Source: Rhodoferax sp. (GTDB lineage Bacteria; Pseudomonadota; Gammaproteobacteria; Burkholderiales; Burkholderiaceae_C). From it: DNA of 64,000 bases. The notes beneath the pieces were generated by a model that saw only the letters and a program-made list of their open reading frames with translations, was not told where the DNA came from and made no database searches. A program made the translations under genes and the position numbers. This document shows positions 1-64,000 of this stretch, piece by piece. Position 1 is the first letter of the stretch, and each line of letters begins with the position of its first letter. The stretch spans positions 55,569 through 119,568 of the forward strand of contig JARLJH010000036.1 of assembly GCA_031291305.1 (NCBI GenBank), in the 5' to 3' direction.

Positions 1-456
1 ATCAGTGGCTCCTGGATTTCACGCATCACCCGCGACAGCAAGGTGCTGTGGAGCGTCAAGGCACCGCATATCCGCTACCCGTCGGACGCCTTCCCTACGG
101 TGGACGGCAAGCAGATCATCGTGGCTGACTTCTCGAAACCGGGCCGCGTGGTGATCTTTGACCCGGCCACCGGCAAGGTGACCTGGGAATACTTTGTCAA
201 GGATGGCATCGGGGCGCTGGACCACTGCTCGATTGCCCGCGAACTGCCCGACACGGGTGACATCCTGATCGTTGACGACCTGCATGATCGCGTGCTGGTG
301 ATTGACCGCCAGACCAAGGCGATCATCTGGCAATATGGCGAGCTGAACAAAAAGGGCCACACACCCGGCCTGCTGAACTACCCGGACGGTTTTGACATCG
401 ACGTGTTCCATGACTGGAAAGCGGCGCTCAAACAACCGACCTCTGCCAAACCTTAA
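1..456 (+). CDS. beta-propeller (PQQ/arylsulfotransferase-like) protein, 5' truncated by window edge
   Basis: The reading frame is open from base 1 and the real start lies outside the window; 151 codons are visible before TAA. The visible part has repeated short blocks of the type DxxxGxVxWEY and RQTKAIIWQYG, the blade-ending strands seen in PQQ-like, NHL and arylsulfotransferase-type propellers. It ends in a polar tail. Thirteen bases separate its stop from the next gene on the same strand. The substrate or role cannot be told from this fragment. Confidence 0.6.
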   Translation: MSGSWISRITRDSKVLWSVKAPHIRYPSDAFPTVDGKQIIVADFSKPGRVVIFDPATGKVTWEYFVKDGIGALDHCSIARELPDTGDILIVDDLHDRVLVIDRQTKAIIWQYGELNKKGHTPGLLNYPDGFDIDVFHDWKAALKQPTSAKP

Positions 457-469
457 CCCAAGGAGCTTT

Positions 470-1138
470 ATGAAACACCTGCTGTTGCCGCTGTTGTTGT
501 GTTCCAGCCTTTGCCAGGCCTCGCTGTGCGAGAGTGGCCACCGCCAGTCTCCCATCAACATCACCGCTGAGGCCATCGTCGCCCACAAGTTGCCGCCCAT
601 GCAGCCCGACTACCGCGCCGCGCCGCTCAAACTGGCCAATGACGGTCACACGGTGCGGGTGCGTTTTGCCAAGAGCGGTGAGCTGGTGCTGGGTAAAGAA
701 CATTACACGCTGCAACAGTTTCACTTTCATACGCCGGGCGGCGACCAGATCAACGGCGAGAACTTTCCGTTTGCCGCCCACATCCTGCACAAGAGTCGCT
801 CGGGGCAATTGCTGGCCATCGTGGTGCCGTTTCGCGTAGGCGCTGAAAACCCCTTGTTGAAACAATTGATGCCGTTCATACCGGTCAAGGTGGACGGCGA
901 CCATAGCCACGCGAACGTCAGCGTCAACGCCCGCGATCTGCTGCCCAAACAACTGAGCTATTACCGCTACACCGGGTCGCTCACGGCGGCACCGTGCACC
1001 GAGGGCGTGCAGTGGTTGGTGATGAAACAGCCGCTGGAGCTGTCTGCCGAGCAGCTGGCTGAGTACAAGCGCCACTTTGCTGACAACATGCGCGGGGTCA
1101 ACCCGCTGTACCAACGCCCGATTTCCGAGAGCGAGTAA
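470..1138 (+). CDS. periplasmic alpha-class carbonic anhydrase, divergent active site
   Basis: Alpha-carbonic anhydrases interconvert CO2 and bicarbonate at a zinc site. The 222-residue protein starts at ATG 470 behind the ribosome site AAGGAG, and a signal peptide (residues 1 to about 17) predicts periplasmic export. The zinc triad is visible as FHFH (His85, His87) and AHILH (His104). A proton-shuttle-like His60 follows ANDG, and the SLT motif of the substrate pocket is at 170-172. The conserved SEH after the first histidines is replaced by GGD (90-92), so the gate-keeper Glu is missing. The second-shell Glu of ELHLVH is Ala, and the second Thr of LTT is Ala. Family assignment is firm; full activity is uncertain. 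Confidence 0.88.
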   Translation: MKHLLLPLLLCSSLCQASLCESGHRQSPINITAEAIVAHKLPPMQPDYRAAPLKLANDGHTVRVRFAKSGELVLGKEHYTLQQFHFHTPGGDQINGENFPFAAHILHKSRSGQLLAIVVPFRVGAENPLLKQLMPFIPVKVDGDHSHANVSVNARDLLPKQLSYYRYTGSLTAAPCTEGVQWLVMKQPLELSAEQLAEYKRHFADNMRGVNPLYQRPISESE

Positions 1139-1162
1139 GGGTGTCGCTTCACCATCTGCTGG

Positions 1163-2431
1163 TCAGCTGGTAATCAGCATGGCCACCACGGTGGCCGCCA
1201 TCACGGCGGTGGCCAGCCAGCCCATCCAACGCAGGCGCGGGCCAATCACGTGCTCGCCCAAGGTGTCGCGGCGCGTGGCCAGCAGCATCATGACCACCAT
1301 GATCGGCACGGCAATGATGCCGTTGAGCACGGCCGACCAGAACAGCTCCTTGACCGGGTCCATCGGGGTAAAGCACAGCCAGACCCCGCCCAGCGTCGCC
1401 ACGGCAATCACGCTGTAAAACCCGGTGCCTTCGCCCTTGTCCAGGCGAAGGCTCAGGCTGCCATGCCAGCCCGCAGCCTCAGCCACCGCATAGGCAGCTG
1501 AGCCGGCCAGCACCGGCACGGCCAGCATGCCGGTGCCAATGATGCCCAGGCTGAACAGCAGAAACGTCATATTGCCCGCCAAAGGCCGCAAGGCTTCGGC
1601 GGCCTGCGATGAGGTCTCGATGTCGGTGACACCGGCCGCGTGCAGGGTGACGGCGGTGCTGAGGATGATGAAAAATGCAATCAGGTTGGAAAACGTCATG
1701 CCCACGATGGTGTCGAGCTTGATGCGACGCAGGTGGTAGCGAACTTGCTGTCGTGTGTGCGGGAGCCCCGGCTGGGCGGCGGCGTCTTCCATCTCCTGCG
1801 CGGCCTGCCAGAAGAACAGGTAGGGGCTGATGGTGGTGCCAAACACCGCGACGATCAGCAGCAGCATGGCATGGCCGCCTGGCAAATGCGGCATGACCGT
1901 CTCGTGCGCCACCTGCCACCAGTCCACATGCAGGGTGAAGGCCACCGCCACATAGGACAGCAGCGCCAACGTCAACCACTTGAGCCAGCGCACGTAGCTG
2001 GCATAGCTCAAAAACACCTGCAGCACCAGGCACAACAAACCAAAGGTGATGGCGTAAATGTGCGGAGAACCGCCCACCAGCAGGCGCAGCGCCTCGGCCA
2101 TGGCGGCAATGTCAGCAGCGATGTTCAGGGTGTTGGCTACCAGCAGCATGCCAACCACCGTCATCAACACCGGCTGCGGAAAACGCGCCTTGATATTGGC
2201 TGCCAAGCCCTGGCCCGTGACATAGCCCAGGCGCGCACTCACCAGCTGGATGGCCGCCATCAGCGGCAGAGTCAGGACGACCGTCCACAGCATCGAGAAG
2301 CCAAACTGCGCACCCGCCTGCGAATAGGTGGCGATACCACTGGGATCGTCGTCCGCTGCGCCGGTGATCAGGCCCGGGCCGAGCCGGTGCACGTTTTTTG
2401 TGAGACGGATTTTTTTGACTTGTTTCAGCAT
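1163..2431 (-). CDS. NRAMP-related divalent metal transporter with non-canonical metal site
   Basis: This 422-residue polytopic membrane protein has the length and hydrophobic pattern of the NRAMP/SLC11 family, about 11 helices. The helix 1 signature is DPSG (residues 29-32), where classical Mn/Fe transporters have DPGN. The helix 6 signature is ISPYLFFWQ (201-209), where they have MPHN followed by a helix. The metal-coordinating Asn and Met are therefore absent. Known NRAMP-related clades with altered sites carry Mg2+ or other ions, so the substrate should not be assumed to be manganese. It is convergent with the carbonic anhydrase gene upstream. The start ATG at 2431 is followed by a basic N-terminus. 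Confidence 0.8.
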   Translation of the reverse strand: MLKQVKKIRLTKNVHRLGPGLITGAADDDPSGIATYSQAGAQFGFSMLWTVVLTLPLMAAIQLVSARLGYVTGQGLAANIKARFPQPVLMTVVGMLLVANTLNIAADIAAMAEALRLLVGGSPHIYAITFGLLCLVLQVFLSYASYVRWLKWLTLALLSYVAVAFTLHVDWWQVAHETVMPHLPGGHAMLLLIVAVFGTTISPYLFFWQAAQEMEDAAAQPGLPHTRQQVRYHLRRIKLDTIVGMTFSNLIAFFIILSTAVTLHAAGVTDIETSSQAAEALRPLAGNMTFLLFSLGIIGTGMLAVPVLAGSAAYAVAEAAGWHGSLSLRLDKGEGTGFYSVIAVATLGGVWLCFTPMDPVKELFWSAVLNGIIAVPIMVVMMLLATRRDTLGEHVIGPRLRWMGWLATAVMAATVVAMLITS

Positions 2432-2475
2432 GAATCCGCCTGTGCAGCGCGCTCGAGACGCGTTGCCGATATTAA

Positions 2476-2532
2476 ATTGCTATCAATAGCAAAGCTTTAA
2501 GTCCTTTATTGTAAAGGGCTTGAGGCAAGTTT
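2476..2532 (+). repeat. dispersed double-hairpin repeat, copy 1
   Basis: Copy of the dispersed family with the layout TGCTAT, short spacer, ATAGC, then a CCTTT..AAAGGGC hairpin and a closing TTGAGGC block. Here it lies upstream of the NRAMP-like gene, between two minus-strand genes. It is flanked by GATATT and AATATC, which extend the symmetry. Confidence 0.7.
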
Positions 2533-2551
2533 CGGCCTCAATATCGGGAAA

Positions 2552-3052
2552 CTAGCTGATGGGATCGGTCTCACGCCGATGGCGGGCGCGTTCCATCAAT
2601 ATCTTGACCAGAAGCGCAGCAGCAGCCGAACTGGCCAGCACGGGTGATGCGGCCAGCGTTTGTGCCAGCCCGTCAAACGCCTGAATACTCACCTGCTGCA
2701 CAAAATTGGCCAGATCAATCACGTCATCCACTTTGATGTGCTGCACATCCTCCAACCTGGCCTGCATGCCTGACAGGCCACCCTGCAGGCGCAGCTTGGC
2801 AAACACACCGTTGGCCACCGCCAGCAGAGAAAGGATGCCCAACGGCTGGATCAACTGGCGGATCAAAAACCCGCGCTCGGCCAGGGGCGCGGCCTGGTAA
2901 ACCTTGCCGACCAGTCGCGCCACCATGTTCTGGCGCACGACGGGTTCTGCCGTGGCATAAACCTCGGTGACCAATTGCTCAATAGGGATCTCCTCGGCAA
3001 CTTGCGGGGCGTGGCCAGACAATGGGACTTCGGGTGAAGGGGATGTTGTCAT
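2552..3052 (-). CDS. conserved hypothetical protein, 166 aa
   Basis: The product is unrecognised. The 166-residue protein has a polar Pro/Ser-rich N-terminus, an amphipathic helical middle, a hydrophobic stretch at about residues 70-85 (LGILSLLAVANGVFA), and an Ala-rich C-terminal segment ending in basic residues. The start ATG at 3052 is preceded by an AGGAG-like site. No signal peptide is evident, and one or two membrane-associated helices are possible. Codon use and GC are like the neighbours. It stands alone between the repeat and the divergent glutaredoxin gene. Confidence 0.7.
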   Translation of the reverse strand: MTTSPSPEVPLSGHAPQVAEEIPIEQLVTEVYATAEPVVRQNMVARLVGKVYQAAPLAERGFLIRQLIQPLGILSLLAVANGVFAKLRLQGGLSGMQARLEDVQHIKVDDVIDLANFVQQVSIQAFDGLAQTLAASPVLASSAAAALLVKILMERARHRRETDPIS

Positions 3053-3238
3053 GAAATGGGCTCCTGTCAGTTGAACCGCCAGCAGGATCAGACAGCGTCT
3101 GGGTATCCGTTTGGCTTGAACTTGAGTCTAGAGCGCGCATGTAACAAGGGATTTCTACCGTGTGAAGCCTGCGTAAAGCTGGTGACAGCCGTAAAGTTAA
3201 GCAAACCCGTATGATCCGGGCGTCACAAAAAGCACACC

Positions 3239-3634
3239 ATGAAACCATTGATCCGACTCTTTTTCCGAACCCTGCGCATCGTGCTGGGCCCTTTCATGTT
3301 GCTCTGGGAAGTGCTGAGCCGCCAAAAGCCCGTGGTTCGCCCAAGTGCGCAACAGGCCCAGGTGGATCAGGACTGCCGCAGTCTGGTGCTGTACCACTTC
3401 AAGACCTGCCCGTTTTGCATCAAGGTCCGCAAAGAAATGCACCGGCTGGCGCTGCCGGTCGAAAAGCGTGATGCGCAGCATGACGCCAAAAACAAGGCCG
3501 ACCTGCTGCAAGGCAGTGGCCGCGACCAGGTGCCGTGCCTGAAAGTCACCGGGGCGGATGGTCAGGTGCAGTGGATCAAGGACTCGGGCACCATCATCAG
3601 CTACCTGAACCAGCGCTTTGGCACACCGGCCTGA
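3239..3634 (+). CDS. membrane-anchored glutaredoxin-like protein
   Basis: This 131-residue protein has one N-terminal transmembrane segment (about residues 8-26) followed by a thioredoxin-fold domain with the redox motif CPFC (Cys57, Cys60). The later VPCL block corresponds to the cis-Pro of glutaredoxins, and DSGTIISYL resembles the glutathione-binding end of glutaredoxin and GST N-terminal domains. It is probably a glutathione-dependent thiol oxidoreductase tethered to the inner membrane. The orientation of the domain cannot be read from sequence, although the basic residues before and after the helix are compatible with a cytoplasmic domain. The next gene begins 44 bases downstream. Confidence 0.82.
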   Translation: MKPLIRLFFRTLRIVLGPFMLLWEVLSRQKPVVRPSAQQAQVDQDCRSLVLYHFKTCPFCIKVRKEMHRLALPVEKRDAQHDAKNKADLLQGSGRDQVPCLKVTGADGQVQWIKDSGTIISYLNQRFGTPA

Positions 3635-3678
3635 CGCCCTCCGACGGCGGCACGGGTGTGGTCTGGCACGCTAGCGGC

Positions 3679-4452
3679 ATGACCACTGACTTCTGGACCA
3701 CCTCGCCGCTGCTTGGCGCCGCCGCGTTTGCGGCTGGGGTGCTCAATGCCATCGCCGGGGGTGGCAGTTTTCTGACCCTGCCGGCACTGGTGTTTGTCGG
3801 CATCCCGCCGATCATGGCCAACGCCACCAGCGCGCTGGCGGTCAGCCCAGGCTATCTGGGCAGTACCTTGGGTTTTCGGGACGAATTACGCGCCGTGCCT
3901 GCGCGGCGCCTCAAACGCGAAATGGCCATCGCAGCGGCGGGTGGCATGGCCGGTGCGCTGTTGCTGCTGGTGACACCGGCCAAGCTGTTCTCGGGCATCG
4001 TGCCCTGGCTGCTGCTGTTTGCCACCGTGCTGTTTGCCTTTGGCCCGACGCTGGCACGCCGTGCCGCCAGCGCGACCTCCCACGCGGGTCAAGGCCTGGA
4101 CCGATGGCGGGAACCCGGCTTGCTGATCACCTGCATCTACGGCGGCTACTTCAACGGTGGCCTGGGTATCTTGCTGATGGCGCTGTATGCGGTGACGGGC
4201 GAGTCGCGCATCCACATCGCCAACGCGCTGAAAAACCTCAATTCGCTGGTGTTGTCGTGGTTGTCTGTGGCCGCCTTTGTGCTGGCTGGTGCGATTGCCT
4301 GGCGTGAAGGCGTGCTGATGATGGTAGCCGCCACGGCGGGGGGTTTCATGGGTGCGCGCTGGGCCAAGCGGTTACCCGCCGCATGGGTGCGCGTCGGGGT
4401 GATCGTCACCGGCGTGGTGATGAGTCTGGTGTTTTTCATTCGCAGCGCGTGA
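3679..4452 (+). CDS. TauE/SafE (TSUP) family sulfite/anion exporter
   Basis: TSUP proteins move sulfite, sulfoacetate or related anions across the inner membrane. The 257-residue product (start ATG 3679; an upstream in-frame extension has no family character) has about eight hydrophobic helices. It carries the two TSUP hallmark segments: AGVLNAIAGGGSFLTLPAL near the N-terminus and GGYFNGGLGILLMA in the second half. The two related halves are typical of the family. The substrate is unknown, since no sulfur-metabolism gene adjoins it. The small DUF3079 gene follows after seven bases, so co-transcription is likely. Confidence 0.86.
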   Translation: MTTDFWTTSPLLGAAAFAAGVLNAIAGGGSFLTLPALVFVGIPPIMANATSALAVSPGYLGSTLGFRDELRAVPARRLKREMAIAAAGGMAGALLLLVTPAKLFSGIVPWLLLFATVLFAFGPTLARRAASATSHAGQGLDRWREPGLLITCIYGGYFNGGLGILLMALYAVTGESRIHIANALKNLNSLVLSWLSVAAFVLAGAIAWREGVLMMVAATAGGFMGARWAKRLPAAWVRVGVIVTGVVMSLVFFIRSA

Positions 4453-4459
4453 AAAAACC

Positions 4460-4684
4460 ATGGCCAAGAAATTCCCCGTCGCCCCCAAAAACCCCGAACG
4501 CATCTGCTGGGGCTGTGACGCCTATTGCCCGGCCAATGACATGCGCTGCGGCAACGGCGCAGACCGCACACCGCACCCGGCCGAGTTGTTTGGTGACGAC
4601 TGGAATTCCTGGGGGCTGGATGATGTGGCGGACGACGAGACGGTCGCCCAACCCGTGCCTGGCACGCCTGTTAAATCGGCGTAA
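4460..4684 (+). CDS. DUF3079 family small cysteine-rich protein
   Basis: This 74-residue protein begins MAKKFPVAPKNPERICWGC and contains four closely spaced cysteines (CWGCDAYC..MRC), followed by a HPAELFGDDW block. This is the DUF3079 pattern as I know it. The cysteines could bind a metal, but no function is established. It follows the TauE/SafE gene with a short gap and ends at the dispersed repeat. Confidence 0.8.
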   Translation: MAKKFPVAPKNPERICWGCDAYCPANDMRCGNGADRTPHPAELFGDDWNSWGLDDVADDETVAQPVPGTPVKSA

Positions 4685-4710
4685 GCCTGAGCCTGGCGAT
4701 GCGGATTACT

Positions 4711-4767
4711 TTACATTTTGTAGCTACTAGCCAAGGTAACACAAGGGCTACAGGCCGATTTGGCTTA
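4711..4767 (+). repeat. dispersed double-hairpin repeat, copy 2
   Basis: It carries TTTGTAGCTACTAG, AAGGGCTACAGGCC and a TTTGGCTTATAA end. It lies between convergent genes, and its last bases supply the TAA stop of the minus-strand gene that ends at 4765. Confidence 0.6.
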
Positions 4768-5175
4768 TAACTTTCGGCACAAAGGGCCGTCTGCCGGCTG
4801 AAGCGCTTGCGCGGCAATCAGGGTGACCAGCTGGTGGATTTCTTCGAAGCTGAACTGGTCCACCAGCCGCCGCCCCAAATGCGGCGGTACGCGCACCAGA
4901 CAGCTTTCACCACCGGGCAGCGTCACCTGGACGCCCAGGACATCGTTGGCATCGGCACCATCGGCGGCGTCAAGCACATCGCGCTGGCGCAGCATCAGGC
5001 GGTCGTATTCAGTTTCGATGGCGTCTTCTGCGCCCGCAGGCATATCTTCAGGCACCTGCACCACCCAGCCACCCAACGCGTCGGCACGCACCTGTGCGGA
5101 CACACCCAAACCGGCCGCAAAGCTGGCCAGCGCGTCCGCCAGCGACGCATCAAAAAAGATGTACTCAAAACCCAC
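4765..5175 (-). CDS. hypothetical protein, 136 aa
   Basis: The product is unrecognised. The 136-residue acidic protein starts MGFEYIFFDASLADALASF and alternates short strands and helices. It has a VQVPEDMP block, an internal acidic helix (AIETEYDRLMLRQRDVLDAADGADAND), and a C-terminal region predicted helical, with QFSFEEIHQLVTLIAAQALQ. It is soluble, with no signal peptide. It may be a compact alpha/beta protein. The stop codon lies inside a dispersed repeat. The gene is transcribed divergently from terC, with 194 bases between them. Confidence 0.65.
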   Translation of the reverse strand: MGFEYIFFDASLADALASFAAGLGVSAQVRADALGGWVVQVPEDMPAGAEDAIETEYDRLMLRQRDVLDAADGADANDVLGVQVTLPGGESCLVRVPPHLGRRLVDQFSFEEIHQLVTLIAAQALQPADGPLCRKL

Positions 5176-5230
5176 GCTGGCCGCCTTTCATCAGGGTGAA
5201 ATCGTTGCAAACGGCCGTTGAGCGGATTGC

Positions 5231-5287
5231 AATTGCTATATCTAGTATAGCTCCAAGCCCTTTTAAAAATTGGGCTAGAGGCATGGT
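5231..5287 (+). repeat. dispersed double-hairpin repeat, copy 3
   Basis: It has AATTGCTATATCTAGTATAG, AAGCCC..TTGGGC and TAGAGGCATGG blocks. It lies in the divergent intergenic region upstream of terC, where promoters would be expected. Confidence 0.7.
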
Positions 5288-5369
5288 TGACCATTCATCC
5301 AGGCCGACAGGCTGGTCATAATCCAGCCTCACACCCTGTACGTCGTTACGGCATCCCTAGAATGGCCGC

Positions 5370-6110
5370 ATGCCTGATTTCACTTCCTCTCTGTTCTGGA
5401 TCGCCGTTCTGCAGATCATTGCCATTGACATCATGCTCGGCGGTGACAACGCCGTGGTGATTGCCCTGGCGTGCCGCAAGTTGCCCCCCGAGCAACGCAA
5501 CAAGGGAATCTTCTGGGGCGTGATCGGTGCCATTGGCCTGCGTGTGGTGATGATTTTCTTTGCCCTGCAGTTGCTGGCTATCCCCTACCTGAAGATCGTT
5601 GGCGCGCTGCTGCTGCTGTGGATCGGCATCAAACTGCTGCTGCCCGAGGACGACGATGGACACGCCAATATTGACGGCGGCACCACGCTGCTGACGGCCA
5701 TCAAGACCATTGTGGTGGCCGACGCGGTGATGAGTCTGGACAACGTGATCGCTGTGGCAGGTGCTTCGCATGGCTCGATGGTGCTGGTCACCTTCGGCAT
5801 TCTGGTGTCGATCCCAATCGTCGTCTGGGGCAGCAAGCTGGTGCTGACGCTGATGGACCGTTTTCCGGTGGTGATCACACTGGGTGCGGCCTTGCTGGGC
5901 TGGATTGCCGGCGGCATGCTGCTGACCGATGAGGCCACGCCCGATGCCATCGCCCAAAACATTCCCTACGCCAACTATGTGGTGAGCGGCATCGGTGCGC
6001 TGCTGGTGGTCGTGCTGGGCAAATGGATAGCCAACCGGCAGCCACGGCGCACCAGCACAGAATTGCCTGGCACCGCCTCTGACAAGACAAACCAAGGAGA
6101 TCTGCCATGA
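5370..6110 (+). CDS. TerC family integral membrane protein (YjbE-like)
   Basis: This 246-residue protein has seven or so membrane helices and carries both TerC signatures: GGDNAV at 24-29 and SLDNVI at 122-127. The acidic residues of these motifs are thought to bind a metal ion. TerC-family members are linked to manganese efflux, metal supply to exported enzymes, and tellurite resistance. Which applies here is unknown. The stop overlaps the start of the UspA gene (ATGA), so the two are translationally coupled. No yybP-ykoY type manganese riboswitch is visible upstream. Confidence 0.88.
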   Translation: MPDFTSSLFWIAVLQIIAIDIMLGGDNAVVIALACRKLPPEQRNKGIFWGVIGAIGLRVVMIFFALQLLAIPYLKIVGALLLLWIGIKLLLPEDDDGHANIDGGTTLLTAIKTIVVADAVMSLDNVIAVAGASHGSMVLVTFGILVSIPIVVWGSKLVLTLMDRFPVVITLGAALLGWIAGGMLLTDEATPDAIAQNIPYANYVVSGIGALLVVVLGKWIANRQPRRTSTELPGTASDKTNQGDLP

Positions 6111-6535
6111 ACCGAGCCTGTGTGGTTGCAGTGGACGGCTCCGAGTCTTCACTGCGCGCGGTGGATTACGCCATTGCCGATGCAGCCAGCCGCCAGCAGA
6201 GCCCGCACATCTATTTGGTCAACGTGCAACCCGCGCTATCGTCCAACGTAACCCGCTTCATCGACGCCAAAACGGTGGAAGATTTTCACCGCGAGACCGG
6301 TGACGAGGCCTTGGCCGACGCCCTGGCCCATGTGGAGGCAGCAGGCCTGTCGCACTCAGCGCATGTGCTGGTCGGCGAGGCGGCGCCAAGTCTGGTCGAT
6401 TTTGCCCAGGCCAAAAACTGCGACCTGATCATCATGGGGACGCACGGGTTGGGCAGCGTGCTGGGAATGGTGATGGGCTCGGTGGCCACCAAGGTGCTGC
6501 ACCTGTCCACGCTGCCGGTGCTGCTGGTCAAGTGA
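6107..6535 (+). CDS. universal stress protein, UspA family
   Basis: This 142-residue single-domain Usp protein starts NRACVVAVDGSESSLRAV. Its C-terminal ATP-binding signature GTHGLGSVLGMVMGSVATKV fits the G-2x-G-9x-G(S/T) pattern of nucleotide-binding members. It overlaps the terC stop by four bases and has an AAGGAG ribosome site inside the terC end. The role is probably in stress or starvation survival. The coupling with TerC suggests the two act under one condition, but the sequence does not say which. Confidence 0.9.
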   Translation: MNRACVVAVDGSESSLRAVDYAIADAASRQQSPHIYLVNVQPALSSNVTRFIDAKTVEDFHRETGDEALADALAHVEAAGLSHSAHVLVGEAAPSLVDFAQAKNCDLIIMGTHGLGSVLGMVMGSVATKVLHLSTLPVLLVK

Positions 6536-6544
6536 TCAGGCACT

Positions 6545-6606
6545 CATTTGCTATTAACTCGGAAGCTACATGCCCATTATTTATAAGGGTTATGGGCTAT
6601 TCTTCT
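6545..6606 (+). repeat. dispersed double-hairpin repeat, copy 4
   Basis: It has TTTGCTATTAACTC, GAAGCTACATGCCC, ATAAGGGTTATGGGC blocks. This is a diverged copy between the convergent UspA and methyltransferase genes. It overlaps the TAG stop of the latter at 6605-6607. Confidence 0.6.
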
Positions 6607-7354
6607 ATAAACCTGCGGTCGTCTTGAAAGGCGCCCGATAGAGCCAGACGGGCCGCCCATCGGGCGCTTGCAGACGGACTTGTGGCTGCCACTGGGTGGC
6701 CTCAAACTCCAGACTCACCAACCACGCACCGGGTTGAAGCTCGGCAGCGGCCTTGGCGACCGCGCGCGGCATGCTCTCGGGTCGCTGAAACAGATAAACC
6801 AAATCGTAGGGTGACCAATCAGCCCGCCAGATGTCGCCCTGACGCACCCGTGCCCAGGGGCAGCGTAGCGCGCACAGACCACGCAGCGGCCAGCTCCATT
6901 CCAAGCCGTGCAGCCGAGCTGCCGGGTAGGCGCCACGCAGCGCCTTGAGGCCATCGCCCAAACCACAACCAGCATCCAAAATGAGAGCATCTTGCCCAAG
7001 TGGAGCTTGGGCGGGAAGGTCTTTTAACGCATGAATCGGGGTGGGAAACAGCGGCGCGTCCCGCCAGGTGTTGGGCGGGTAGATGAGCAGCAGCAAGACC
7101 AGCGGCAGCAGCCAAGCCCAGGCAGGTAAGGTTACGCTACCCGAAACGGCCAGCAGCAGCGGAAAGCCCAGCGCCATCATCAACCGGCGCCACCAGGTGG
7201 CCCCCAGCAGGCTGGCGGCCACACCGAGCGCACAGGCGCTGCCGGTGGCCAATAGCGGCCCTGCCCCCAGGCGCAACAGGCCGCCAAACAGTCCCCAGGC
7301 CGCCAGCCACACCAGCACGGCAGGCAGCGGCCACAGCCGCATCAGCGTCATCAT
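6605..7354 (-). CDS. membrane-associated SAM-dependent methyltransferase, class I
   Basis: This 249-residue protein (start ATG 7354; ATG 7351 is equally possible) has two parts. The N-terminal ~100 residues are strongly hydrophobic (about three or four membrane helices, Leu/Trp/Ala-rich). The C-terminal domain has the SAM-binding motif LILDAGCGLGDGL and a later DIW..WSPYDLVYLFQRPESM block typical of motif IV. The substrate is unknown; membrane tethering suggests a membrane or envelope substrate. A longer reading frame continues upstream to 7525 but enters a repeat-rich region and lacks family-like residues, so I chose the shorter start. Confidence 0.75.
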   Translation of the reverse strand: MMTLMRLWPLPAVLVWLAAWGLFGGLLRLGAGPLLATGSACALGVAASLLGATWWRRLMMALGFPLLLAVSGSVTLPAWAWLLPLVLLLLIYPPNTWRDAPLFPTPIHALKDLPAQAPLGQDALILDAGCGLGDGLKALRGAYPAARLHGLEWSWPLRGLCALRCPWARVRQGDIWRADWSPYDLVYLFQRPESMPRAVAKAAAELQPGAWLVSLEFEATQWQPQVRLQAPDGRPVWLYRAPFKTTAGL

Positions 7355-7524
7355 GACTCGCGCCGATCTGGTGCTACCAGGCTGACCCAAACGAGACAGG
7401 GTTCTGGCGGAGACAGGCGGACACCAGCACCAGCGGCCGCGATTGAACTCATGCTGTGGCGTGTCGGTTGTATTTTCAAAACCGAGGTCAGTGGAGGATA
7501 TGCCAGCTTTGGTGATGGGCCACA

Positions 7525-7588
7525 CCCGGCAAGGCGGGGGGCCTCATACGCGCTGCGCTTTGCGAAATCGGCCCCCCGCCTTGCCCGG
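7525..7588. repeat. long hairpin 1 of pair I (19-bp stem, 26-nt loop)
   Basis: Arms 7525-7543 and 7570-7588 match at 18 of 19 positions. An outer GGCCA/TGGCC pairing at 7518-7522 and 7591-7595 extends the stem past a small internal loop. The 26-nt loop 7544-7569 begins TCATACGCGC and ends GCGAAATC. No T-tract follows, which argues against a simple terminator. Confidence 0.85.
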
Positions 7589-7680
7589 TATGGCCTGAGG
7601 CGGTGTTGGTGCATGAGCCTGACAAAACCAGGTATCTGGGAAATCGGCAATTCAGGTGTCGGCGAACCCGAACTCTCGCC

Positions 7681-7760
7681 GCCGGGGTTGGGGCATGGGG
7701 GTGCGCCGATTTCGCAAAGCGAAGCGCGTATGAGGCGCACCCCCATGCCCCAACCCCGGC
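7681..7760. repeat. long hairpin 2 of pair I (27-bp perfect stem, 26-nt loop)
   Basis: Arms 7681-7707 and 7734-7760 are perfect reverse complements over 27 bases. The loop 7708-7733 is the reverse complement of the loop of hairpin 1 at 25 of 26 positions, while the stems differ apart from the inner GCC/GGC. The loop contains GCGAAGC (7719-7725), known as an unusually stable DNA mini-hairpin. The rest of the 474-base gap 7355-7828 shows no gene. Confidence 0.88.
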
Positions 7761-7828
7761 CACTCCAAACGTCAGAGATCAAAGTTCCCATTGAATCAAC
7801 GCACGCAAAAAACCCCGAAAGATTGAAG

Positions 7829-8809
7829 TCAGATTTTTTGCAGCTTCTCAATCAAGCCATTGAGTTCATCGAGCGACCCAAACGCGATGCTGAGTTCACC
7901 CATTTCTTCCATACGCCCGGCCCGTTTGACGCGCTTTTTGACGCGCACTTCGACCTCGGCCATGAGCAAATCGGACAGCTCTTCTTCCACCCGCTTCATG
8001 TCGCGCGACTTCTCTTTTTTGGGTTTGGTGGCCACCAGCGAGAACTCGGCGCTGAGTTTTTTGACCAGACCCTCGGCCTCACGCACCGACATCTTCTTGG
8101 CACTGATCTGACTGGCGGCGGTGATCTGCATGGCCTTGTCCAAGCTCAACAACGCGCGCGCATGGCCCATCTCCACGTCACCGGCCATCAGCATGGTCTG
8201 CACCGGCTCAGCCAGATTCAGCAGGCGCAGCAGGTTGCTGGCGGCGCTGCGACTGCGCCCAACCGCCTGGGCAGCAGTCTCGTGCGTCAGGCCAAATTCT
8301 TTGATCAGGCGCTGCAGACCCTGCGCTTCTTCCAGCGGGTTGAGGTCTTCGCGCTGCATGTTCTCGATCAGCGCCATGGCGGCGGCGGCCTCGTTGGGCA
8401 CGTCACGCACCAGCACCGGCACGCTGTCCAGCCCGGCGAGCTTGGCCGCACGAAAGCGACGCTCGCCAGCAATGATCTCGTACACCGGACGCCCGGCACC
8501 GCCCTGCATGTCGGGCGAGGTCTGGCTGCGCTTGAGGTCAGCGTCCGCATCGCTGAGGCGGCGCACCAGGATCGGCTGCATGATGCCTTGCGCCTTGATG
8601 GATTCGGCCAGCTCGTAAAGCGCGCCCTCGTCCATGCGGGTACGCGGCTGGTATTGACCGGGCACCATATCGCTAAGCAACAACGTCGATGGCTGGCCGC
8701 TGTTGGCCACCGCGGTCGAGCTGCCATCCAGTGAAAACGCCTCATCCACGGTAGGGCCCAATAAGGCTTCGAGCCCGCGACCCAGGCCCTTTAATTTTTT
8801 AGTGACCAT
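7829..8809 (-). CDS. parB: chromosome partitioning protein ParB
   Basis: ParB binds parS, loads as a CTP-dependent DNA clamp and spreads around the origin region; with ParA it segregates origins. The 326-residue protein has the basic KGLGRGLEALL N-terminus, the CTP-binding motif GERRFR (115-120), a helix-turn-helix at about 170-195 and a C-terminal dimerisation region. A charged insert of about 20 residues (87-106, DADADLKRSQTSPD..) precedes the GERRFR motif. Four parS-like sites lie 1.4 to 3.7 kb to the right. A hydrolase gene separates it from parA, which is unusual. Confidence 0.95.
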   Translation of the reverse strand: MVTKKLKGLGRGLEALLGPTVDEAFSLDGSSTAVANSGQPSTLLLSDMVPGQYQPRTRMDEGALYELAESIKAQGIMQPILVRRLSDADADLKRSQTSPDMQGGAGRPVYEIIAGERRFRAAKLAGLDSVPVLVRDVPNEAAAAMALIENMQREDLNPLEEAQGLQRLIKEFGLTHETAAQAVGRSRSAASNLLRLLNLAEPVQTMLMAGDVEMGHARALLSLDKAMQITAASQISAKKMSVREAEGLVKKLSAEFSLVATKPKKEKSRDMKRVEEELSDLLMAEVEVRVKKRVKRAGRMEEMGELSIAFGSLDELNGLIEKLQKI

Positions 8810-8821
8810 GCGAGTCCCTTT

Positions 8822-9361
8822 TTAAATTTGAATCAGTTTCTGTAGCAAAGCTTGCCCGGCGGGCCAGTCGCCCAGGCCGGAATCGGCATTGATGTGGCCC
8901 CGCGCACCGGCGTTCACCAGTTCCGAGCCCCAAGCCTTGGCAAAACCGGCGGCGCGCTCATACGTGCAATACGGGTCATCGGTGCTAGCCACCAAGATGC
9001 TGGGAAACGGCAAAGGCTTCAACACCAGTGGCGACCAGCTGCCCAGCACTGGCCGCAATTCCTCCCGCTCGGCGTCACCCGGTGCCACCAGTAAGGCGGC
9101 CTTGACACGACCGGTGTTCTGGGAGTGTGCGGCCCAGGCGGCCACCAATTGACAACCCAGGCTGTGCGCCACCAGCACGGCAGGTTGGTCGAGCGACAGC
9201 AGCACATCTTCCAGGCGACCCATCCAGTCGCCGCGCAGCGGGCGCATCCAGTCGTGCTGCTCAACGCGCTGGTAACCCGACTGCGCCTGCCACAGGCTTT
9301 GCCAATGCAAGGGACCGGAGTTTTGCCAGCCCGGCAAGATCAGGATGTGATCAGACTTCAT
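8822..9361 (-). CDS. alpha/beta hydrolase, RBBP9/YdeN family
   Basis: This 179-residue serine hydrolase of the small RBBP9/YdeN type begins ILILPGWQNSGPLHWQSLW, the usual family opening. It has the nucleophile elbow AHSLGC, the acid in ASTDDPYC and a late GH..ADSGLGDWPAG histidine block, giving a complete Ser-Asp-His triad. The physiological substrate is unknown. It lies between parA and parB in the same orientation, 12 bases from parB, so it is probably co-transcribed with the partition genes. It would be a passenger unless it has an unrecognised link to segregation. Confidence 0.85.
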   Translation of the reverse strand: MKSDHILILPGWQNSGPLHWQSLWQAQSGYQRVEQHDWMRPLRGDWMGRLEDVLLSLDQPAVLVAHSLGCQLVAAWAAHSQNTGRVKAALLVAPGDAEREELRPVLGSWSPLVLKPLPFPSILVASTDDPYCTYERAAGFAKAWGSELVNAGARGHINADSGLGDWPAGQALLQKLIQI

Positions 9362-9365
9362 GACT

Positions 9366-9421
9366 ATGATTTATGTAGCTATTCGCGCTTTTTAGATAAG
9401 GGCCGGAGGCCATTTTGGCTA
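9366..9421 (+). repeat. dispersed double-hairpin repeat, copy 5
   Basis: It has TATGTAGCTATTCGCGCTT, TAAGGGCCGGAGGCC and ATTTTGGCTATAT blocks. It fills the gap between parA and the hydrolase gene and overlaps the TAG stop of parA (9419-9421). Confidence 0.7.
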
Positions 9422-10204
9422 TATGGTTTCAATGCGCGCCACCATTTCGGTGGCAAAGGTCACAAACGCCTGTGCACCCTTGGACGCCGGGTCAAACACC
9501 ACGCCGGGTACACCATAGCTGGGTGCTTCGGCCAGGCGCACATTGCGCGGAATCACGGTGTTGAACACCTTGTCTCCAAAACGCGCCTTGAGTTGCTCAC
9601 TCACCTGCTGCTGCAAGGTGATGCGCGGGTCAAACATCACACGTAGCAAGCCGATGATGGCCAAGTCTTTGTTGAGGTTGGCGTGCACCTGCTTGATGGT
9701 ATTGACCAGATCAGCCAGGCCTTCGAGAGCAAAGTACTCGCACTGCATCGGCACAATCACGCCATGCGCACAGCACAAGCCGTTGAGCGTCAGCATGGAC
9801 AGGCTGGGTGGGCAGTCGATCAATACAAAGTCGTAGTCGGCGTCCACTTCAACCAGCGCGGTCTTCAGGCGTTTTTCGCGTCGATCCAGGCTGACCATCT
9901 CCACCTCGGCGCCAGCGAGCTCGCGGTTGGCAGCCAAAATGTCATAACCACAACCAGCCTCCTGCAGCTTGGCACTTTGCACGCGCGCTTCACGCACCGA
10001 CGCAGATTCCAGCAGGACGTCATACACACTGAGTTCCAGCTTGCGCTTGTCAATGCCAGACCCCATGGTCGCGTTGCCCTGCGGGTCCAGATCGACCATC
10101 AGCACTCGTTGCCCGACTTTGGCTAGGCCCGCAGCAAGATTGACGGTGGTGGTGGTCTTGCCCACCCCACCCTTTTGGTTGGCGATGCAGAATATTTTGG
10201 CCAT
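9419..10204 (-). CDS. parA: chromosome partitioning ATPase ParA (Soj)
   Basis: This 261-residue Walker-type ATPase has the deviant Walker A KGGVGKTTT at residues 10-18, the DLDPQGNATMGSG block (Walker A') and LIDCPPSLSMLTLNGL (Walker B region). ParA dimerises with ATP, binds nucleoid DNA and is stimulated by ParB to move origins apart. Its length matches chromosomal Soj proteins without an N-terminal DNA-binding domain. A parS site lies 42 bases upstream of its start. Confidence 0.96.
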   Translation of the reverse strand: MAKIFCIANQKGGVGKTTTTVNLAAGLAKVGQRVLMVDLDPQGNATMGSGIDKRKLELSVYDVLLESASVREARVQSAKLQEAGCGYDILAANRELAGAEVEMVSLDRREKRLKTALVEVDADYDFVLIDCPPSLSMLTLNGLCCAHGVIVPMQCEYFALEGLADLVNTIKQVHANLNKDLAIIGLLRVMFDPRITLQQQVSEQLKARFGDKVFNTVIPRNVRLAEAPSYGVPGVVFDPASKGAQAFVTFATEMVARIETI

Positions 10205-10245
10205 AGGGAGCGCGCTCAGAGTGATGGAAAACTGGACTTGATCAA

Positions 10246-10261
10246 TGTTTCACGTGAAACG
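10246..10261. other. parS site 1 (ParB binding)
   Basis: The 16-mer TGTTTCACGTGAAACG matches the consensus TGTTTCACGTGAAACA at 15 positions. It lies in the promoter region of parA. Confidence 0.88.
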
Positions 10262-10274
10262 CCCGCCTGACACA

Positions 10275-10889
10275 CTAGCGTGACATCGCCAGCTTGATGC
10301 CAAAGCCGATCAGAAACACGCCCGCCACTTTTTCAAGCACACGAGTGATCATCGGATTGGCCCGGATCTTTTCAGCCAGAAAGTGCGTCAACAAGGTCGA
10401 AGTCAAACCATAGAGGAAAGTCAGCACCGCAATCGTCGCCGCCATGAAGGCATAGGTCAGCAATCCCTGCTGGCGCACCGGATCAATGAACAGCGGAAAG
10501 AAAGCCATGTAAAACAGGATGGCTTTGGGATTGAGCAGCGTGATCATCAGCGCTTGTTTCAAATAGTGATGGGGCTTGATGTTGAGCACCGGCGCGGCAC
10601 CCGGCTTGGCCAGCAGCATCTTGACCCCCAGCCAGGCCAGGTAGCCCGCGCCCAGCCACTGCACGGCGTGGAATGCACCCGGATACGCAGCGAGCAAGGC
10701 TGCCACACCCGCCACCGCCGACCACATCAACACCTGGTCACCCAGAATGACGCCGAAGGTCGCGGCCACGCCGCCACGAATGCCACCCTTGCTGGTGGAT
10801 GTGATCAGCGCCAGGTTGCCCGGGCCGGGCACCAGCAGGAACACCAAAACGGTGACAACAAAAGTGGCGTAATCGGTGATACCGAGCAT
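10275..10889 (-). CDS. LysE/RhtB family amino acid exporter
   Basis: This 204-residue inner-membrane protein has about six helices and the family N-terminal signature FLLVPGPGNLALITSTSKGG. It also carries the conserved LLNPKAILFYMAFFPLFID block in the middle. RhtB-type proteins export amino acids such as homoserine, threonine or leucine. The substrate cannot be predicted. It sits between parA and rsmG in the same orientation and is separated from rsmG by a 345-base gap that holds hairpin pair II. Confidence 0.88.
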   Translation of the reverse strand: MLGITDYATFVVTVLVFLLVPGPGNLALITSTSKGGIRGGVAATFGVILGDQVLMWSAVAGVAALLAAYPGAFHAVQWLGAGYLAWLGVKMLLAKPGAAPVLNIKPHHYLKQALMITLLNPKAILFYMAFFPLFIDPVRQQGLLTYAFMAATIAVLTFLYGLTSTLLTHFLAEKIRANPMITRVLEKVAGVFLIGFGIKLAMSR

Positions 10890-10981
10890 GGGAGTCTTTG
10901 AATGGGGGGAGGCTGCGAGTTTACGTTGGAATGGTGGAAGCCCTGAGACGTGTTGGGCCTAGGTGTTTGCTTAAACCCGCC

Positions 10982-11067
10982 GTGAGTGTGGGTTGGACAC
11001 CGCCGTTCGTGTCCCCCCGCCTGCGGCCTCCTCCTTGACCTCACTTTGGTGCCCAACCCACACTCAC
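10982..11067. repeat. long hairpin A of pair II (20-bp stem, 46-nt loop)
   Basis: Arms 10982-11001 and 11048-11067 pair at 19 of 20 positions (one A-C mismatch). The loop 11002-11047 contains a 36-nt core at 11006-11041 beginning TTCGTGTCC and ending CTTGACCT. Confidence 0.82.
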
Positions 11068-11115
11068 AGCTATGCAATCAGAAGCTCCCCATTTGGTGAA
11101 AACCAAGACCGTCCA

Positions 11116-11203
11116 GAATCAGTCGGGCGATGCACTTTGCGCAGGTCAAGAAGGACACCACAGGCCGGGGGACACGAAACAAAGCGCATCGCCTGACTGA
11201 TTC
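11116..11203. repeat. long hairpin B of pair II (24-bp stem, 40-nt loop)
   Basis: Arms 11116-11139 and 11180-11203 pair at 22 of 24 positions, plus one G-T wobble. The loop core 11143-11178 is the reverse complement of the hairpin A core at 31 of 36 positions, while the stems are unrelated. The 345-base gap 10890-11234 shows no gene besides the two hairpins. Confidence 0.82.
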
Positions 11204-11234
11204 CACCACAGCCACTACAACGCCAACAAAACGC

Positions 11235-11912
11235 TCACCCTAGCACCAAAGGCCGCATCCACACCATGCACCGCTCTGCCCCTAACCCTGGCACATCCAA
11301 CTGTTCCACGTGAAACACAGAAACAGATGGCGGCAACGCAGCTATCTCATCCGCAGGATGTTTGCCTTTCATTGCCATCCAGACGCCCTGCTCTGCCAAG
11401 GCATTCGCCGACCAATTCGTGAAGTCCGACAACGAGGCAAAGGCCCTGGAGCTGATTACCTGATACTTGTCGGTGAGGGATTCAACCCGTGCATGCACAC
11501 CACGCAGATTCGGCAGCTTTAAAGTCACCGCCACTTGCTGAATGAACGCTGCCTTTTTTGCCACCGTATCCACGCAGTGCACGGTGATCTCCGGGCAACA
11601 GATGGCAATCACCACCCCAGGCAAACCGGCGCCCGAACCGACGTCCAGCAGTCGCAAACCCGTTGTCACCGCATGCTCAGCGTCAGACGCTTTGATCTCC
11701 ATCTGCCGCCGCAAAGATGAAATCACGGCCAAACTGTCCAACAAATGATGCGTCAACATCTCTGCCGGGTCGCGCACCGCCGTCAGGTTGTACACCTTGG
11801 TCCACTTCTGAATCAGAGCCAGATAGTCGAGCAGGCGGCTGACCTGATCGTCCGCTAGCACCAAACCTAACGCCACCAAGCCTTGCCGCAAAGGCGCTTC
11901 CAACGCTTTCAT
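11235..11912 (-). CDS. rsmG: 16S rRNA (guanine-N7) methyltransferase RsmG (GidB)
   Basis: RsmG methylates G527 of 16S rRNA with SAM. This 225-residue protein has the family order: [20 protein letters not shown], then the SAM motif [17 protein letters not shown], then [16 protein letters not shown] and [10 protein letters not shown]. It overlaps mnmG by four bases, the classical gidA-gidB arrangement. Its 3' part contains a parS-like sequence at 11302-11317. There is a short insert ([15 protein letters not shown]) before the SAM motif. Confidence 0.95.
11302..11317. other. parS site 2, inside rsmG
   Basis: The 16-mer TGTTCCACGTGAAACA has one mismatch to the parS consensus. It lies near the 3' end of rsmG and is translated as part of the gene. 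Confidence 0.75.
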
Positions 11913-13993
11913 TCAGTCACCACCAACTGAGTCTCAAGGGCGGGGTCGGCGCCCGCGCCACCCAAGTTACTCTCTTGCGCCGCAAAGCCTTTGAACTTGG
12001 TCTTCTTGAGATGGATGGTCAGCAATGAAATTGTCGCTGGCGTGATACCCGACAAACGTGAGGCCTGGCCCAGGGTCTCGGGCTTGTGGCGGTTGAGCTT
12101 TTGCCGCGCCTCAATGCTCAAAGCCGTGACCTGCATGTAGTCCAGATCCTGTGGCAACTTCAGCGTTTCATAGTGAAGGGCACGCTGCACATCGTCCTTC
12201 TGGCGGTCGATATAGCCAGAGTATTTGGCCGCGATTTCCACCTGCTCGATCACCGTTGCCGCCAACGCCGCATCGTCCGGTGACAGCGCTGTTTCACGTG
12301 GAACATCCAAAGGAAATTCGGGCACAGCATACTTGCCACCATTCAAGGACACGAGATCCGCATAGCTCACACCTGGGCGACGCAGCAATTCAGCAAGGTT
12401 GTATTCATGCTCCAGCGGCTTGCCAAACACGCGCTCGGCCTCGCCCGTCTCCAGATTTTTCGGGTTGACCCAGATACTGCGCAGGCGTTCTGTTTCACGT
12501 GAAACAGCATCACGCTTACGACAAAAAGCGTCCCAGCGCACATCATCCACCAAACCCAGTTGACGACCCACCTCGGTCAGCCGGGCGTCGGCGTTGTCCT
12601 CGCGCAGTTGTAGCCTGAACTCGGCCCGGCTGGTAAACATGCGATAAGGCTCTGTCACGCCTTTGGTAATCAGGTCATCGGCCATCACACCCAGATAGGC
12701 CTGGTCGCGCGCGGGCATCCAGCTGTCCTGTGCGTAGGTCATGCTGCCTGCGGCACTGACCTCAGGGTTGCCACCGCCCATGGCGCGCACCTGCAAAACG
12801 GCATTCACCGCAGCGAACAGACCTTGTGCAGCAGCTTCTTCGTAGCCGGTGGTACCGTTGATCTGCCCGGCAAAGAACAAGCCGGAAATCACCCGCGTCT
12901 CAAAAGTGCTCTTGAGCTGCTGAGGGTCAAAGTAGTCGTATTCAATGGCGTAGCCTGGCCGCAGAATGTGAGCGTTCTCCAGCCCGGGCATGCTGCGCAC
13001 CAGCGCGTACTGGATATCGAAAGGCAAACTGGTGCTGATGCCGTTGGGGTAGTACTCGTGCGTCGTCAGGCCTTCGGGCTCCAGAAAAATCTGGTGACTG
13101 TCCTTGTCGGCAAAGCGGTTGATCTTGTCTTCCACGCTGGGGCAATAGCGCGGACCCACGCCATCAATCTTGCCGGTGAACATGGGACTGCGGTCAAAAC
13201 CGCTGCGGATGATATCGTGCGTTCGTTCGTTGGTATGGGTGATCCAGCAGGGCATTTGCTGTGGGTGCTGCTCCGCCCGACCCAGGAAGCTGAACACAGG
13301 CATCGCCGGGCTCATGCCTCCGGGCATACCGTCACCAGGCTGCTCAGTGCACTTGCTGAAGTCGATTGAGCGACCATCAATACGCGGAGGCGTTCCGGTT
13401 TTCAAGCGCCCCTGTGGCAGCTTGAGTTCTTTCAGGCGCGCACTCAGGGACACGGCGGGCGGGTCACCCGCGCGGCCCGCCGCGTAGCTGTTCAACCCCA
13501 CATGGATCTTGCCGTCCAGAAAGGTGCCCGCCGTCAACACCACGGTCGTCGAGCGAAATTGAATACCGACCTGCGTCACCGCCCCGACCACCCGGTCTCC
13601 CTCGACCATTAGATCGTCCACCGCTTGCTGGAACAACCACAAGTTCGGCTGGTTCTCCAGACGGCGGCGAATCGCCGCTTTGTACAAGATGCGATCCGCC
13701 TGTGCCCGGGTGGCACGCACCGCCGGGCCCTTGCTGGAGTTCAGAATACGGAACTGGATGCCCCCCTCGTCGGTGGCGACTGCCATGGCGCCGCCCAATG
13801 CATCAACCTCTTTGACCAGATGCCCCTTGCCAATACCGCCGATCGACGGGTTGCAACTCATCTGCCCCAAGGTCTCGATGTTGTGCGTCAGCAGCAAGGT
13901 CTTGCAACCCATGCGGGCCGCAGCCAACGCCGCCTCGGTGCCAGCATGACCGCCGCCGACGACGATCACGTCAAAGTGTTGGGGATAAAGCAT
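11909..13993 (-). CDS. mnmG: tRNA uridine-5-carboxymethylaminomethyl modification enzyme MnmG (GidA)
   Basis: MnmG, with MnmE, modifies U34 of several tRNAs using FAD and a folate donor. The 694-residue protein has the N-terminal FAD motif [19 protein letters not shown], the signature [12 protein letters not shown], and the later [17 protein letters not shown] block. It ends in the helical MnmE-binding domain ([17 protein letters not shown]). The length is slightly above the usual 620-650 because of the C-terminal tail. Two parS-like sites lie within the coding region. It is divergent from the phosphofructokinase gene. Confidence 0.97.
12290..12305. other. parS site 3, inside mnmG
   Basis: The 16-mer TGTTTCACGTGGAACA has one mismatch to the consensus. 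Confidence 0.75.
12491..12506. other. parS site 4, inside mnmG, perfect
   Basis: The 16-mer TGTTTCACGTGAAACA is identical to the parS consensus. It is embedded in the coding sequence of mnmG. Confidence 0.92.
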
Positions 13994-14180
13994 GGTGGTT
14001 CAATCAGATGGGCGGGTTGGAAAAAGGCGCTCGCCCAGCACCTGTATGACAAATGCCGATTTTATCGAAGCCACCAAAAACCACGTTGCCCCCATCTTGG
14101 AGGCAGCAAAACCAGACCCGTTCAAGGGCACAATGGGCGTTGGCAGCTTCAGTTCAATCTCTTTTGAAACAGGACAACCC

Positions 14181-15395
14181 ATGGCATCTGGAAAAATTCT
14201 CGTCGCCCAAGGTGGCGGCCCTACCGCCGTCATCAACCAGTCTTTGGTGGGCGTTGCCCTTGAGGCACGTCGCTTCAGCCAAGTCGGTCACATCTATGGC
14301 GCGCTACATGGCGTACGCGGCATCGTCGATGAAAACTTTGTTGACTTGACCCAAGAGACAAGCCACAACCTGGAGTTGGTGGCCAACACGCCCTCCAGCG
14401 CGCTGGGCTCCACCCGTGACAAACCCGATGCGGCGTATTGCCACGAGATATTCAAGGTTCTCCAAGCGCATCAGATCGGCCATTTTTTCTATATTGGTGG
14501 CAACGATTCCAGTGACACAGTGCGCATCGTCAGCGAAGAGGCCCAAGCGGCCAACTACCCGTTGCGCACCATTCATATCCCAAAGACAATCGACAATGAT
14601 CTGGTTGGCAGTGACCACACACCCGGTTTTCCATCTGCCGCGCGGTTTGTGGCACAGGCGTTTGCCGGTGCCAACCTAGACAACGCAGCCCTGCCCGGCG
14701 TATACGTCGGTGTGGTCATGGGCCGCCATGCTGGTTTTCTGACCGCCGCCTCTGCCTTGGGCAAAAAATTCCCGGACGATGGCCCGCACCTGATTTATCT
14801 GCCCGAGCGTACCTTTGTGCTGGAAAAATTCCTCGCGGATGTAAAAACTACCTACGCGCGTTATGGCCGCTGCGTGATTGCCGTGTCCGAGGGCATTCAC
14901 GATGCCTCTGGTACACCGATTGCGGCCCTGCTAGCCAAAGAAATGGAGCACGATGCCCATGGCAATGTGCAACTCTCGGGCAATGGCGCGTTGGCTGATT
15001 TGCTGTGTGAAGAGATCAAATCCAAGCTCAAGATAAAACGTGTGCGTGGCGATACCTTTGGCTACTTGCAGCGCTCATTCATCGGCTGCGTTTCTGACGT
15101 GGACCAGCGTGAAGCCCGTGAGGTTGGAGAAAAGGCCGTGCAATTCGCCATGTGGGGTGACAAAGATGGCTCAGTGGCAATCAAACGCACAGGCTTTTAC
15201 TCGGTGGATTACGAACTGCTGCCACTCAGCGCGGTGGCCGGCAAAACACGCACCATGGAAGACGAGTTCATCTCTGCCAGTGGCACCGACGTGACTGACG
15301 CCTTTCGCATGTACTTGCGTCCTCTGCTAGGCTCAAAGATGCCTGACGCCTTCCGCCTGCGGCACAATCCTATTGCCAAAGTTTTGCATAAGTAA
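14181..15395 (+). CDS. 6-phosphofructokinase, PPi-dependent type
   Basis: This 404-residue PfkA-superfamily protein starts MASGKILVAQGGGPTAVINQ. I chose ATG 14181 because it has an AGGA site six bases upstream and a family-like N-terminus; the longer frame from 13992 would overlap mnmG. The opening GGGPTAVIN and the GGNDSSDT block (ATP enzymes have GGDGS) point to the pyrophosphate-dependent long-type group. PKTIDNDL and MGRHAGF are the usual sugar-phosphate motifs. It would phosphorylate fructose 6-phosphate reversibly. The phosphoryl donor is inferred from motifs only. Confidence 0.85.
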   Translation: MASGKILVAQGGGPTAVINQSLVGVALEARRFSQVGHIYGALHGVRGIVDENFVDLTQETSHNLELVANTPSSALGSTRDKPDAAYCHEIFKVLQAHQIGHFFYIGGNDSSDTVRIVSEEAQAANYPLRTIHIPKTIDNDLVGSDHTPGFPSAARFVAQAFAGANLDNAALPGVYVGVVMGRHAGFLTAASALGKKFPDDGPHLIYLPERTFVLEKFLADVKTTYARYGRCVIAVSEGIHDASGTPIAALLAKEMEHDAHGNVQLSGNGALADLLCEEIKSKLKIKRVRGDTFGYLQRSFIGCVSDVDQREAREVGEKAVQFAMWGDKDGSVAIKRTGFYSVDYELLPLSAVAGKTRTMEDEFISASGTDVTDAFRMYLRPLLGSKMPDAFRLRHNPIAKVLHK

Positions 15396-15453
15396 TTGGC
15401 TTCTAGCCCTTGTATTTAAAGGGTTAGAAGTTACATTTTCAATAGCATATAGA
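15393..15453 (-). repeat. dispersed double-hairpin repeat, copy 6 (inverted)
   Basis: On the minus strand it reads TATGCTATTGAAAATGTAAC, then CCCTTTAAATACAAGGGCTAGAAGCC. It begins at the stop of the phosphofructokinase gene and could also act as its terminator. Confidence 0.72.
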
Positions 15454-15585
15454 CAGTCCGGCGGCGGGACTGATATCAGCAACCGTGCTCACGATGGGGC
15501 ATCCGCATCGACCAGCACCTGAATCGTGTAATGCCGGTTAGCATCGGTTCGTCACCTTGTTGCACCTTATTTTTAGTTACGCACC

Positions 15586-16194
15586 ATGAAACTCTATTAC
15601 TCACCCGGTGCCTGCTCGCTGTCGGCCCACATCGCCCTGAAAGAGTCTGGCCTGGACTTTGAAGCCATCGCAGCGCCAACCCGCACCCACAAGCTGGCTG
15701 ACGGTACCGATTACTACACCATCAACCCGCTGGGCTATGTGCCACTTCTGGTGCTTGATGGTGCACGACAGTTGCACGAATGTGCGGTCATCCTTCAGTA
15801 TGTGGCTGACCAGGTACCCGCCAAGGCGCTGGCGCCCTCCTGTGGTAGCTTTGAGCGTTACAAGTTGCAGGAATGGCTCAACTTCATCGCCACGGAATTG
15901 CACAAGGGCTTCTCACCGCTGTTCACACCCGGCATGCCCGACGAAGCCAAAGCACTGACCAAAGCCCGTCTGACGGGCCGCCTACAATGGATTGATAGTG
16001 AATTAAGTGGCAAAAGCTTCCTGATGGGCAACACCTTCACGGTCGCGGATGCCTACCTTTTTGTGGTGCAAAGCTGGGGCAAACATGTGGGTGTGGACAT
16101 TTCCACTCTACCAAACCTAAATGCCTTCGCCGCCCGCGTGGGTGCGCGCCCGGCGGTCCAGGCTGCGCTGAGTGCGGAAGGCTTGCTGAAATAA
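15586..16194 (+). CDS. glutathione S-transferase, bacterial beta-like class
   Basis: This 202-residue protein has a thioredoxin-like N-terminal domain starting MKLYYSPGACSLSAHIAL, where the YSPGACS segment carries the Tyr/Ser/Cys positions used for glutathione activation in beta-class enzymes. It also has the GYVPLLVLDGARQLHECAVILQYVAD glutathione site and a helical C-terminal domain with FTVADAYLF. Reaction: conjugation or reduction of electrophiles with glutathione. A physiological substrate cannot be assigned. It is followed by rquA after 41 bases. Confidence 0.9.
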   Translation: MKLYYSPGACSLSAHIALKESGLDFEAIAAPTRTHKLADGTDYYTINPLGYVPLLVLDGARQLHECAVILQYVADQVPAKALAPSCGSFERYKLQEWLNFIATELHKGFSPLFTPGMPDEAKALTKARLTGRLQWIDSELSGKSFLMGNTFTVADAYLFVVQSWGKHVGVDISTLPNLNAFAARVGARPAVQAALSAEGLLK

Positions 16195-16235
16195 GCGGTC
16201 CTGCCATCACACATTGTCTGAATCAAGGTCTGCCC

Positions 16236-16982
16236 ATGATTTTCAAAAAAACAAATATTCACCAGCTTGACACGTCCTTGAATTCCGTCGCCGCCGTTCC
16301 TCACTCACCTGTTGTTGTCCCCGACTACCTGGAAAAAACCTATTGGTGGGCTTACACCCACCCCAACGCAGTACGCGTGTTCGAGCGCCAATGGCTGGTG
16401 AACCTGATTCTGTGGGGTAATTTCTCGCGTCTGCGTGACCTGGCCTTGCAGGAAATGGGCGAAGTCATTACCGGCGATGTGCTGCAGGTGGCCTGTGTGT
16501 ATGGCAACCTGACAGAGCACCTGATACGTCGACTTGACCCGCAAGCGCACTTGAGCGTGATTGATGTCGCACCGGTACAAATCAAGAATCTGCATGAAAA
16601 ACTTGGCGATAAACGCCAGGTCACCATCCAGCAACAAGATGCCTCCCAGATGGGCTTCGCTAATGCCAGTCAGGACGCCACATTGGTGTTTTTCCTGCTG
16701 CATGAAATGCCTGTGGAGGTACGCCGTCAAACCATTGCCGAGGCATTGCGTGTCACCAAACCCGGTGGCAAGGTGATCTTTGTGGACTACCACAAACCTT
16801 CCGCCAGCAGCCCTTTCCGCTACATCATGGTGCCCATATTGACCACACTGGAGCCTTTTGCCATGGACCTGTGGAACAACGAAATCACCGAGTGGCTCCC
16901 TCCCGGAGAAGGCCTTTACACCCAAATCGACAAACAAACCTACTTTGGCGGTTTGTATCAAAAGCTAGTGGTCACCCGCTAA
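16236..16982 (+). CDS. rquA: rhodoquinone biosynthesis enzyme RquA
   Basis: RquA converts ubiquinone to rhodoquinone by putting an amino group in place of a ring methoxy group, with SAM as amino donor. Rhodoquinone feeds electrons to fumarate reductase under low oxygen. The 248-residue protein has the family block PDYLEKTYWWAY, AVRVFERQWLVNLILWGN and, in place of the usual methyltransferase glycine motif, QVACVYGNLT (about 84-93). This altered SAM motif separates RquA from UbiG/UbiE. The rest of the fold (LVFFLLHEMP, LRVTKPGGKVIFVDYHKP) is class I methyltransferase. It stands just upstream of the ccm operon. Confidence 0.87.
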   Translation: MIFKKTNIHQLDTSLNSVAAVPHSPVVVPDYLEKTYWWAYTHPNAVRVFERQWLVNLILWGNFSRLRDLALQEMGEVITGDVLQVACVYGNLTEHLIRRLDPQAHLSVIDVAPVQIKNLHEKLGDKRQVTIQQQDASQMGFANASQDATLVFFLLHEMPVEVRRQTIAEALRVTKPGGKVIFVDYHKPSASSPFRYIMVPILTTLEPFAMDLWNNEITEWLPPGEGLYTQIDKQTYFGGLYQKLVVTR

Positions 16983-17050
16983 AGCCAGCGGTGTAACAAT
17001 TCGAAAGGTATCGTCATACATAAGGTGACGATAAGGTGACAGCCCGATAA

Positions 17051-17710
17051 TTGCCCACTTTTACGACTTGCCACTTGAACACTCCTTCCACACTGACATT
17101 CTCCAAACTGGGCTGCACCAGGGGTGGGCGCCAGCTTTTTAAAGATGTGGATTGCACGCTACATGCCGGCCACTGGCTCTATGTGACGGGTGCCAACGGT
17201 GTGGGTAAAACCAGCCTGTTGCGCATGTTGTGCGGTCTGGCTCCGGTGGAGTCCGGCGCGATCCTCTGGAACAACGCGCCCATTGGTACACAGCGCGACA
17301 GCTACCAGCAAGACCTGTGCTACCTGGGTCACCTCAATGCTTTGCAAGAATCCATGTCAGTGCAAGAGAATCTGGTCTTCACGTCAGCACTTGGCGGCGT
17401 GGAGCTCGACGCGCAAAAGGCCAAATCGGTGCTGGAGCGTTTTGGCCTGCGTGGACGTTCCAGCCAACTGGTGCGGCACCTGTCGCAAGGACAAAAGCGG
17501 CGCGTGGCTTTGTCGCGACTGGCGCTCAGCCCGGCACGGCTGTGGGTGCTCGACGAACCTTACGTGGCTATGGATGAAGCTGGCATCCAGATGCTGTCCG
17601 ACCTGATTGCCACCCATCTTGACCAGGGCGGACTGGCTGTGATCACCAGCCATCAGCGGGTGCCGGTGGGTACGCACACGGCCCAATTGCTTGAGTTGAA
17701 ATCGCTATGA
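17051..17710 (+). CDS. ccmA: heme exporter ATPase CcmA
   Basis: This is the first gene of the System I cytochrome c maturation operon. CcmA hydrolyses ATP to drive release of holo-CcmE from the CcmABCD complex. Walker A GANGVGKT is at 47-54, the ABC signature LSQGQ at 144-148 and Walker B LWVLDEP at 164-170, so the ATPase is intact. The frame opens with TTG at 17051; a second TTG at 17075 is closer to the conserved start and no ATG exists, so the start is uncertain. It overlaps ccmB by four bases. Confidence 0.93.
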   Translation: MPTFTTCHLNTPSTLTFSKLGCTRGGRQLFKDVDCTLHAGHWLYVTGANGVGKTSLLRMLCGLAPVESGAILWNNAPIGTQRDSYQQDLCYLGHLNALQESMSVQENLVFTSALGGVELDAQKAKSVLERFGLRGRSSQLVRHLSQGQKRRVALSRLALSPARLWVLDEPYVAMDEAGIQMLSDLIATHLDQGGLAVITSHQRVPVGTHTAQLLELKSL

Positions 17711-18402
17711 CACCTGCCACGCAAACCCTGAGTGCAGGATCGGTCATGCTGGCCGTTGTCAAGCGCGAAATCGCTTTGGGCCTGCGGCAAAAAGGCGAGG
17801 TGCTGACGCCACTGGTATTTTTCATGGTGATTGCCAGCCTGTTCCCATTGGGTGTGGGGGCGGAGTCCAGTTTGTTATTACGCATGGCACCAGGCGTGCT
17901 GTGGGTCAGCGCCCTGCTAGCAGCCATGCTGTCCTTACAACGCATGTTTGCGACAGACTACACCGATGGTTCGTTGGAGCAAATGGTGCTATCACCCACG
18001 CCACTGGGACTTCTGGTGCTATCCAAAGCACTAGCGCACTTCCTGTTGTCAGGGTTACCACTGGTGCTCGTCGCTCCAGTTTTGGGTCTGCAATTTGGCC
18101 TCGATGGCCGCGCTTTGGGCATCTTGATGCTGAGCCTGTTACTGGGAACACCCACCCTGAGCCTGATCGGCAGCATTGGTGCGGCGCTGACATTGGGCGT
18201 ACGCGGTGCAGGGGTTTTGCTGTCCTTACTGATCCTGCCGCTATACATTCCCGTGCTGATCTTTGGTGCAGGTGCCGTGGAAGCTGACGCGGCTGGCCTG
18301 GGATTTGGCGGCCATTTGTCCCTGTTGTCGGCCTTGCTGGTACTCTCACTGTTTTTTTCGCCAATGGCAACTGCCGCAGCCTTGAGGATTTCCCTGGAAT
18401 GA
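17707..18402 (+). CDS. ccmB: heme exporter membrane subunit CcmB
   Basis: This 231-residue protein has six hydrophobic helices and the family segments VVKREIALGLRQKGEVLTPLVFF and FATDYTDGSLEQMVLSPTPL. CcmB is the permease-like partner of CcmA in the complex that releases heme-loaded CcmE. It overlaps ccmA and ccmC by four bases each, so the three are translationally coupled. Confidence 0.95.
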   Translation: MTPATQTLSAGSVMLAVVKREIALGLRQKGEVLTPLVFFMVIASLFPLGVGAESSLLLRMAPGVLWVSALLAAMLSLQRMFATDYTDGSLEQMVLSPTPLGLLVLSKALAHFLLSGLPLVLVAPVLGLQFGLDGRALGILMLSLLLGTPTLSLIGSIGAALTLGVRGAGVLLSLLILPLYIPVLIFGAGAVEADAAGLGFGGHLSLLSALLVLSLFFSPMATAAALRISLE

Positions 18403-19136
18403 AAACACGCGCGATTCATTGGTTCAAGTTTGCCTCACCGCAAAACTTTTATGAGCTTTCCGGAAAGATGTGGCCGTGGTTTGCGGCACTGGCCACCATT
18501 TTGTTGCTGGCTGGGTTGTGGATCTCGTTTTATGTAGCCCCGGTGGACGCCCAGCAAGGTCAGGGCTACCGCATTATCTTCGTGCATGTGCCTGCATCCC
18601 AAATGTCCATGTTTATCTACCTGGTCATGGCAGGCTGGGCCGGGTTTGGGCTCGCCTTCAATACCCGCCTGTCTGGCATGATGGCCTCGGCGCTAGCACC
18701 AACCGGGGCGTCGTTTGCTTTTCTATCTCTGCTCACCGGGGCCTTGTGGGGTAAACCTATGTGGGGCGCTTGGTGGGTGTGGGATGCGCGCCTCACCTCC
18801 GAGTTGATCCTGTTATTTCTTTACCTGGGTTTCATGGCTCTGCACGCCAGCATTGACGACCCACGCCGCGCCGACAAAGCCAGCGCCGTACTGGCGCTGG
18901 TGGGTGCTGTCAATGTACCCATCATTTATTTCTCGGTCAAATGGTGGAACACCCTGCATCAGGGTGCATCGGTATCGATGAAAGGCAGCTCCATGGCCAG
19001 CACCATGCTCACGGGCATGTTGGTCATGGTATTGGCCTTCTGGATGTACGCCATTGCCATCGCCTTGCTGCGGGTGCGCAACATCATTTTGGACCGTGAA
19101 CGACATACGGAGTGGGTGAAACATGCAGTGGCATAG
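18399..19136 (+). CDS. ccmC: heme handling protein CcmC
   Basis: This 245-residue, six-helix membrane protein of the heme-handling family carries the tryptophan-rich motif WGKPMWGAWWVWDARLT at about 116-132, which faces the periplasm and positions heme for covalent attachment to CcmE. Conserved flanking histidines are visible (IIFVHVPASQMSM before it, NTLHQGASV after it). It overlaps ccmB and ccmD. Confidence 0.96.
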   Translation: MKTRAIHWFKFASPQNFYELSGKMWPWFAALATILLLAGLWISFYVAPVDAQQGQGYRIIFVHVPASQMSMFIYLVMAGWAGFGLAFNTRLSGMMASALAPTGASFAFLSLLTGALWGKPMWGAWWVWDARLTSELILLFLYLGFMALHASIDDPRRADKASAVLALVGAVNVPIIYFSVKWWNTLHQGASVSMKGSSMASTMLTGMLVMVLAFWMYAIAIALLRVRNIILDRERHTEWVKHAVA

Positions 19137-19317
19137 CTGGACAGAATTCTGGGAGATGGGCGGTTACGCCTTTTACGTCTGGGGCAGTTTTGGGGTCACA
19201 GCTTTGGTCGTCATTGTTGAGATTTGGCAGTTGCGTGCACAACGTCGAACCCTGATACGAAACCTTTTGGCCGAAACCAACTCAGAAGACGATGTTCAAT
19301 CGTCATCCACATCATGA
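19123..19317 (+). CDS. ccmD: heme exporter small subunit CcmD
   Basis: This 64-residue protein with one membrane helix begins [20 protein letters not shown], the usual CcmD opening, followed by a basic segment ([16 protein letters not shown]). CcmD stabilises the CcmC-CcmE adduct and helps release. It overlaps ccmC by 14 bases and ccmE by four. Confidence 0.92.
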
Positions 19318-19757
19318 AACCTCGTCATAAACGCGCTGCCATCATTGCAGGCGGCCTCGTGGCCGTTGGACTCGCCGCCTATTTTGTACTCAATGCTTTT
19401 GAGAGCAATCTGGTATTTTTCTTTACGCCTAGTCAGATCGAGTCTGGTGAAGCCCCCAAGAACAGGACTTTTCGGGTGGGTGGCATGGTCAAACAAGGTT
19501 CACTCAAACGTGACAGCATGACGGTGAGCTTTGTGGTCACCGATACCACCAAAGATGTCAAAGTGAGCTACACCGGGATCTTGCCCGACTTGTTCAAGGA
19601 AGGCAAAGGTGTAGTAGCACAAGGCAAGCTCGACAGCACAGGACAGTTCACCGCCACTGAAGTGCTAGCCAAGCACGACGAAAACTATATGCCACCCGAG
19701 GCTCAACACGCCATGGATCAGGCCCAGCTGGCCAAAGCGGCCCAAACCCTCAAATAG
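19314..19757 (+). CDS. ccmE: periplasmic heme chaperone CcmE
   Basis: This 147-residue membrane-anchored OB-fold chaperone starts at ATG 19314, which overlaps the ccmD stop; a longer upstream frame is not family-like. The N-terminal helix (about 8-27) is followed by the periplasmic domain with [10 protein letters not shown] and the heme-attachment motif [10 protein letters not shown], where His121 binds heme covalently and Tyr125 is the axial ligand. It is the ordinary histidine type, not the cysteine variant. Confidence 0.96.
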
Positions 19758-19792
19758 ACCTTTTAGCTCGAACTTTTAATTGGTAACACACC

Positions 19793-21760
19793 ATGATTCC
19801 TGAACTTGGTCATTTTTCACTGATGCTCGCCTTGCTGGTAGCCTTGATCCTTGGCATCCTGAGCATCGCTGGCGGACAACGCGGTCGCGCGGACTGGATG
19901 GCATTAGCGCGACCTGGGGCACAGGTGTTGTGGCTACTCACCGGCTTTTCCTTCTTGTGTCTGGCTTACTCGTTTTACACCAACGACTTCTCTGTGGCTT
20001 ATGTCGCGGAGCACTCCAACACGCAGTTGCCAGACATTTACCGCATTGCGGCGGTTTGGGGCGGCCATGAAGGTTCCTTGCTGCTGTGGCTAGTCATGCT
20101 GTGTACCTGGATGATGGCGATTTCCCTCTTCTCACGGCAATTGCCTGATGTGATGGTATCGCGCGTGCTGGGTGTGATGGCCCTGATTGCGGTGGGCTTC
20201 ATGCTGTTCATGCTGATTACCTCCAGCCCATTTGTGCGACTGAGCGACATTCCCGCCAATGGGCGTGATTTGAATCCGATGCTGCAAGACCCGGGACTGG
20301 TGTTTCACCCGCCGATGCTCTACATGGGTTATGTGGGCATGTCCGTACCCTTCGCCTTCTCGATTGCTGCCTTGTTGAACGGCCGCCTGGATGCCGCCTG
20401 GGCGCGTTGGACCCGGCCCTGGGCGACAGCGGCCTGGATCTGCCTGACCATTGGCATTGCTATGGGTTCGTGGTGGGCTTACTACACCTTAGGTTGGGGC
20501 GGCTGGTGGTTTTGGGACCCAGTTGAGAACGCCTCATTTTTGCCCTGGTTGGTAGCCACCGCACTGATCCACTCGCTGGCGGTGACCGAAAAACGCGGCC
20601 TGTTCAGAAGCTGGACCATCATGCTGTCACTGATAGCGTTTTCACTCAGCCTTTTGGGTACTTTCCTGGTCCGCTCTGGCGTGTTGACATCAGTCCATGC
20701 CTTTGCATCCGACCCTAAACGAGGTGTATTCATCCTGCTGTTCCTGGCGGTGGTGGTGGGCAGCTCGCTGCTACTGTTTGCCGCCCGCGCCGGCAAAGTC
20801 CGCGCCGGAGGCAGCTTTACATTGGTTTCGCGCGAATCCTTCCTACTGCTTAACAACGTATTGCTGACCACGGCAGCTGCAGCTGTCTTGCTGGGCACCA
20901 TTTATCCATTGATCATTGACTCGCTGAATCTTGGTAAGCTGTCCGTTGGACCACCCTATTTCAACAGTGTCTTTACACCCATCATGCTGCCCGTGCTGTT
21001 TTTCATGGTGATCGGTTCCTTTGCACGCTGGAAAAGTGACAGCGTTGCTGAACTGACGAAAAAGCTGCGTCCTGTCATGATTTTGTCAGTTCTTTTAGGG
21101 TGTGGCGCCACCCTGTTGGCGGGCCATTGGTCATCACTGGTCGCCTTGGGGTTAACCCTAGCCATCTGGATTGTGCTGGGGTCGTTGTTACAGATATACC
21201 GTCAGATCAAGGACACCGTGAGCTGGAAATCCACGCCCATCTCGTTTTGGGGTATGCATGCCGCCCATATTGGCATCGCGATCTGTGTGGTCGGGATTAC
21301 CATGGTTAAAGGTTATGAAACCGAAAAAGATGTCCGCATGGCCGTTGGAGACACCGTTGAGGTGGGTGGTTATTCTTTCAAACTCATGAACATCGGTGAA
21401 AGACCTGGCCCCAACTACAACGCGGATGTCGGCACGGTTGAGGTGACCAGGAACAACCAGCCCGTCACCACGCTGCACCCGGAAAAGCGCACTTATTTCT
21501 CATCCACCATGCCGATGACAGAAGCCGCTATTGACAGTGGTTTGACCCGTGACATCTATGTCTCCCTGGGTGAAAAGCTGGAAAGCACCGGTCAACCTGC
21601 CTGGGCTGTGCGGGTCTATCACAAGCCGTTTGTACCGTGGATTTGGGTCGGTTGCATGTTCATGGCACTTGGTGGCGCCATGGCGGCGCTGGACAAGCGC
21701 TATCGCAAGAAAGTGGCAGCCAGATTGGCTCTGTCAGATATCAAGGGTGTGACAGCATGA
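19793..21760 (+). CDS. ccmF: cytochrome c heme lyase subunit CcmF
   Basis: This large polytopic membrane protein (655 residues, about 13-15 helices) has the tryptophan-rich heme motif WGGWWFWDPVENASFLPW at about 234-251 and conserved surrounding histidines. With CcmG and CcmH it ligates heme to apocytochrome CXXCH. The C-terminal periplasmic segment is full length. It overlaps ccmG by four bases. Confidence 0.97.
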   Translation: MIPELGHFSLMLALLVALILGILSIAGGQRGRADWMALARPGAQVLWLLTGFSFLCLAYSFYTNDFSVAYVAEHSNTQLPDIYRIAAVWGGHEGSLLLWLVMLCTWMMAISLFSRQLPDVMVSRVLGVMALIAVGFMLFMLITSSPFVRLSDIPANGRDLNPMLQDPGLVFHPPMLYMGYVGMSVPFAFSIAALLNGRLDAAWARWTRPWATAAWICLTIGIAMGSWWAYYTLGWGGWWFWDPVENASFLPWLVATALIHSLAVTEKRGLFRSWTIMLSLIAFSLSLLGTFLVRSGVLTSVHAFASDPKRGVFILLFLAVVVGSSLLLFAARAGKVRAGGSFTLVSRESFLLLNNVLLTTAAAAVLLGTIYPLIIDSLNLGKLSVGPPYFNSVFTPIMLPVLFFMVIGSFARWKSDSVAELTKKLRPVMILSVLLGCGATLLAGHWSSLVALGLTLAIWIVLGSLLQIYRQIKDTVSWKSTPISFWGMHAAHIGIAICVVGITMVKGYETEKDVRMAVGDTVEVGGYSFKLMNIGERPGPNYNADVGTVEVTRNNQPVTTLHPEKRTYFSSTMPMTEAAIDSGLTRDIYVSLGEKLESTGQPAWAVRVYHKPFVPWIWVGCMFMALGGAMAALDKRYRKKVAARLALSDIKGVTA

Positions 21761-22281
21761 AAAAGGCATATATCCCGTTGGGGATTTTTGCAGTTCTGGT
21801 GGTTTTCCTGGCCATTGGCCTAACGCGTGACCCGCATGAAATTCCCTCTCCCTTGATTGGCAAACCCGCACCGGATTTTTCAGCCCCGGTGCTGGACAAT
21901 CCCGCCTTACAACTGACCAAGCAGGACATGTTGGGCAAAGTCTGGCTGCTCAATACCTGGGCCTCCTGGTGCGTGGCATGCCGTGAGGAGCATCCGCTCT
22001 TGGTCGAGTTTTCGAAAGATAAACCTTTGCCAATTGTTGGGTTGGATTACAAAGACAAAGATGAAGCCGGTCACATGTGGCTGACCCAATTTGGTAACCC
22101 CTTTGATGTCTCCATTGCAGACCGCGACGGTCGCATCGGGATCAACTTTGGTGTTTATGGTGTTCCGGAGAGCTTTTTGATCGACAAGGCAGGTGTCATT
22201 CGCTACAAGCAAATCGGTCCCTTCACCACCGAGATACTGCAGAATAAATTGCTGCCCATGATCCGGGAATTGCAGAAATGA
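21757..22281 (+). CDS. ccmG: periplasmic thiol:disulfide oxidoreductase CcmG (DsbE)
   Basis: This 174-residue protein is anchored by an N-terminal helix (about 5-22) and has a thioredoxin fold with the active site WCVAC (Cys72, Cys75). The family acidic insert and the cis-Pro region GVPESFLID are present. It keeps the cysteines of apocytochrome c reduced for heme ligation. ATG 21757 overlaps the ccmF stop, which fixes the start. Confidence 0.95.
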   Translation: MKKAYIPLGIFAVLVVFLAIGLTRDPHEIPSPLIGKPAPDFSAPVLDNPALQLTKQDMLGKVWLLNTWASWCVACREEHPLLVEFSKDKPLPIVGLDYKDKDEAGHMWLTQFGNPFDVSIADRDGRIGINFGVYGVPESFLIDKAGVIRYKQIGPFTTEILQNKLLPMIRELQK

Positions 22282-22745
22282 AATTTTGGCTCGCTTTTCT
22301 CCTTTGTTGCCAATTTGCTCTGATGTCCCACGCCAACGAGGCCGTGCCGCTTGCCGAAGACCCCGTTGTAGAACAGCGTCTGGTCTTGATTGCCGAAGAC
22401 CTGCGCTGCTTGGTGTGCCAGAACGAGTCGTTAGCCAGTTCCCGTGCGGATCTCGCTAACGACTTGCGTCGCGAGGTTCGTGAGCTCATCAAAGCCGGCA
22501 AGTCGGATGCTGATATCAAGGACTATCTGGTCAGTCGTTATGGCGACTTTGTGCTTTACAAACCGCCGGTCAAACCCACAACCTGGCTGCTTTGGTTTGG
22601 TCCTTTGCTGCTACTGCTGGGTGCCCTCTGGTTACTCATCAGCACCATCCGAACGACCCAGAAAAATGGTAACGCCGAAGTGCTGGATGCTCAAAAGCGC
22701 GCCAAAGCACAAGCCCTCCTACAAGAGACAGATTCTTCAAAATGA
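22278..22745 (+). CDS. ccmH: cytochrome c maturation protein CcmH
   Basis: This 155-residue protein has a signal peptide, the redox motif LRCLVCQN (Cys44, Cys47), the helical block ADLANDLRREVRELIKAGKSDADIKDYLVSRYGDFVLYKPP, and one C-terminal membrane helix. It corresponds to the N-terminal part of E. coli CcmH; the TPR part is encoded separately as ccmI. It overlaps both neighbours by four bases. Confidence 0.95.
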   Translation: MKFWLAFLLCCQFALMSHANEAVPLAEDPVVEQRLVLIAEDLRCLVCQNESLASSRADLANDLRREVRELIKAGKSDADIKDYLVSRYGDFVLYKPPVKPTTWLLWFGPLLLLLGALWLLISTIRTTQKNGNAEVLDAQKRAKAQALLQETDSSK

Positions 22746-24091
22746 ACGTATTTATTGGTATCGCGGCGCTCATGACGCTGCTGGTGGTAGCTTGGCTTGT
22801 TTACCCTCTGTTGCGCTCAAAACATGGCTCTGGCGTCTCAGCCGACCGTTTGAACATCGACATTCATCGAGATCAACTCAAAGCCCTCGAAGTCGACTTG
22901 GCACGCGGCGTTATCAGCCAGCAAGACTTTGATTCCACGCGCGATGAATTGCAACTTCGTCTACTTGATGACACCGAAAGCTACGAAGCACCACAAGCCC
23001 ATGACGGCCAAAGCTTTTTAACACCGCGTCGTACCGCACTTGCCATTGCCTTGTTGACACCTATTTTGGTACTCGGCATATACCTGCAATTAGGCACGCC
23101 AGCAGCGATCAATCCGGTTGCGCCTGACTCTGTGGATCAGCAAAGAATCAACCAGATGGTGGATTCTCTGGCAGCGAGACTCAAAACCAAACCGGACGAT
23201 CCGAAAGGTTGGGCCATGTTGGCGCGCTCATACCGAATCCTAGGTCGCCTGGATGAAGCCAAACAAGCGTTTGAAAAGGCGGGAAGCTATGTCCATACCG
23301 ACCCGGACGTGCTATTGGATTACGCCACCACATTGGGATCCCTCGCTGGTAACAAACTCGAAGGTCAATCTGCCAAGTTGATTGAAGAGGCTCTCAAACT
23401 CAGCCCTGAAAACCCTAATGCCTTGATGCTCTCAGGCGTCAGTGCTTACCAACGAACAGACTACGCTGGTGCCATCAAACAATGGGAAAAACTGCTCAGC
23501 CTGATAGACCCGGCGTCACCGGACGTGCAACAAATACAGGCGAACATTGACGACGCTCGTGTAAAAGGAAAATTACCGGCAGATGACGCCACCAAGCTGC
23601 CACCCGTTCCAGCAGGTGTAGCTGCTGGCGGCATGACCCCCGACATGATCAATCAGATGGTGGAGAGACTGGCCAATCGCCTGAAAGACAATCCCAACGA
23701 CTACACAGGCTGGGCGCGCCTAGCCAATGCCTACAAGGTTCAAGGCAAGTTGGACGAGGCGGCGCAAGCGTTTGTCAAAACTGGTCCTCTGCTTGATACC
23801 GATGCCAACATGATGAGCCAATACGCTGACCTGCTCGCCACACGTGCCAAAGGTGATTTCAAAGGTCAACCTACCACACTCATCAATAAAGCACTGAGCA
23901 TCGACCCCAAGCAGCCAAATGCCCTGATGATGGCCGCGCAGGCCGCCTACCAGGCAGGCAACTACGCAAAAGCCATCGGTCACTGGGAAATCGTGCTGAC
24001 GGTACTGCCCAATGGCTCTACGGACATAGACCAAGTTAAAGCTGAAATAGCTGAAGCCAAAGGCAAGATGAGCGGGCCAGCCAAGCCGTAA
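22742..24091 (+). CDS. ccmI: cytochrome c maturation protein CcmI, duplicated TPR domain
   Basis: CcmI presents apocytochrome c to the heme lyase. The 449-residue protein has two N-terminal membrane helices separated by a cytoplasmic loop (residues about 4-22 and 96-115), then a periplasmic TPR region. This region is an internal duplication: a module starting MVDSLAARLKTKPDD and ending near GKLP is followed by a second starting MVERLANRLKDNPND. Both contain a GRLDEA/GKLDEA helix and an NPNALMLS/QPNALMMA block. Each is about 140 residues. It is the last gene before a strong terminator. Confidence 0.92.
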   Translation: MNVFIGIAALMTLLVVAWLVYPLLRSKHGSGVSADRLNIDIHRDQLKALEVDLARGVISQQDFDSTRDELQLRLLDDTESYEAPQAHDGQSFLTPRRTALAIALLTPILVLGIYLQLGTPAAINPVAPDSVDQQRINQMVDSLAARLKTKPDDPKGWAMLARSYRILGRLDEAKQAFEKAGSYVHTDPDVLLDYATTLGSLAGNKLEGQSAKLIEEALKLSPENPNALMLSGVSAYQRTDYAGAIKQWEKLLSLIDPASPDVQQIQANIDDARVKGKLPADDATKLPPVPAGVAAGGMTPDMINQMVERLANRLKDNPNDYTGWARLANAYKVQGKLDEAAQAFVKTGPLLDTDANMMSQYADLLATRAKGDFKGQPTTLINKALSIDPKQPNALMMAAQAAYQAGNYAKAIGHWEIVLTVLPNGSTDIDQVKAEIAEAKGKMSGPAKP

Positions 24092-24120
24092 GCATCTTTC
24101 TCTGAAGTCAACTTAAAAAA

Positions 24121-24154
24121 CGCATCGGGGTTGCACCCCGATGCGTTTTTTTTT
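24121..24154 (+). terminator. intrinsic terminator of the ccm operon
   Basis: A perfect 10-bp stem (CGCATCGGGG / CCCCGATGCG) with a 5-nt loop is followed by nine T residues, 29 bases after the ccmI stop. Confidence 0.95.
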
Positions 24155-24194
24155 GTCACAAAGCCTGTTCTTCAATCCATTCGACCTTTAAAAC

Positions 24195-24500
24195 GATTTG
24201 GATAAGCCTGTGAATAAGATGTCTTGAAAGTCAAAGTTATCCACAAAAATTTTAAATTTGAGGACTTGTCCATAATTTGAAACAACCTGCAAAGCACAGT
24301 CGTACACAATCATCAAGTGATCGTTAAGCTTTGATTTTAAAAAACAAAACTAACTTATCCACGGATAGACGCTCGCTTTATCTACTACGACTACTTGATA
24401 TTTAAAGAATTTAAAGAAGATAGCCGTAAACTTTTTTTCAAAATTTCAGATGACTACGAAATTTTTTTATAGCTGTGCATAAAACTAATAAACCTCAACT
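24195..24500. other. AT-rich DnaA-box cluster, candidate oriC or DnaA-controlled region
   Basis: The 520-base gap between ccmI and minC holds no gene. Three 9-mers fit TTATNCACA: 24209-24217 (minus, TTATTCACA), 24237-24245 (plus, the perfect TTATCCACA) and 24474-24482 (minus, TTATGCACA). A fourth, TTATCCACG at 24355-24363, has one mismatch. Between the last two lies strongly AT-rich DNA with the direct repeats TTTAAAGAA at 24401-24409 and 24410-24418, a plausible unwinding element. The region is about 12-14 kb from four parS sites. That it is an origin is inference; dnaA is not in the window. Confidence 0.5.
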
Positions 24501-24611
24501 TTCCTCGGATTTTTGCGACGTAATCAAGTAACATTTGGGCTTGTTTAGGACTTCTCGGTATCCGTAACCGTGTTTGTCAAGTTCAAACTTCTCTCACTTT
24601 GACCGTATTCC

Positions 24612-25391
24612 TTGTCCACGACCGTGACTGCATCTTTCGAAATTAAAAGCGCACAGTTGCCTGTGATGTCATTGGTTACCAAAACGTCAGACTTGCGCCA
24701 GGTGGCTAACGAACTTCTCAGTAGTTACGGTCCTGATAGCGACAACGCTGACTTCTTTGATCAGGATGCAGTGGTTATCGATGGTTCAAAATCCAAGGGT
24801 GTTGTTAACGCAGACGGTCTGGCAGCCTTGATGGCAGCCTTGATTGCCTGCCGTCTGAAACCTGTGGCTTGGCGTGGGTCGCCGACAGATGAGGCCAGTG
24901 CCGCTCAGGCGCTGGGGCTAGTGATCGCCTCACCAGAAATGACTCGCGGCAAGTCTGCCTCTGAAACCAAAAAAGTGGCTCAGGCGCCGATTGAAGTGAT
25001 CAAGGAAGTGGTTACCGAGGTTATCCGGGAAGTTCCTGGCCCGGTAGCTGCCACCCTGGTCATTGACAAGCCGGTTCGTTCTGGGCAGAAAGTGTATGCA
25101 CGTGGTGCAGACCTGATTGTGCTGGCTATGGTGAATCAAGGAGCTGAGGTGGTGGCAGATGGCAACATCCATGTGTATGCTCCCCTGCGTGGCAAAGCCA
25201 TGGCCGGAGCTAGCGGCAATGCCAATGCCCGGATTTTTTCAACCTGTCTGGAGCCTGAACTTATTTCGATCGCCGGGGTGTACCGCACCAGTGAAAACCC
25301 GCTGGCAGCAGACATCCATGGCAAGGCGGCGCAAGTGCGCTTGAGCGATGACGGCCAGGAAAAGCTGCTGTTTGAAGCTTTGAAGTCCTGA
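24612..25391 (+). CDS. minC: septum site-determining protein MinC
   Basis: This 259-residue inhibitor of FtsZ polymerisation at the cell poles has an N-terminal FtsZ-interacting domain (about 1-110), a variable Val/Lys/Glu linker, and a C-terminal beta-helix domain with the typical RSGQKVYARGADLIVLAMVNQGAEVVADGNIHVYAPLRGKAMAG pattern that binds MinD. No ATG is available. TTG 24612 or GTG 24624 may be the start, and the DnaA-box region lies directly upstream. Confidence 0.94.
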   Translation: MSTTVTASFEIKSAQLPVMSLVTKTSDLRQVANELLSSYGPDSDNADFFDQDAVVIDGSKSKGVVNADGLAALMAALIACRLKPVAWRGSPTDEASAAQALGLVIASPEMTRGKSASETKKVAQAPIEVIKEVVTEVIREVPGPVAATLVIDKPVRSGQKVYARGADLIVLAMVNQGAEVVADGNIHVYAPLRGKAMAGASGNANARIFSTCLEPELISIAGVYRTSENPLAADIHGKAAQVRLSDDGQEKLLFEALKS

Positions 25392-25428
25392 GGCGTCCCT
25401 GCATTCCTATTTGAAAGATTGTGTAGAT

Positions 25429-26244
25429 ATGACAAAAATCATTGTGGTGACTTCCGGTAAGGGTGGCGTTGGCAAAACGACGACCAGTGCCAGTTTCGCA
25501 ACCGGCTTGGCCTTGCGCGGCCACAAGACCGCCGTGATCGACTTCGACGTGGGTCTGCGCAATCTGGATCTGATCATGGGCTGTGAGCGACGCGTGGTGT
25601 ATGACCTGATCAACGTCATCCATGGTGAAGCCAACTTGAACCAGGCGCTGATCAAAGATAAACAGTGTGACAACCTGTACGTGCTGGCCGCCTCTCAAAC
25701 CCGTGACAAGGACGCGTTGACGCAAGATGGGGTTGAAAAAGTGTTGGCTGATCTGACCGCCATGGACTTTGAATTCATTGTCTGCGACTCTCCTGCCGGC
25801 ATCGAGACGGGCGCGCTGATGGCCATGCACTATGCGGACGAGGCGCTGGTGGTCACTAACCCTGAAGTGTCTTCGGTGCGTGACTCGGATCGCATCCTGG
25901 GCATGCTTTCCAGTAAAACCAAGCGTGGCATTGCGGGTTCCGAGCCGATCAAGGAGCATTTGCTCATTACCCGTTACAACCCAGCCCGTGTCAATCAGGG
26001 ACAGATGCTGTCCTTGCAAGACATTCAGGACATTTTGCGCATCAAACTCATTGGTGTGATTCCCGAGAGTGAAGCGGTGCTGCAAGCATCCAACCAAGGC
26101 GTACCGGCGGTGCATCTGAATGGCAGTGATGTCTCAGAAGCGTACAAAGACGTGGTGTCCCGTTTTCTGGGCGAAGATAAACCCATGCGCTTCACTGAGC
26201 CACCTAAACAAGGTCTGCTTCAGCGCTTGTTTAAGGGGAAATAG
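25429..26244 (+). CDS. minD: septum site-determining ATPase MinD
   Basis: This 271-residue deviant Walker ATPase starts MTKIIVVTSGKGGVGKTT, with Walker A' and switch blocks DFDVGLRNLDLIMGCERRVVYDLI. ATP-bound dimers sit on the membrane through the C-terminal amphipathic helix (KQGLLQRLFKG) and recruit MinC. ATG 25429 is preferred over the TTG at 25411. minE follows after three bases. Confidence 0.97.
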   Translation: MTKIIVVTSGKGGVGKTTTSASFATGLALRGHKTAVIDFDVGLRNLDLIMGCERRVVYDLINVIHGEANLNQALIKDKQCDNLYVLAASQTRDKDALTQDGVEKVLADLTAMDFEFIVCDSPAGIETGALMAMHYADEALVVTNPEVSSVRDSDRILGMLSSKTKRGIAGSEPIKEHLLITRYNPARVNQGQMLSLQDIQDILRIKLIGVIPESEAVLQASNQGVPAVHLNGSDVSEAYKDVVSRFLGEDKPMRFTEPPKQGLLQRLFKGK

Positions 26245-26247
26245 AGT

Positions 26248-26508
26248 ATGTCTTTTTTCTCATTTTTCCTGGGTGAAAAAAAGAAGACGGCCAGTGTCGC
26301 CAAAGAACGCCTGCAGATTATTCTGGCGCATGAACGCAGTGGTCGCAGCCCAGCAACACCGGATTACTTACCTGATCTGCAGCGTGAACTCATTGCAGTG
26401 ATCAGTAAATACGTCCGGATTAATCCGGACGACATCAAGGTGAATCTGGAGCGCCAGGACAATCTGGAAGTCCTGGAAGTCAAGATAGAGTTGCCAGATA
26501 AACGCTAA
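26248..26508 (+). CDS. minE: cell division topological specificity factor MinE
   Basis: This 86-residue protein has the N-terminal membrane and MinD-binding segment ([29 protein letters not shown]) and the C-terminal dimerisation domain ([24 protein letters not shown]-like). It stimulates MinD ATPase and creates the pole-to-pole oscillation that places the septum mid-cell. Confidence 0.96.
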
Positions 26509-26563
26509 GAAAGCATAAGCTAGCAAGCGCAATTCACGCCACCTATTCAGGTGTAAAAATCGA

Positions 26564-26612
26564 TTCCATCTGCCCCTGTAGAAGACCCCGGCTAAGATGG
26601 AAGCGCTTTTTT
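26564..26612 (+). terminator. possible terminator after minE
   Basis: Perfect 8-bp arms TTCCATCT (26564-26571) and AGATGGAA (26595-26602) with a 23-nt loop are followed four bases later by six T residues. The loop is long for an intrinsic terminator, so this could instead be a leader element of the thiolase gene. Confidence 0.4.
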
Positions 26613-26639
26613 ACTTGTTTAATTGAATAGGAGACATTG

Positions 26640-27827
26640 ATGAGTCGTGAAGTCGTTGTTGTTAGCGCGGTTCGCACTGCCATCGGTACCTATGGGGGCA
26701 GCCTGAAGGACATTGCTCCGACAGAGTTGGCTGCCCAGGTTGTTCGTGAAGTTCTGTCGCGCGCCCAGGTTGACGGCCAGGATGTAGGACATGTGGTGTT
26801 CGGCCATGTGGTCAATACCGAACCCAAGGACATGTATTTATCACGCGTCGCGGCAATCAACGGCGGCTGCGCCGAAGCTACCCCAGCATTCAATGTGAAT
26901 CGCCTTTGTGGCTCGGGTTTGCAGGCCATTGTGAGCGCTAGCCAATCCATTTTGCTCGGTGATGCCGACATCGCTATCGGCGGTGGTGCCGAAAATATGA
27001 GCCGTGCACCCTATGCCAGCCTGAACATGCGCTGGGGTGTGCGCATGGGAGACACCAAAATGATCGACATGATGGTGGGCGCGCTGCATGACCCCTTTCA
27101 CACCATCCATATGGGTTTGACGGCCGAAAATATTGCCACCAAGTGGGGCATCAGCCGTGATGATCAGGACGCGCTGGCCGTTGAAAGCCACAACCGCGCC
27201 CAGCGCGCCATCGAAGAGGGCCGGTTCAAGAGCCAGATCATGCCGGTGATGCTCAAAAGCCGTAAAGGCGATATCGCTTTTGATGCCGACGAACACTTTC
27301 GTCCCAATTGCACACTGGCCGATCTCGCCAAACTCAAGCCAGCCTTCATGAAAGAAGGCGGCACAGTGACTGCGGGTAATGCCTCTGGTATCAATGACGC
27401 CGCTGCTGCGGTGGTGCTGATGGAAGCCGCCACCGCCAAGGCGCGTGGCCTCACGCCTTTGGCCCGACTGGTAGCGTATGCACACGCTGGGGTTGATCCC
27501 AAATACATGGGCATTGGCCCGGTGCCAGCCAGCCAGATGGCTTTGAAAAAAGCGGGGTTGACCGTCAATGACATCGATGTGATCGAGGCCAATGAAGCTT
27601 TTGCTGCGCAAGCTTGCGCGGTAAGCCGAGACTTGAATCTGGACCCCGCCAAGGTCAACCCAAATGGTTCTGGCATTTCGCTGGGTCACCCGATTGGCGC
27701 CACAGGTGCGTTGATCACGGTCAAGGCGCTGTATGAGCTGGAGCGCATTGGCGGACGTTATGCACTGGTTACCATGTGTATTGGGGGTGGTCAGGGCATC
27801 GCCGCCATTTTTGAGCGCCAAAGCTGA
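26640..27827 (+). CDS. bktB: beta-ketothiolase BktB
   Basis: This 395-residue thiolase closely follows, over its length, the BktB sequence I know from Cupriavidus. The acyl-accepting cysteine is in NRLCGSG (Cys90), and the catalytic pair is in GHPIGATG (His350) and CIGGGQG (Cys380). BktB condenses acetyl-CoA with acetyl- or propionyl-CoA for polyhydroxyalkanoate synthesis, or cleaves 3-ketoacyl-CoA. ATG 26640 has AGGAGA seven bases upstream. No pha genes adjoin it, so its pathway here is inferred from similarity. Confidence 0.9.
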   Translation: MSREVVVVSAVRTAIGTYGGSLKDIAPTELAAQVVREVLSRAQVDGQDVGHVVFGHVVNTEPKDMYLSRVAAINGGCAEATPAFNVNRLCGSGLQAIVSASQSILLGDADIAIGGGAENMSRAPYASLNMRWGVRMGDTKMIDMMVGALHDPFHTIHMGLTAENIATKWGISRDDQDALAVESHNRAQRAIEEGRFKSQIMPVMLKSRKGDIAFDADEHFRPNCTLADLAKLKPAFMKEGGTVTAGNASGINDAAAAVVLMEAATAKARGLTPLARLVAYAHAGVDPKYMGIGPVPASQMALKKAGLTVNDIDVIEANEAFAAQACAVSRDLNLDPAKVNPNGSGISLGHPIGATGALITVKALYELERIGGRYALVTMCIGGGQGIAAIFERQS

Positions 27828-27855
27828 CGTAGCAGACTCGCAACCTTGAAGGCGC

Positions 27856-28227
27856 TCAGGTGCGTCTGGCGGGGCGTCGTGGGACGCTATGACAGGGTTC
27901 TGTGCGCCAACCGGTAGCGCTGGAAATGTCTTGCAGTGTCGCGCCGTTCAAGGTGTAGTGAATCTCGGTTCCGAGCGGCGCATCCAGCGCCACCAATGTG
28001 CGCTGGAGCAGCGTGAGCGCCGACGTGACTTCCGTAACTTCGATATCGATGCGGTGAAATGCGAGGTGTACAGGCTCATTGGCGTGTGCGCTGGACAAGG
28101 AATCACCCCACCCGATAACGGTACCCAGATGTTGGGCAGTCAAGGCGGCTTCCAAACCGTCGTGGAAATGGTGCTCGCGGCCTTCAAGGCTGGTGCCGAC
28201 CGGGAGTTTGACGTAAAAGAAATTCAT
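27856..28227 (-). CDS. hypothetical protein, 123 aa
   Basis: The product is unrecognised. From ATG 28227 the product is MNFFYVKLPVGTSLEGREHHFHDGLEAAL..., with alternating strands and helices (TVIGWGDSLS, LAFHRIDIEVTEVTSALTLLQRTLVAL, IHYTLNGATLQDI). It looks like a small soluble alpha/beta sandwich, perhaps ferredoxin-like. A longer frame to 28317 overlaps the bestrophin gene end and seems unlikely. It ends in a basic tail. It is probably co-transcribed with the bestrophin gene upstream. Confidence 0.65.
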   Translation of the reverse strand: MNFFYVKLPVGTSLEGREHHFHDGLEAALTAQHLGTVIGWGDSLSSAHANEPVHLAFHRIDIEVTEVTSALTLLQRTLVALDAPLGTEIHYTLNGATLQDISSATGWRTEPCHSVPRRPARRT

Positions 28228-28319
28228 AGGCGTAGTTTGCCTGAGCGTGGGCCAATGTGCTTGAGCCTGCCGAATCCCGCCCGCCAGGGCCCAGATGCAA
28301 CCAGTAGATGGCACCACTT

Positions 28320-29231
28320 TCAGGTCAGAACAAAGTTCGCGTCTGGTTGAGGGACGGGCGGTGGCACCTCGCCCAGCATTTCGCGCAGGCTGGCGTCGAC
28401 AGAAGCAACGATGGCGTTCAGCGCCAGATCATTGGTATCCATGCCGAAGGGGTTCTCAATTTCATCACTCAGGGCTTCCAACGCAAAGAACGTGTAAGAC
28501 ACGAACGTGACCGCCAACGGCGTCATCAGGCCAATGCTGTCCACCAAGCCAAAAGGCAGGAGGACGCAAAAAAGGTACACGCTGCGATGCAGAACGACCG
28601 AATAGGCAAACGGCAGCGGCGTGCTGGCAATGCGTTCGCAGCTTCCCAGCGCCGAAGACAGGGCGTTCAGCGACGTTTCCATGTTTTGAGCCACCAGTGG
28701 ATCAATGTGTTGTTGCTGTCGGCACGCATGGACCCAGTGGCCAAGCCAAACCAGAACCAAGGTGGGTGCCGAGCGCGCGTTTGTCAGGCGGGTTAGCACA
28801 TCCTGTGGCAGCAAGCCTTGTAGCAGATGGGTCGGCGGCTGATCGCGCAACTGATTGCGCATGGTGGTGGCAAAGGCTATCAACCCCAGGACAAAAGGTC
28901 TGGCCTCTTGGATTGGGGCAATGGCCGTCAGGGCCATACGCGCCAGATTTCTCGCTTCGACCAGCACACTGCCCCAGTGCTTGCGACCTTCCCAAAAACG
29001 GTCGTAGCTGGCATTGATGCGAAACCCGAGAAAAAGCGCAAACGAAATGCCCATCAGCGAAAACGGTGTCGCGTTGAGCGGGACTTTCCACAAAAACAGC
29101 TTGCCGTGTGCCATGACGACGGCACAGGAGAAGAATAGAATGAAAAGTTGCTGGCTGTAGATGCGGTGTACCAATGAGCCACGTCTGACAAACAACAGGC
29201 GAATCCAATGTGGCCGGGGACGAATAATCAC
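28320..29231 (-). CDS. bestrophin family anion channel-like protein
   Basis: This 303-residue membrane protein starts MIIRPRPHWIRLLFVRRGSLVH and carries the bacterial bestrophin (UPF0187/YneE) hallmarks: LFLGFRINASYDRFWEGRKHWGSVLVEARNLAR, FVSYTFFALEALSDEIENPFGMDTNDL, and a C-terminal Pro-rich end. Four helices per subunit would assemble as a pentameric channel. Bacterial members conduct ions, but the physiological ion is not settled. Confidence 0.88.
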   Translation of the reverse strand: MIIRPRPHWIRLLFVRRGSLVHRIYSQQLFILFFSCAVVMAHGKLFLWKVPLNATPFSLMGISFALFLGFRINASYDRFWEGRKHWGSVLVEARNLARMALTAIAPIQEARPFVLGLIAFATTMRNQLRDQPPTHLLQGLLPQDVLTRLTNARSAPTLVLVWLGHWVHACRQQQHIDPLVAQNMETSLNALSSALGSCERIASTPLPFAYSVVLHRSVYLFCVLLPFGLVDSIGLMTPLAVTFVSYTFFALEALSDEIENPFGMDTNDLALNAIVASVDASLREMLGEVPPPVPQPDANFVLT

Positions 29232-29407
29232 GATGTCGGGAAAGGGCCTGAAGCCTCGAAGTTTGGATCACAGCAAAAAACCAAGAACACTTCTGAAGCT
29301 GTTCTTAATATAGGGTTAACCCTTATTATCGAATGACTGAGCTCCCCGACGACGGTGGGACGGTATGAATACCCGCTGACCTTACGCCTTCACTCTGATC
29401 AGGTGAA

Positions 29408-31060
29408 TCAAGCCGCCCAATGCCCCAGCGTGAAAGCCTCCTCAAAGATCGAGTAGCCCGCCCAGTCGCTGTGGGCGAAGTTCAGGCGTTCGTGCGTGTG
29501 GATGGGTTTGTATTGTTTTGATAGCTGCTTGTCGATGTTATATAAGGGCCTCAGGCCATTTTCATTCATATTTCCTGGCACCGGAATCGCCATGGCATGG
29601 CCGTAACGGGTGATGTCGATGCGGGTCAGCTTGGCGGCCAGATCGGGGTGCGGTACAGACAGTTCGGCCAGAATGGCATCGCGCCAGCTGGCCCAGGGTG
29701 TGGCCAACAACATGCGCCTGCCTGGTAAACCGAGGTCACCCAGTGCGCGGTAATAGGTCAGCACCGTGGCCGCGGGCACCGACTGCAGATTCTGGTGGCT
29801 GGCATCCACATACCCCAGACCGGGCGCGTTGGCCGCGTCGCCGTACAGCACGTTGTCCCAGCTTGGCGGTGCGCCAGGGCGGTCATGCAGCGCTGCGCTG
29901 ATGTGGAGATTGGCCACCAGCCAAGGCGCATAAGTCGTTTGCGCGGCGGCCTCACGCAGCCAGTCGGGCGGGTTTTGCACCACGCGTGCGGCAATAAAGA
30001 TCGGCAGAGCCACGATGGCGCGCCGTGCCTGCCAGCGCTCCACGGTCTGCGTGGCGGTGTTGAAGGCATCGACCTCCACACCGTGTTTGACATTCGCGAT
30101 GCGCAGTATCACGCGCCCGGTGATCAGGCGTTGGCCCAGCGGCGCGGCCAGGCGGCGGGTGAGCCAAGCGTTGCCTTCGGGCCAGGTCAGCAGGCCGTCG
30201 GATTCACCGGTTTCCATGCCCGGCGCTGAAAAACCGTGTCGGCTGGCAAAGTAATGGATGCCCGCCCAGGCGGACACGGTGGCGATGCCTGCGCCGTAGT
30301 CGTCGCGGCAGCAGTAGTCCAGGTACCAGCGCAGGTGCCGGTCTGTCAGACCATTCTGGGCGAGATAGGACGCAAAAGTAATAGCTGCCAGCGCTTTCTG
30401 GACGGGGGCTAGAGGCCTGTTTCTTATGGGAATGGTCCAACGTGCTTGCCGCTGCAGCTGCGTGACCAAGGCAGAAAATACCCGGTACTGCGCCAGCGTG
30501 GATGCGCCGACCCCGTTGGTTGGCAGCAGGCCTTCTTGCCAGGCGCCGTTGAAGAACAGGCGCTCCTGCGGGCTGTGGCACAGGTGGCGCTCGTTATAGA
30601 CCCAGCGGCCCGACACACGCTGGCGCAGGCCGAACTCTTCCAACAAGTCCTGCACCTCGGGTGCCTCGTCGCTGGGTACGGGCAGGTAATGTGCGCCCAG
30701 TGGGCAAGCTTGGCCGCCCACCACGCCGCCGCGCGCATTGCCGCCGGCCTCGTCTTCCAGTTCCAGCAGGGCAAAGTCTTCCACCCCTTGGAGCCGAAGC
30801 GCGCGCGCCGCCGCCAGACCGGCCACGCCGCCACCGGCAATCAGCACATCGGTGCGTTGGGTGACGGTGGGCGCGGGCCAGGCTCTGGGTTGGGCAGCAT
30901 CGCCCGCAGACTGCAACAGGTGGCCGCGCGTGAAATTCACTCCCGCAAAGCCGCCGGTGATATGCGCCATGCTGTCGGCAGGCTGGCAACCTGCCAAGGG
31001 TAGCGCGGTGCCAATGCCTGCCGTTAGGAAGTGGCGCCGGTCAGATCGGAGTCGAGCCAT
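29408..31060 (-). CDS. Tat-exported FAD-dependent amine oxidase-like lipoprotein, with two in-frame repeats
   Basis: This 550-residue protein has a Tat-like N-terminus (SDRRHFLTAG) followed by a lipobox LAGC (Cys25), so a periplasmic, lipid-anchored protein is expected. The FAD-binding GGGVAG is at 76-81, followed by LLELEDEAGGNARGG as in monoamine oxidase and protoporphyrinogen oxidase folds, and it ends FAHSDWAGYSIFEEAFTLG. The substrate is unknown. Two copies of the dispersed repeat lie inside the gene (residues about 212-229 and 497-518) and keep the frame open, giving segments that look like insertions. greB ends ten bases upstream. Confidence 0.78.
   Translation of the reverse strand: MARLRSDRRHFLTAGIGTALPLAGCQPADSMAHITGGFAGVNFTRGHLLQSAGDAAQPRAWPAPTVTQRTDVLIAGGGVAGLAAARALRLQGVEDFALLELEDEAGGNARGGVVGGQACPLGAHYLPVPSDEAPEVQDLLEEFGLRQRVSGRWVYNERHLCHSPQERLFFNGAWQEGLLPTNGVGASTLAQYRVFSALVTQLQRQARWTIPIRNRPLAPVQKALAAITFASYLAQNGLTDRHLRWYLDYCCRDDYGAGIATVSAWAGIHYFASRHGFSAPGMETGESDGLLTWPEGNAWLTRRLAAPLGQRLITGRVILRIANVKHGVEVDAFNTATQTVERWQARRAIVALPIFIAARVVQNPPDWLREAAAQTTYAPWLVANLHISAALHDRPGAPPSWDNVLYGDAANAPGLGYVDASHQNLQSVPAATVLTYYRALGDLGLPGRRMLLATPWASWRDAILAELSVPHPDLAAKLTRIDITRYGHAMAIPVPGNMNENGLRPLYNIDKQLSKQYKPIHTHERLNFAHSDWAGYSIFEEAFTLGHWAA
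29507..29568 (+). repeat. dispersed double-hairpin repeat, copy 7, inside a coding region
   Basis: It has TTTTGATAGCTGCTTG, ATATAAGGGCCTCAGGCC and TTTTCATT blocks. It is translated in frame on the opposite strand as part of the FAD protein (NENGLRPLYNIDKQLSKQ). Confidence 0.72.
30375..30425 (+). repeat. dispersed double-hairpin repeat, copy 8, inside a coding region
   Basis: It has AAAGTAATAGCTGCCAGCGC, GGGGGCTAGAGGCC and TGTTTCTT blocks. It is translated in frame on the opposite strand in the same FAD protein (RNRPLAPVQKALAAI). Confidence 0.72.
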
Positions 31061-31069
31061 TGGGGCGCG

Positions 31070-31630
31070 CTATGTCTCGTTGGGCGCCGGGTAACTCACC
31101 CGCAGTACTTCCACTTCGCTCACCCGCCCCGGCATCACCAGCTTGAGCACATCGCCCTCAAAGGCTTTGAGCAGAGTGCGGGCGATGGGCGAGACCCAGC
31201 TCACCTCGCCTGCCGCACTGTTGGCCTCGTCAATACCCACAATCCGCACGGTGCGCTCGATGCTTTCTTCGTCCACATAGGTCACGCTGGCGCCAAAAAA
31301 AATCTGCGTATGGCCATGGTGCAGCGCCGGGTCGGCCACTACGGCGATTTCCAGGCGCTTGATCAGAAAGCGGATGCGCCGGTCAATCTCACGCAGGCGC
31401 TTTTTGCCATACAGGTAGTCGCCGTTCTCGGAGCGGTCGCCATTGCTGGCTGCCCAGTGCACCGCGTCCACAATTTTCGGGCGCTCCACTTCCACCAGTT
31501 CTTTCAACTCCGCGCGTAGCGTGGCAAAACCGGTGGGCGTGATGTAGTTTTTGCCACCCGGGGGGAGCGGGGGCAGTTGCAGGTCGTCATCGTCCTCGTT
31601 GTCAGACTCTTTGGTGAATGCCTTGCTCAT
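31070..31630 (-). CDS. greB: transcript cleavage factor GreB
   Basis: This 186-residue GreA/GreB family factor rescues backtracked RNA polymerase. It has an acidic N-terminal extension (SDNEDDDD), an N-terminal coiled coil with the GreB signature NYITPTGFATLRAELKELV and WAASNGDRSENGDYLYGKKRLREIDRRIRFLIKRLE, and a C-terminal FKBP-like domain. The acidic tip residues (SENGDY) needed for cleavage are present. ATG 31630 was chosen over a longer frame to 31690 without family character. Confidence 0.93.
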   Translation of the reverse strand: MSKAFTKESDNEDDDDLQLPPLPPGGKNYITPTGFATLRAELKELVEVERPKIVDAVHWAASNGDRSENGDYLYGKKRLREIDRRIRFLIKRLEIAVVADPALHHGHTQIFFGASVTYVDEESIERTVRIVGIDEANSAAGEVSWVSPIARTLLKAFEGDVLKLVMPGRVSEVEVLRVSYPAPNET

Positions 31631-31731
31631 GGTGTGCTGTTGCGCCGACCTCGTTTGGAAATGGCTGGTGACCATGCACCGATGGGGCATGGTCTGCTCT
31701 TTCCATACTGTAGCGCGCCAGCGCCTGGAGC

Positions 31732-33048
31732 TCAGAGGCCTTCGAGCAGACCCAGTTCCTGGCCGAGCATCACTCGCGTGACCAGCGTCACCCCTGCGGG
31801 CGTGACATGAAAACGCTTGGCATCCTCTTGCGGATCAAGGCCAATGCAGGTGCCGTCAGGCAGGGTGCAATTTTTATCCACGATGCATTTCTTGAGAATG
31901 CAGTTCATACCGATCTGCACGCCGCTTAAGACCACGCAGTCCTGCACCAGTGAATGGCTATGGACCCGCACATCCGGAAACAGCAACGAGCGCCGGATGG
32001 TGGCACCGCTGATGATGCAACCACCCGCCACCAGGGAGTCCAGCGCGACACCAACACGATGACCGTCGTTATGGACAAATTTTGCGGGGGGGCTTTGTCC
32101 TTGCCAAGTCCAGATCGGCCATTGGTCGTCATACACATTGAGATGCGGATCAACCTGCACCAGATCCATATTGGCTTCCCAATAGGCATCCAGTGTGCTG
32201 ATATCGCGCCAGTAAGCCGGTTTTCCCGGCTCGCTAATGCGGCTGTCTTCGAAACTGTGGGCGCAGGTGCGCCCTTGGGCCAGGCAGCGGGGAATCACAT
32301 CGCGGGCGAAATCATGGTTTGATGCCGGGTCATTAGCGTCCTGCAACAGCTGCTCATACAAAAAGTCTGTGTTGAACACGTAAATGCCCATATTGGCCAG
32401 CGCTGTCAAAGGCTCACCCGTCGCTGGCTGGCCACTGTCAGTGGCGTTTTGCACATGCACCACGTGCTGTGCCTCATCCACCGTCACCACGCCACAGCGG
32501 CTAGCCTGCGCTAGCGGCAAATCGATGCACACCATGGTGAGATCAGCCTGGCTTTGCGCATGGGCGGCCAGCAAGCGACCGTAATCCATGCGGTAGATGT
32601 GATCGCCAGAGAGGATCAGTACGTGGTCAGGTGCGGTGCGGCGCACTTCACGCCAGTTTTGAAACACGGCGTCTGCCGTGCCTCGGTACCACTGCGACTC
32701 ATTGACCTGCTGCTGCGCGGGCATGATCTCGATGAACTCACCCAGCCTGCCGTCCAAAAAACTCCAGCCCAGTTGCAGGTGCCGGATCAGGCTCTGCGCC
32801 CGGTACTGCGTAGCCACACCCACGCGCCGGATACCCGAGTTCACACAGTTGGACAGTGCAAAGTCGATGAGTCTGAATTTGCCGCCGAACGAGACTGCCG
32901 GTTTGGAGCGCCAGTCGGTCAGCTCATTGAGACCCTGGCTGTGTGCGCCTTCCAGAACCATGGCAAAGCTGTTGCGGGTGAGCTGGCTGACAAAACGCGG
33001 TTGCCTGACCGTATGGACGGCGGGGTCCGGTCTTGAGTCCACTGTCAT
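31732..33048 (-). CDS. GlgC-like glucose-1-phosphate adenylyltransferase homologue lacking key active-site motifs
   Basis: This 438-residue protein aligns along its whole length with bacterial GlgC (KPAVSFGGKFRLIDFALSNCVNSG, SGDHIYRMDY, YWRDISTLDAYWEANMDL, C-terminal left-handed helix). The metal Asp149 and Lys49 are kept. The nucleotide loop GGRGTRL is replaced by EGAHSQGL (33-40), and the FVEKP glucose-1-phosphate lysine segment by HVQNATDSG (198-206). It may be a non-catalytic or regulatory subunit, or an enzyme of altered specificity. It starts at ATG 33048 behind AAAGGGG. No other glycogen gene is nearby. Confidence 0.85.
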   Translation of the reverse strand: MTVDSRPDPAVHTVRQPRFVSQLTRNSFAMVLEGAHSQGLNELTDWRSKPAVSFGGKFRLIDFALSNCVNSGIRRVGVATQYRAQSLIRHLQLGWSFLDGRLGEFIEIMPAQQQVNESQWYRGTADAVFQNWREVRRTAPDHVLILSGDHIYRMDYGRLLAAHAQSQADLTMVCIDLPLAQASRCGVVTVDEAQHVVHVQNATDSGQPATGEPLTALANMGIYVFNTDFLYEQLLQDANDPASNHDFARDVIPRCLAQGRTCAHSFEDSRISEPGKPAYWRDISTLDAYWEANMDLVQVDPHLNVYDDQWPIWTWQGQSPPAKFVHNDGHRVGVALDSLVAGGCIISGATIRRSLLFPDVRVHSHSLVQDCVVLSGVQIGMNCILKKCIVDKNCTLPDGTCIGLDPQEDAKRFHVTPAGVTLVTRVMLGQELGLLEGL

Positions 33049-33178
33049 CCTTGTCCCCTTTCTGGTTGAAAACCTGCAAACCGGTCGCAAGCCACGTGGG
33101 CACCGATACTCGCGGTAGGGTAGGCTGGGGATGTGTCAGCGTGGTGACATACCTCGGCCTCGCTGGAGAGAACTCACC

Positions 33179-33970
33179 TTACTTGGGAGACCTGTGAAGC
33201 AGGGAAACCAAGATTAGGGCGATCAGCGTGACGCCGATGAGGATGATCGACAAGGCGGAGCCATCAAAAATCTCTCCCCGGTCAGAAAGCGAAAAAATGC
33301 CGACAGGCATGGTCGTCCAGCCCGGCGGATAGATCATGACGGTGGCACCGAGTTCACCCATCGACAGGGCAAAGCTCAGGCTAAATGCCGTAACCAGTTG
33401 GGGCAGCACCACCGGCAAGGTGACATGTCGCAGGCAATATGCGGGCGTGGCACCCAGACTCTGCGCCACTTGCTCAAGCTCGGTGGCAACACCCTGCAGT
33501 CCAGCCGACACGTTGCCAAAGGTGAAGGCAAACACCATCACAAAATGGGCAATAAATACCATCGAGTTGGTGCCGTTCAGCAAAATGGGCGGGCGACTGA
33601 ACGCTACCAGCAGACCCAGCCCCACTGATACAGAAGGTACCGCGCTCGGAATGAAAAAGGCCAGCCTGAGCAATTTTTGCGTTGTTCGCTCAAATGCCCG
33701 CAAGGACAAAGCCGCCCAGGTACCGGTCAACAAGGCCGCACCGCTGGCGACCAGCCCGGTGATCAAACTGACCTGTACCTGCCTGGCCATGTCGCCACTG
33801 ACAGCGTGCGCGTAATGTGTCAGGGTCAGCTTGGTGGGCAACAGGCCGTTCCACTCGCCGGCAAAGCTGGCCATTGAAATCACTGACAGTGGCAAGAAAT
33901 AAACCAGGCCGATCAGCGCCCCGGCCATGCCCCAAACCAGCAGGAAACCCGTCTTAGACCATATCAACAT
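33179..33970 (-). CDS. phnV: 2-aminoethylphosphonate ABC transporter permease PhnV
   Basis: This 263-residue binding-protein-dependent permease has about six helices and the EAA loop QVAQSLGATPAYCLRHVTLPVVLPQL. It is the second permease of the phosphonate importer. ATG 33970 lies within the end of phnU (17-base overlap); a TTG at 33982 is less likely. It is the last gene of the phnW-phnSTUV operon. Confidence 0.85.
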   Translation of the reverse strand: MLIWSKTGFLLVWGMAGALIGLVYFLPLSVISMASFAGEWNGLLPTKLTLTHYAHAVSGDMARQVQVSLITGLVASGAALLTGTWAALSLRAFERTTQKLLRLAFFIPSAVPSVSVGLGLLVAFSRPPILLNGTNSMVFIAHFVMVFAFTFGNVSAGLQGVATELEQVAQSLGATPAYCLRHVTLPVVLPQLVTAFSLSFALSMGELGATVMIYPPGWTTMPVGIFSLSDRGEIFDGSALSIILIGVTLIALILVSLLHRSPK

Positions 33971-34832
33971 GTTCGTTTCCAAGCCGACCGACCACGCTGT
34001 TGTACAGCGAATACAGCGCCAGTGAAATCAGGATATTGACGGTGGCGATGGTGCAGGCCGCAACATAGTCTCCTTCCTGAATGGCTTTTCCATAGACGAG
34101 AAGCGGCAAAGTAATGACACCTTTGGCACCGATAAAGAGCACGATGCCGAACTCGTTGACTGTCAGTAACAGGCATAGGCTACCCCCAGCCAGGAGCGCT
34201 GGCAACGCCGCAGGCAGAATGATGGAACGCACTATCTGCCAGGGTTTAGCCCCCAGGCTGCTGGCAATTTCAATCTGACTGATTTCAAATTGCGAGAAAG
34301 TCGCCAGCAGTGGTCGCAGCACGAAGGGCGTAAACGCCGTAATCTCGGCAAGGATCACGCCAGCTTGGGAATATAAAAAATTGACTGGTGGCTCAGACAG
34401 ATTCAAAACGTTGATCAACACGCCATTCAGGATGCCCGCGGAACCATAAATAAAGGTAAACGCCAGGGTGAGCAAAAATGTTGGCAGCGCAATATAGGTG
34501 TCAATCAAGCGGGCCAACAAGATCGAGCCCCGAAATGGCACAAACGAAATGCACAGTGCCAGCAGCGTCCCCAGGAGCAGGCAGCCAAGGCTGGACGCGA
34601 TCGATATTTCCAGGGTATGCAGCAACGCATTTTGAAACAGTGAGCTTTTCAATATCCTGTTGAAATTACCGAAGATCAATCCTTGATCAGCATCGCCAGG
34701 ATGGAATGCCTGGCCAACGATCAATGCCAGCGGGTAAAGAAATACCAGACCCAGGACGATCAGCGGTGGCAATGTCCACAGCTTTGATGGCCTTCGTGTT
34801 CCCCGTGCCGGATGTCCTGTTGGCTGCATCAA
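33954..34832 (-). CDS. phnU: 2-aminoethylphosphonate ABC transporter permease PhnU
   Basis: This 292-residue permease has a cytoplasmic N-terminus rich in Arg/Pro, six helices and the EAA loop EIASSLGAKPWQIVRSIILPAALPALL. It pairs with PhnV to form the membrane channel. It starts directly after phnT, with no gap. Confidence 0.86.
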   Translation of the reverse strand: MMQPTGHPARGTRRPSKLWTLPPLIVLGLVFLYPLALIVGQAFHPGDADQGLIFGNFNRILKSSLFQNALLHTLEISIASSLGCLLLGTLLALCISFVPFRGSILLARLIDTYIALPTFLLTLAFTFIYGSAGILNGVLINVLNLSEPPVNFLYSQAGVILAEITAFTPFVLRPLLATFSQFEISQIEIASSLGAKPWQIVRSIILPAALPALLAGGSLCLLLTVNEFGIVLFIGAKGVITLPLLVYGKAIQEGDYVAACTIATVNILISLALYSLYNSVVGRLGNEHVDMV

Positions 34833-35975
34833 CTATTCAACCGGAATGATCGTGGCATTGGCCGGGTCAAACGAAAGGATCGCTTGCCTACCCACTTCAG
34901 GGAGCCTCTGACTGGGCTTGGTGGTGACCCTGACCATGGTGCCTGAACAGTCCACACGCAATGTCTGCTGATCCCCGTGCCAGTAAACGCCTTCAACGGT
35001 GCCCGAAATGAAGTTGGTGACGGCGGAATCATCGGGTTCGACGTGCAGCGCATGGGGTCGCACGCAAAGCAGGGCTTTGTGGTGGCTTATCGGCCCATGG
35101 CTGTGCGCGTGAAGCGCTTGACCATGAAAGTGAATCTTGGTCAAACCGGAGGCTGTGGGTATCTCGACGTCCACAGCAAGCAGATTGGCGTTTCCCAGGA
35201 ACTCGGCGGTGAACCTGTTGGGCGGCTGGTTGTAGAGATTTTGCGAGGTTCCTACCGAGCTCAACTTGCCATCTTTCAGGATGGCTATCCGGTCGGCCAG
35301 GGTCAGTGCCTCGCTCTGATCATGGGTCACGTACAAGATGGTGAGGTGAGGCAGACTGGCGTGCAGGTTGGCAATCTCCTCGACCATCGTCCGCCTGATC
35401 TGTGCATCCAGTGCGGACAGTGGCTCGTCAAGCAACAATACCTGCGGCTCTACCGCCAGCGCGCGTGCAATGGCCACCCTTTGCTGCTGCCCGCCTGACA
35501 GCTGCCTGGGATAGCGCCCTTTGAAGTGGCTCATCCCGGTCAATGTCAGGCATTCGGCGACGCGTTGTTCAATTTTTTTGCTTGGCGCTCGTCTGGCGCG
35601 TAGACCGAAAGCGACGTTGTCCTCGATTTTCATGTGCGGAAACAGCGCGTAGTTCTGCACCACCATGCCAATCTCCCGTGTGTGCGGAGGAATGTCGGTG
35701 ACGTCAACGCTGCCGATATGCACGCGGCCGCGAAATGGCCGGATAAAGCCTGCCACGGAACGCAAGGCGGTCGATTTACCCGAACCGGAGGGCCCAATCA
35801 AAGCCATGATCTCGCCAGGCTTGACGTCCAGCGAGAACTTGTCAAGCACGGTTGAGTGATGATAGGCGACCGAAATGTCGTCAAAGACGATACCCTTGCC
35901 AGAACCGCTAGGATGCTGCAGACCAGACGATGCGACACGGGCCGCATCGTCCGTTTGAGACAAAGCTGTTGGCAT
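34833..35975 (-). CDS. phnT: 2-aminoethylphosphonate ABC transporter ATPase PhnT
   Basis: This 380-residue ATPase has Walker A GPSGSGKST, Q-loop VVQNYALFPHM, signature LSGGQQQR, Walker B VLLLDEPLSALD, H-loop YVTHDQSEAL, and a C-terminal TOBE-like domain (about 290-380). It is the spermidine/Fe type of ATPase, as in PhnT. The chosen ATG at 35975 shares one base with the phnS stop; a longer frame to 35999 exists. Confidence 0.87.
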   Translation of the reverse strand: MPTALSQTDDAARVASSGLQHPSGSGKGIVFDDISVAYHHSTVLDKFSLDVKPGEIMALIGPSGSGKSTALRSVAGFIRPFRGRVHIGSVDVTDIPPHTREIGMVVQNYALFPHMKIEDNVAFGLRARRAPSKKIEQRVAECLTLTGMSHFKGRYPRQLSGGQQQRVAIARALAVEPQVLLLDEPLSALDAQIRRTMVEEIANLHASLPHLTILYVTHDQSEALTLADRIAILKDGKLSSVGTSQNLYNQPPNRFTAEFLGNANLLAVDVEIPTASGLTKIHFHGQALHAHSHGPISHHKALLCVRPHALHVEPDDSAVTNFISGTVEGVYWHGDQQTLRVDCSGTMVRVTTKPSQRLPEVGRQAILSFDPANATIIPVE

Positions 35976-37012
35976 CAGCTTCCAGTGGCTTCGTGCCATT
36001 TGGCTACGTCGCCCTGTAGATCCTTGAAAACCTGGTTCCAGTCGGGTGCCCAGACAGTCACGTCCTTGAGCATGTCCTTGAGCATTTTGGAATTTGCATC
36101 GGTGGCACTGACATCCTTGCGAACCGGAATCCCATAGGCCATCGCCGGGAGGCTTGACTGTGCTTCTTTGGTCAGCATGAAGTCAATCAACTTTTTACCA
36201 GCCGTTGCGTTGGGTGCGCCTTTGACCAAGCCAACGTAGTAAGGCAGCGCAAAAGTGGAGCGCTTGCCATCCGGGCCAGCAGGCCAGAACACCTTGACAT
36301 TCGGGTTGGTGCGAATCTGATCGACATTCATCTGAAGGTCGCCATTGGCTACAAACAATTCACTCTTGTTGACCAGCGCCGTGAGCTTGCCGGTGGAAGC
36401 CGATGGACCCACGTTGTTGGTTTGCAGGGCTTTCAGATACTCGAAGCCCTTTTCCTTGCTGCCATAGGCGTGAAAGACCTCAACCATCACAGCGGTTCCG
36501 TCGCCCGCCTGACCCGGTGTGGAGTATTGAATCTTGCCCTTGAACTTGGGGTCCAAGAGATCGGCAAAAGTCTGGGGCGCCTGCTTCAAGGCCGAAGCGT
36601 TGTAGATGAAATTCATGTAGTTGTTGCACAGCGCAACATAGAGTCCAGCGGTATCTTTTCCGCTGGCGTCGATTTGGTCGGCACCGGCCGGGGTGTAGGG
36701 TTGCAGCAGACCATCAGAAGCTGCCTTCATGATGAAAGGTGGCAATGTCACCAGCACATCAGCTTGCGGGTTGGTCTTTTCCTTGGATACCCGCTCGACA
36801 ACCGCACCCGAACCCGCCTCAACGTATTGCACCTTGATGCCAGTTTCCTTGGTAAAGGCATCAAACTGCGATTGGTACCAGCTCGTCGCACCGTCATGCA
36901 GGCCGTCGGCGCTGTAAACGGTGACCACGCTTTGCGCCAGGGCAAAACCTGGAGCGATGGCAGACAAAGCCATCACGGCCACCAGCTTTTTGATTTTCAA
37001 AGTCTTCAACAT
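35975..37012 (-). CDS. phnS: 2-aminoethylphosphonate-binding periplasmic protein PhnS
   Basis: This 345-residue binding protein has a clear signal peptide cleaved after ALA (about residue 26). The mature start SVVTVYSADGLHDG and the segment YVEAGSGAVVERVSKEKTNPQADVLVTLPPF follow the iron/thiamine/AEP-type class 2 fold. It captures AEP for PhnTUV. The assignment rests on family resemblance plus the surrounding phn genes; the ligand has not been read directly from residues. Confidence 0.85.
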   Translation of the reverse strand: MLKTLKIKKLVAVMALSAIAPGFALAQSVVTVYSADGLHDGATSWYQSQFDAFTKETGIKVQYVEAGSGAVVERVSKEKTNPQADVLVTLPPFIMKAASDGLLQPYTPAGADQIDASGKDTAGLYVALCNNYMNFIYNASALKQAPQTFADLLDPKFKGKIQYSTPGQAGDGTAVMVEVFHAYGSKEKGFEYLKALQTNNVGPSASTGKLTALVNKSELFVANGDLQMNVDQIRTNPNVKVFWPAGPDGKRSTFALPYYVGLVKGAPNATAGKKLIDFMLTKEAQSSLPAMAYGIPVRKDVSATDANSKMLKDMLKDVTVWAPDWNQVFKDLQGDVAKWHEATGS

Positions 37013-37212
37013 GGTTCTCTTTCCTTATGAACAGGGTTAAAAAATCTCTGGTATCGATGTTTCATCCTCACGACACCCTTCAACTCACGGCACGACAAAT
37101 GGGCTGCTGTCTGGTTTTTCAAATGTCTCCGATCAATATGTCGACGACGTGTTGGCTCGAAATGCGGACTGGTGTCAGCGACCGTCGGCTTGGATGAAGC
37201 GTCTGCTGGTCA

Positions 37213-38316
37213 CTATCGACGCATCTCCAGATCCTGCAGGGCATCAGCAATGGCGTGCGTGGCCTGCACCATGTCGGTGGCATCGATGGCACCGATGCAT
37301 CCCACTCGAAAGGTTTCCAATTGGGTCAGCTTGCCGGGGTAAAGCAGAAAACCGCGGGCACGCACTGCGGCGTAAAAAGCCTTGAAGTCGTAGCTTGGGT
37401 CGCTCGGTGCATGAAAGGTCACGATGATGGGTGCCTGTATCGCGGGATCCAGAAATGGGCGAAAGCCCAGCCCGGTCATGCCTTTGATCAGCGCCTGATA
37501 GTTCTGCGTGTAACGTGCCAGACGCGCGCTTTGGCCACCCTCGGCCTCAAACTGCTCAATGGCCGCATGCAGCGCTGCCACCACATGGGTGGGAGGTGTA
37601 AAGCGCCACTGCCCCGTCTTTTCCATATAGACATACTGATCGTGCAAGTCCATGGCGAGTGACTGGCTGTTGCCAGCGCAGGCATCCAGCACCGCCTTGC
37701 GTATGAAGACAAAGCCCATCCCGGGCACACCTTCGAGGCACTTGCCACTGGCTGCAATGAGGGCATCGAAGCGGGTGTTACGCGCGTCAATTTCCAGCGC
37801 GGCAAACGAACTCATGGCATCGACGATCAGCCCTTTGCCATGCGATTCGCAGACCGCCGCCACCTGCTTGAGTGGGTTGTGAATGCCGGCACTGGTTTCG
37901 CAATGAATCAGCACCACATGTGTCACGGTTGCGTCACCTCTGAGGTGCTCGTCAAGCGCGGTGACTGACACGGGTTCAGCCTCGTCAAAGCCCAAAACAG
38001 TACAGCGGCGTCCCATCAAGCTCGTCAGGCGCACCGCGCGCTTGCAATAAGCCCCGTTATCCAGCACCAGGACATGACCTTCACGCGGCACCAGCGTTGC
38101 CACCGCCGCCTCGACGCTGAAGGTGCCACTGCCTTGCAGCGGGACGACCACATGCGAATCGGCCCCATGGATGATCTTGAGCAGACTGGCACGCACACTG
38201 GCGGTGACAGCGTTGAAGTCGTCGTCCCAGGAGCCCCAGTCATTGAGCATGGCCAGTTTGGTACGCAGCGTGGTCGTGAGCGGGCCCGGCGTCAACAGGA
38301 GTTTGTCTCGGTTCAT
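37213..38316 (-). CDS. phnW: 2-aminoethylphosphonate:pyruvate transaminase PhnW
   Basis: This 367-residue class V aminotransferase starts [23 protein letters not shown], with the PLP lysine in [10 protein letters not shown] (Lys192) and the phosphate-contact block [11 protein letters not shown]. It transfers the amino group of AEP to pyruvate, giving phosphonoacetaldehyde and alanine. It is the first gene of the leftward operon and is transcribed divergently from the GntR regulator. A 200-base gap to phnS contains no clear terminator. Confidence 0.94.
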
Positions 38317-38421
38317 GAAATGCTGCTTTGAAAATGGGTACGTGTTGAATCACTCACGTCATGATCAGCACTGAATGTGACAAAGCCATGAAATTTTCTA
38401 ACTTTGTTAATTGTTTTTTGT

Positions 38422-38437
38422 AGATTGTTAACAATCT
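38422..38437. promoter_or_regulatory. 16-bp palindrome, probable operator of the phn GntR regulator
   Basis: AGATTGTTAACAATCT is a perfect palindrome in the AT-rich 147-base divergent region between phnW and the regulator. It lies 26 bases before the regulator ATG, where a GntR dimer could control both operons. Confidence 0.6.
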
Positions 38438-38463
38438 AATAAATGTGTTTCAATGACCCACCT

Positions 38464-39207
38464 ATGAACACCTCTGCCCATCCCACCATTGCCCTTTTAC
38501 AAAGCCATTCGCTTGCCGGTGTCGTTCAGCAATCCATTGAACAGGCCATTTTGTCGGGCAGCTATCCGCCTGGTGCCAAGCTAAATGAGTCCATCTTTGC
38601 CGAGCAGCTCGGTGTGTCACGTGGCCCTGTCAGAGAGGCGTTTCGCATGCTTGACGAGGCGGGCCTGGTACGCACCGCAAAAAACCGCGGCGTGTTTGTG
38701 CGCGATATCACATTGGCAGAGGCGGCGGAGATTTTTGAGGTGCGCGCTGCGCTGGAAGAAATGGTTGGCCGCACGCTGGCCAGTCATGCCAACAGCGCGC
38801 AACTGACAGAAATGAACGGCATGCTTGACGCCATGCAACAGGCGGTCCAGGCCGACAACGCCGACGACTACCACCAGCTCAATTTGCAGTTTCATGATCG
38901 GCTGGTCGAGATGACGGGCAACGGCAGGTTGCTTGCCATCTACCGCAAACTCATCAAGGAGTTGTCTCTGTTTCGCCGCATGAACCTGGGGCATACCGGT
39001 GCCATGCCAACGTCTGTGCAGGGGCATCGTCAGATCGTCCAGACCATCACCTCGGGCAACGCAGAGCTGGCAGGACGCGCCATGGCTGATCACGTGCAGG
39101 GCAGCAAGCAACGCACCATGGGCCAAGACGCGCAAATTCAGCCGTCCGGTCACACCAGTGCAATAACAGGTGGAAATACTGAGCCACAACCCAACATCAA
39201 GTTTTAA
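38464..39207 (+). CDS. GntR/FCD family transcriptional regulator of phosphonate use
   Basis: The 247-residue protein from ATG 38464 (an ATG at 38443 is also in frame) has an N-terminal winged helix-turn-helix (LGVSRGPVREAFRMLDEAGLV) and a C-terminal FCD ligand domain (about 85-215) with the metal-site residues of that class (FHDRLVEMTGN and a late HRQIVQTI). It resembles the regulator commonly found with phnW and phnA clusters. The effector is probably AEP or an intermediate. Confidence 0.85.
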   Translation: MNTSAHPTIALLQSHSLAGVVQQSIEQAILSGSYPPGAKLNESIFAEQLGVSRGPVREAFRMLDEAGLVRTAKNRGVFVRDITLAEAAEIFEVRAALEEMVGRTLASHANSAQLTEMNGMLDAMQQAVQADNADDYHQLNLQFHDRLVEMTGNGRLLAIYRKLIKELSLFRRMNLGHTGAMPTSVQGHRQIVQTITSGNAELAGRAMADHVQGSKQRTMGQDAQIQPSGHTSAITGGNTEPQPNIKF

Positions 39208-40657
39208 CGTGACCGCCTTGAACACCAGCCGCCAGCCAACTGCCGTGGACGCGCACCACAGTGCGCCCACGGCACCATCGCAAAGTGAAGGCGATGTGAA
39301 CCACTCGCCACGTCGCACGCAGTGGCAAAGCGCGTCGCTTGACCCCGCCACCCGTGAACTGCTGTCGCGCGACAGTGCCACGTTCCTGCACCAGTCCGTC
39401 TCCACCCCCTGTCTGAACGGCATCGCCAGAGCCGAAGGCATCTGGATCGAAGATACCGCCGGACGGCGGTACATGGACTTCCATGGCAACAACGTTCACC
39501 ATGTGGGCTATGCGCACCCCAGGGTGATTGCTGCGATAAAGGCGCAGCTCGATACCTTGAGTTTTGCGCCACGGCGTTTCGCCAACGACCGGGCGGTTGA
39601 ATTGGCAGAAGCGCTGAGTACGCGCTTTGCGTCCCTCACGGGTACGCCCGGCAAGGTCTTGTTGACCACGGGTGGCTCGGATGCCGTGGAAGTAGCCATC
39701 AAGCTAGCGCGTATTGCCACCGGGCGCTTCAAAACACTGAGCTTCTGGGACTCGTTTCATGGCGCCGGGTTTGGCGCAGCCAGTGTCGGTGGGGAGTCGC
39801 TGTTTCGCCATGGTCGGGCCGTCGGTCCGTTGCTGCCCGGCACCGAGCATGTGGCACCCTTTGGCTGCTTTCGCTGTCCCTATGGTCATGCGGTTAACGC
39901 ACAGGGACAACCTGACATCGCCACCTGCCAACTCGCCTGTGCCAGCATGGTGCGCTATGTGCTGCAGCGCGAAGGTGATGTGGCCGCCGTCATCGCGGAG
40001 CCCGCGCGCGCCGTGCCTTTCATTCCCCCACCCGGCTACTGGGCGGCGGTACGCCAAGCCTGCAACGACCACGGCACCTTGTTGATCTTTGACGAAATTC
40101 CCACTGGGCTGGGCAAAACTGGCCGCTTCTTTGCTGCCGAGCACGACGGTGCCGCACCGGACATCATGGTGCTGGGCAAAGCCCTGGGCGGTGGCGTATT
40201 GCCGATTGCGGCCTGCATCGCGCGCGCCGGTTTGGACGTGGCCGGCGACTTTGCCTTTGGCCACTACACCCACGAAAAAAACCCGGTCACAGCCGCCGCT
40301 GCGCTGGCCACGCTGGCGGTGATCGACGAAGAGCAACTGATCGACAACGCCGCACAAGTCGGCGCGTACGCGCTGGAGCGCCTGCACGATATGCGCGAGC
40401 GCCATCCGGTGATCGGCGATGTGCGCGGGCGTGGGTTGCTGATCGGCATTGAACTGGTCACCGACCGAATGACCAAGACGCCGGCCGCAGACGCCGCCGA
40501 GGCGGTGCTGTACGCGGCCATGTCGCGTGGCCTGTCGTTCAAGACCACCATGGGCAATGTGCTCACACTCACCCCGCCGTTGATCACCACACGTGAACAG
40601 ATGTCGCACGCGCTGGACATTCTTGAGCAGTGTCTGTGCGAACTTTCCAAACCCTGA
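39170..40657 (+). CDS. pbfA: PLP enzyme of class III aminotransferase fold, probable (R)-1-hydroxy-2-aminoethylphosphonate ammonia-lyase PbfA
   Basis: This 495-codon frame has an N-terminal ~45 residues without family character and a full class III aminotransferase fold after that (NNVHHVGYAHPRV, FWDSFHGAGFGAASVGG, FDEIPTGLGKTGRFFAAEH). The PLP lysine is in LGKALGGG (Lys337). In this context the best-known relative is PbfA, which eliminates ammonia from R-1-hydroxy-AEP to give phosphonoacetaldehyde. A transaminase is the alternative. The start is uncertain: GTG 39170 overlaps the regulator by 38 bases, GTG 39209 avoids the overlap, and GTG 39296 would drop the tail. Confidence 0.75.
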   Translation: MEILSHNPTSSFNVTALNTSRQPTAVDAHHSAPTAPSQSEGDVNHSPRRTQWQSASLDPATRELLSRDSATFLHQSVSTPCLNGIARAEGIWIEDTAGRRYMDFHGNNVHHVGYAHPRVIAAIKAQLDTLSFAPRRFANDRAVELAEALSTRFASLTGTPGKVLLTTGGSDAVEVAIKLARIATGRFKTLSFWDSFHGAGFGAASVGGESLFRHGRAVGPLLPGTEHVAPFGCFRCPYGHAVNAQGQPDIATCQLACASMVRYVLQREGDVAAVIAEPARAVPFIPPPGYWAAVRQACNDHGTLLIFDEIPTGLGKTGRFFAAEHDGAAPDIMVLGKALGGGVLPIAACIARAGLDVAGDFAFGHYTHEKNPVTAAAALATLAVIDEEQLIDNAAQVGAYALERLHDMRERHPVIGDVRGRGLLIGIELVTDRMTKTPAADAAEAVLYAAMSRGLSFKTTMGNVLTLTPPLITTREQMSHALDILEQCLCELSKP

Positions 40658-41932
<1,275 letters not shown>

Positions 41933-41992
41933 AACTATATTAAATATAGCTGTAGACCCTTATAAAACGGAGGCTAGAGGCCAATTTCTTAT
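41933..41992 (+). repeat. dispersed double-hairpin repeat, copy 9
   Basis: It has CTATATTAAATATAGCTGTAG, CCCTTATAAAACGG and GGCTAGAGGCC blocks. It starts at the phnA stop, in the middle of the catabolic operon, and runs to just before phnY. Confidence 0.75.
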
Positions 41993-42001
41993 ATAAATTT
42001 T

Positions 42002-43465
42002 ATGAACACCATCCCGCAATACATCCTGGACCACCAGCTCGACGCCATGCGTTTGGCCGGGCAAAAAGTGGGTGCCGGGCGCAGCGCCGAGCGCAGCATC
42101 GCCGTGTTCAACCCCTACACGGAACAACAGATCGGTCGTGTGCCCAAGGCGACTCTGCAAGAAGTGCGCGAGACATTCCAGGCGGCTCACCGGTACAAAC
42201 CCAGCCTGACACGTTTTGAGCGCGCGGCCATCCTTAACCGGGCGGCTGCCATCATCAGCCAGCGGCTTGACGACGTGGCACGCCTCATCACCGCCGAAGC
42301 GGGCCTGTGCATCAAGGATGCGCGCTACGAGGCGGGTCGTGTCAGCGACGTGCTGCTGTTTGGCGCCGCCGAATGCCTCAAGGATGACGGCCAAATTTTC
42401 AGTTGCGATCTGACGCCGCACGGCAAAAAACGCCGTGTCTACACGCAGCGAGGCCCCTTGTTGGGGGTGATCACCGCCATTACGCCGTTTAACCACCCCA
42501 TGAACCAGGTAGCGCACAAGGTGGTGCCCAGCATCGCCACCAACAACCGCATGGTGCTCAAACCGTCCGAGAAGGTGCCGTTCTCGGCCATCCTGTTTGC
42601 CGACATCCTGTATGAAGCCGGTCTGCCACCAGAGATGCTCAGCGTCATCACCGGAGACCCGCGCGAGATTGCCGACGAACTCATCACCAATGAACACGTC
42701 GATCTGGTCACCTTTACCGGAGGCGTGGCGATTGGCAAGTACATCGCCTCCAAAGCAGGTTACCGGCGCATGGTGCTGGAACTTGGCGGCAACGACCCGA
42801 TCATCGTGATGGAAGATGCCGATCTGGACGAAGCCTCGACGCTCGCCGTGCAGGGCAGCTACAAAAACTCGGGCCAACGATGCACCGCTGTCAAGCGCAT
42901 GCTGGTGCATGAAGCCGTGGCCGACCAGTTTGTCGAACTGGTGGTGGAAAAGACCAGCGCCTGGCGCTACGGCGACCCCATGGACACGAACAACGACATG
43001 GGCACGGTGATTGACGAGGCGGCAGCCCGCTTTTTCGAGGCGCGTGTTACTGATGCTGTCGCCCAGGGCGCACAACTGCGCATCGGCAATGTGCGCCGTG
43101 GTGCGCTCTACTCGCCAACGGTGATCGATCATGTGACACCAGGGATGCTGGTTGCCAAGGAAGAGACTTTTGGCCCGGTCTCGCCGATCATCCGCTTCAA
43201 GAACATCGACGACGCCATCAGCATCAGCAACGGCACGGCCTACGGCCTGTCAAGCTCTGTCTGCACCAACCGACTCGACTACATCACCCGCTTTGTCAAC
43301 GAACTGCAGGTGGGCAGCGTGAATGTGCGCGAGGTGCCTGGCTACCGACTCGAACTCACGCCATTTGGCGGCATCAAGGACTCGGGTCTGGGCTACAAGG
43401 AAGGCGTGCAGGAAGCCATGAAGAGCTTTACCAACCTCAAGACCTACTCGCTTCCCTGGGTTTGA
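42002..43465 (+). CDS. phnY: phosphonoacetaldehyde dehydrogenase PhnY
   Basis: This 487-residue NAD-dependent aldehyde dehydrogenase has the general base Glu260 in LELGGNDP and the catalytic Cys294 in SGQRCTAVKR. FTGGVAIGKYIASKAG is the cofactor region, and ETFGPVSPIIRF and PFGGIKDSGLGYKEG are conserved C-terminal blocks. It oxidises phosphonoacetaldehyde to phosphonoacetate, the substrate of PhnA. The assignment to PhnY over other aldehyde dehydrogenases rests on context and overall resemblance. Confidence 0.9.
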   Translation: MNTIPQYILDHQLDAMRLAGQKVGAGRSAERSIAVFNPYTEQQIGRVPKATLQEVRETFQAAHRYKPSLTRFERAAILNRAAAIISQRLDDVARLITAEAGLCIKDARYEAGRVSDVLLFGAAECLKDDGQIFSCDLTPHGKKRRVYTQRGPLLGVITAITPFNHPMNQVAHKVVPSIATNNRMVLKPSEKVPFSAILFADILYEAGLPPEMLSVITGDPREIADELITNEHVDLVTFTGGVAIGKYIASKAGYRRMVLELGGNDPIIVMEDADLDEASTLAVQGSYKNSGQRCTAVKRMLVHEAVADQFVELVVEKTSAWRYGDPMDTNNDMGTVIDEAAARFFEARVTDAVAQGAQLRIGNVRRGALYSPTVIDHVTPGMLVAKEETFGPVSPIIRFKNIDDAISISNGTAYGLSSSVCTNRLDYITRFVNELQVGSVNVREVPGYRLELTPFGGIKDSGLGYKEGVQEAMKSFTNLKTYSLPWV

Positions 43466-43466
43466 A

Positions 43467-44885
43467 GTGCCTCGCACGCCCTACACGCCGACAGCGATGC
43501 GTCCGTTCTGGCTGGAACAGGCGCTGTGCAAGGACGGGGAACTGGCCCCGGCGCTCAGTGGGCCACGGTTTGCCGACATCTGCATTGTGGGCGGTGGCTA
43601 TACCGGCTTGTGGACGGCCATTCAGACCAAGCTGAAAAACCCGAAGCTTGACATCGTCATCCTCGAAGGTGACATCTGTGGCGCCGGTGCCAGCGGTCGC
43701 AATGGCGGCTGCGTGCTCACCTGGTCGGCCAAGTTCCTTTCGCTGTGCCAACTATTTGGTGAAGACGAAGCCATCCGGCTGGTCAAGGCCTCCGAAGACG
43801 CGGTTCAGCATATCGGCGATTTTTGCAAGCACAACGGCATTGATGCCGAGTTTCGCCATGACGGCACGCTCTACACCGCCACCAACCAGGCGCAAGTTGG
43901 CGCGCTGGCCCCGGTCATGGCGGCGCTGGAGGCCCACGGCATCCATTCCTACCGCGCCCTGCCCGCGCAAGAAGTCGCCCAGAAATCGGGGTCGGTCAAA
44001 AACATGGCGGGTGTTTTCTCACCCTTTGCAGCCACGGTGCAACCCGCCAAACTGGTACGCGGGCTGCGCCGTGTGGCTTTGCAGATGGGCGTGCGTATTC
44101 ATGAACGCAGCCCGATGACGGGCTTTGACAAGAGCCACCCGGTTGTCGTGCACACGCCCTGCGGCAGCGTCACTGCCAGCCAGCTGGTGCTGGCCACCAA
44201 CGCTTGGATGGCCAGCATGTTTACCCAGTTTGAACGCAGCATCGCCATTGTTTCCAGCGACATGGTCATCATCGAAAAATGCCCTGAGCTGCTCGAACAG
44301 GTCGGCCTGTCAGACGGCGTGTCTGTGCTGGATTCGCGTACCTTTGTCTATTACTACCGCCGTACCCCCGATGGCAGACTGATGCTGGGCAAGGGCGGCA
44401 ACACGTTCGCCTACAAGGGGAAAATAAAAGCGGTGTTTGACCAGCGCTCACCGTATGAGCATCAACTGACCCAGGCGTTGCACGGGTTCTTCCCGACCTT
44501 GGCGGCAGTTCCCATCACGGCCAGTTGGAACGGCCCTTCGGACCGCTCGGTGTCCGGCTTTCCATTCTTTGGCCGACTCGATGGCGCATCCAACATCTTC
44601 TACGGTTTTGGCTATTCGGGCAATGGTGTCGGACCCAGTTATATGGGCGGACAACTGCTCTCATCGTTGCTGCTGGATCTGGACAATGCCTGGACACGCA
44701 GTCCCTTGGCGCATGGGCCGTTGGGCCACTTCCCGCCAGAGCCTTTTCGCTATGCTGGCTCCCTGATGGTTCGCCATGCCATTCGGCGAAAAGAGCGCGC
44801 CGAAGACGATAACCGTCAACCCTGGCTGGTGGATAAATGGCTCAGCCAGCTGGCTAATGCTGCGGGCAAAGCGGACAAGGCTTGA
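43467..44885 (+). CDS. FAD-dependent oxidoreductase of phosphonate catabolism (PbfC/PbfD-like, DadA-type)
   Basis: This 472-residue protein (GTG 43467, one base after the phnY stop; ATG 43497 also possible) has the FAD motif CIVGGGYTGLWTA (39-51), then GAGASGRNGGCV and a C-terminal FYGFGYSGNGVGPSYMGG flavin-closing block, as in glycine oxidase and DadA-type amine oxidases. Such flavoenzymes recur in AEP clusters and oxidise N-methyl-AEP, and sometimes AEP, to phosphonoacetaldehyde. Whether this one acts on N-methyl-AEP, AEP or both cannot be told. Confidence 0.82.
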   Translation: MPRTPYTPTAMRPFWLEQALCKDGELAPALSGPRFADICIVGGGYTGLWTAIQTKLKNPKLDIVILEGDICGAGASGRNGGCVLTWSAKFLSLCQLFGEDEAIRLVKASEDAVQHIGDFCKHNGIDAEFRHDGTLYTATNQAQVGALAPVMAALEAHGIHSYRALPAQEVAQKSGSVKNMAGVFSPFAATVQPAKLVRGLRRVALQMGVRIHERSPMTGFDKSHPVVVHTPCGSVTASQLVLATNAWMASMFTQFERSIAIVSSDMVIIEKCPELLEQVGLSDGVSVLDSRTFVYYYRRTPDGRLMLGKGGNTFAYKGKIKAVFDQRSPYEHQLTQALHGFFPTLAAVPITASWNGPSDRSVSGFPFFGRLDGASNIFYGFGYSGNGVGPSYMGGQLLSSLLLDLDNAWTRSPLAHGPLGHFPPEPFRYAGSLMVRHAIRRKERAEDDNRQPWLVDKWLSQLANAAGKADKA

Positions 44886-44905
44886 GCAAGTAACAGGTAT
44901 TGCCA

Positions 44906-45754
44906 ATGACATTGAACTGGTGGGTATTAGGTATCGTTCTGCTGGCCGCGCTGTTGCACGCGAGCTGGAATACGCTGGTCAAGTCCAGCCAGGACAAAGA
45001 CCTGGATGTCGCGTTGATTCATCTGGTTGGCTCTGGCTTGGCGCTCCCCATGGTGTTGCTGGTCGGCTTGCCGTCCATACAGGCGTGGCCCTACATCACT
45101 GCATCCATTCTGATTCACATCGGCTATTACGTGGCACTTAGCGGTGCCTATCGGCATGGTGAACTCGGTCTGACCTATCCCCTGATGCGCGGAGTGGCAC
45201 CTTTGCTGGTGGCCTTGTCGTCAAAATTTGTGCTTGGCGAGGTGCTGTCGCCACTGGCTTGGGGCGGCGTGCTGGGCATCAGTGGTGGTGTGGTGCTGCT
45301 GGGCCTGAACCGCTCTGCACTGGCAGCGCCCAAAGCCATAGGGTTTGCATTGGGCAACGCCATCATCATCGCGATGTACACGGCGGTTGATGGCTTGGGT
45401 GTGCGTGCTTCGGGTAACGCGTTGCAGTATGTGGCCATCCTGTTTGCCCTGGATGGTTGGCCATTTGCGCTGCTGATGCTGGCAACGCGTGGTGGTGCTT
45501 TGCAAAAATATGCACGACATCGCTGGCCGGTGGCCGCTTTGGGAGCAAGCGCTTCCCTGGGGTCTTACGGAATGGTCTTGTGGGCCATGACCTTGGCACC
45601 GGTTGCCACCATCGCAGCGCTGCGTGAAACCTCTGTGCTGATCGCCGTGCTCCTGGGCACCTGGTTTTTGAAAGAATCATTCACGTTGCAGCGCACCGTT
45701 GGCGCTTGCGTCATGGTGGCTGGGGTCATGGCTTTGAGGATGGGAACGTACTGA
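44906..45754 (+). CDS. DMT/EamA-type membrane protein associated with phosphonate use
   Basis: This 282-residue protein with ten hydrophobic helices in two EamA-like halves starts TLNWWVLGIVLLAALLHASWN. A phosphonate-associated membrane protein family of this type regularly accompanies phnA clusters. It could export a product or import a phosphonate; direction is not evident. It is the last gene of the rightward operon. ATG 44906 is chosen over TTG 44900. Confidence 0.82.
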   Translation: MTLNWWVLGIVLLAALLHASWNTLVKSSQDKDLDVALIHLVGSGLALPMVLLVGLPSIQAWPYITASILIHIGYYVALSGAYRHGELGLTYPLMRGVAPLLVALSSKFVLGEVLSPLAWGGVLGISGGVVLLGLNRSALAAPKAIGFALGNAIIIAMYTAVDGLGVRASGNALQYVAILFALDGWPFALLMLATRGGALQKYARHRWPVAALGASASLGSYGMVLWAMTLAPVATIAALRETSVLIAVLLGTWFLKESFTLQRTVGACVMVAGVMALRMGTY

Positions 45755-45755
45755 G

Positions 45756-46595
45756 TCAAGCTTTTGGCAAGGGCCGCGCATGAGCCGCTGAAAAGATCAG
45801 TGCCGCGTCCAGGGTGAATGCATTGGCTTCTAACTGCGACATCAACTCAGTCCAGTTGAGCAACGCAAACTGCGCCACTTCACCATCCTGGTTGATAGGC
45901 GTCACATCATCAGGAATGAGGCCCATAAACCAGTCGATGTGCTCCACCACGTAGCCCACACCACCATCTTTGGCATTGGGTCTCGCCACTTGTAATCGAC
46001 CACCGGCGTGCAACCGCATCACCCGATTGAAGTCAATACCGGCCTCTTCCCAGGTCTCACGCCGCAGCGCCGTGGTCAGGTTGTCGCTGGCCGGAACCAT
46101 GCCGCCTACCATGGTGTCCCACAGGCCTGGGTCAATGGCTTTGTCCAGTGCCCGCTGTTGCACCCAGACCCGGCCGTCACCGGTATGCCCCAGAAAATGC
46201 ACGGCGTGGGTGGCGATGCCCAGCCATCGAGCCACCCCGCGCTCAACGGTGGCCACTTGCTGGTTGGCGTCGTTGACAACTGCCAACTGTTCGTCGCGCC
46301 ATTGCTCCCGAACGAAACCCAAATTTCCAGCGCGTAAAGCCTGGGCGATATGTGCCAGGGCTGGCGTCCCCTGGCCGGTGATGTGCCACCCCGCGTCTGT
46401 GTCCCTGCGTTCCAGTACAAAAGTACCCGTGCGCAAGCTCAGACCATTGGGCATGATTGCCATCAAACTATTGGGCTCCACAGAGCCAATGCGCTGTCCG
46501 TTGAGCCACAAATCCTGGCGCGGCGTTCTTGGCGGCTGCTGGGCACTGGCTTGCAGCGCAGCCAGCCATAGCGGGTTAAAGATGCTGGAGTTCAT
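45756..46595 (-). CDS. Nudix hydrolase with DUF4743-like N-terminal domain
   Basis: This 279-residue protein has an N-terminal ~110 residues resembling DUF4743 (LWLNGQRIGSVEPNSL, a helical segment with FVREQWRDEQLAVVND). These domains are found on Nudix proteins related to the fungal Tnr3 thiamine pyrophosphokinase. The Nudix box is GGMVPASDNLTTALRRETWEEAGI, where the first Glu of the canonical G-x5-E is Asp and the RE and EE of REUxEExGU are kept. Activity on a thiamine diphosphate derivative is a family guess. Its stop is one base from that of the phosphonate operon, in convergent orientation. Confidence 0.82.
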   Translation of the reverse strand: MNSSIFNPLWLAALQASAQQPPRTPRQDLWLNGQRIGSVEPNSLMAIMPNGLSLRTGTFVLERRDTDAGWHITGQGTPALAHIAQALRAGNLGFVREQWRDEQLAVVNDANQQVATVERGVARWLGIATHAVHFLGHTGDGRVWVQQRALDKAIDPGLWDTMVGGMVPASDNLTTALRRETWEEAGIDFNRVMRLHAGGRLQVARPNAKDGGVGYVVEHIDWFMGLIPDDVTPINQDGEVAQFALLNWTELMSQLEANAFTLDAALIFSAAHARPLPKA

Positions 46596-46779
46596 GGGGG
46601 GGTCCTGTTGGGGCCGTAGGCGCAGCACGGTGTGTGCAACCGTATGGCGCGGTGCCGACGGGCGATGCGGCCTAATCTAGCCATTTCCCTGGGCTGCAGG
46701 CCTGTACGGCCCATCCATTCTGCCACTAGCGGATTACCACGCGTTTCAGTGAAGGTACGGATTTGCGATCCCACCTCGG

Positions 46780-47535
46780 TCAGGACTTTTTCTCCATGAT
46801 CCGGCGAACCGTGCCATCAGCCTTCAGTTTGTCAAAAGCGGCGCGGGTTTTCTGGACGATGCTGGCGCCGGTGGATGTACTGTAGGCCATGTACAAACCG
46901 GTGGAGGCTTCGTCCAGCGTCAGCACCCGCTCCAGGCCACCACAGTCGAAGTGGGCCTGCGCGCACAGGCTGCTGGCATCGTCTTCGGTGAGTGGAACCA
47001 GATCAACCTGGCGTTTGATGAGCTTGTTGAAGTTGTCAATGGATTGTGCGGATATGGCCAGCCGGAAAAACCCCTTGGTTTGCAGGTACTGCTGGCGCAC
47101 GTCGTCACGCATCACGCCAATGGTGTAATTTTTGGCGTCGGCCAGCGTTTTGACGTGGATATCCGTTCGCTCACTCAGCCGGTACAGGTGGTATTGAATC
47201 TTCATGATTTCACCGGCCCACTGGAACTGTTGTTCGCGCACTGGCGTGCGGGCGATGAGGTAGATCAGCACGCCGGGTTCCTTGAGCGCCATGTCGTAGG
47301 CACGGGCCCAGGGATAGAGTTTGAATTGGTAATCGGTCAGGCCCGCTGTCTGAAGTGTTTTTTCAACCACTTCGGTGGCCGGCCCGACGACCCGATTACC
47401 CTTCAAAAAAGTGTAGGGAGTGGTTTCGGTAACGGCCCTGACTGTCTGACTATGCGCCACGGTGCTGATGAGTGCACTGGCGAGGACCAGGCACGGCCAA
47501 ACAGTTTTTCTCAAAAGTTGACGGGCTCTTTTCAT
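46780..47535 (-). CDS. periplasmic solute-binding (PBP type 2) protein, sensor-like
   Basis: This 251-residue protein has a signal peptide (cleavage after AHS, about residue 28) and the SBP_bac_3 fold: VTETTPYTFLKGNRVVGPATEVVEKTL, LYPWARAYDMAL, VLIYLIARTPVREQQFQW. It is a paralogue of the binding protein at 49453-50211, and no ABC permease or ATPase is near. It follows the diguanylate cyclase on the same strand, so it may act as a ligand sensor. ATG 47535 is used; ATG 47553 is also in frame. Confidence 0.8.
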   Translation of the reverse strand: MKRARQLLRKTVWPCLVLASALISTVAHSQTVRAVTETTPYTFLKGNRVVGPATEVVEKTLQTAGLTDYQFKLYPWARAYDMALKEPGVLIYLIARTPVREQQFQWAGEIMKIQYHLYRLSERTDIHVKTLADAKNYTIGVMRDDVRQQYLQTKGFFRLAISAQSIDNFNKLIKRQVDLVPLTEDDASSLCAQAHFDCGGLERVLTLDEASTGLYMAYSTSTGASIVQKTRAAFDKLKADGTVRRIMEKKS

Positions 47536-47582
47536 CATGACTCTCTTTGACAATAGTTGGTCTACCGGCTTGGGAATGACAT

Positions 47583-49490
47583 TCAGACCACACCCTGGGG
47601 TATGGGAGGCAAACTGGATTCAATGCGATCACGCCCCTTGCTTTTGGCTCTGTACAAGGCCTGGTCGGCGGCTTCAAACAGGGCCTCAAAGTCGGTGCCG
47701 TACCGTGGCAGGAGCTGGGCAAGGCCTATGCTGATCGTGACATGGGACCCAGTTTCCGATGCGGCATGCGCCAGACGCAAGTCTGAAACGGCGACCCGAA
47801 GACGTTCTGCCACTTGCCAGGCGTCGGGCTCGCTGGTGTTGGGCAACATGACGGCGAACTCCTCACCACCAATGCGGGCCAAGACATCCCCACTGCGGGA
47901 AATCACGTTACGGAAGACCTGGGCTACATCGCGCAGGCATTGATCACCGCGGGCGTGACCATAGTGATCGTTGAAGGCCTTGAAATGGTCGATGTCGCAG
48001 ATCAGCAAACTCAATGGTTGGCCAGTGCGCAACGCCCGCTGAAATTCAGCTTCCTTCATTTCGTCGAAATGGCGTCGATTGAACAGGCCCGTCAGGGCGT
48101 CATGGCGCGACAGGACTTCAAGTTGGGCGTTGGCGGCCCGCAGTGCCTTCTGGGTGCTCAGAATGTTCAGGAGTTGGGCTTGGTGGCGCACGCTATGCAA
48201 CAGAAGTTGTGCGGTCATGGTTACCAGCGCCCGGTCCTGCGCCAGCCACTCGCACTGACCTAAGGGCTTGCCGATAAACAACATGCCGTAGTTTTCACCG
48301 TCGCTGTGCAGCAAGGCCAGAGCACTTGCACCAACCGGCTGAAGGGTGAAGATGGCAGCTTCCAGTGGGTTCAGACAAAGCAACATCTCGGCCTGGTTGC
48401 CAAAAAACAGTACCTCTTCGCGCGCCAGCCGTTGCGGCACCTGGATCAATCCGCGTAATAACGGCTCACTTGCCTGACTTTCGGTGCGGCCATCAGATCG
48501 CCATTCAGTGAAGACGCGAAATGCGGGCGAGGCTGCCGTGGGTACCAGCCAAAGCGCACGGTTGGCACCCAAGCGCTGTGCGACCTCTAGCAGGCACTCC
48601 CGCTGGCTGGCATCGAAAGATTCATGGGATGCATGGATGAGACGGTTGGACAGGCTCAGCACCAGCTGTTGTGCCTCGGTGAGGGACTCCAGTTCCGCAG
48701 TTCGTTCTTGAACGAGGTCCGCCAAGTGATCGCGGTGGGCACCCAGTTCTTCTTCATAGTGGTGCAATTGCGCCAGGTGGTCAGTCAGCTTGCTCTGCAA
48801 CTGGTTCACACCGGTTTCCAGCAGCGTCAGCTCATCGCTGTGTTTGGGGTTGCGCGCCAGTCGCAAAGCCTGACCCATTTTGTCCGGTGCGAGCTGGCCC
48901 AGGTGGCGGGCGATGTGTTGTACATGCACCGTGACGCTACGGTTGAACATCAGCATGATCAATCCAGCCAGCAGCAGAGACTGCAGTAGTTGAGTGACAA
49001 CAATGTCTGTAACCTCACCTCTCAAGCGTGCCCAAAGCACCCGCTCATCTCCCGCCAAAGTGAGACTCCCAACATTTTCAGAGCCTCCAGGAAACGGCGC
49101 ATATGTCAGGTCCGAATGCCGTGTGGGAGCCAGGGTGGACGTTTGCCAGCCATCGGCGCTGCGTTCAATGACCTCTGAGGCGAGGTCGCCGGAGCGAATC
49201 GTGAGCGCAATGTGGCCCACAACCGCCAACGGCTTCGTGCTTTCAATGCTGGCACGCAAGGAATCCCGGTCCATTTCCCAGATGGCTTTGCTGAGGGTGG
49301 GTCGGTAAACCTGTTCGAGCAGCTTCAAATCGGCGTTCATGGCAGACCAGGCCTCGTTCCAGGCGGAGTAGGTGCGCACCGCAACCGTGAACACGGTGAA
49401 GACGAAGCAAAAGCCCAGTGTGACCAGCACCAGGCGTGACCCCAAGGAGTGGCTAGAGCCACTTCTTTTTAAGTGCATCGTAGGTTCCAT
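47583..49490 (-). CDS. membrane diguanylate cyclase with periplasmic sensor, GAF-like and GGDEF domains
   Basis: This 635-residue protein has a first membrane helix (about 18-42), a periplasmic sensor of about 120 residues, a second helix (about 168-188), a HAMP-like and coiled-coil region, a GAF-like domain (about 290-440) and a C-terminal GGDEF domain with GGEEF at 541-545. The upstream RSGD (532-535) is the inhibitory c-di-GMP site, so a product-inhibited active cyclase is predicted. Its start lies inside the end of the upstream binding-protein gene (38-base overlap), so the two are translationally coupled. Confidence 0.9.
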   Translation of the reverse strand: MEPTMHLKRSGSSHSLGSRLVLVTLGFCFVFTVFTVAVRTYSAWNEAWSAMNADLKLLEQVYRPTLSKAIWEMDRDSLRASIESTKPLAVVGHIALTIRSGDLASEVIERSADGWQTSTLAPTRHSDLTYAPFPGGSENVGSLTLAGDERVLWARLRGEVTDIVVTQLLQSLLLAGLIMLMFNRSVTVHVQHIARHLGQLAPDKMGQALRLARNPKHSDELTLLETGVNQLQSKLTDHLAQLHHYEEELGAHRDHLADLVQERTAELESLTEAQQLVLSLSNRLIHASHESFDASQRECLLEVAQRLGANRALWLVPTAASPAFRVFTEWRSDGRTESQASEPLLRGLIQVPQRLAREEVLFFGNQAEMLLCLNPLEAAIFTLQPVGASALALLHSDGENYGMLFIGKPLGQCEWLAQDRALVTMTAQLLLHSVRHQAQLLNILSTQKALRAANAQLEVLSRHDALTGLFNRRHFDEMKEAEFQRALRTGQPLSLLICDIDHFKAFNDHYGHARGDQCLRDVAQVFRNVISRSGDVLARIGGEEFAVMLPNTSEPDAWQVAERLRVAVSDLRLAHAASETGSHVTISIGLAQLLPRYGTDFEALFEAADQALYRAKSKGRDRIESSLPPIPQGVV

Positions 49491-50211
49491 TGTTCTTGAT
49501 GGTGGCCAACCCCTTGCTCAGGCGTTCCACCAGGGCGTCTGGTGTGTGGATGCCGAAAGCCATATACAAGCCGTCGCCGTCGAGTTCACGCACCGCATAG
49601 CTGCGTGCCAGGGTTTTTGCCGGGTCATCACCCGCTTTGCGGGCCAAATAGGTAGCCACCATCTCGGGGATGATCCAGAGGTCAACCCGACCCAGCTTGA
49701 GCTTCTCGTAGTTGAGCTCGTATTTGACACTGGACTGCAAGTTTTTCCCTTTGACGAAGCCTTGGGTGATCAAAAACTGCTCACCAACGTCCTCATTGAC
49801 GGTGCCAATCTGGAATGCCTTGGCCTGCTCAAGTTGATCAAAAACCAGCTTGCGTTGCGGCAAGGAATACAGGTAGTGCTGGGTTGGCGCGACGACCCCC
49901 ACCCATTTAAACAACTTCTCGCGCTGCGGGGTGCGCCCCATGGAGTAGATTAGCACGCTGTCTGCACTTTGCGCAGTTTCATAGGCACGTGCCCAAGGCA
50001 TGGATTGAAACTCCCCTTCCATCTTCACCTCTTTCAACACGGCGCGAACCACCTCAGTGCTGAAGCCGGTGATCTTGCCACTTTCGGTGTAGTTGTAGGG
50101 TGGGAACTCTTCGGTCAGTATCTTGAGGCTTTCAGCCCGAGCCAAGGACACCATTCCAACAGACGCACACAGCAGTGCTGCACAAAGTTCGCATTTTTTC
50201 GACCAGAACAC
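49453..50211 (-). CDS. periplasmic solute-binding protein coupled to the diguanylate cyclase
   Basis: This 252-residue binding protein has the signal segment CELCAALLCASVGMVSLARA. I chose GTG 50211 because a strong GGAGG lies just upstream and it gives a proper signal peptide. Its mature part (ILTEEFPPYNYTESGKITGFSTEVVRAVL, MPWARAYETAQ, SVLIYSMGRTPQREKLFKWVG) is paralogous to the protein at 46780-47535. No transporter genes adjoin it. The overlap with the cyclase gene suggests it feeds the periplasmic sensor of that enzyme. Confidence 0.82.
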   Translation of the reverse strand: MFWSKKCELCAALLCASVGMVSLARAESLKILTEEFPPYNYTESGKITGFSTEVVRAVLKEVKMEGEFQSMPWARAYETAQSADSVLIYSMGRTPQREKLFKWVGVVAPTQHYLYSLPQRKLVFDQLEQAKAFQIGTVNEDVGEQFLITQGFVKGKNLQSSVKYELNYEKLKLGRVDLWIIPEMVATYLARKAGDDPAKTLARSYAVRELDGDGLYMAFGIHTPDALVERLSKGLATIKNNGTYDALKKKWL

Positions 50212-50501
50212 GGCACCTCCGCTGAAAGGAAGAGAAGAGCCTGAATTGTTACATCTGAAGGATCGTCGTGCACCGGGGCATGAAAATTCAATCGTTGTTT
50301 GCGGACAGCTTACAAGGACGCTCTCAAACGCCTCGCGGCAAACGCGAATGACTCGACGGCGTGCTGATACCACTACTGTAGCTATTCAGCCCTACGAACC
50401 TGTCGAGATTTGCAACAGGTTTGTCATCAATTCTTCACTCGGCTCAGAAATACTCTGCGGACGGCATGTCGCCGCGGTGACTCAACCCATGAGAGAAAAC
50501 C

Positions 50502-50792
50502 ATGACCCAAGACGCTGACAAAGTTCTCGTGACAGGTGACGCATCCTTTGAGGAAACAGTGGAAGACGAGTTTGAATCCATTGGGGATCATCACCGCGCT
50601 GCGGCGCATCACTTCGCTGCGGCGGCACGTCATCATCTGGCTGCAGCGGCTGCGGACGATGAAGGCAATGAAGAATTGGCCGACCGCCATTCCTACATGG
50701 CGTACCGCCATCGCCTGAATGGCGTGCAATACGCTGAAATCGCGGTGATGGATAGTGAAAGCCTCGATGACGTTCTGGAGAGCGGCGTCTGA
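50502..50792 (+). CDS. small His/Ala-rich helical protein, 96 aa
   Basis: The product is unrecognised. The 96-residue acidic protein has a central segment with HH and AAA alternating about every seven residues (DHHRAAAHHFAAAARHHLAAA). This would form an amphipathic helix with a histidine face, then a second helix (DRHSYMAYRHRL). Metal binding or a four-helix bundle is possible. ATG 50502 follows a GAGAGAAAACC leader. The 290-base region upstream of it holds no clear gene. Confidence 0.65.
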   Translation: MTQDADKVLVTGDASFEETVEDEFESIGDHHRAAAHHFAAAARHHLAAAAADDEGNEELADRHSYMAYRHRLNGVQYAEIAVMDSESLDDVLESGV

Positions 50793-51670
50793 GAATTGGG
50801 CTTATTGCAGGCTTGTTGGCCGTGCTGGTGCTGCTGGGGGGGTGCGCCTCCCCGCGCCAGCTGATTTTGAAAGGCGTCGCCAGCGAATTGGCGAGCCAGG
50901 GCAATGCCCCCGAAGATGACCTGGTGCTGGCGCATGAGGCCAGTGCTTTTTATCTCAAGCTGTCCGAGTCTGTCTTGCGTGAGATGCCCGGTGATACGGC
51001 CTTGGCCACTGCGGTGGCTTCGGGCTTTACCCAGTATGCCTACGCTTTTGTGCAGTCCGAGGCCGAGCGCATGGAGTCCAAAGATGCCCATGCGGCACAA
51101 AAGCTGCGCCAGCGAGCTGCCCGCCTGTACCGCCGCGCCCATGATCATGCGATGAACGCGCTGGAGCAACAGACGCCCAGCTTTGCCAAGGCACTGGCCA
51201 GCAACCTGCCCGCCGACTGGCCGCGTTTACGGCCCGAACAAGTCGGTCTTGCCTACTGGGCATCGGCATCCTGGGGTGGCTGGATCGCGCTGGCTAAAGA
51301 CGACCCGGACACTGTGGCTGACTTTCCGCTGGCGGTTCGACTCGCCCGTCTGGCCTGGGCAGTGTCGCCCGGCTATGGCGACGGCGCTTTAGCCAGTCTG
51401 ATGGGCACGTTTGAAGCCGCCCGGCCTGGTGGCTCGCAGGTCCAGGCAACGCAGTATTTTGACCAGGCCATCGCGCTGGGCGCTGGCAAAAACGCCGCTC
51501 CGCTGGTGGCCAAGGCCGAAAACATCGCCTTGCCAGCCGGTGACCGAGCTGCATTCGATGCCCTGCTGAAACAGGCACTGACCGTCAGCGAGACGCAGCA
51601 CGACTTGCCAAACACCGTGATGCGTGAGCGTGCGCAGTGGCTGCTTGAGACTGCCGATGACCTTTTTTAA
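50789..51670 (+). CDS. TRAP transporter-associated lipoprotein TatT
   Basis: This TatT-family lipoprotein has helical TPR-like repeats and sits next to TRAP transporter genes. The signal peptide only looks right if translation starts near CTG 50789, which follows GGAG by eight bases and overlaps the previous stop; it then reads RIGLIAGLLAVLVLLGGC with lipobox LGGC. A start at TTG 50813 would leave too short a signal. The mature part has helical pairs (LAHEASAFYLKLSESVL, AAQKLRQRAARLYRRAHDHAMNAL). TatT proteins pair with the binding protein of such systems, perhaps to handle hydrophobic ligands. Confidence 0.8.
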   Translation: MRIGLIAGLLAVLVLLGGCASPRQLILKGVASELASQGNAPEDDLVLAHEASAFYLKLSESVLREMPGDTALATAVASGFTQYAYAFVQSEAERMESKDAHAAQKLRQRAARLYRRAHDHAMNALEQQTPSFAKALASNLPADWPRLRPEQVGLAYWASASWGGWIALAKDDPDTVADFPLAVRLARLAWAVSPGYGDGALASLMGTFEAARPGGSQVQATQYFDQAIALGAGKNAAPLVAKAENIALPAGDRAAFDALLKQALTVSETQHDLPNTVMRERAQWLLETADDLF

Positions 51671-51673
51671 TGG

Positions 51674-52711
51674 ATGACCATGACCCCCTGTTCGATTTTG
51701 CGACGCCAACTTCTGTGTGCCAGCCTCTGCGGCATGGCGCTTCTGTCCGTGGGCACGGCCCATGCGGCCAGCAACACGCTGCGCATTGGCACGCTGGCCC
51801 CCAAAAATTCGGTCTATCACCGCCAATTGCAGGCGGTGGGTGAGGCCTGGCGCACTGCCCAGGGAGGAGACGCCAAGTATCTGATTTACCCGGACGGTAG
51901 CCAGGGCGGTGAAGCCGAACTGGTGCGACGCATGCGCATTGGCCAGTTGCAAGGCGCGTTGATCTCGGTGGTTGGCTTGCGCGAGATTGAGCCCAGCATC
52001 GCGGCGCTGCAAAACCTGCCGCTGCTGTTCAAGAACTGGGAAGAGGTCGATTACGTGCGCGAGAAGATGCGTGCGTCGATGGAGAAGAAGTTCTTGAGCA
52101 AAGGCTTTGTTGTTCTGGCCTGGGGAGACTCGGGCTGGGTGCGGTTTTTCTCGAAGGAGCCCGCATTCCGGCCTGCTGACTACAAAACGATGAAGTTCTT
52201 CGCCTGGGGTTCGGAGTTCGAGCAACAGGACATCATGAAAAGCCTGGGCTATACCCCGGTACCGCTGGAAACCAGCGACATCCTGCCCGCCATCCAGACC
52301 GGCATGATCAATGTGGTGCCGTCCACGCCCTACTTTGCGCTGGCCAGCCAGATTTATACCACCGCACCCAACATGCTGGAGATCAACTGGGCACCCATTG
52401 TGGGCGCGTTGGTGGTCACTCAAAAGGCCTGGGACGCCATGAGCCCTGTGGCCCAGCAAGCCGTGCGCGCCGCCAGTGACAAGGCCGGTCTGGAGATGCG
52501 CACCCAGGCGCGCCTGGAGGTGGACGAAGCCGTGGCGGCCATGAAAAAACGAGGCCTTATCGTCAACAAACCCAACGCCGAGCAAATGAAAGAGTGGGCC
52601 GATCTGGCCGACAGGCTCTACCCACGCATTCGCGGCCACATGGTACCTGCCGACACCTTTGACGAAGTCTTTGCACATCTCAAAGCCTATCGTGCAACGC
52701 AGGGCAAATAG
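51674..52711 (+). CDS. TRAP transporter substrate-binding protein, DctP family
   Basis: This 345-residue periplasmic protein has a signal peptide ending HAA (about residue 29) and the DctP blocks NTLRIGTLAPKNSVYHRQLQAVGEAW, PDGSQGGEAELVRRMRIGQLQGAL and IQTGMINVVPSTPYFALASQIY. It captures an organic anion or related ligand and hands it to the membrane subunit. The ligand cannot be predicted. It begins three bases after tatT. Confidence 0.9.
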   Translation: MTMTPCSILRRQLLCASLCGMALLSVGTAHAASNTLRIGTLAPKNSVYHRQLQAVGEAWRTAQGGDAKYLIYPDGSQGGEAELVRRMRIGQLQGALISVVGLREIEPSIAALQNLPLLFKNWEEVDYVREKMRASMEKKFLSKGFVVLAWGDSGWVRFFSKEPAFRPADYKTMKFFAWGSEFEQQDIMKSLGYTPVPLETSDILPAIQTGMINVVPSTPYFALASQIYTTAPNMLEINWAPIVGALVVTQKAWDAMSPVAQQAVRAASDKAGLEMRTQARLEVDEAVAAMKKRGLIVNKPNAEQMKEWADLADRLYPRIRGHMVPADTFDEVFAHLKAYRATQGK

Positions 52712-52725
52712 CCTTGGCTGCGCTG

Positions 52726-54561
52726 ATGTGGGCTCGTCTGAGGGCGCTGGAGCGGTTTGACGAGGGGCTGGCGTCAGCTGCGCTGGCGCTAATGACCCTG
52801 ATTCCTCTGGTTGAAATCGTGCTGCGGCCGCTGTTGGGTCGAGGCATCGAGAACGCTCCGGTGCTGGTGCAACACCTGGGCCTGATCTTGGCCATGATGG
52901 GTGCCGTGGCGGCAGAGCGCCATGGGTACCTGAGCAGCCTGGGCAATGGCCTGTCGGCTTGGGGCGGCCCAGGTTTTCAGCGCACCATCCAGCGCTTCGG
53001 CCAAGGCAGTGCTGCCATGATTTGCGGCATGTTGGTACTGGCCAGCTGGCGCTTTGTGCAAACCGAAATCAATACGCCGCAAACGTTGGCCTACGGCATG
53101 CCGGTTTGGTGGTTGCAGGTCTGGATGCCGGTCGGCTTTGCACTGCTGGGCCTCAAACTGGGCGCCAGATGCCTGGCGTCAGGCTGGCTCAAGCCGGTCT
53201 GCGGCCTGGTGTTGACCGGTGCTGGCTTCTGGCTGGCTGGCAGGTTTGATGGTGACACCCTGGCGCTGTGGCCAGGTGTGATCTGGCTGCTGCTGGTGTT
53301 GCTGTCGGGCGCCCCCATTTTTACGGTGCTGGGTGGCCTGGCCTTGCTGCTGTTCTGGCATGAGGGCCAGCCCCTGGCTTCGGTGGCGCTGTCGCATTAC
53401 CAGATCACCGTGAACCCGTCCTTGCCAGCGCTGCCGTTGTTCACCCTGGCAGGCTTGATCTTTGCGCGCACCGGCGCGGCGAATCGCTTGGGCGCGGTGT
53501 TCATCGCCTTGTTTGGCGGCGGCATGACCGGCACCGTGGTGGCGGCGGCGGTGTTGTGTTCGTTTTTCACTGCCTTTACCGGCGGCAGCGGCGTCACCAT
53601 TCTGGCGCTGGGCGGGCTGCTGTTGCCGCTGCTGCGCCAGTCGGGTCTGCCAGAAAAATGGGGCATCAGTCTGGTGACCAGCGCCAGCGCTCTTGGGGTG
53701 CTGCTGGCACCATCGGTGCCGCTCATCATGTACGCCATCATGGCCCGGGTACCGATCAACGCCATGTTTCTTGCCGGTGTGGTGCCCGCCATGGTGATGG
53801 TATTTTTTCTGCTGATCTTTGGCGGCTATCTGCGCCGCGCAGAGCAGATGCCCACGGTCGCTGAACCGACCCAGATGATGCCAGGCACCAATGTACCGCG
53901 TTTTTTGACGGCAGCCTGGGCGGCCAAGTGGGAAATCCTGGCGCCGGTGATCGCGGTGGGTTCGTTGGTCAGCGGCCTGACCACACCCACCGAGAGCGCC
54001 GCGCTGACCGCCGCCTACGCGATAGCGACGCAGGCATTCGCCCACCGCGAGTTGAGCTGGTCGCTGCTGGGCAAAAGTTTGAGCGACTGCACGCAGATCA
54101 TTGGCGGCGTGATGCTGATCCTTGGCATGGCGCTGGGGTTGACCAACTACTTGGTGGACAGCGGCCTGCCCAATGATGCGATTGATTGGGTGCAGGGTGT
54201 GATTCCGGGCAAGTTTGTCTTCTTGCTGGTGCTCAATGTCTTCCTGCTGGCTGCCGGCTCGTTGATGGAGATTTATGCGGCGATTGTGTTTCTGGTGCCG
54301 CTGCTGCTGCCGGTGGCATTGAGCTATGGCATCGACCCGGTGCACTTTGGCATCATTTTTCTGGCCAATATGGAGATGGGCTTTCTGGCCCCGCCAGCGG
54401 GCATGAACCTGTACTTTGCCTCGGCCATGTTTGGCAAACCCATCCGCTACGTGGCGGTGGCGGTGCTGCCTGCGGTGTTGGCGATTTTTCTGGGCAGTCT
54501 GGCCATCTCGTGGTTTCCGCTGCTGTCCACTGGGTTGGCTGGCTATCTGGCACGCCACTGA
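52726..54561 (+). CDS. TRAP transporter fused small and large permease (DctQM)
   Basis: This protein of about 611 residues fuses a DctQ-like four-helix segment (about 1-180) to a full DctM with family blocks (GGGMTGTVVAAAVLCSFFTAFTGGSGVTILALGGLLLP and GLTTPTESAALTAAYAIATQAF). Ion-driven uptake is expected. ATG 52726 is used; TTG 52714 is in frame just after the dctP stop. The TatT-DctP-DctQM order is that of TRAP systems with a T component. Confidence 0.9.
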   Translation: MWARLRALERFDEGLASAALALMTLIPLVEIVLRPLLGRGIENAPVLVQHLGLILAMMGAVAAERHGYLSSLGNGLSAWGGPGFQRTIQRFGQGSAAMICGMLVLASWRFVQTEINTPQTLAYGMPVWWLQVWMPVGFALLGLKLGARCLASGWLKPVCGLVLTGAGFWLAGRFDGDTLALWPGVIWLLLVLLSGAPIFTVLGGLALLLFWHEGQPLASVALSHYQITVNPSLPALPLFTLAGLIFARTGAANRLGAVFIALFGGGMTGTVVAAAVLCSFFTAFTGGSGVTILALGGLLLPLLRQSGLPEKWGISLVTSASALGVLLAPSVPLIMYAIMARVPINAMFLAGVVPAMVMVFFLLIFGGYLRRAEQMPTVAEPTQMMPGTNVPRFLTAAWAAKWEILAPVIAVGSLVSGLTTPTESAALTAAYAIATQAFAHRELSWSLLGKSLSDCTQIIGGVMLILGMALGLTNYLVDSGLPNDAIDWVQGVIPGKFVFLLVLNVFLLAAGSLMEIYAAIVFLVPLLLPVALSYGIDPVHFGIIFLANMEMGFLAPPAGMNLYFASAMFGKPIRYVAVAVLPAVLAIFLGSLAISWFPLLSTGLAGYLARH

Positions 54562-54580
54562 CGACGTGCGTTCCTGGTTT

Positions 54581-54642
54581 GCAAAATGCTATCAAATATA
54601 TATCTAACAGTCATTTGCCATAGGGGGCTATAGGCATAAAAC
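54581..54642 (+). repeat. dispersed double-hairpin repeat, copy 10
   Basis: It has AATGCTATCAAATATATATC, CATAGGGGGCTATAGGC blocks. It lies between the convergent TRAP permease and pyruvate-kinase-like genes and could serve both as terminator. Confidence 0.68.
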
Positions 54643-54643
54643 G

Positions 54644-56614
54644 TCAACTTCTTCTGGGAACTTTGCGTGTGCTACCTTTTGCGGCAGATGCCGCCTGTTC
54701 GGTGCCGCCCCAGGCACGCAGCGCCCGAAGCAGTGGTCTTTTCTTGGCCTGGTGGCCGCTCATGCGTTGCAGGATGTCGTCCAGTGTGCGGATGGCGCTG
54801 GTGATGTAGGGGCCTTTGTTGAGCATCACGCACTCGGCGCGTACCCCCAGACCGGCATCCGATATTTCGGCGCGGGAAGGCAAACCTGTTTTGGCCAGCG
54901 ACTCCAGCACCTGCGTGGCCCAGATCACTGGCATGTGGGCCGCTTCGGCGCACCACAGGATTTCTTCCTGGACTTCGGCCAGACGTTCATAACCGCACTC
55001 CACCGCCAGATCGCCGCGGGCGATCATGATGCCTGCGCTCGGGGTGGCCATGGCCGCCAGCATCAGCTCGGGCAGGTTCTCAAAGCCCTGCAGTGTCTCG
55101 ATCTTCAGAACCAGGCCCATGTCTTCGCGACCCAGCGCCATCAAGTGTTCACGCAACAGCGCCACATCGGCGGGTTTTTGCACAAAGGACAAGCCCACCA
55201 CGTCGGCCAGCGCGGCCACGGCTGTCAAGTCCTGCACATCCTTCTCGCTCAAGGCGGGTAGGTGCAACTTGCTGTCGGGCAGGTTGATGCCCTTGTCGCC
55301 GGTCAGTTTTTGGCCACCATCACGCGCGTGCAGGATTTCTACGAGCAGGTGATCATCAAACTGTTGGCGAATCACGCCCCCGATACGGCCATCGTCAAAC
55401 CAGATGCGCTCACCCGCACGCACCTGGTCAATCACCTGTGGCAAGGTACAGGCAATGCGCGCCATGTCGCCCCGGTTTGCTGGCGCTTCATCGTCAAGGT
55501 CTTCGGGCGGCTCTGTCCCCTCTTTGATGAGTTGCAGAAAATCTCCGCACTTCAGGTGAAGCGAGCCCGGCGTGCTCTCGATCTGGCATACCAAGGTGGT
55601 GCGCTTTTTCTTGCCCCCGTCACCACCTGCCGTCAGCACGGTCTCTGGGGTCAGATACGCGGTTTGCAGACTCTCCGTGATGGCGCCCTGTTCATCGCGC
55701 TGCACCACCAGCAGGTGACGCTTGGCGCCGCGCGCGTCACAAAATTCAATTGTGGTACCGACTTTCAAACGCTCCAGCCACGTCTCCCAGACACCGATGC
55801 GCGCATCCACATCGGGCACGGCGGCGTTACTGCCAATGGGTCGAAGATGCAGGCGTGCAGCCCGAAAGACGCGTCCCAGTTCATCTTTGGCGGGTTTGAG
55901 CTTCAAGACCGGTGGCCGCGCTGGCAACGCACCGGTTCTGATTTTGGGTCCTCCCAGGTCCATCAGGATCTTGATCGGGCGACCAGCCATGTCAGCGGCG
56001 CGGCGGACATTGGCGACCATGGCCTGCCAGTCGTCAGAACCGTCGTGCGCGCAGTTGATGCGGGCAATGTCCATACCTGCAGCCACCAGATCAACGGCGA
56101 TCTGGGGATCGGTGGCAGCCTCGCTGGGCAGGGTCACCATGATGCGAACCGCCCGGTTCGCCGGCGAGGTGCCCAGCAATTTCAAACTGTTCTGGTTGAT
56201 CAGCGCCTGGCTGCTAACGACGCCTGAAGGCTCCTCAGAAGACCGGTCCAGCCACGGCTGACCTGTCAGCCGGTGCAGTATGCCCAGCACCTTGTCAAGA
56301 TTGGCCAGCACATGGGACTCGGAGCGACCCAGCGACGACAAGCCCAGCCAGGTGAGCTGGCTTTGCAGCGGACGCAGGTCCACGCTGCGTAGTGCCAGAT
56401 AGTGAATCAGGTTGCGCGCGCTGCCCAGATGCCGAGGGGAAACCTTGGCGAGTTCCGGCTGTAGTTCCTCTTCGCGAACCAGCATGGCTCGTCGCAAAGC
56501 CCAGAGCTGCTCAATCAGCTTCAGACAGACCTGGGTGTCCCAGAGGGAAGAGCTTGCTGAAGCGTTGGACTCAGCCGCAGCATCAAGCGGCAAATGATCA
56601 GTTTTGACATTCAT
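54644..56614 (-). CDS. pyruvate kinase-like protein with N-terminal extension and no C-terminal allosteric domain
   Basis: This 656-residue protein has an N-terminal helical region (about 1-150) unlike usual pyruvate kinases. After it come the barrel motifs: AGMDIARINCAHDG, ILMDLGGPKIRTG, VLKIETLQGFENL, GIMIARGDLAVE, VIWATQVLESL. The B domain is enlarged to about 200 residues (about 230-435). The catalytic Lys, metal Glu/Asp and Thr are kept, while the potassium-site SH is AH. The usual C-terminal allosteric domain is missing, replaced by a short basic tail. It probably makes pyruvate from PEP or acts in reverse, but this is not certain. Confidence 0.78.
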   Translation of the reverse strand: MNVKTDHLPLDAAAESNASASSSLWDTQVCLKLIEQLWALRRAMLVREEELQPELAKVSPRHLGSARNLIHYLALRSVDLRPLQSQLTWLGLSSLGRSESHVLANLDKVLGILHRLTGQPWLDRSSEEPSGVVSSQALINQNSLKLLGTSPANRAVRIMVTLPSEAATDPQIAVDLVAAGMDIARINCAHDGSDDWQAMVANVRRAADMAGRPIKILMDLGGPKIRTGALPARPPVLKLKPAKDELGRVFRAARLHLRPIGSNAAVPDVDARIGVWETWLERLKVGTTIEFCDARGAKRHLLVVQRDEQGAITESLQTAYLTPETVLTAGGDGGKKKRTTLVCQIESTPGSLHLKCGDFLQLIKEGTEPPEDLDDEAPANRGDMARIACTLPQVIDQVRAGERIWFDDGRIGGVIRQQFDDHLLVEILHARDGGQKLTGDKGINLPDSKLHLPALSEKDVQDLTAVAALADVVGLSFVQKPADVALLREHLMALGREDMGLVLKIETLQGFENLPELMLAAMATPSAGIMIARGDLAVECGYERLAEVQEEILWCAEAAHMPVIWATQVLESLAKTGLPSRAEISDAGLGVRAECVMLNKGPYITSAIRTLDDILQRMSGHQAKKRPLLRALRAWGGTEQAASAAKGSTRKVPRRS

Positions 56615-56804
56615 GTGAGATTTTTAAGTGTGTGCCGTGACGCCTTAATGACAAGTCACTGCTTTTGTCGGCCATCATTGCTTGGCTCTTCGCGTCACCT
56701 TTGCGCCGTGTCAAACTTGCTGTGATTTAGCGCCACCCTGAAGCAGATGTTGATACCAGATGTTGTTACCATCTGCGCGTCTTTTGCGACGGAGGTGTAT
56801 CACT

Positions 56805-57017
56805 ATGTCAAGACACTTGGATGATCTGGATCGTCTTTGCAACGATCTCAATAGTCGTTATGGCGAGTTGGACCCGATGGTCCAGCAGGTCAAAACAGAA
56901 TTGGAAGCTTGCAAAATCAATGAAACTTGCGAGCAAGCTCAACATGATTGGACGATTCCTTACCGAGCACTGGTCAAAGACCGCAGCAGTGAATTCATGC
57001 GGCGTATCAGCAGTTAA
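56805..57017 (+). CDS. hypothetical small protein, 70 aa
   Basis: The product is unrecognised. ATG 56805 follows GGAGG by nine bases, a strong site. The 70-residue soluble protein (MSRHLDDLDRLCNDLNSRYGELDPMV...) looks helical and has three cysteines in conserved-looking positions (LCNDL, ACKINETCEQ). It ends 14 bases before the CorA-like gene and may be co-transcribed with it. Confidence 0.7.
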   Translation: MSRHLDDLDRLCNDLNSRYGELDPMVQQVKTELEACKINETCEQAQHDWTIPYRALVKDRSSEFMRRISS

Positions 57018-57031
57018 TCCTTTTTTTTACA

Positions 57032-58348
57032 GTGAGTGCCATGACAGTGACCCCGGACCAAGTGTCAGAGATGCTCAAAAAACAAAAAAGGGTCGAAGGT
57101 ATGGTGCATAACCAGACTATGCCAAGGCAGGACTTTGTTGAAACGTTGGTCCAGCGTCAGCATCTGGTAGAACTGCAAAACCTGTTGACACAAATATCAG
57201 CCGCAGAAATCGGGAACATCCTTGACGCGCTGACCATCATTGACGCCAAGCAGCTGTGGCAGCAGATTCCCGAGACCAGACAGAACGATGTTCTGTGGGA
57301 GTTGACGGACGAACGGCGCGAACTGCTCGTCGGTAACCGGGAGCCGGTTTTCAACGAGAGCCAGATGAACGCCTTTGTGCTGGTAGACGGCAGATTGCGC
57401 CAGATTCCCATCGAGGGCCGCAAGAATCTGGAAGGCGTTAAGCCGATCTGGATTGACCTGCTGGCGGCCAGCAAGGCCGAGAGAAGATACGTCGGCTCGC
57501 ATTTCGGCCTGACATTTCCCGACCCGGACGATGCCACCGATCTGGAAGCGAGTTCGCGTTACCGCATTGAGGAAGACGGCGAGCTTCACCTGCACTCCAA
57601 CTTTTTGCTCGACAGCGAGGGCGATTCGCGCAACGTGCCGGTGACGTTCATCTTGCACCAGGGCATCCTTTTTTCTCTGCGCAATGAAGAGTTGCCGGTG
57701 TTTCGACTGCAGCGTCGGCGCGCACGCACCCAGGCCGGGTATGTGACCGACTGTACCGACGTGCTGCTGGACCTGTATGGCGCCGATGTGGAGTATTCGT
57801 CTGACTCGCTGGAGGATATTTACGGCACCTTGGGCAAGGTCGGCCGCCAGGTGCTGAGCGAGACCATCAGCGACAAGGAGGCCGCTGCCATTCTGGGTGA
57901 CATTGCCGAGGAAGAAGACCTCAATGGCCGCATCCGCGGCAACATTCTGGATACCCAGCGCGCCATCAATTTTCTGATGCGCAGCAAAACCCTGTCGTCG
58001 TCGCAATTTGACGATGCGAAGCAGATTTTGCGCAATATCGACTCGCTGAACAGCCACACTTCGTTTCTGTTCGACAAGATCAACTTCCTGATGGACGCCA
58101 CCATTGGTTTCATCAACATCAACCAGAACAAGCGCATCAACCAGCTGACCGTGTTTGGCGTCGTTTTTGTCCCCATCAATATTCTGGCGGGTATGGGCGG
58201 CATGTCCGAGTTTTCGATGATGACCCAAGGCATTCCGTGGCCGCTGGCCTACGGTGGCTTTCTGGTCGGCGCTGGCCTGATTGGTGTGATGACCTTCTGG
58301 ACGCTCAAATATCTGGACAGCCGTCAGATGCGGCCCAGAAAGGTCTGA
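57032..58348 (+). CDS. MgtE_N-CorA fusion, Mg2+ transporter-like protein with altered GMN motif
   Basis: The 438-codon frame (GTG 57032, or ATG 57041) has an N-terminal helical domain of about 85 residues (LVELQNLLTQISAAEIGNILDAL, LWQQIPETRQNDVLWELTDERRELLVG) that follows the MgtE N-domain repeat pattern, then a CorA-like cytoplasmic domain and two C-terminal helices. The CorA signature GMN is GMG (387-389). CorA channels need GMN for Mg2+ selection, so the ion or function may differ. A Zn/Co-type or sensor role is possible. Confidence 0.82.
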   Translation: MSAMTVTPDQVSEMLKKQKRVEGMVHNQTMPRQDFVETLVQRQHLVELQNLLTQISAAEIGNILDALTIIDAKQLWQQIPETRQNDVLWELTDERRELLVGNREPVFNESQMNAFVLVDGRLRQIPIEGRKNLEGVKPIWIDLLAASKAERRYVGSHFGLTFPDPDDATDLEASSRYRIEEDGELHLHSNFLLDSEGDSRNVPVTFILHQGILFSLRNEELPVFRLQRRRARTQAGYVTDCTDVLLDLYGADVEYSSDSLEDIYGTLGKVGRQVLSETISDKEAAAILGDIAEEEDLNGRIRGNILDTQRAINFLMRSKTLSSSQFDDAKQILRNIDSLNSHTSFLFDKINFLMDATIGFININQNKRINQLTVFGVVFVPINILAGMGGMSEFSMMTQGIPWPLAYGGFLVGAGLIGVMTFWTLKYLDSRQMRPRKV

Positions 58349-58384
58349 TGAACGCGTTGCCAGCGTTCAGCGCTGTAGCGTGGG

Positions 58385-58501
58385 CTATGCTGAGCGGCGC
58401 ATCACCCAGCGCGAGCGTTGCAGGCAAACAAACTCTACCAACCCCCAGGCGATGCAGGCGGGTATGACCAGAATCCGGAAGAAGTTGACCTTGATTCGCA
58501 T
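58385..58501 (-). CDS. possible small single-membrane-helix protein, 38 aa
   Basis: A short frame from ATG 58501 reads MRIKVNFFRILVIPACIAWG and continues LVEFVCLQRSRWVMRRSA: a positively flanked single hydrophobic helix with a basic tail. It lies in the 250-base gap after the CorA-like gene. The ribosome site is weak. The composition looks like a real membrane microprotein, but no family is recognised. Confidence 0.42.
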   Translation of the reverse strand: MRIKVNFFRILVIPACIAWGLVEFVCLQRSRWVMRRSA

Positions 58502-58598
58502 GTTTTTCGGGTTGTTGAGCAGTCAAAGGGGTTGCATGAAGTTATCAGGTCATGATGAAACTTTTGTGTCAGTGCCTGGCGCCCGTCGTTGAACGGCT

Positions 58599-59612
58599 AT
58601 GAGCCTCCTCCAACTGCCGGAACTTGAAGCGCTGGAGCGCATCATTGAGCTGGGTGCAGGCTGGCTGCAAGCGCGCGTGGTGCGTGAGGTCAGCCTGCCT
58701 GGCAAAGGTAGCTACCCCGTTTATGTGGTGACGTTGGGAAACCCCGCCCGCGACGTACCGGCCGTCGGCTATTTCGGCGGAGTCCATGGTTTGGAGCGCA
58801 TTGGCGCCGAGGTGGTGATTGCTTATCTGCACAGCCTGGTGATGCGCCTGCAATGGGACAGTACCCTGCACCGGCAACTGGAAAGTCTGCGGCTGGTGTT
58901 CATGCCCATCGTCAACCCGGGTGGCATGGCGCTGGGCACGCGGGCCAACCCCAGCGGTGTGGACTTGATGCGCAACGCGCCTGTACAGGCCGCCGAAGCT
59001 GTGCCATTTCTGGTTGGCGGGCAGCGCATCAGTTCCGGCTTGCCCTGGTATCGCGGCCCCAAAGGCAAACCCATGGAAGCCGAGAACCAGGCGGTCTGCG
59101 AGGTGGTGACCGAAGAATTGCTGAGCCGGGATTTCAGCCTGTCGGTGGACTGCCATTCGGGTTTTGGCTCGCGGGATCGCATCTGGTTTCCTTATGCACA
59201 CAAGCGTGCGCCCATCACCCATCTGGCAGAAATGAGGGCGCTCAAAGAAATCTTTATCCAGTCGCACAGCTACCACCGCTATGTGATCGAACCGCAAAGC
59301 CTGCAGTACCTGGCGCATGGTGACCTGTGGGACCACCTGTACCTGCAATCCTGCGAGCGCCCAGAGCGGATATTTCTGCCCTTGACGCTTGAAATGGGCT
59401 CCTGGCTGTGGGTCAAGAAGAACCCGCGCCAGCTGTTTTCGCGGCATGGCATTTTCAATCCTCTGATCGAACATCGTCAGCAGCGGGTGCTGCGCCAGCA
59501 TCAGTTGCTGCTGGATTTCTTGTCACGTGCGGCCAGCAGCCAAAAGCTGTGGCGGCCCACAGCAGACGCGCGCGCGCAGCATCACGCGCAAGCCTTGCAA
59601 GACTGGTACTGA
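58599..59612 (+). CDS. M14-family zinc carboxypeptidase or aspartoacylase-like protein
   Basis: This 337-residue protein has the metal motif GGVHGLERIG (His63, Glu66) and a downstream His in SVDCHSGFGS (about 186). The substrate-binding Arg region ANPSGVDLMRNAP and the late catalytic Glu in LTLEMGSW are present, so a functional zinc site is likely. It belongs to the M14 peptidase/succinylglutamate desuccinylase type, which acts on small amides or peptides. No signal peptide is seen. It overlaps no gene but is seven bases from the following hydrolase. Confidence 0.85.
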   Translation: MSLLQLPELEALERIIELGAGWLQARVVREVSLPGKGSYPVYVVTLGNPARDVPAVGYFGGVHGLERIGAEVVIAYLHSLVMRLQWDSTLHRQLESLRLVFMPIVNPGGMALGTRANPSGVDLMRNAPVQAAEAVPFLVGGQRISSGLPWYRGPKGKPMEAENQAVCEVVTEELLSRDFSLSVDCHSGFGSRDRIWFPYAHKRAPITHLAEMRALKEIFIQSHSYHRYVIEPQSLQYLAHGDLWDHLYLQSCERPERIFLPLTLEMGSWLWVKKNPRQLFSRHGIFNPLIEHRQQRVLRQHQLLLDFLSRAASSQKLWRPTADARAQHHAQALQDWY

Positions 59613-59618
59613 CAACCC

Positions 59619-60386
59619 ATGGCGACCTGGATTTTTTTGCGTGGGCTGACCCGGGAGAGCCGTCATTGGGGTGGCTTTATCGAGGATTTTCAGAAAGTAC
59701 TTCCTGGCCAGACCATCGTGCCGATTGACTTTGCGGGCAATGGTTTGCAAAACCACCGGCCCAGCGCCAGCCGGGTGCAGGACATGGTGGAAGACTGCCG
59801 CACCCAGCTTGCGCAGCGCAACATCTCTGGCCCTTGCCACGTGTTGGCCATGTCGTTGGGAGCGATGGTGTCGGTGGCCTGGGCACAGTCCTACCCGCAA
59901 GAGGTGGCGGCACAGGTGCTGATCAACACCAGCATGCGGCCTTTCAGTCCTTTTTATCAGCGTTTGCAGCCCGCCAATTACGCCACGTTGTTGCGGTTGG
60001 TCCTCAGCCGTGCAACGCCAACTGATTGGGAGCGTGCCATTCTGCGCATGACCAGCAACCGGGGTGACACCGCTGTGCTCCCTCGCTGGGTAGAGCTTCG
60101 CCATGACCATCCTGTTTCTGTGAACAATGCGCTTCGTCAATTGTTCGCCGCCGCACGGTTCAGGGCACTGCCAACCCCACCGACAACGCCAACACTGTTG
60201 CTGACCAGCACACATGACCGGCTCGTCGCTGTTGCCTGTTCCAGATCATTGGCCAATCACTGGCAATGTCCCTTGCAGTATCACGCGCATGCAGGTCATG
60301 ATCTGCCTCTGGATGACGGGCCATGGGTTGCCAATCAGATCAAACAGTGGCTGGCTTCATTTGGGACCCAGTCTGACTGCCTGTAG
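59619..60386 (+). CDS. alpha/beta hydrolase
   Basis: This 255-residue serine hydrolase has the nucleophile elbow AMSLGAMVS, an LLLTSTHDRLVAV block with the acid, and a HAGHDLPLDD block with the histidine. The N-terminal MATWIFLRGLTRESRHWGGF has the oxyanion segment. The substrate is unknown. It is seven bases downstream of the M14 gene and probably co-transcribed with it. Confidence 0.85.
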   Translation: MATWIFLRGLTRESRHWGGFIEDFQKVLPGQTIVPIDFAGNGLQNHRPSASRVQDMVEDCRTQLAQRNISGPCHVLAMSLGAMVSVAWAQSYPQEVAAQVLINTSMRPFSPFYQRLQPANYATLLRLVLSRATPTDWERAILRMTSNRGDTAVLPRWVELRHDHPVSVNNALRQLFAAARFRALPTPPTTPTLLLTSTHDRLVAVACSRSLANHWQCPLQYHAHAGHDLPLDDGPWVANQIKQWLASFGTQSDCL

Positions 60387-60506
60387 CGGGAAATAGCCCC
60401 GTCAATGCGACATATTTTTGTCACAACAATTACTCAAAATGCAAGGAGTCGTATCGCTTACGTCGCCTAGCTGGTCGGGCGACATGTTTTGAGTCTGGGG
60501 TTGTCC

Positions 60507-62108
60507 ATGTCGCCAGAAAATTCAGCAAAGCCTGCGGGCGCATCGGGGTCGTTTGCCTGGCAGATTGGTGTCCTTTTTGCAGTTGTTCTGGCCGCGGCTT
60601 TGCTGGGTTCCACGATTGGCTACTGGTCACTGAGCCGTGTTTCCACTGAAACCGCCAACATGGTGGATGAGGTCATGTCCACCGAGCGCATAGCCGCAGA
60701 ATTGCAACGCCACATTTTGATCAACGTAGCACGCAACAAGGCTCTCGCCCTGAGTTCTGAGCCGCAGGTGGGTGACGCCTTGCTGCCGGAAATCAACGAG
60801 ACATCCAAGCAAGTCGATCAGCTTTTAAAGCATCTTGCGGGTGTTCTCACTGCGCCAGGTGATTTGTTGACGCTGCAACAAATGACGCAGGCCAATCAGC
60901 GGTTTCTGGGAGCGGTCAAGCAGCTGACAGATGCACGCGACAGAGGACTGACGGCCAACATCGAGAAGGTCTATAAGGACGACTTCACCCCGGCTGCTGA
61001 AGCATTGCAGGCGACCGTCACCCATCTCGGCCAAGCCCAACGCGCAAGCATTGAGGCCTCAGCCATGCACATCGCGCGGCTGAGTCTGGCCGCGCGTTGG
61101 AGTCTGTCGGTATTTAGCGGGTTTGCGCTGATCATGGGGATCGCGATGTCCGTCTGGCTGGTGCGAAACATCACCCGGCCCATCCAGCAGGCTGTTGATG
61201 CCGCCGACCGTGTGGCCTCGCTGGATCTCACCTTCAACATCGATGGCCATGATCGTAACGAAGCTGGGCGGCTCTTGAATGCTTTGAGCCGGATGCAAGC
61301 TTCTTTGCACACGCTGGTTAATCAGGTGCAGGACACCAGTCACAACGTGGCTGAGGGTGCCACACAGATCGCAGCCGGTCACCTTGATTTTTCAAAGCGT
61401 ACCGAGTTGACCAACGCATTCTTGCAACAAACCGCAGCGTCTATTGATGATGTTTCGGATGCCATGCGTGCGTCTCTACAAGCTGTGGATCGTGGTGAGG
61501 TCCTAGTGAAGTCAGCCTCGCTTGAGGCCAGCACCGGCAGCGTTGTGATGACCGAAGTGATGCAAGCCATGGCCGATATCAGCGGCTCTTCACGACAGAT
61601 TGGGGACATCACTGCGGTGATCGACAGCATAGCTTTTCAAACCAATATTTTGGCGTTGAATGCGGCCGTAGAGGCAGCACGCGCGGGTGAGCAGGGACAA
61701 GGCTTTGCTGTTGTAGCCTCCGAGGTGCGCACCCTGGCCAACCGTTCAGCTCAAGCTGCGCGTGAGATCAAGACGTTGATTGGCACGTCGGCCGACAAAA
61801 TCAAGCTGGGCACTCTCAAGGCAGGCCAGGCACGTGAAACCATGGGAAAGCTGTTTGATTCCGTGGAACGAATGGCGACAGGCATGGGTGAAATTCATGC
61901 CGGCAGCCGTATCCAGAGCAGCAGCATTGAAAGCATCAATGCCGCAGTCGGCGAACTGGAACAGATGACACAGCAAAACGCAGCGGCAATGCAGGAGGCG
62001 GCCGCGTCAGCGCGCAGTCTGCAAGATCAGGCTGGTGGTCTAAGGGATGTGGCTAACCGATTCAGGTTGCCATCCAGGGCCTTTTCACTGCTGCCGGGTA
62101 CAAGCTGA
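60507..62108 (+). CDS. methyl-accepting chemotaxis protein, short periplasmic four-helix sensor
   Basis: This 533-residue receptor (ATG 60507; TTG 60489 also in frame) has a first helix (about 18-40), a periplasmic helical bundle, a second helix (about 200-220), a HAMP domain, and a signalling hairpin with [34 protein letters not shown]. The C-terminal tail lacks the CheR-binding pentapeptide. The ligand is unknown. No che gene lies nearby. Confidence 0.93.
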
Positions 62109-62219
62109 CGGGCTGCTCAGTCGTCTGCGGGAGATGTTTCGGACAAGTTCCGGTACGGCTAGGCCGTCACTAAAACTACATATGGTTGTCTTGTTGGTGT
62201 CACGGTATGCAGCGAGGAT

Positions 62220-62259
62220 AAAACATCAAAACATCAAAACATCAAAACATCAAAACACC
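62220..62259. repeat. 8-bp tandem repeat, 4 perfect and 1 diverged unit
   Basis: AAAACATC occurs four times (62220-62251) and is followed by AAAACACC, which abuts the ribosome site of the next gene. Confidence 0.93.
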
Positions 62260-62269
62260 GGAGCACGAC

Positions 62270-63196
62270 ATGCCACAACTGCCCACTGCCACTTTGGCGC
62301 TGCCAGGCCATGCCATCTCTGGGTCCATGCTGCGCTCAAGCATGGGCGAGCACAGGCCTGTGATTCGCGAAACGCCCCTTCACGTTGACCTGGAGCCCAA
62401 CGAGCCATCCAGCAAAACCTACCGCGCCATCTTCATCTCTGACCTGCACTTGGGCACACCCGGCTGCCAGGCCAGTGCCTTGCTGAGCTTTATCAAGGCG
62501 AATTCCAGCGACTACCTTTACCTGGTCGGCGACATCGTGGACGGCTGGCAACTGCGGCGGCGCTGGTTCTGGCCCGAGTCTCACAACGATGTGGTGCAAA
62601 AGCTGCTGCGCCGCGCGCGCAAAGGTTGTCGCATCATCTACGTGCCGGGCAACCACGACGAATTTGCCCGCGAGTTCTTTGGCCACCAGTTTGGCGGCAT
62701 TGAGGTCGCTGACGATACGGTTCACACCACGGCAGACGGGCAAGGTCTGTGGGTGACCCACGGTGACAGTTTTGATGGCGTGATTCAGTGCGCCAAGTGG
62801 CTGGCCTATCTGGGCGACAACCTGTATGAATTCACGCTGAGACTCAACCGCCACCTGAACCACTGGCGAGCCCGCATGGGGTTGCCGTACTGGTCGCTGT
62901 CAGCCTATCTAAAGCACAAGGTCAAGAAGGCGGTGATGTACGTGGGCGAATTCGAGGAGGCGGTGGCCCGCGAAGCCAAGCGCCGCGGACATCAAGGCGT
63001 GGTGTGCGGGCACATCCACCGAGCCGAGATGCGCCACATTGACGGCGTTCTGTACTGCAACGATGGTGACTGGGTGGAGAGCTGCACCGCGCTGGTGGAG
63101 CATCACGATGGCCGTCTGGAGTTGGTGCAGTGGCTAACGCCCGGCCATGAGATCAAAGCGCAGCCCAGCCGCGTCGGTGTGTGTGAGCCGACGTAG
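62270..63196 (+). CDS. LpxH-like calcineurin-type phosphoesterase, UDP-2,3-diacylglucosamine diphosphatase family
   Basis: This 308-residue metallophosphoesterase has ISDLHLG (Asp58, His60), LVGDIVDGW (Asp88), VPGNHDEFAREF, VTHGDSFD and VCGHIHRAE, which together form the two-metal site. The family hydrolyses UDP-diacylglucosamine in lipid A synthesis. Some members act on other substrates, and this one has an N-terminal extension of about 50 residues. ATG 62270 follows CCGGAG by six bases, directly after the tandem repeat. Confidence 0.88.
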   Translation: MPQLPTATLALPGHAISGSMLRSSMGEHRPVIRETPLHVDLEPNEPSSKTYRAIFISDLHLGTPGCQASALLSFIKANSSDYLYLVGDIVDGWQLRRRWFWPESHNDVVQKLLRRARKGCRIIYVPGNHDEFAREFFGHQFGGIEVADDTVHTTADGQGLWVTHGDSFDGVIQCAKWLAYLGDNLYEFTLRLNRHLNHWRARMGLPYWSLSAYLKHKVKKAVMYVGEFEEAVAREAKRRGHQGVVCGHIHRAEMRHIDGVLYCNDGDWVESCTALVEHHDGRLELVQWLTPGHEIKAQPSRVGVCEPT

Positions 63197-63210
63197 CTGC
63201 GCCGCTATTT

Positions 63211-63795
63211 TCAGGACTTGGCAGGACGACCGGTTTTGATGGCCGGCACGGCTTTCAACGCTGCCAGCAAACCCGTGTCTGACATGGCCGCCAGCGCCTT
63301 GATGCCAGCACGGATCAACTCGGTTTTCTTGATCGGACTGGCCAGCTTGATGGCGCGCAGCTTGAGCTCCTCCAGCACCACATACTCGGCTTTGGGGATG
63401 GTGAAACTGTCACGCACCAGCTTGGGCTTCTTGGACTTGGCAGTTTTTTCGACCTTTGGATTGACAGCAGGCGTTGCTGCTACTTTGGGCACTGCTTTGG
63501 CGGCCACCTTGGGAGTTGTCTTGGGCGCCACCTTTGGCATTGCAACAGGCGTCACCGCCACTTTGGGCGTTGCTTTGGCGGCTACCTTTGGAGTCGCTTT
63601 GGGAGCGACCTTTGGAACTGCTTTTGAGACTGCCTTGGGCGCTTTAACTGCTGGCTTGGGTGTTGCCTTGACATCTTTCGTTGCGGACGGCTTGACCACT
63701 GCCTGAGTCACCGCTTTGTCAACAGCTTTCACGGGTTTGGCGGGGACTGTCGTCAGTGGTGCACTAGGGACAACGGCTTCAGGGGTGACTGTCAT
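63211..63795 (-). CDS. histone H1-like Lys/Ala/Pro-rich nucleoid protein
   Basis: This 194-residue protein has an N-terminal ~125 residues built of degenerate (A/P)KxAPKxxPK repeats typical of bacterial H1-like, AlgP-type tails. The C-terminal domain (SFTIPKAEYVVLEELKLRAIKLASPIKKTELIRAGIKAL) looks like a small folded helical unit. It is highly basic and would bind DNA and condense or regulate the chromosome. ATG 63795 follows GGAGA; a TTG at 63819 is upstream. Repeat number is likely to vary among strains. Confidence 0.85.
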   Translation of the reverse strand: MTVTPEAVVPSAPLTTVPAKPVKAVDKAVTQAVVKPSATKDVKATPKPAVKAPKAVSKAVPKVAPKATPKVAAKATPKVAVTPVAMPKVAPKTTPKVAAKAVPKVAATPAVNPKVEKTAKSKKPKLVRDSFTIPKAEYVVLEELKLRAIKLASPIKKTELIRAGIKALAAMSDTGLLAALKAVPAIKTGRPAKS

Positions 63796-63978
63796 TGCGA
63801 ATTCTCCATATTGAAACAAATAAACAGTTTATACGGTTTTCCGGGAATATGTCAAGTTCAAGCCTTGTCCAATGAGGTATGAGCCTGAACGGTTTGCGTA
63901 TTTCCACCCAGGAGTGAGCCTGAGTCGACGAATTTACGGTTGAACTTGTTGCTTGATCATCCAAGGATGGTGATCAAT

Positions 63979-64000
63979 ATGGACGAGGCCAAACTGCGCA
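63979..64000 (+). CDS. possible start of a gene cut by the right edge
   Basis: ATG 63979 (or ATG 63967) opens a frame MDEAKLR... that runs off the window, with AAGGA about 11 bases upstream. Only seven codons are visible, so no product is proposed. The 180 bases before it show no gene. Confidence 0.3.

Follow-up and report, generated by a model that had tools for sequence, protein, structure and literature searches.

A dispersed two-hairpin element of Rhodoferax and other Comamonadaceae with apparent selection for single-strand folding

Background

Integron attC sites combine variable sequence and a variable apical part with a conserved single-strand structure, and their box pair is GTTRRRY / RYYYAAC. 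Correia is a bacterial MITE. ERIC, NEMIS and Nezha are also named as bacterial MITEs in a passage of PMC3733652. For REPs, strand-specific recognition of the single strand is described in part of PMC6006769. In TIRtrons (TIRYT), according to the relevant passages of PMC3733652, RAYT-like genes lie between long terminal repeats that are not REPs; some of these repeats are self-complementary, they also occur as dimers, and their motif is GGGGWSAS.

Here we describe an element found in a stretch of 64,000 nucleotides from Rhodoferax sp. (contig JARLJH010000036.1, positions 55,569 to 119,568; below, the window). Judged by its sequence, it belongs to a dispersed element that has further copies in Rhodoferax and elsewhere in the Comamonadaceae. 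We are highly confident that this is a dispersed two-hairpin element whose folding is selected on a single strand. In the literature, mainly its open-access part, we found no description of this paired-hairpin element. Large hairpins in pairs of types A and B, whose non-canonical internal loop is conserved while the helices flanking it evolve freely, were not found in print.

The copy in the window

The original prediction, made from the letters of the window, was of two long hairpins with mutually complementary 26-nt loops, and when one loop is reverse-complemented the two do agree at all but one of the 26 positions. Hairpin A (7518..7595), whose GAT...TGA strand is the minus strand, has 26-nt arms (7518-7543 and 7570-7595) that are complementary at 92%; its presence had been predicted correctly, but its arms are longer than had been thought. 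They enclose a 26-nt core (7544..7569, minus) of the form GAT-T-apical hairpin-A-TGA. Hairpin B (7681..7760), with its GAT...TGA strand on the plus strand, has a perfect 27-bp stem (arms 7681-7707 and 7734-7760) around its own 26-nt core (7708..7733, plus). The R1 model matches them at 7515-7597 (minus, 89.1 bits) and 7680-7762 (plus, 100.4 bits). Between them lies an 85-nt spacer (7596..7680, no strand assigned) whose hairpin-B side is moderately conserved among copies. Outside hairpin A is a conserved tail (7470..7517, minus; consensus of 36 type-A copies) that is probably part of the element, and outside hairpin B a short one (7761..7775, plus; consensus of 45 type-B copies), both with approximate limits. 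The terminal inverted repeats of the element have 59-nt arms, 85% complementary and 104 nt apart.

A 29-nt core pattern, with up to three mismatches allowed, occurs twice in the whole window and in none of 100 dinucleotide shuffles; together with the copies in many assemblies, this rules out chance palindromes or an assembly artefact. Folded as DNA, both strands of the two hairpins give -33.7 to -45.4 kcal/mol (z -6.6 to -10.6). A scan of the whole window (loop of at most 45 nt) found five long hairpins, A and B included. Elsewhere in the window, 24115-24151 holds a hairpin that resembles an intrinsic terminator, with a perfect 17-bp stem and A/T tails. The lack of a T-tract, noted earlier, agrees with a simple consensus scan of 7300-7900, in which no terminator-like or promoter-like site was found, and with no T run following the hairpins we rejected an intrinsic terminator. 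All 13 Rfam matches in 6500-8900 lie below gathering scores, and the nine that overlap the hairpins are microRNA models.

The element is 68 nt from the parB gene (7829..8809, minus), the 3' end of which points toward it. On the other side is an open frame (6605..7525, minus) with a methyltransferase-domain match below the Pfam cut-off. Its true start is probably near 7340-7356 and not inside the element, since homology to relatives begins there. A frame antisense to parB (7451-8734) runs over the element; we presume it to be spurious, as we do the frames of at least 100 aa that cross the element in 12 of the 41 loci of our gene-context survey. The parB loci of 29 relatives were compared with the element by BLAST, and only that of G072 (L210) matched. 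Of 14 intergenic stretches that were read, L210 had hairpin A together with a decayed B; in the remaining 13 no hairpin was seen by eye. Empty sites in relatives, with which a comparison had been suggested, thus do exist.

There is a second two-hairpin element of the same layout in the window, at 10982-11067 and 11116-11203, between LysE-like and rsmG genes. We call it family II. Its core is unrelated to that of the first element (family I) and consists of AGGTCAAGGAGGA ... GGGGGACACGA around a variable apical hairpin; it contains GGGGACAC, which fits the TIRtron motif. The window copy has no Rfam match, and BLAST relatives (E <= 0.01) are present in 70 of 89 genus genomes.

Distribution of copies

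The window genome contains two further core-1 units, one single decayed hairpin and one more unit with a different core (L314). About 16 of its places match R1 at E <= 2e-4, two of which (L310, L315) were not confirmed by a hairpin scan, whereas REPs usually number more than 100 per genome (stated in a passage of PMC2817692). In the genus, the exact 17-nt core is found in 21 of 89 genomes. With one mismatch allowed there are 141 matches in 49 genomes, part of which are due to chance because a reversed control also gave 16 matches (15 genomes). Some core matches (L100, L109, L110, L113, L114) have no stems and lie in coding-looking sequence. A scan by genome name gave 40 stretches, from Rhodoferax and from MAGs labelled just Comamonadaceae, Burkholderiales or Betaproteobacteria.

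At E <= 0.01, R1 matches occur in 49 of 399 family genomes, representing 24 of 141 genera; we read 40 of these loci. An order-level sample of 399 genomes, which overlaps the family sample, added a candidate match in one genome outside the family. The element was absent from viral contigs searched with the exact pattern and from plasmids and phages searched with blastn.

Stems and cores

Both arms are of stem type A (TCAGGCCATGTGGG...) or B (GCAGCGGGTGGGG...) in 82 of 93 core-1 hairpins; the remaining 11 have hybrid, decayed or other stems (e.g. L063, L106). Since these types are inherited among copies, the stems belong to the element. This count does not support the suggestion that a core was inserted twice, each time with inverted duplication of unrelated flanks. 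The claim that the stems are unrelated holds between the two hairpins of one element (mean 5'-arm identity 45%, range 30-88%, 47 elements) but not between copies. A search with the core had also been suggested, to see whether each hit is bounded by unrelated perfect inverted repeats. The 40 stretches and the window contain 57 exact 29-nt cores, 51 of which do have long arms, but their stems are mostly of the two types; the six cores without long arms (L117, L123, L134, L144, L148, L150) belong to hybrid, truncated or flipped copies.

Among the 64 loci that we read, 31 have two cores, divergent in 29. One A and one B hairpin make up 28 of the 31, and three have one untyped hairpin. In a larger set of 47 two-hairpin elements, 43 are divergent, three convergent and one has both cores in the same direction. 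The normal arrangement is one A and one B hairpin with the cores outward. Two family-I pairs in genomes of genus g88 (L281, L287), unlike most, are convergent with 16-29 nt between the hairpins.

The "loop" is itself structured: GAT-X and Y-TGA form an internal loop that closes an apical hairpin, and the latter varies among elements. Presumably the GAT and TGA strands could form tandem G-A, A-G and T-T pairs. The same internal loop recurs in other genera, where it joins unrelated long stems to unrelated apical hairpins.

When 69 chosen hairpins are aligned, 95.4% of stem cells are paired, a value raised by the omission of 13 of the 82 typed hairpins (near-duplicates, poorly paired or rearranged). 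All 82 in a fixed register are 90.9% paired, with L011, L056, L079, L082, L112 and L141 below 70%. Compensatory change is found in 25 of 27 long-stem pairs and double changes in 26 of 31 pairs of the alignment, counts that the existence of two stem types inflates; orthologous copies are not independent. At most one of 500 shuffles paired as highly. Sliding the partner columns by one to three positions left 35.7-45.1% paired, a control that favours any structure derived from the very sequences tested. The X-Y pair is GC in 37 of the 69 hairpins, UA in 24, gapped in eight and broken in none.

Which strand folds

On the GAT...TGA strand, the stems of 92 core-1 hairpins, scored symmetrically, contain 149 G-T and 29 A-C mismatches. 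For other cores the ratio is 134:20 (63 hairpins, with one loose-fitting hairpin, 5:1, set aside), which is somewhat favoured because these relatives were found with an RNA model that prefers G-U on the modelled strand. The core-1 ratio, from loci found mainly via the core sequence, and that of the unrelated family II (56:14, 27 hairpins), found via BLAST, are less affected by search bias. Split by type, the ratio is 56:5 for A and 68:14 for B, 13 untyped and three low-scoring hairpins being left out; when the 82 typed hairpins are counted in a fixed register, with no realignment, the ratio is 148:53.

Hairpin A is in folding orientation on one strand of an element and hairpin B on the opposite one. 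Given this arrangement, a mutation bias tied to the replication strand cannot yield both asymmetries. We read the excess of G-T over A-C as pointing to selection for folding of a single strand, be it DNA or RNA.

Matching of the two cores

The cores of one element are at most two edits apart in 42 of 47 two-hairpin elements. The same is true of 51 of 90 comparisons between different elements of the same genome, because core 1 dominates. A comparison by core type takes account of the genome: among 28 elements in eight genomes, 24 are concordant where 13.5 are expected, and permutation of partners within genomes reached this concordance 0 times in 20,000 trials (P < 1/20000). Without G002, 18 of 22 are concordant (P 0.00045). 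The rule has exceptions. The cores are not strictly of one type in 12 of the 47 elements and more than two edits apart in five; by reading, L064, L263, L276 and L278 have clearly different cores, L328 differs at three positions, and L094 and L095 have mixed X-Y subtypes. On balance, we consider it likely that the matching of cores is a real constraint.

It had been suggested that the loops could kiss, and they may: the cores of an element mostly match even where the core is a different one. Of 27 core-1 elements, 25 have the same X-Y pair in both hairpins, but the variable base N of the loop is shared in just 18, which means that the loops are not strictly held to full complementarity with each other. 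Selection of hairpins A and B on opposite strands also makes simple kissing within one transcript a poor fit.

Orthologous sites

The most instructive place is upstream of a gene starting ATGACAACACAAGCC... (the L090 locus), where the state of the element differs among relatives. No element is present in L390-L394 and L401, and L389 has just a neighbouring repeat. A full A+B pair with core 1 occupies the site in L065, L075, L089, L090, L091 and L094 (L016 and L039 coincide with L065 and L091 in the genome), and a full pair with core 2 in both hairpins in L398 and, with two core differences, L405. One hairpin is found in L309, L319, L403 and L102, and a hybrid in which a single core lies between the outer arm of B and the outer arm of A in L107/L408 and partly in L069. 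Others are remnants, L407 is a different insertion, and L396 and L402 were left without a state. In L407 (G013:C66) the place of the hairpin element appears by eye to be taken by an antitoxin-toxin gene pair, and in L085 (G035:C33) hairpin A of family I is followed across the spacer by a hairpin that by eye resembles family II and takes the place of B.

The spacer of L398 matches (E < 0.01, among the loci fetched) the L090 locus alone, L065 and L091 included, in pieces of 28-43 nt with 77-89% identity, and this makes the elements homologous though their cores differ. By sequence, then, L090-locus elements share stems and spacer by descent, yet both cores differ jointly between lineages. The flank of G002 resembles those of G004 and G072, and the entire region may thus have passed between species; even so, the two lineages differ jointly in their cores.

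In general, an orthologous site may have a copy or lack one, and copies decay to single hairpins. The junctions of element-free sites are too diverged for a target-site duplication to be read. The limits of the element are approximate. At three orthologous sites the element is in opposite orientation. In-place inversion was set aside as the explanation: the cores differ in X-Y subtype at two of the sites, and replacement or re-insertion is as likely. Hairpin A of L082 (G035:C1:37300-38250) has near-perfect arms, but its core is inverted with respect to the stem, as template switching in a quasi-palindrome would be expected to leave it.

Position relative to genes

Gene pairs could be classified at 30 of 41 loci (11 were unclear): 17 have the same direction, 12 are convergent and one is divergent. 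A facing stop codon lies within 87 nt in 26 of 29 measured copies. These counts come from a simple frame caller, with which a second reading disagrees for a few loci (such as L132 and L137). At the 14 same-direction loci with both hairpins, compared by hand, the hairpin on the mRNA strand has the higher model score in six and the lower in eight.

Comparison with known systems

Like REPINs and BIMEs, the element has two inverted hairpins between genes, with imperfect stems and an internal bulge. It differs from them in hairpins of about 80 nt with stems of 24-27 bp, and in two stem types that share one core. The tetranucleotide GT[AG]G, 0-2 nt 5' of the hairpin foot, is found on the folded strand in 0 of 75 core-1 and 0 of 62 other hairpins; on the other strand it occurs in 15 of 75 (7.5 when shuffled) and 6 of 62 (4.1 when shuffled). 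A Y1 domain is encoded in 79 of 89 genus genomes, yet G343 and G145 have element pairs and no Y1 match. At 65 loci with Y1 transposase-domain genes (IS200-type and RAYT-like, a few genes being counted twice) there was no R1 hairpin beside the gene, nor the family-II core by a strict pattern. The repeats that flank a resident Y1/RAYT-like gene are different from the hairpins of the element; many RAYT-like genes here are flanked by a AATTGGGGTCAGATTCCAATT repeat instead. Of the features that mark REPs and REPINs, we see the inverted orientation, not the guide tetranucleotide or the flanking of RAYT genes. For these reasons we class the element as REPIN-like in layout and not as a REPIN.

The AATTGGGGTCAGATTCCAATT repeat matches the GGGGWSAS repeats of TIRtrons (passages of PMC3733652). 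A frame was called at 36 of the 65 Y1 loci, and GGGGWSAS is on both sides in 15 of the 36. The motif is missing from the family-I core. Its presence in the RAYT-flanking repeat and in the family-II core is a lead only. Often TTAATTGGGGTCAGATTCCAATTAAT and a GGGGACAC repeat adjoin the Rhodoferax Y1 transposase-like gene (L185 and other RAYT-like loci), and TTAATTGGGGTCAGATTCCAATTAAT also adjoins family-I elements at the L090 locus.

With MITEs the element shares a length of 100-400 bp, a non-coding nature, proximity to genes, terminal inverted repeats and the lack of a transposase of its own; it differs in that each terminal repeat is a covarying hairpin with strand-specific folding. The search for an autonomous copy found no transposase by eye among the frames of L274, L276, L277 and L278, four of six widely spaced loci; L277 has one Phd-like antitoxin by eye. 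Like attC, the element combines variable sequence and a variable apical part with a conserved single-strand structure. Membership was rejected because the hairpin flanks carry no attC-type box pair: GTTRRRY is in the 5' flank of 0 of 75 core-1 and 0 of 62 other hairpins, and RYYYAAC in the 3' flank of 0 of 75 and 2 of 62.

Possible functions

Several suggestions can be made regarding what the element does. The one we favour, tentatively and with somewhat less than even confidence, proceeds by analogy with REPINs: this would be a non-autonomous, dispersed intergenic element with two long-hairpin ends that act single-stranded. The folded hairpins would be the recognition ends in single-strand DNA mobility or recombination, and both ends may be accepted jointly because their cores match. 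No transposition was observed, which counts against this proposal. Mobilization by a RAYT (TnpAREP), as a true member of the REP/REPIN family, is a separate proposal. Inverted hairpin dimers with an internal loop near gene ends speak for it, as does the wide occurrence of the Y1 domain in the genus. We nevertheless find it very improbable, given that GT[AG]G is missing from every folded-strand foot, that none of the 65 Y1 loci has an R1 hairpin, and that many RAYT-like genes have the AATTGGGGTCAGATTCCAATT repeat, as in TIRtrons (part of PMC3733652).

The same hairpins might work in RNA. If transcribed in 3'-untranslated regions, they could stabilize, process or terminate the neighbouring mRNAs, and a divergent pair would offer either transcribed strand one correctly oriented hairpin. 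The closeness to facing stop codons and the preponderance of same-direction and convergent gene pairs fit this, covariation with tolerance of G-U is the expected outcome of RNA selection, and REPs too are described, in part of PMC3733652, as mostly 3' of coding regions and plausibly transcribed. However, sense and antisense hairpins are equally intact at the same-direction loci, so that a cis role in mRNA is not favoured, and the element has opposite orientations at three orthologous sites. The window copy has neither T-tract nor promoter-like site, and Rfam yields nothing at gathering score for 12 related loci, nor anything near that score for the window region. An RNA function is unlikely on this evidence, while still worth serious consideration. 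A mutational by-product is another candidate: template switching in quasi-palindromes perfects arms, flips cores and copies the core from one hairpin to the other. The flipped core of L082, the cores of L065 in the same direction and the near-identity of most cores within elements are what it would leave behind. Yet correction alone gives no excess of G-T over A-C on one defined strand, the A and B stems stay distinct while the cores stay alike, and genera that differ in both flanking helices still have the internal loop and its X-Y pair. The strand asymmetry of the independent family II also argues against it as the sole cause, which we consider quite improbable.

Returning to single-strand DNA mobility, a more speculative idea is that the apical core serves as an address code, in which the ends are paired through base pairing or identity of their cores. 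We regard it as doubtful. If true, any core would work when both ends have it, and cores could be swapped as modules, perhaps between families, a candidate example being the apparent family-II hairpin of L085. The ends of a mobile element would then be recognized by matching each other, not through a fixed sequence read by a protein.

Whatever the function of the element is, the wobble-pair asymmetry between strands provides a cheap sequence test for the working strand of any palindromic repeat. The joint difference of cores at the L090 locus makes it testable how the ends of a non-autonomous element stay matched without a linked enzyme.
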